14,895 nucleotides of DNA from an uncultured Nitrospirota bacterium (GTDB taxonomy: Bacteria; Nitrospinota; Nitrospinia; SZUA-224): NCBI GenBank assembly GCA_913009285.1, contig CAJVYE010000006.1:1-14895 (forward strand). Reading direction: 5' to 3'. Both the position numbers and the translations under genes were made by a program. Shown here one piece after another: positions 1-14,895 of this stretch. The notes below the pieces were generated by a model, which worked only from the letters and a program-made list of their open reading frames with translations, ran no database searches and was not told the DNA's origin. How positions within the stretch are numbered: the stretch's first letter is position 1; each line of letters opens with the position of its first letter.

Positions 1-376
1 CTACGGAATCTTCAAACCTCTTAAGATCTCTATTTATCCTTTCATATACCTGTGGATGAATAATACTGTTAAGGATATCCCGCTTGGCAAAGTCCCTGAA
101 TATAATTTCACCTAACATTGCCCTGTTTAATGATCCATCTTCCAGAAGAATCTCCCTGCCAAAGTGGTTGACGATCTGCTGCAAAGGTTTGCTTCCAGGC
201 CTTACAACCTGTCTTGCAATCGTGTCTGCATCGATAATATATGCCCCCAGTCCCTTAAAACAGGAAGAAACAAGGCTTTTTCCACTCGCAATCCCACCTG
301 TAAGCCCGATCTTAAGGATCTTGAGCTCTTTTTTCCTGGATTCACTCACTGTTGGCTCATAGTTCGTAGCCAACAT
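1..376 (-). CDS. coaE: Dephospho-CoA kinase, partial (C-terminus off the window)
   Basis: This enzyme phosphorylates the 3'-hydroxyl of dephospho-CoA with ATP, the last step of cytoplasmic coenzyme A synthesis. The visible 125 codons contain the CoaE P-loop GLTGGIASGKS (residues 24-34), the IIDADTIARQ segment, a GREIL...DGSLNR stretch and the IIHPQV motif, all in family order. The family is usually about 200 residues, so roughly the last 75 run off the left edge. ATG at 374-376 is chosen because it overlaps the stop of the preceding small gene as TAATG, which implies translational coupling. It adds about 20 residues ahead of the usual N-terminus. GTG at 347-349 would give a shorter form. The gene is second in an operon behind the promoter at 583-611. 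The family call is from sequence motifs and is firm; only the start is uncertain. Confidence 0.95.
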   Translation of the reverse strand, partial: MLATNYEPTVSESRKKELKILKIGLTGGIASGKSLVSSCFKGLGAYIIDADTIARQVVRPGSKPLQQIVNHFGREILLEDGSLNRAMLGEIIFRDFAKRDILNSIIHPQVYERINRDLKRFEDSV

Positions 377-540
377 TAAAGTAGTGCTAGGATATCTTTA
401 AGTACTGCTCTTTTTTCTTTAAGTTCTTCTCGATAATCCTTCTGATCTGTATCTGAAATTTCCATCCCCAGATCTGAAACCTCTGATTCCAGTAAGTTTT
501 TTAAGACCTCAACCTGCTTCTCATCAAGCTTTACTTCCAT
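376..540 (-). CDS. Small charged hypothetical protein coupled to coaE (54 aa)
   Basis: No function can be named. The 54-residue product is acidic/basic and predicted mostly helical, with a Leu-rich heptad-like start (EVLKNLLESEVSDL) and a C-terminal part with the pattern EISDTDQKDYREELKEKR. I associate that pattern with small conserved hypothetical proteins of many bacteria that carry a TDxxDYREEL-type core, but I could not check this. Evidence that it is real: a full AGGAGG Shine-Dalgarno sequence (550-555) lies 9 nt ahead of the ATG, an excellent promoter sits upstream at 583-611, and its stop codon overlaps the coaE start (TAATG). It is first in the coaE operon. There is no signal peptide or membrane segment. 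It may be a small helical-hairpin regulatory or structural protein, but that is a guess. Confidence 0.85.
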   Translation of the reverse strand: MEVKLDEKQVEVLKNLLESEVSDLGMEISDTDQKDYREELKEKRAVLKDILALL

Positions 541-548
541 AATTTTTC

Positions 549-555
549 CCCTCCT
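549..555 (-). promoter_or_regulatory. Strong ribosome binding site of the 54-aa gene
   Basis: On the minus strand AGGAGGG lies 9 nt before the ATG at 538-540. It fixes that start and is the best Shine-Dalgarno sequence in the window. Confidence 0.85.
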
Positions 556-582
556 TTCTTAAATTCTATCTTCCCTATATAA

Positions 583-611
583 ATTATATGAATTTATTTT
601 TCATTTGTCTA
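583..611 (-). promoter_or_regulatory. Sigma70-type promoter for the small gene and coaE
   Basis: On the minus strand the -35 box is TAGACA (606-611, 5 of 6 consensus bases), followed by a 17-nt spacer and a perfect -10 box TATAAT (583-588). Transcription should start near 576, giving a short leader that contains the AGGAGG site. It lies in the 125-bp gap after pilD, so coaE is probably expressed separately from the recA-pilD unit. Confidence 0.75.
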
Positions 612-665
612 ATCTTTTCACTGTAAAAAGGGGATTTTTTTAGGATAACGCAGGTATTTCTTTTG

Positions 666-1436
666 TTATCTTGCGTGGCCGAACATCATATACCAGTAGA
701 GCAGATCCTTCCCCCAGAAGATAGAGATTACTGCGCCAAGTGCCAGAAATGGTCCAAAGGGGATAGGGTCTTTTCTCCCCTTTTTTCTTAGAATGATTAG
801 TGAAATACCTATTATAGAGCCGATAAGTGATCCCATTAATATTGTTACTAATGCCCCTTCCCAGCCAAGAAAGGCACCTATCATAGCAATAAGCTTTATA
901 TCACCACCCCCCATACCTCCTCTGCTTATAACGGCGATGAGGTAGAAGAATCCACCTCCTATCAGTATGCCTATTAATGAGTTGATGAAGTGAATGGGAA
1001 GTATAAGGAGGCTGAAGATCAATCCTATAATGATGCCAGGAAGGGTTATAACGTCAGGGATGATCTTATACTCCAGATCGATCACTGTTACAATGATTAG
1101 AGAAGAGAGTAAGAGGGCGTAGGCAGCGAATATAAAACTTAAACCAAATGTCAGATATAAAGAGAGGATGGATATTCCTGTAAAGAGCTCTACCAAGGGG
1201 TATTTGTAAGGGATACGTTCCCTACAGCTCCTACATCGACCCCTAAGAAGGATGAAGCTGATCAGTGGGATATTATCTAGCGGCCTTATAGGCGTCTCAC
1301 AGTGGGGACAAAATGACCCTGGCAGGATAATCGATCTTTTCTTGGGGAGACGATATATGCAGACATTGCAAAAACTTCCGATAATAACGCCAAAGAGAAA
1401 GACAAAAAAAGGGAGGAAAAGATTTGTTTCATCCAT
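666..1436 (-). CDS. pilD: Type IV prepilin leader peptidase / N-methyltransferase
   Basis: An inner-membrane aspartic protease that removes the leader of type IV pilins and type II secretion pseudopilins and N-methylates the new N-terminus. It carries the full A24A family set in 256 residues: an N-terminal membrane segment with GSFCNVCIYRLP (about 20-31), the zinc-type pair C43xxC46 and C68xxC71, a first catalytic Asp in VIDLEYKIIPD (D120), the second in GGGDIKL (D179), and DPIPFGPFLALGA (223-235). Several hydrophobic segments fit the usual polytopic topology. The ATG is 4 bases after the recA stop, so the gene is co-transcribed with and probably translationally coupled to recA; no strong ribosome site is visible. 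Pilins themselves are not in the window. Length is typical and no key residue is missing. Confidence 0.96.
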   Translation of the reverse strand: MDETNLFLPFFVFLFGVIIGSFCNVCIYRLPKKRSIILPGSFCPHCETPIRPLDNIPLISFILLRGRCRSCRERIPYKYPLVELFTGISILSLYLTFGLSFIFAAYALLLSSLIIVTVIDLEYKIIPDVITLPGIIIGLIFSLLILPIHFINSLIGILIGGGFFYLIAVISRGGMGGGDIKLIAMIGAFLGWEGALVTILMGSLIGSIIGISLIILRKKGRKDPIPFGPFLALGAVISIFWGKDLLYWYMMFGHAR

Positions 1437-1440
1437 TATC

Positions 1441-2511
1441 TTATGCTGGAGCGCTATCTGCCTTGGCTTCTTCTGCTACTGCTACCGCATCTGATGGGGA
1501 TATATTCCGCAATGATGGGCAGAGTATCTCCTTTAACTTATTTTCCAGTTCCGATGATATGTCAGGATTGTCCTTTAAGAATTGTCTTGAGTTTTCCCTC
1601 CCCTGACCGATCCTCGTATCCTTGTATGAGAACCATGTACCACTCTTGTTGATCAGGTTGTTGGCAACTGCTAGATCGAGTATATCCCCATCCTTTGATA
1701 TCCCCTCTCCGTATATGATATCAAATTCTGCTTCCTTAAATGGTGGGGCAATCTTATTTTTAACAACCTTCACACGTGTACGACTCCCTATTATGTCCTG
1801 ACCGTTCTTTATAGTGGCTATCTTCCTTATATCCAGACGGACAGATGTATAGAATTTAAGGGCATTACCACCTGTGGTTGTCTCAGGATTTCCGAAGAAT
1901 ACCCCGATCTTCTGTCTGATCTGATTAATGAAGATCACACATGTCTTGGATTTGCTTATCACAGCAGTCAGTTTTCTAAGCGCCTGTGACATCAATCTTG
2001 CCTGAAGTCCCATATGTGAATCACCCATCTCTCCATCCAGTTCAGCCTTTGGAACCAACGCTGCTACAGAGTCTATAACTATTACATCTACTGCACCGCT
2101 CCTCACTAGTACCTCCACTATTTCAAGCGCCTGTTCCCCTGTATCAGGCTGTGCTATCAGCAGGTTATCCGTATTAACACCAAGGTTGCGTGCATATAAC
2201 GGATCCATGGCATGTTCTGCATCTATGAATGCAGCCACACCATCCTGTTTTTGTGACTCAGCAATTATATGGAGTGTTAGGGTCGTCTTACCCGATGACT
2301 CCGGGCCAAATATCTCTACAACCCGGCCCTTGGGTATTCCTCCCACACCTAGCGCAGCATTTAAGGATATAGAACCAGTAGATATTACAGGTATGTCCTG
2401 ATCAATATACGCGGATCCCAACCTCATTATCGCACCTTTGCCAAACTGTTTTTCTATCTGTGAAAATGCTACTTCAAGTGCCTTACCTCTATCATTTTTA
2501 AAGGTCGCCAT
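1441..2511 (-). CDS. recA: Recombinase RecA
   Basis: The cytoplasmic DNA strand-exchange ATPase and SOS co-protease. The 356-residue product is of normal length and has Walker A GPESSGKT (69-76), a catalytic Glu in the AEHAMDP segment (E99), Walker B VIVIDS (143-148), the [19 protein letters not shown] region with DNA-binding loop L2 (about 197-215), and a short Ala/Glu-rich tail. An AAGGAG ribosome site (2520-2525) lies 8 nt ahead of the ATG and fixes the start. The gene sits between thpR and pilD on the same strand. A palindromic repeat lies in the 90-bp gap upstream. I see no recognisable LexA box there, so SOS control is not shown by the sequence. The protein is not split by an intein. 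Confidence 0.99.
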
Positions 2512-2561
2512 AATAGTTTCTCCTTTTCCTTCGAAAATACCCCATTAACGTTTGAATATAG

Positions 2562-2598
2562 GTCAGGCATCCTGCCTGACATCCGTGGCGAGACGTCT
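2562..2598. repeat. REP-like palindromic element between thpR and recA
   Basis: A perfect 8-bp stem with a 3-nt loop (GTCAGGCA-TCC-TGCCTGAC, 2562-2580, read from the second G) is followed by the 8-bp palindrome AGACGTCT (2591-2598). There is no T-run, so it is not a classic terminator. The GC-rich palindrome in an intergenic gap resembles dispersed REP-type repeats and may stabilise or attenuate the transcript between thpR and recA. Other copies of the same sequence are not present in the window. Confidence 0.5.
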
Positions 2599-2601
2599 TG
2601 G

Positions 2602-3177
2602 CTATTTTTTTCCTATCTCCACGCTCTCTATAACAGAATAGACCGCGCCGGTTGGTTTTAGTTGACTCCTCATCAGATTCACCTTTTCGACAGTTATTAT
2701 CTCATCTATCCTCATATCCCTTTCAGACTGAATCAATTTTATGAACTGGTTTTTCCCCTTCAACGATTTTATCCTTCCAAGTGTCAAATGGGGGGTAAAT
2801 CTTCTACCCTCTGGCTGAAAACCTAATTTAAACATATTGTCTTCAATATTCTTATGAAGCAGAGTCAATCTTCCTGATCCATCCTCTAGCCCAAGCCACA
2901 GGACCCTTGGATATCTGATATTCGGAAAGACCCCTATCTCTGTAACATTCAGAGTAAAAGGGAGAATCCCCTTGGCTGATTCAGAAAGATACCTTTTTAT
3001 GTCACTACACTGCTTTTCTGAGATATTACCCAGAAACTTCAAGGTTAAATGGATATTAGACGGTCTCACAAGGCCAATAGATCCCTTCAGGGATCTAAAT
3101 CTATCCTGAATCCCGGATATCTTTTCCTTTAGCGAATTGGGGATATCTATAGCAATAAATGCTCTTATTTCATCCAT
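2602..3177 (-). CDS. thpR: RNA 2',3'-cyclic phosphodiesterase (2H phosphoesterase)
   Basis: A small cytoplasmic 2H-superfamily enzyme (LigT/ThpR family) that opens 2',3'-cyclic phosphates on RNA and can join tRNA halves in vitro in characterised members; the cellular role is unsettled. The 191-residue product begins with the typical RAFIAIDIP strand and has both catalytic motifs, HLTLKFLG (H43) and HLTLGRIK (H130), at the expected spacing of about 87 residues. The ATG at 3175-3177 gives the family N-terminus, though no clear ribosome site precedes it. It lies 43 bp after pgpA and 90 bp before recA on the same strand. In many bacteria cinA lies in this cluster; it is absent here. Family assignment is firm. 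Confidence 0.95.
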   Translation of the reverse strand: MDEIRAFIAIDIPNSLKEKISGIQDRFRSLKGSIGLVRPSNIHLTLKFLGNISEKQCSDIKRYLSESAKGILPFTLNVTEIGVFPNIRYPRVLWLGLEDGSGRLTLLHKNIEDNMFKLGFQPEGRRFTPHLTLGRIKSLKGKNQFIKLIQSERDMRIDEIITVEKVNLMRSQLKPTGAVYSVIESVEIGKK

Positions 3178-3220
3178 AAATTATCAGAACCGCTTTACCT
3201 TGTCAAATAAAATTAACAGT

Positions 3221-3661
3221 TCACAATAGTCTTAAAGATTGTAGTATTAAGTTTGCGAGTATCCCGGCAACTATATCGTCCAGCATCACCCCGAGTCCAC
3301 CATTGATTCTTTCTATCTGTTGAAATGATGGCTTCAGGATATCCAGGAGCCTGAAAAGGAAAAATCCTCCAATTATAAACCATATTCCTTCTGGCAAGAG
3401 AAACATGGTCACCAGGAAACCGACTATCTCATCGATTACAATATAACTGTGGTCCTTCTTATTCAGGATCTTCTCTGCCTCTCCTGAGAGCCATACCCCC
3501 AGAGAAAAGAGAAATATTGTTATTATAAGATAAAATAGGGGGTGAAGTTTACAGAGGAATAGATATAGTATAACACCAACAAGAGATCCAGCAGTTCCAG
3601 GAGCTACCGGGAAATATCCGCTGTATGCCCCTGTAGCAATAAAAATAATAGTTCTTTTCAT
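3221..3661 (-). CDS. pgpA: Phosphatidylglycerophosphatase A
   Basis: An inner-membrane phosphatase that converts phosphatidylglycerophosphate to phosphatidylglycerol. The 146-residue product carries the family landmarks: GYFPVAPGTAGSL near the N-terminus (15-27), the acidic motif IVIDEIVGF (74-82), RLLDILKP (104-111) and GGLGVMLDDIVAGILANL (121-138) with the paired Asp 128-129. Hydrophobic segments at about 25-58 and 79-108 fit a multi-pass membrane protein. Start ATG at 3659-3661 is the only sensible one for the family's N-terminus, although the ribosome site is weak. It appears to be the first gene of the pgpA-thpR-recA-pilD run; no consensus promoter is obvious in the AT-rich sequence upstream. 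Length is slightly short but complete. Confidence 0.94.
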   Translation of the reverse strand: MKRTIIFIATGAYSGYFPVAPGTAGSLVGVILYLFLCKLHPLFYLIITIFLFSLGVWLSGEAEKILNKKDHSYIVIDEIVGFLVTMFLLPEGIWFIIGGFFLFRLLDILKPSFQQIERINGGLGVMLDDIVAGILANLILQSLRLL

Positions 3662-3853
3662 GAAATCTTATTGATAATTGATAGAAATTTTTTTAAACTA
3701 TTAAAACATTAAACCAAAGATCAGGAAAATTGCAACCTTTTTTCTGAATTTGCCTTAAATTGGATATCAGGTAATCCTGTTTAATGGTGGCACGTTGCAG
3801 AAAAGATGGGGGAACAAAATACTCTACATTACTTTTCAGTAGCCTGCATTTTA

Positions 3854-3878
3854 TGCCAAGTTATTTCTGACCCGTCCC
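3854..3878 (+). repeat. 25-bp direct repeat, left copy
   Basis: Starts TGCCAAGTTATTTC and ends GACCCGTCCC. The identical 25 bases occur in the same orientation at 7124-7148. The copies bracket about 3.2 kb holding the nucleotidyltransferase pair and the 695-residue protein gene. It could be a dispersed repeat that happened to seed twice, or the boundary of an inserted segment. Confidence 0.8.
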
Positions 3879-3886
3879 TTAATACA

Positions 3887-3915
3887 TTGACATAAAGGAA
3901 TAATTCCACTATTAT
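3887..3915 (+). promoter_or_regulatory. Sigma70-type promoter for the nucleotidyltransferase pair
   Basis: A perfect -35 box TTGACA (3887-3892), a 17-nt spacer and TATTAT (3910-3915, 5 of 6) give a transcription start near 3922, about 42 nt before the ATG at 3964. It begins 9 bases after the left direct repeat. Confidence 0.7.
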
Positions 3916-3963
3916 TTTTATTATTAATTACCATATTTAATACCATAAAAACAGCATAACTAA

Positions 3964-4527
3964 ATGGACTTCAAATTAGTTCTTAAAACGATCTTAAAAA
4001 AATTCAAGGAGAATGAGATTGACTGTGCTCTGATAGGAGCTTTTGCTTTTCAGATTACAGGTATTTTCAGAGCTACTGAAGATATTGACTTTTTAATCCC
4101 TTATGAAAAAGCAGAAAAGGTTGAAGAAATTATGGAAAGTTTGGCCTATAATGTTGTTCAAATGACAAAAAATTTTTCTCAATACGAATCACCTTTAAAA
4201 ATATTTGGCTATGTCGATTTTTTGCATACCTCAGGAAAATATACAATAGAAATGCTTCAAAACGCTAAAACACACAAAATCATGGATGAAAATATTGAAG
4301 TAAAAGTTATCAGATTAGAGGATATCATAGGATTGAAAGTATTATCTTATACCAATAATCCTGCCCGATATGAAAAAGATGTTAGTGATATAAAAGAGAT
4401 TCTGAGATTACATTTCAATAAAATTACACATCTGGATTTAAGTTCTATAAAAAGATATTTCAAGATATTAAATAAAGAAGACGATTACAAAAAGTTTGTG
4501 GAGGATGTGAAGAATGAAGCTAACTAA
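3964..4527 (+). CDS. MNT-type nucleotidyltransferase-fold protein, putative toxin-antitoxin partner
   Basis: A soluble 187-residue protein with the signature of minimal nucleotidyltransferases: a helix, then ALIGAFAFQITG (22-33, in place of the usual GG/GS turn), the metal-binding pair in ATEDIDFLIP (D40 and D42), a third acidic residue in GYVDFL (D85), and a C-terminal LEDIIGLKVLSYT...RYEKDVSDIKEIL segment (118-147) typical of the family. Such proteins often act as one half of toxin-antitoxin modules (AbiEii-like or MNT groups). The next gene overlaps it by 14 bases, which supports a two-gene module. No clear ribosome site precedes the ATG. The gene is AT-richer than the core block and has its own promoter, consistent with transfer. 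Whether it is toxin or antitoxin cannot be told from the sequence. Confidence 0.75.
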   Translation: MDFKLVLKTILKKFKENEIDCALIGAFAFQITGIFRATEDIDFLIPYEKAEKVEEIMESLAYNVVQMTKNFSQYESPLKIFGYVDFLHTSGKYTIEMLQNAKTHKIMDENIEVKVIRLEDIIGLKVLSYTNNPARYEKDVSDIKEILRLHFNKITHLDLSSIKRYFKILNKEDDYKKFVEDVKNEAN

Positions 4528-4750
4528 AGAAGCAGAGGATGATTTTATCAATGATGCGTATGACGAAACAAGAAGCAAAGAATTCTGTAAAGCAATGAAG
4601 GTACGTTTAAAAAGGAATTTTGAAAAAAATCGTACACTAGACGATTACCTGCATTTTCTCGAAGAGATACAGATTTTACAGGAAGAGATTAATATTCATG
4701 GCAAAAAACGAAAGAGAAATCTATGGAAAAAGGCTTCATTTGTTTTGTAA
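4514..4750 (+). CDS. Small basic partner of the nucleotidyltransferase (78 aa), hypothetical
   Basis: No named family is recognised. The 78-residue product is charged and mostly helical, with an acidic N-terminus (KEAEDDFINDAYDETRS) and a Lys/Arg-rich C-terminus (GKKRKRNLWKKASFVL) suited to nucleic-acid or partner binding. It starts inside the nucleotidyltransferase gene with a GGAGG ribosome site at 4500-4504, 9 nt before the ATG, so the two proteins should be made together. Its stop codon lies within a perfect 30-nt palindrome that probably ends the transcript. By context it is the second half of a putative toxin-antitoxin-like pair. It is shorter than usual HEPN toxins and lacks the RxxxxH HEPN motif, so a HEPN/MNT pair is not supported. 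Confidence 0.7.
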   Translation: MKLTKEAEDDFINDAYDETRSKEFCKAMKVRLKRNFEKNRTLDDYLHFLEEIQILQEEINIHGKKRKRNLWKKASFVL

Positions 4751-4777
4751 GGGACGTTGTTGCAACAACGTCCCTTA
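4748..4777. repeat. Perfect 30-nt palindrome at the end of the 78-aa gene
   Basis: The halves TAAGGGACGTTGTTG and CAACAACGTCCCTTA are exact reverse complements with no loop. It begins with the stop codon of the 78-residue gene. As RNA it would fold into a strong hairpin and may act as a terminator or 3' stabiliser for that operon, although no T-run follows. As DNA it could be a protein-binding or transposition-related palindrome. Confidence 0.75.
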
Positions 4778-4876
4778 AGCTGTCCATGAGACGAGTGATA
4801 ATGTTGCGCCCCGCAAAGTAGATATAGCTACCACCACCGACTAAACCAAAGTAAAACCATAGTAGTTTCCTGTATA

Positions 4877-6964
4877 TTAAACCTTTATCTTACAGTCGTC
4901 TATCAAAATCTTTGCTTTTTTCTGTAATTTAAGAGCAAAGGTATCGCCTTTTTGTAGGCCATTTTCCACATCGTTCAGAATGTCATAATATATATCCCAT
5001 CCCTGTTTTTCTCTTTGATATTTCTCTATTAAGGGATTCGGTTCTTTGACAAGGTTTTGGATTATTTTATATAAACGTTTTGTGCCCATTTGTAAAAGCT
5101 CAAACCCCTCATGGTTTTTTTCTTCCTTATCTTCCACGAAAAATGAGGCAGCCTTCAGTGACAGTCGGCGATAGACCACTGTGAAAGGCATAGGAGAGAC
5201 AAAACACCCTGTGAATGGGTCAATTGTGCTTTTTATCTCATCTAAAGACCAGGGTAGCGCCCGTGCATAATAGGAAAACCACAGGATACGAGCATAATCG
5301 CCAATCAATTTTCCAATATAGGCTGATTTCATCGCTTCCTTTGCGAAAGTCTCTTTGTCATGACGCATAATCAGCCCATCTTTATGGACATATCTCAGAT
5401 TCTTCTGAGGGTCTTTAAAAATTACAGACAATATATAAGCCTGATCTTCTGCTCGTCCTATAAATGTAGGTGTAAAGGGGCGATATTTCCTCAGGCTATC
5501 TACAAGAATACCGCAGGTGCCTCCGGTTACATGAATTCTATGGATACATTGATTTTTACCGTCAAGAGCATCATCTGTGTAACGCAGCATCATCTCTGCC
5601 TCAGTAGAAATGGCCTGCGGGAGGGAGCTGAAGAAAATTAGCTCATCTCCCTTGATTTCGTCTGTTGGGAAACACACATCAGGAGTAAATAAAGAATTGA
5701 CTATATCTCTTTCGTTTACCAGCGCACCTGCTATCATGCCTAATTCTACCTTATTGCCCTGACTGTCAATTCCCTCTGCACCCCAGAGAGGTGTCTTAAG
5801 ATGTTCAAAAGTAGAGGCATCGCTCTGCTCGACTAATTCTCTTTGCGGAAAAACCTGATCCAGATCTATTTTAAAAGTCCCTTTGACTTCAGGGCTAATA
5901 AAAACATGCCAGAATGCTGCAATTGACTTAAGAAAACTGTAATGCCTCCCATACTCTCCATCCACTCCGATAATCTCATGCAATAAGCTATAATCAGCAT
6001 CCCCCATATACCTTTTTGCGGCCGGAATAAGTATCTCATTTATAAGCCTTGATGTATCGGCCTCGGTAAACATATAGACATTGATGTGCTGAATATTTCT
6101 ACCCTTTTTGAACTCCTCCTCAAGATACTCTTTTGCTATTCTTTGAAGTCCTTCATGAGTTACTGAAACCGAGAGCACACAGTTAAGCCTGGTATCTTTT
6201 TCTATTGTTCCATGCTGCTGTTCAAACTTTACAGCCTCCTCCAGACCCCTTAGTCCATATATGGCCTCGTTATTTTCCGTCTCTACCCCAATCTGAATCG
6301 GGTGGTCATACCAATATAACTGATCTTCTTTGACAATTTGCTTTAACTGCTCTCGAAGGAAAGAATTTATTGGCAGGTCATCAATATCCCTATAATGAGG
6401 TGGTATCGTAAGAAGGATGTTAGATGTAAATAGGATTTCTCTTGCTGTATTTTTAATTGGCAATGGATTTAGCCGGGAAATACTTACTTTTCTTTTTTCA
6501 CGAAGCAAACTGATTTTTTCGTCTTTATTCTCATACAATGAAACCCCTTCCGGGAAAAAAACATTCCAGATATTATTAATCGTTTCCATATGATTAGACC
6601 GATTTTCAGGCTTTATAATCCATGAATATAACTGATTCAATTTTTCTTCAAACTGCTTATCCATAGAGCATATATTAGCAATCTCAGAATAAATGAGTGT
6701 TAATCCATCATTATAAAAGCCTGCCATGTCTTTCCATAGAGTCTGATTTTGCAGGTTGTTTAAATATTGTTCAGCCTGTTCGTATGAAGGATGAGATTTT
6801 CCTGATAACGCAATCAAAAAGGCTGCATTCAGGTTCCTAACAACTGCAGGGGCATTCTCCTCTTCTTGACGAAACTGTTCTGTGATATTGATCTTTGTCA
6901 GAGGCTCTTTGTCATTTTTTGAGCCTATTAAATGCCTCATAATGGTTTGGAATTTTTGTTTCAT
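4877..6964 (-). CDS. Large soluble protein with GT-A glycosyltransferase-like motifs
   Basis: A 695-residue protein without signal peptide or membrane segments. I do not recognise a named family, but the middle carries a pattern expected of GT-A-fold glycosyltransferases: an opening strand ILLTIPPHYRD (183-193), a DxD-type metal motif in FKIDLDQVFP (D367, D369), a GGTCGIL turn (481-487), an acidic GRAEDQAY motif (503-510, E506/D507) like the catalytic ED of GT2-type enzymes, and nearby histidines (H527, H535). The first 170 residues are a helical region with no motif I know; the last 130 are also helical. Its own promoter lies at 7004-7032. It converges with the nucleotidyltransferase pair and sits between the two 25-bp repeats. 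It could glycosylate a cell-surface or soluble acceptor. The fold is an inference from motifs. Confidence 0.55.
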   Translation of the reverse strand: MKQKFQTIMRHLIGSKNDKEPLTKINITEQFRQEEENAPAVVRNLNAAFLIALSGKSHPSYEQAEQYLNNLQNQTLWKDMAGFYNDGLTLIYSEIANICSMDKQFEEKLNQLYSWIIKPENRSNHMETINNIWNVFFPEGVSLYENKDEKISLLREKRKVSISRLNPLPIKNTAREILFTSNILLTIPPHYRDIDDLPINSFLREQLKQIVKEDQLYWYDHPIQIGVETENNEAIYGLRGLEEAVKFEQQHGTIEKDTRLNCVLSVSVTHEGLQRIAKEYLEEEFKKGRNIQHINVYMFTEADTSRLINEILIPAAKRYMGDADYSLLHEIIGVDGEYGRHYSFLKSIAAFWHVFISPEVKGTFKIDLDQVFPQRELVEQSDASTFEHLKTPLWGAEGIDSQGNKVELGMIAGALVNERDIVNSLFTPDVCFPTDEIKGDELIFFSSLPQAISTEAEMMLRYTDDALDGKNQCIHRIHVTGGTCGILVDSLRKYRPFTPTFIGRAEDQAYILSVIFKDPQKNLRYVHKDGLIMRHDKETFAKEAMKSAYIGKLIGDYARILWFSYYARALPWSLDEIKSTIDPFTGCFVSPMPFTVVYRRLSLKAASFFVEDKEEKNHEGFELLQMGTKRLYKIIQNLVKEPNPLIEKYQREKQGWDIYYDILNDVENGLQKGDTFALKLQKKAKILIDDCKIKV

Positions 6965-7003
6965 AGTAAGCTAAGGTATAAGAAACCGCTTTTCTTGCAA
7001 ATA

Positions 7004-7032
7004 AGTATAGACAGAAAATAAGAATATTTCAA
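7004..7032 (-). promoter_or_regulatory. Sigma70-type promoter for the 695-aa gene
   Basis: On the minus strand TTGAAA (7027-7032, 5 of 6), a 17-nt spacer and TATACT (7004-7009, 5 of 6). Transcription would begin near 6997, about 33 nt before the ATG at 6964. No good ribosome site is seen in that leader. Confidence 0.6.
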
Positions 7033-7123
7033 GCCCAAAATCCAAAAAGAGGTTGTACAGAAATCAAAGACAAACAAAAAAAGAAACTTGTCGGGGCCTA
7101 ATTTCTGGTGGGAAAGTCATGGT

Positions 7124-7148
7124 TGCCAAGTTATTTCTGACCCGTCCC
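7124..7148 (+). repeat. 25-bp direct repeat, right copy
   Basis: Identical to 3854-3878 and in the same orientation. It lies in the 232-bp gap between the 695-residue protein gene and the end of the ATPase-PglZ gene, and marks the right border of the segment it brackets. Confidence 0.8.
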
Positions 7149-7162
7149 ATAAGCGCTAATTT

Positions 7163-7188
7163 GCACGGACAAACAAGTTTGTCCATGC
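7163..7188. terminator. Hairpin just downstream of the ATPase-PglZ gene
   Basis: An 8-bp perfect stem, GGACAAAC (7167-7174) and GTTTGTCC (7177-7184), is extended after one mismatch by GCA/TGC to an 11-bp paired hairpin. It lies 9 bases beyond the stop codon of the ATPase-PglZ gene read on the minus strand. There is no T-run, so it is either a rho-independent-like terminator of weak form or a REP-type 3' hairpin. Confidence 0.45.
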
Positions 7189-7196
7189 CACCCATT

Positions 7197-10100
7197 TCAC
7201 CTTAATGCCTGAATGGTCACCTCTGCAAAAGGCAGCACAGTCTCCCAGGGGCTTCCACCCCCATGAGTGTATCTTTCCTTTAGTCTTTTTTTATCAGTGA
7301 AGCCGTGGTCAGAGATGAGGTAAAAGGAGGGAATCTCTCTGAGTATCGGCAGGATACCTGATAAAAATTCTCCCTTTATTGCCAAATACAATGGATACAA
7401 ATCAAGCGTGGAGTTATGAACCTTTGCATCAATAAAATTAAAATGAAGCATCTTTAAATCCTTTTCACTATTTAAGAACCTCTTCAAACCTCTCTTGCCA
7501 ATTCCCCTTTCAGCCCACTTCAATAATGCATAACTATTCCCATTTATATGCCCTTCATTCCCTATCCCAAGGCTCATCCGAAAGCCAAAGGTTGTAGATG
7601 GCGCTGAAATCCTGAAATACTCCTCCTTTACCTTCCAGCCTTCATTTATTAATATCTTTCTTAGCATGAACCAGAGATCATACCTCAATCCATCAAGTAC
7701 GGCCACCACACCTTTAAGCCTTTCCTTCACATATTGTATATCCCTTGCGCCGTCAAATCTATCCTCTCTTTTTTCGTATCTGCTGAGGATGTCACTGTAT
7801 CTTCCTTCAATCTTCTCTATAACCTCATCGCAGACCTTTTCATCATAAACATTATCATACCTTAGCTTCTCAAGAAAACTATTTAACGGCGCAATAACAT
7901 TTGTAAATACCTCAATACCTTTATATCTGTCTTCTTCGCTGATGAGTTGAATTGTATTGAGAATGTCCCTCATTGCCTCATCTTCTGTAGAATTTATTCT
8001 CTCTTCTCCGACCCTTTTTCCCCATAATCTATGAAATATCTCTTCCCTCAACCTCTTTCTAAGGTATCCAATCCTCTCTTTCTCTAAAAAATGAAAAAGT
8101 TCATCCGTTGAAAAGGATGGCCATTTAATCCCTTCAAGGGCATTTAATATATTCCCTTCCTTTAATCTCCCCTCAATCTCCTTTATCTCCTCCTTTAACC
8201 CCTTCTGCTCTCTAACACCCTTTCCAATGCCTATCTCCCTTGACACCCTCTCACCCTGAATGCCATATTTAGCAAGTTCCTCCTTCAAAAGGACAACCCC
8301 TGGATCATCCTTGTCTTTAACCCAGATTATCGTCTCTTCCTCATGCCCGATCCATTTTAAGAACAATTCTTTTATCTCATTGTACTTCAGCCGTCTCCCA
8401 TTAACCATGTCCAGAAAATCCTCGCCCCTTACCTCTTTAATCTTCCACCTGCCCTTTAGCGCATTGTCTATCTCTTCGAGAACTTCATCCGTAAGCATGG
8501 GCAAGAGGAGTGATAGATTTAAATTCTTCAGATTTAAACTCATAAGTGAGGATATATTATTTGCAACCTCTTCCCTTCCGGTATCACTTAAACCCATGAT
8601 GCAGGAATCCAGTTTTTCCCTGCTTTGAGGCATCTGTATTAACCTTAAAAAGTTGAAGATCCCATCTTTGCACATCTGGATAAAATCGGTCTGTACTGTT
8701 GGCGGGTCATCGCCAATCTTGAAACCACAACGGCAGATCGGCTGCACGAATAGTTCATAATTGATGTCCTCTCTGCACGTATCAGGCAGTTTTTCAAGTT
8801 CTCTCTTTATCTCCCACCAGTCCCAATCAAAGGTGATTGAATGTACTATGTTTGATATCTTCCTTAAGGTCTTTCCCTCCTCACTCTCTTCGACCTTTCT
8901 CCTCAACTTGAAGACCGGGGCCTGATAATAGAGATCATGTCCCTCTTTATAGATCTGCGCAAACCTTTCAAATAAATCCTCCAAACCCTCCTTCAAAGGA
9001 TTGAATTCCTCATCAAAGGTATTCAGATAGTTTTCCATACCAGCTAAAAGGATATCTCTTCTCTCCCCAAGCTCTTCAGGAGGTCTCCATGATGGATGGG
9101 TGAGATAGAGATAATATTTGTTTATCAGTTGTAACTCCTCGGAAAAGAATCTATGAACCCTCCCGAGGTAATTAAGCTCGCCTTTAAGATCAGGATTCTC
9201 CTTTAGGTATGAAAGCGCCCTTTCAAGCCCTTCAGTAGGGGATAGGGATAGGCTAAGGGAATTGAAAAAAAGGGATAGCCTGTTCAGGATAGAAAGATCG
9301 ATAGATATCTTCTTGAAAATGGAGTAATCCCTGTATCGATCAATGAAATTGTTGACATCTTCAAGCGACTTTCTCTCCTTCCGCACTATGGCAACCATCT
9401 CCTTCCACATCTCTTTCTGGGTTAAAGGGGTGGGGATATCCTCTACCTCACCCCATATGAATCTGCCGCAATGTATATATCCCAGGAGTTGTGGCGCTAA
9501 TGTCTTCCCGGGTTTAAGCCTTGTGATCTCCCCGGTTACAAGCTGAGAAAGTTCTTTTAATTCAATAAGTTCATCCCTGCTGTAGGAGACAAGGTGGCCT
9601 GACACTATAAAGGCAGATATCAGGAGATTCATCTGTTCATTCCCCATGCCCCATCTACCCTTTTTCAGGGCGATCTTCAGATTCATGAGGTCTTCTTCCT
9701 GGGAGGTCAGATTCAAGATATGGGAGACGAGTTCATTGTCTGCTTCAAGAGAGATAAGAAAGCCTCCTCCCCGCTTCTTTATAATCCCCATAGGTTCTAA
9801 TAAGCCCTTTATATAAGGGGTGAGTCCCTTTGTCTCAGCATCCTCAAGGGTTATCTTCCCTCTCCTTATAAAATGATTGAATAAACTATTTATGTGATGA
9901 GAAGAGAAATAGTCAACCCTTGGCATAATCTGATAGTGGTTTGGATGGAGTTCAGAGAGTGTCTGGTCAAATAGGTGAGAGAGGAGCTTTTCTATCGGCA
10001 GTAATCCTATCTCGCTTAAGTTTCCCTCGCTCATGCCGGAGGCATAAAGGATTTCCCCTTCAAAATAGATATTTGTCATTATCTCCTTAAACCGCACCTC

Positions 10101-11849
10101 ATCTCTCCGGACTTCATTGCTTAGATTCGAAAATTCTTTAAGCAGGTGGTATCTTGCAATGAATTCCTCTACAAAGATTAGTTCTTCATCTGTAAAACCT
10201 CTCGGTATCCAGAAGATTAGAGATGAAAGGAATGGAGATGAAAAGGTCTCCTTGAGTGAGTAGACAAGTCTTTTACCCCCTGAAAAGGGAGAAAGGATTA
10301 TAAAAAAACCATCAAGCCTTTTTTCAATCCCCTCCAGCATCCTCTCCACCTCATCCCTCTTTATGGGCGTGGAAAAAGAGACCAGCACAACACATTCCCT
10401 CAGACTATTCTGCCAGATGAATCTATATCTCTTTCCCTCCTTCACATCCCGCAATGGCAGATAAGAAAGGCTAAGCATATTACATATCTGCAAAAAGAGA
10501 TAGTTTCTATCCTCAAATCTCTCCCTGACTGCCTTTATCTTCCCCTTTATCCTGAGTCCCTCATCCACTCTGGGATCAATATAATAAACCTCTTCATCCC
10601 TGTTTATATACATCTGGTGGGAAACAAGGGGTTCAAGCACCCCCTTCTTTATAAATTCATAGTTTATCTGTGTTGTGAGGGTGCTTATCTTCTTTAATAG
10701 AATCTCTGCCATATCCTTTGCGGTCTTTCTCTTTTCAAAAGGAGATATCTCAGAGAGAATCAGGATCTTTATGGTTGAAAGCCCTGCCTCCCTTTGAGAA
10801 GACTGAGGTAATATCTCTTCAATATGGTCTTTATAGTAATCATATACCACCCTTGCCAGGGGAGAGTACTCCGGAACCTCTCTTATCCTCTCCTCAAAGT
10901 GGTCAAATATGACCTCTGGGGTAATAAGCACATCAGGCGGTCCATCCAGAATCTTCCTGACCTCGCTTAAGACAAAGTGTATGACCCCACGATGCTGCGA
11001 AAATATAGGGGTAAGACCTGATAAATATCTTACTGTAAAGGGGTGGAGGGGATAGGTCTTCCTGAATTCCTCATATTTCAGGGGCAGGTGGGGATAATAC
11101 TTCCTTAACTCAGAAAATATATCCTTTATTACCTCCCCGGTTTCTTCCCTTTTTATTACTATCCTCTGGTCAATAATATCCTCTATATGCGCAGATGTGA
11201 GATTTATCCTGAGTTGGTACCTGTCCTTAATCCTGTTGAATATATTTGATGATATATGGCCTGTCTCCTCAATCCATTCCTGAAGCGATGCAATGATCCA
11301 CAGGCTGTTATTAAATGTAAATTCTCCGAGGAACTGTAAAAATCTTATATCTTCATAAAAGGATGATGACGAGGGCTTTGAACGGAGAAACTCTGAGAGC
11401 TCATCAATTATTATAACCGTGGATATATCGACTATCTCCCTGAAGGTCTCCTCTCTGTTTACAACATTATCCTCATAACCAAAGGAATCAAGAACTATCT
11501 CCTCAAGTGTCTTTGATGCCGGATATTTCACAAGTGAGATCTTTATGACCTTTATATCCCTGGTTTTTATATTTGAATAGTCCTCAAGAAGGGGAATATC
11601 GTTATTCTTAAAGAGGAGATAAAGATATGCTAAAAAATGTGATTTGCCGCTTCCAAAATTTCCTTTTATAAATATCCCGCAGCCCTTATCTTCATTTATC
11701 CTCCTCAGGATAATATGTATGCTCTGCTCTACCTCTCTGGTAAAAACAAAAGAGGATATTATCCCTTCAGGGTCATTATCAGCATCATCAAGCTCTACTA
11801 CCAGCTTGATCTCTGGTATCTCAACAATATCACTCAGTCTACCTGCCAT
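7197..11849 (-). CDS. PglY/DUF6079-like P-loop ATPase fused to a C-terminal PglZ domain (1550 aa)
   Basis: A very large cytoplasmic protein. Residues 1-220 match the opening of PglY/DUF6079-type ATPases of BREX/Pgl phage defence: DIVEIPEIKLVVEL, then Walker A GNFGSGKS (63-70), Walker B VIIIDE (145-150), a sensor-like LWIIASLQ (183-190) and RIKDRY (206-211). The middle, about 230-1370, is helical and charged, with a CRC motif (C1039, C1041) and C1060. Residues 1380-1550 are a PglZ domain of the alkaline-phosphatase superfamily: VLDGLRYD (metal Asp 1386), APSTT (1416-1420, likely nucleophile region), SDHGF (1513-1517) and RYTHGG (1526-1531). In known BREX systems the ATPase and PglZ are separate. 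The start overlaps the TPR gene by 16 bases, with GAGGG 7 nt before the ATG. No methyltransferase is nearby. Family calls are firm; the function as a compact defence or signalling machine is inferred. Confidence 0.85.
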   Translation of the reverse strand: MAGRLSDIVEIPEIKLVVELDDADNDPEGIISSFVFTREVEQSIHIILRRINEDKGCGIFIKGNFGSGKSHFLAYLYLLFKNNDIPLLEDYSNIKTRDIKVIKISLVKYPASKTLEEIVLDSFGYEDNVVNREETFREIVDISTVIIIDELSEFLRSKPSSSSFYEDIRFLQFLGEFTFNNSLWIIASLQEWIEETGHISSNIFNRIKDRYQLRINLTSAHIEDIIDQRIVIKREETGEVIKDIFSELRKYYPHLPLKYEEFRKTYPLHPFTVRYLSGLTPIFSQHRGVIHFVLSEVRKILDGPPDVLITPEVIFDHFEERIREVPEYSPLARVVYDYYKDHIEEILPQSSQREAGLSTIKILILSEISPFEKRKTAKDMAEILLKKISTLTTQINYEFIKKGVLEPLVSHQMYINRDEEVYYIDPRVDEGLRIKGKIKAVRERFEDRNYLFLQICNMLSLSYLPLRDVKEGKRYRFIWQNSLRECVVLVSFSTPIKRDEVERMLEGIEKRLDGFFIILSPFSGGKRLVYSLKETFSSPFLSSLIFWIPRGFTDEELIFVEEFIARYHLLKEFSNLSNEVRRDEVRFKEIMTNIYFEGEILYASGMSEGNLSEIGLLPIEKLLSHLFDQTLSELHPNHYQIMPRVDYFSSHHINSLFNHFIRRGKITLEDAETKGLTPYIKGLLEPMGIIKKRGGGFLISLEADNELVSHILNLTSQEEDLMNLKIALKKGRWGMGNEQMNLLISAFIVSGHLVSYSRDELIELKELSQLVTGEITRLKPGKTLAPQLLGYIHCGRFIWGEVEDIPTPLTQKEMWKEMVAIVRKERKSLEDVNNFIDRYRDYSIFKKISIDLSILNRLSLFFNSLSLSLSPTEGLERALSYLKENPDLKGELNYLGRVHRFFSEELQLINKYYLYLTHPSWRPPEELGERRDILLAGMENYLNTFDEEFNPLKEGLEDLFERFAQIYKEGHDLYYQAPVFKLRRKVEESEEGKTLRKISNIVHSITFDWDWWEIKRELEKLPDTCREDINYELFVQPICRCGFKIGDDPPTVQTDFIQMCKDGIFNFLRLIQMPQSREKLDSCIMGLSDTGREEVANNISSLMSLNLKNLNLSLLLPMLTDEVLEEIDNALKGRWKIKEVRGEDFLDMVNGRRLKYNEIKELFLKWIGHEEETIIWVKDKDDPGVVLLKEELAKYGIQGERVSREIGIGKGVREQKGLKEEIKEIEGRLKEGNILNALEGIKWPSFSTDELFHFLEKERIGYLRKRLREEIFHRLWGKRVGEERINSTEDEAMRDILNTIQLISEEDRYKGIEVFTNVIAPLNSFLEKLRYDNVYDEKVCDEVIEKIEGRYSDILSRYEKREDRFDGARDIQYVKERLKGVVAVLDGLRYDLWFMLRKILINEGWKVKEEYFRISAPSTTFGFRMSLGIGNEGHINGNSYALLKWAERGIGKRGLKRFLNSEKDLKMLHFNFIDAKVHNSTLDLYPLYLAIKGEFLSGILPILREIPSFYLISDHGFTDKKRLKERYTHGGGSPWETVLPFAEVTIQALR

Positions 11850-12769
11850 TTCCTGGCCCTCTTTAAAACCCCATAGAGATGTTTTGCATCAGGATTCAGG
11901 CTCATTGCCTCGAGTATTAATCTTTCTATATTTTCAAAATCGAGTTTTGCTTTAAAAATATTTGAAATTGTTGAATAAAGATAATGGTCATATGGGTCTT
12001 TTAAAAATATATCCTTTAGATAAACCAATGCATTTTCAGGGTCTCTAATTTTATAATATGCATATCCAAGCATCTTCCGGGTAAATTCGTTATCCTTTAA
12101 GGTTAAAAGATACTTATATATTTCTATTGTCCTGTCATATTTTTTTATCTTCTTATAGAGCTCAGCAAGGTAGAGATGAAGGTCATAGTCCTGCGCATAA
12201 TTGGGCAGCGCTTTTATGCCTTCAATTTCCATAATTGCATCTTTAACCTTTTTACCTTTGAATTGTTCCTTATAATATTTATATCTGCTCTCCGGGCCCC
12301 CTTCCTTGCCCCACCCCTCCAAAATACTCTTTAATTCCTTATTATCAGGAAAAATCAATGTCGCCCTTTTTAAAATATCCCGCGCCTTCTCCTTACTGAA
12401 AACCCGGCCTGCAAGTTTGGATAGAAAGATATAAAATTTTTCATCCCCAACCCGCCTCGGGAATATATTACTCTCTATCATATACTCGATATCTTCCTTT
12501 TCCTTTTCCCTCTCAAGGATTGAAAGGTAAGTTCTTAAAAAGAATGAATCACCTTTCAAAAGCTCCATCCTTTCCTCGGCCATTCCCCGCGCCTCTTTTG
12601 TCTTTTTTAATCTATACAGGAGATATACTTCATTTCTGAGAAGGAATAAATTTGTAGGATAAATCGTAAGCGCTTCCCTTGCAATTTCATAAGCCCCCTT
12701 ATAATCTTTGTTTCTCTCATGCTCTATTATCTTTTTCCCATATTCCTTTGCTGTCATATATATTTCCAT
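11834..12769 (-). CDS. TPR-like repeat protein, partner of the ATPase-PglZ protein
   Basis: A 311-residue soluble protein built almost entirely from helical pairs of TPR type. Clear repeats include DYKGAYEIAREALTIYPTN near the N-terminus, then LAELYKKIKKYDRTIEIYKY, LGYAYYKIRDPENALVYLKD and a last one ending EAMSLNPDAKHLYGVL. TPR arrays usually act as protein-binding scaffolds. There is no signal peptide or enzymatic motif. The 3' end overlaps the ATPase-PglZ start by 16 bases, so the two are co-transcribed, probably translated at a fixed ratio, and may form a complex. The ATG at 12769 is used; a second in-frame ATG four codons later (12757) is equally possible and neither has a strong ribosome site. 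A GC-rich inverted repeat lies 46 bases upstream. I see no consensus promoter. Confidence 0.8.
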   Translation of the reverse strand: MEIYMTAKEYGKKIIEHERNKDYKGAYEIAREALTIYPTNLFLLRNEVYLLYRLKKTKEARGMAEERMELLKGDSFFLRTYLSILEREKEKEDIEYMIESNIFPRRVGDEKFYIFLSKLAGRVFSKEKARDILKRATLIFPDNKELKSILEGWGKEGGPESRYKYYKEQFKGKKVKDAIMEIEGIKALPNYAQDYDLHLYLAELYKKIKKYDRTIEIYKYLLTLKDNEFTRKMLGYAYYKIRDPENALVYLKDIFLKDPYDHYLYSTISNIFKAKLDFENIERLILEAMSLNPDAKHLYGVLKRARKWQVD

Positions 12770-12814
12770 ATAATACCTGAATCTGCACCGTTTTCGCGCA
12801 AGAAGTCTTTTCTT

Positions 12815-12872
12815 CCGGTAGCCGCAGGCTTCAGCCTGCGTAAAAGCGCAGGCTGAAGCCTGCGGCTACCGG
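12815..12872. repeat. Perfect 26-bp inverted repeat (REP/BIME-like) upstream of the TPR gene
   Basis: Arms 12815-12840 and 12847-12872 are exact reverse complements with the 6-nt loop TAAAAG. Each arm itself contains a nested hairpin built on CGCAGGCTTCAGCCTGCG, so the element can fold as one long stem or two short hairpins. It is GC-rich inside an AT-rich gap. This is the look of REP-type extragenic palindromes, which are moved by RAYT-like transposases. No transposase is present here. Confidence 0.85.
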
Positions 12873-13081
12873 TTTTGTATCATATCTATTTATAACCTAA
12901 CCTGAGTTTCCTATATACTCTAAAATAAGCAGTGTAATTGGTTGTAAAATAAACAATTATTCCGTTTTTTATTGTATACACCAACAACTATGACAATATA
13001 TATTATATTAAAAACCATAATTGATTTATTTTAATTTATTTTAATAAAATTTTATCTAATTGTCTATAAATTTAACAGTTT

Positions 13082-13099
13082 AAACGGCTTAAACCGTTT
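13082..13099. repeat. Small inverted repeat in the AT-rich gap
   Basis: AAACGG and CCGTTT are separated by 6 nt (CTTAAA). It could be an operator-like dyad, but the stem is short and chance is not excluded. Confidence 0.3.
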
Positions 13100-13160
13100 T
13101 AATTATAGCCTTGTGGTAATAGTTCAGCCATAATTTTAATCTTTTAAAAATCATAATACT

Positions 13161-13200
13161 TTACCACGGATATTCACAGATTTACACAGATTTACACAGA
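13161..13200 (+). repeat. 10-nt tandem repeat
   Basis: Two exact copies of TTTACACAGA (13181-13200) are preceded by two degenerate copies, TATTCACAGA and TTACCACGGA. Short intergenic runs of the CACGGAT/CACAGAT type recur as dispersed repeats in many bacterial genomes. The unit is too short for CRISPR and has no spacers. Confidence 0.6.
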
Positions 13201-13280
13201 TAGAAGAATAAAATATAAAGAATTACTTGTTTTTCAGATAGATACAAAATTATGTGATGGATTTTGGAGAATCACGGTTA

Positions 13281-13308
13281 TTGACATCAATCTCAATTGG
13301 TATATAAT
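13281..13308 (+). promoter_or_regulatory. Near-perfect sigma70 promoter for the PfkB-like gene
   Basis: TTGACA (13281-13286) and TATAAT (13303-13308) both match consensus exactly, with a 16-nt spacer. The transcription start would be near 13315, leaving a leader of about 100 nt before the ATG at 13416. The only weakness is the slightly short spacer. Confidence 0.75.
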
Positions 13309-13403
13309 AATCACCTTAACAATGCTGATTGAACAATCCCCTTTTAATGATTCAATAACGGATTAATTGAAAATAAAGAGATGTTTTGAAGAAGTTAGCG
13401 AAT

Positions 13404-13408
13404 GAGGT
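13404..13408 (+). promoter_or_regulatory. Ribosome binding site deciding the start at 13416
   Basis: GAGGT lies 7 nt ahead of ATG 13416-13418. It favours this start over the in-frame TTG at 13386, which has no such site. Confidence 0.7.
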
Positions 13409-13415
13409 AAATATT

Positions 13416-14773
13416 ATGACACAAAAAATATTGATTGTTGGTGACTGTTTTATTGATGAGAATTGGTTAGTTGCAAAAGGTAATACATACACTAGCTCTC
13501 ACACTGGTGATATTCATTATTTAGGAAAACATAAGAAACTCGATAAGCGGATGATTAGCTTATGTGGAGCCTGGGAAATACTTGAGGTTTTAAGGTTAAA
13601 TATCAGCGATCCTAATAAGGATAAATATTCATTTATTTGTTCTGGTGCATGGAATAAATACGATAATAATATTATTAAATGCTCTCTTTGCCCAAAAAAT
13701 CCTAAAGATAAACTTATGAGTCCATACACTATCACAGGCTTATCAGAACTCAAGCAAGGCGAGGAACATCTTTGTCCTTATAATAATCTGGTATGCGACT
13801 ATGATCCCACATTAATAAATTTGGCAAAAAACGAAGAAACCTCAACCAATAGAATAATTCGTGTTTATGAAGGATCCGGAGGTGGACGACCTCACCTTTT
13901 ATACCGGTTTGACTGGGAACTACCAATTTCAGGATTGGATTATTCTGGGCTTACCACGCATTTAGACGATGATATTAAAGTTATTGTTATCGAAGACCAT
14001 GGTAAGGGTGTTATAAATAAAGATACTATTGAGCATCTTACCACCGCCTTAGGTGATAACCTAGGACAAGTAAAGTGGTACATACGATCTAAGGCAGTTA
14101 ATCCTACATGGATGATAAAATTAAAGGAAAAAGACATAATATCCAGGTTAAAAATAGTTGATTGTAAATTTGCGATTCATAGAAAGGGACCCAGGCGGTG
14201 GAGATTTGGTAAAGAACTTGGACGGGCTTCTCTGGAATTACTTGGGGAGTTAACAGGAGATCAACTATATAACCATGGAAAAAAAATAGAGCCAGAGGTT
14301 GAGGAAAAAGATTTAATTACTGATAGAGTTGCGGTACTATTTGATGACAATATGGCTATAGCAAAAGATAAACGTAAATGTTTTAATCTGTATACTCCCC
14401 CTGGTCCAAAACAACTCATTAATATAGGTCGTACAACAATCTTCTACTCTTCTCTTATCGCTCAGGATTTATTAGATAAACATATGAATGATGATTTTGG
14501 CACTCAATGTCGTAATGCATTGCAATGCGCCTTTGAATGGAGTAAAAATGCCAGCAGGGCCTGGAACATGGAGGAACCCCATTTTTATGGAGACTATTCA
14601 AAAGCTTTAGATGCATTAAATAATACCACTTATTTTAAAGAAGAAACTAAATTCTTTGATTATATACAGTTATGGGATAATTGGAACAAATCATCAACAG
14701 AACAGGGATGTCTTGTAGAAAAAGGTATTAAGAAATTACAAGTTTGGAGGGGAGAAGGTGCGATTGAAGGATA
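13416..14773 (+). CDS. Divergent PfkB/HldE-like protein, 3' end truncated by the contig end
   Basis: From ATG 13416 the visible product has 452 residues. It keeps landmarks of the ribokinase/PfkB fold as seen in HldE (RfaE) kinases: ILIVGDCFIDENW at the N-terminus (5-17), a CGAWEILEVL helix (50-59), TNRIIRVYEG...LLYRFDWELP (144-170, like the TxKxR...RxD strand pair) and VIVIEDHGKGVI (189-200, like the DYGKG loop). The region where kinases have the GAGD anion-hole and catalytic Asp reads NIGRTTIF (336-343), so kinase activity is doubtful. An insertion carries C89xxC92, C120 and C127, a possible zinc site. Bases from 14774 on are adapter, and the stop TAA is completed by the adapter-derived A, so the real 3' end is unknown. 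It has its own promoter and diverges from the TPR/PglZ operon. The function is unknown. Confidence 0.7.
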
Positions 14774-14895
14774 AGATCGGAAGAGCACACGTCTGAACTC
14801 CAGTCACATTCCTTTATCTCGTATGCCGTCTCCTGCTTGAAAAAAAAAATCTTTCATCTTCTAACTCTTACACTCCCACTTCTTACATTCATTCC
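14774..14895 (+). other. Illumina TruSeq adapter, poly-A and noise (not biological)
   Basis: AGATCGGAAGAGC begins at 14774 and continues as the TruSeq indexed adapter to 14839. The index ATTCCTTT (14808-14815) is that of TruSeq index 27. There is one mismatch to the standard adapter at 14832 (C for T). It is followed by ten A (14840-14849) and 46 bases of pyrimidine-rich sequence typical of reading past the fragment end. This part should be trimmed. Confidence 0.97.

Follow-up and report, generated by a model that had tools for sequence, protein, structure and literature searches.

The window, that is, the whole stretch of 14,895 nucleotides that was analysed, carries a long gene in which a BrxC-like chain is continued by the linker and catalytic domain of a PglZ protein (Table 1). 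An ATPase–PglZ fusion in one polypeptide had been proposed by a sequence-only reading of this DNA and is real, as the two parts form one open frame here and also in homologues. The gene upstream, on the same strand, encodes a TPR protein, and its reading frame shares 16 bases with that of the fusion. The surroundings look chromosomal, with RecA at 1441-2511 and a prepilin peptidase, and they include proteins that we take, from reading the translations, to be CoaE, ThpR and PgpA. The window RecA has relatives at 71-76% identity in genomes of the same class; no match was found in the congeners G001 and G002, while 18 other genomes, the own one included, all gave a match. No Pfam, NCBIfam or PADLOC family was found for the 695-residue protein downstream of the fusion, nor any homologue in the same two congeners. 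It was considered as a third gene of the system and rejected, its only homologue in the 78 loci compared being the own-genome copy.

Table 1. Features of the window, with residue numbers for those lying within the fusion protein.
Feature	Residues	Positions	Strand	Basis or remark
Nucleotidyltransferase like AbiEii/DUF2204, 187 aa		3964-4527	+	E 6e-7
Protein downstream of fusion, 695 aa		4877-6964	-	best Pfam E 0.17
Fusion gene, 1550 aa: BrxC-like chain, then PglZ linker and catalytic domain		7197-11849	-	stop 7197-7199
AAA+ ATPase domain, BrxC type (predicted)	1-300	10950-11849	-	
Walker A, GNFGSGKS	63-70	11640-11663	-	translation and family alignment
Walker B, last residues D149-E150	145-150	11400-11417	-	translation and family alignment
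R206 and R210, aligned with K326 and R330, the arginine fingers of BrxC	206-210	11220-11234	-	alignment
Remaining BrxC-like chain (predicted)	301-1180	8310-10949	-	Halorarius and BREX-3 BrxC alignments; model pLDDT 86.7
Conserved cysteines C1025, C1039, C1041 (CxCGF motif)	1025-1041	8727-8777	-	
Helical linker, PglZ/PorX type (predicted)	1181-1375	7725-8309	-	structural matches
PglZ catalytic domain (predicted)	1376-1550	7200-7724	-	structure and sequence profile
D1386, expected metal ligand	1386	7692-7694	-	family alignment
T1420, at position of PglZ T538/PorX T272	1420	7590-7592	-	alignment; PMC11974810
SDHGF; D1514 and H1515 expected metal ligands	1513-1517	7299-7313	-	
RYTHGG; H1529 at position of PglZ H741/PorX H500	1526-1531	7257-7274	-	
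TPR protein, 311 aa, usual upstream partner		11834-12769	-	TPR_14, E 2.3e-9
Protein with weak RfaE sugar kinase domain match only, 462 aa		13386-14774	+	E 0.003

Residues 4-303 of the fusion matched the Pfam family DUF6079 at 109.6 bits, against a cut-off of 23. The domain belongs to the Orc1/Cdc6-type ATPases, and according to the alignments its AAA+ site is complete, with Walker A, Walker B and the arginine-finger positions all represented. R210 is invariant in the family alignment; R206 is invariant across a 20-row alignment and mostly lysine in the consensus of the longer homologues. In PMC13326643 the arginine fingers of BrxC are given as K326 and R330. The ATPase half, whose start had earlier been described as of DUF6079/PglY type, is nearer to BrxC than to PglY, as judged by the NCBIfam models for BrxC (NF033441; E 4.5e-22, 78.2 bits, below the curated cut-off of 400) and PglY (E 8.2e-4, likewise under its cut-off). 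The ATPase that had been placed at residues 1-220 is present, but nearly the whole BrxC chain, well beyond the ATPase start, is carried by the fusion. The split BrxC of Halorarius covers positions 6-1201 of the family profile (E 1.4e-91), and one of three BREX-3 BrxC compared aligns up to residue 1167; the C-terminal limit of the BrxC-like chain, around 1170-1180, is approximate. By analogy, residues 301-1180 may comprise winged-helix, alpha+beta and helical parts. C1025, C1039 and C1041 are identical in every alignment row reaching that region, and the CxCGF motif is common to Halorarius BrxC and absent from the three BREX-3 BrxC. The C...CxCGF cysteine cluster is perhaps a metal site.

For the C-terminal half, structural matches of the model start at about residue 1181 for PglZ and about 1260 for PorX, and they indicate an alkaline-phosphatase-like domain, the opposite of an outcome named beforehand as refuting the proposal. 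The domain fits both the PorX/PglZ fold and the sequence profile. In the family alignment the metal-ligand and nucleophile positions of the alkaline phosphatase superfamily (D1386, T1420, D1474, H1478, D1514, H1515 and H1529) are present, and both active sites are intact, as had been claimed from the Walker motifs together with D1386, SDHGF and RYTHGG. D1386, D1474, H1478, D1514 and H1515 presumably have the metal-ligand and active-site roles known in this superfamily. The roles of the positions occupied by T1420 and H1529 are supported in PMC11974810, where PglZ is described as a metal-dependent nuclease inhibited by NTPs; by analogy, the PglZ domain of the fusion may also have nuclease activity. 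The PglZ half has no space for the N-terminal region through which type I PglZ contacts BrxB, suggesting that the covalent link may stand in for the BrxB bridge.

The Pfam PglZ model (PF08665) scored the window's own domain at 11.8 bits, below its cut-off of 25, and matched 35 of 59 family members at E<=1. It was abandoned as a detector, since it misses this domain and returned nothing from the own genome despite the domain being present there; it also gave no match in the genome of locus L022. A family profile of the PglZ part (A3), which picks up the window's domain along with two BREX-3 PglZ, was used in its place.

The closest relative of the fusion, at 82-83% identity, comes from a Nitrospinota MAG (locus L002). 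Exactly the L002 protein is also encoded in G002, a genome of the same genus as that of the window, which makes Nitrospinota the probable host lineage. Relative to the L002 copy, dN/dS is 0.16 over the fusion gene (0.13 for residues 1-300, 0.15 for 301-1160, 0.28 for 1161-1375 and 0.15 for 1376-1550); the TPR gene gives 0.18. Both catalytic parts of the fusion are under purifying selection. The fusion is not a one-off. The search for homologues and their neighbours that had been suggested as a check recovered 924 of 8000 scored candidates by profile, each standing for a cluster at 90% identity, and 75 neighbourhoods were compared; another homologue search retained 177 of 7999 scored candidates, again clusters at 90% identity. 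Two size groups were distinguished, of about 1490-1570 and 1640-1840 residues, the latter with a mean of 59 extra residues after position 1182. Where a usable name was present, the homologues were called hypothetical or 'DUF6079 family', with two rows named as EcfA2 transporter.

Among 100 related genomes, the own one counted, the fusion occurs in two. No close relatives were found in viral contigs, in a search for close relatives only, and no match in phage records. Plasmids gave six weak matches, of which the four opened were separate BrxC genes in BREX loci, and a plasmid search with Halorarius BrxC as query returned only itself. Split forms that end near the fusion point and carry no PglZ were also observed (L059, L060, P0117, P0119 and P0120), the BrxC-like chains of all but L059 being 1348-1364 residues long. 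The plus strands of L059 and L060 showed no PglZ motif, and L059 lies near its contig end. In the tree, P0117, P0119 and P0120 are placed among the fusions and therefore look secondary. The tree separates the fusion from four split BREX ATPases, but no parent BREX type was assigned because long branches meet there.

Two side observations concern mobility and descent. At L019 a phage-type integrase gene (3169-4413) lies immediately upstream of the fusion, a hint at mobility of the system. The fusions of L013, L014, L015 and L016 are closely related to each other and apart from other members, and come from bins labelled Marinifilum, Nitrospira and others, reflecting either transfer or mis-binned contigs.

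For the comparison of neighbourhoods, 80 of 185 confirmed loci were taken, giving 76 distinct loci and, after L067 was left out for lack of a called fusion, 75. In 54 of them a gene of one TPR family (cluster C1) precedes the fusion gene on the same strand, often overlapping it; in 41 the two genes overlap or lie within 400 bases, and in the others a RecQ gene (10), an SNF2 gene (1) or small ORFs (2) stand between them. The TPR gene of L012 is directly downstream of the fusion. Outside cluster C1 the TPR profile matched seven ORFs at E<=0.01. Matches not included in the 54 are those in L005 (opposite strand), L022 (more than 5 kb away) and L065, the last adjoining the fusion and removed from the count as a thioredoxin-TPR protein. 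In 17 of the 75 loci the TPR gene is absent, five of these having less than 1200 bases of upstream sequence. Similarity of the TPR protein co-varies with that of the fusion (Spearman 0.81, 50 loci, 0 of 999 permutations), for which shared descent is also an explanation. The single-chain machine envisaged by the sequence-only reading is indeed one chain, but not a lone one, the TPR gene being its usual partner and a helicase being added in some loci.

Helicase genes were found in 17 of the 75 loci, RecQ-like in 13 and SNF2 in five, with both in one locus. The PADLOC labels DpdF and DpdE, given to the RecQ and SNF2 neighbours respectively, were read as helicase-family matches. Presence of RecQ requires at least six changes on a quick tree, and the helicases thus look optional to the system. 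Together with the Orc1/Cdc6-type ATPase, these genes would suit a role in DNA repair or genome maintenance, the ATPase loading on DNA and the nuclease acting with RecQ or SNF2 helicases; the patchy presence of the fusion in related genomes, the small number of loci bearing helicases and the location in BREX loci of the closest split relatives opened make such a role unlikely.

There is no methyltransferase among the window ORFs read, as had been noted earlier, and few were seen elsewhere. A motif scan of 443 neighbours of at least 200 aa found a methyltransferase-like tetrapeptide in nine, and four neighbours from three loci (two in L013, one each in L019 and L060) are likely methyltransferases judging from size and context. 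Of 370 near neighbours of at least 180 aa within 6.5 kb, 111 were scanned (the nearest 113 minus two), and the best 25 of the 137 Pfam families matched contained neither a methyltransferase nor a HerA/FtsK translocase. BrxB/BrxF and BrxA-like proteins, short fast-evolving parts that escape easily, did not appear in the best 25 Pfam or PADLOC families for the same 111 neighbours. Around the 75 homologues examined, neighbour clusters, Pfam and the motif scan revealed no complete BREX locus in which PglX and PglZ are separate, whereas the earlier proposal would have fallen had all homologues lain within such loci.

The methyltransferase and other BREX subunits might instead be encoded elsewhere in the genome and cooperate with the fusion. 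The own assembly is 58.9% complete, and absent genes may lie outside it; moreover, a BREX-3 PglZ (845 and 849 bits, cut-off 250) was detected in G101 and G103, the two genomes holding the split forms L060 and L059. In both, however, that PglZ lies on another contig than the split form and adjoins a helicase gene, and so looks like a separate, self-standing system. In the 58.9% of the own genome assembled, no second copy was found by PF08665 or PF19557. The PglZ-part profile, which is able to find BREX-3 PglZ, was run over six genomes and matched only the fusion in the own and L013 genomes, with a weak second match in that of L022. A dispersed BREX is the least probable of the explanations considered.

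Our preferred reading, with a probability of roughly 0.55, is that the TPR protein and the BrxC-PglZ chain form a two-gene system, a methyltransferase-free BREX offshoot that attacks foreign or abnormal DNA. Sequence and model show how the domains are arranged, that both active sites are intact and under purifying selection, and that a TPR protein is the partner; a defence role is our inference from these, and the earlier suggestion of an anti-phage or signalling function is plausible. PMC13326643 describes a core complex of BrxB, BrxC and PglZ, and reports that BrxC needs ATP to self-associate and to bind DNA. As with BrxC, the ATPase halves would assemble on DNA as an ATP-dependent ring or filament, and each subunit would bring its PglZ nuclease in cis, replacing the BrxC-BrxB-PglZ bridge. 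The TPR protein may act as the sensor of a trigger or as a restraint on the complex, whose release would lead to metal-dependent cutting of foreign DNA, and a RecQ or SNF2 helicase, if present, could supply the DNA. In the absence of methyl marking, the system must rely on another cue to discriminate self from foreign, which might be a phage protein that the TPR partner binds, DNA structure or nucleotide level. The PglZ domain could alternatively belong to a signalling enzyme that, like PorX, breaks down cyclic or linear oligonucleotides; the ATPase and a TPR sensor would control it, and its output would be regulation instead of DNA cutting. This is unlikely, given that the chain otherwise consists of BrxC, an AAA+ protein that binds DNA, and has no receiver domain, and that the recurrent neighbours are helicases and not nucleotide cyclases.

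A broader form of the preferred reading, in which such self-contained, TPR-gated chains constitute a widespread undescribed immunity that identifies and cleaves foreign DNA without methyl marking, is put forward tentatively, at somewhat less than even odds. If true, the fusion would be BREX reduced to its minimal restricting core, a covalent link taking the place of the BrxB bridge, and members of this superfamily would have a means of discriminating self and foreign other than methylation and phosphorothioation. The reading bears on how BREX stops phage and by which of its parts: that a natural chain has only ATPase and nuclease, and lacks methyltransferase, BrxB bridge and the N-terminal region of PglZ, suggests that such a core can function by itself. 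The reading also unites a large hypothetical or 'DUF6079' family whose catalytic domain is mostly missed by the standard PglZ model.

In the CC-licensed PMC text, without supplements, no description was found of the fusion, its TPR partner or such a BREX core; an earlier mention in the founding BREX paper, which lies outside that literature, is possible. With the core of BREX types 1 and 3 (BrxC, BrxB/BrxF and PglZ) the fusion shares a near-full BrxC, the PglZ linker and catalytic domain, and key residues. It differs in being one chain instead of two, in having a TPR partner and in missing the PglZ N-terminal region, and methyltransferase, BrxB/BrxF and BrxL were not seen as regular neighbours. 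A BREX system is defined by separate BrxC and PglZ proteins and by a locus that encodes a methyltransferase or else phosphorothioation; since the fusion joins the two proteins in one chain and the search for methyltransferases found none among the window ORFs read, it is not classed as a BREX member. An archaeal BREX-like plasmid locus of Halorarius halobius (L083) has a BrxC that fits the family profile over positions 6-1201 and shares CxCGF, but its brxC and pglZ are separate genes, 2 bases apart, and it has a methyltransferase and a BrxA-family gene, unlike the fusion loci. A gene for an Mre11/SbcD-like phosphoesterase (18172-19476) follows pglZ in that plasmid locus. BREX-Related Capture (BRC), as described in PMC12839542, likewise brings a DUF6079 ATPase and PglZ together outside classic BREX, although as separate proteins and with HerA/FtsK, STAND and DUF4007 parts, whereas PglZ here is fused and not beside DUF6079. 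PorX, which functions in type IX secretion signalling, has a response-regulator receiver domain (by entry names) where the fusion has the BrxC chain. Some homologues are already double-labelled in Pfam as PF19557 and PF08665; these DUF6079 proteins are members of the same family, and in the matches listed no function or system is given for them. Having found no description of either, we regard the fusion and its TPR partnership as what appears new, in a protein both of whose domains were already known.
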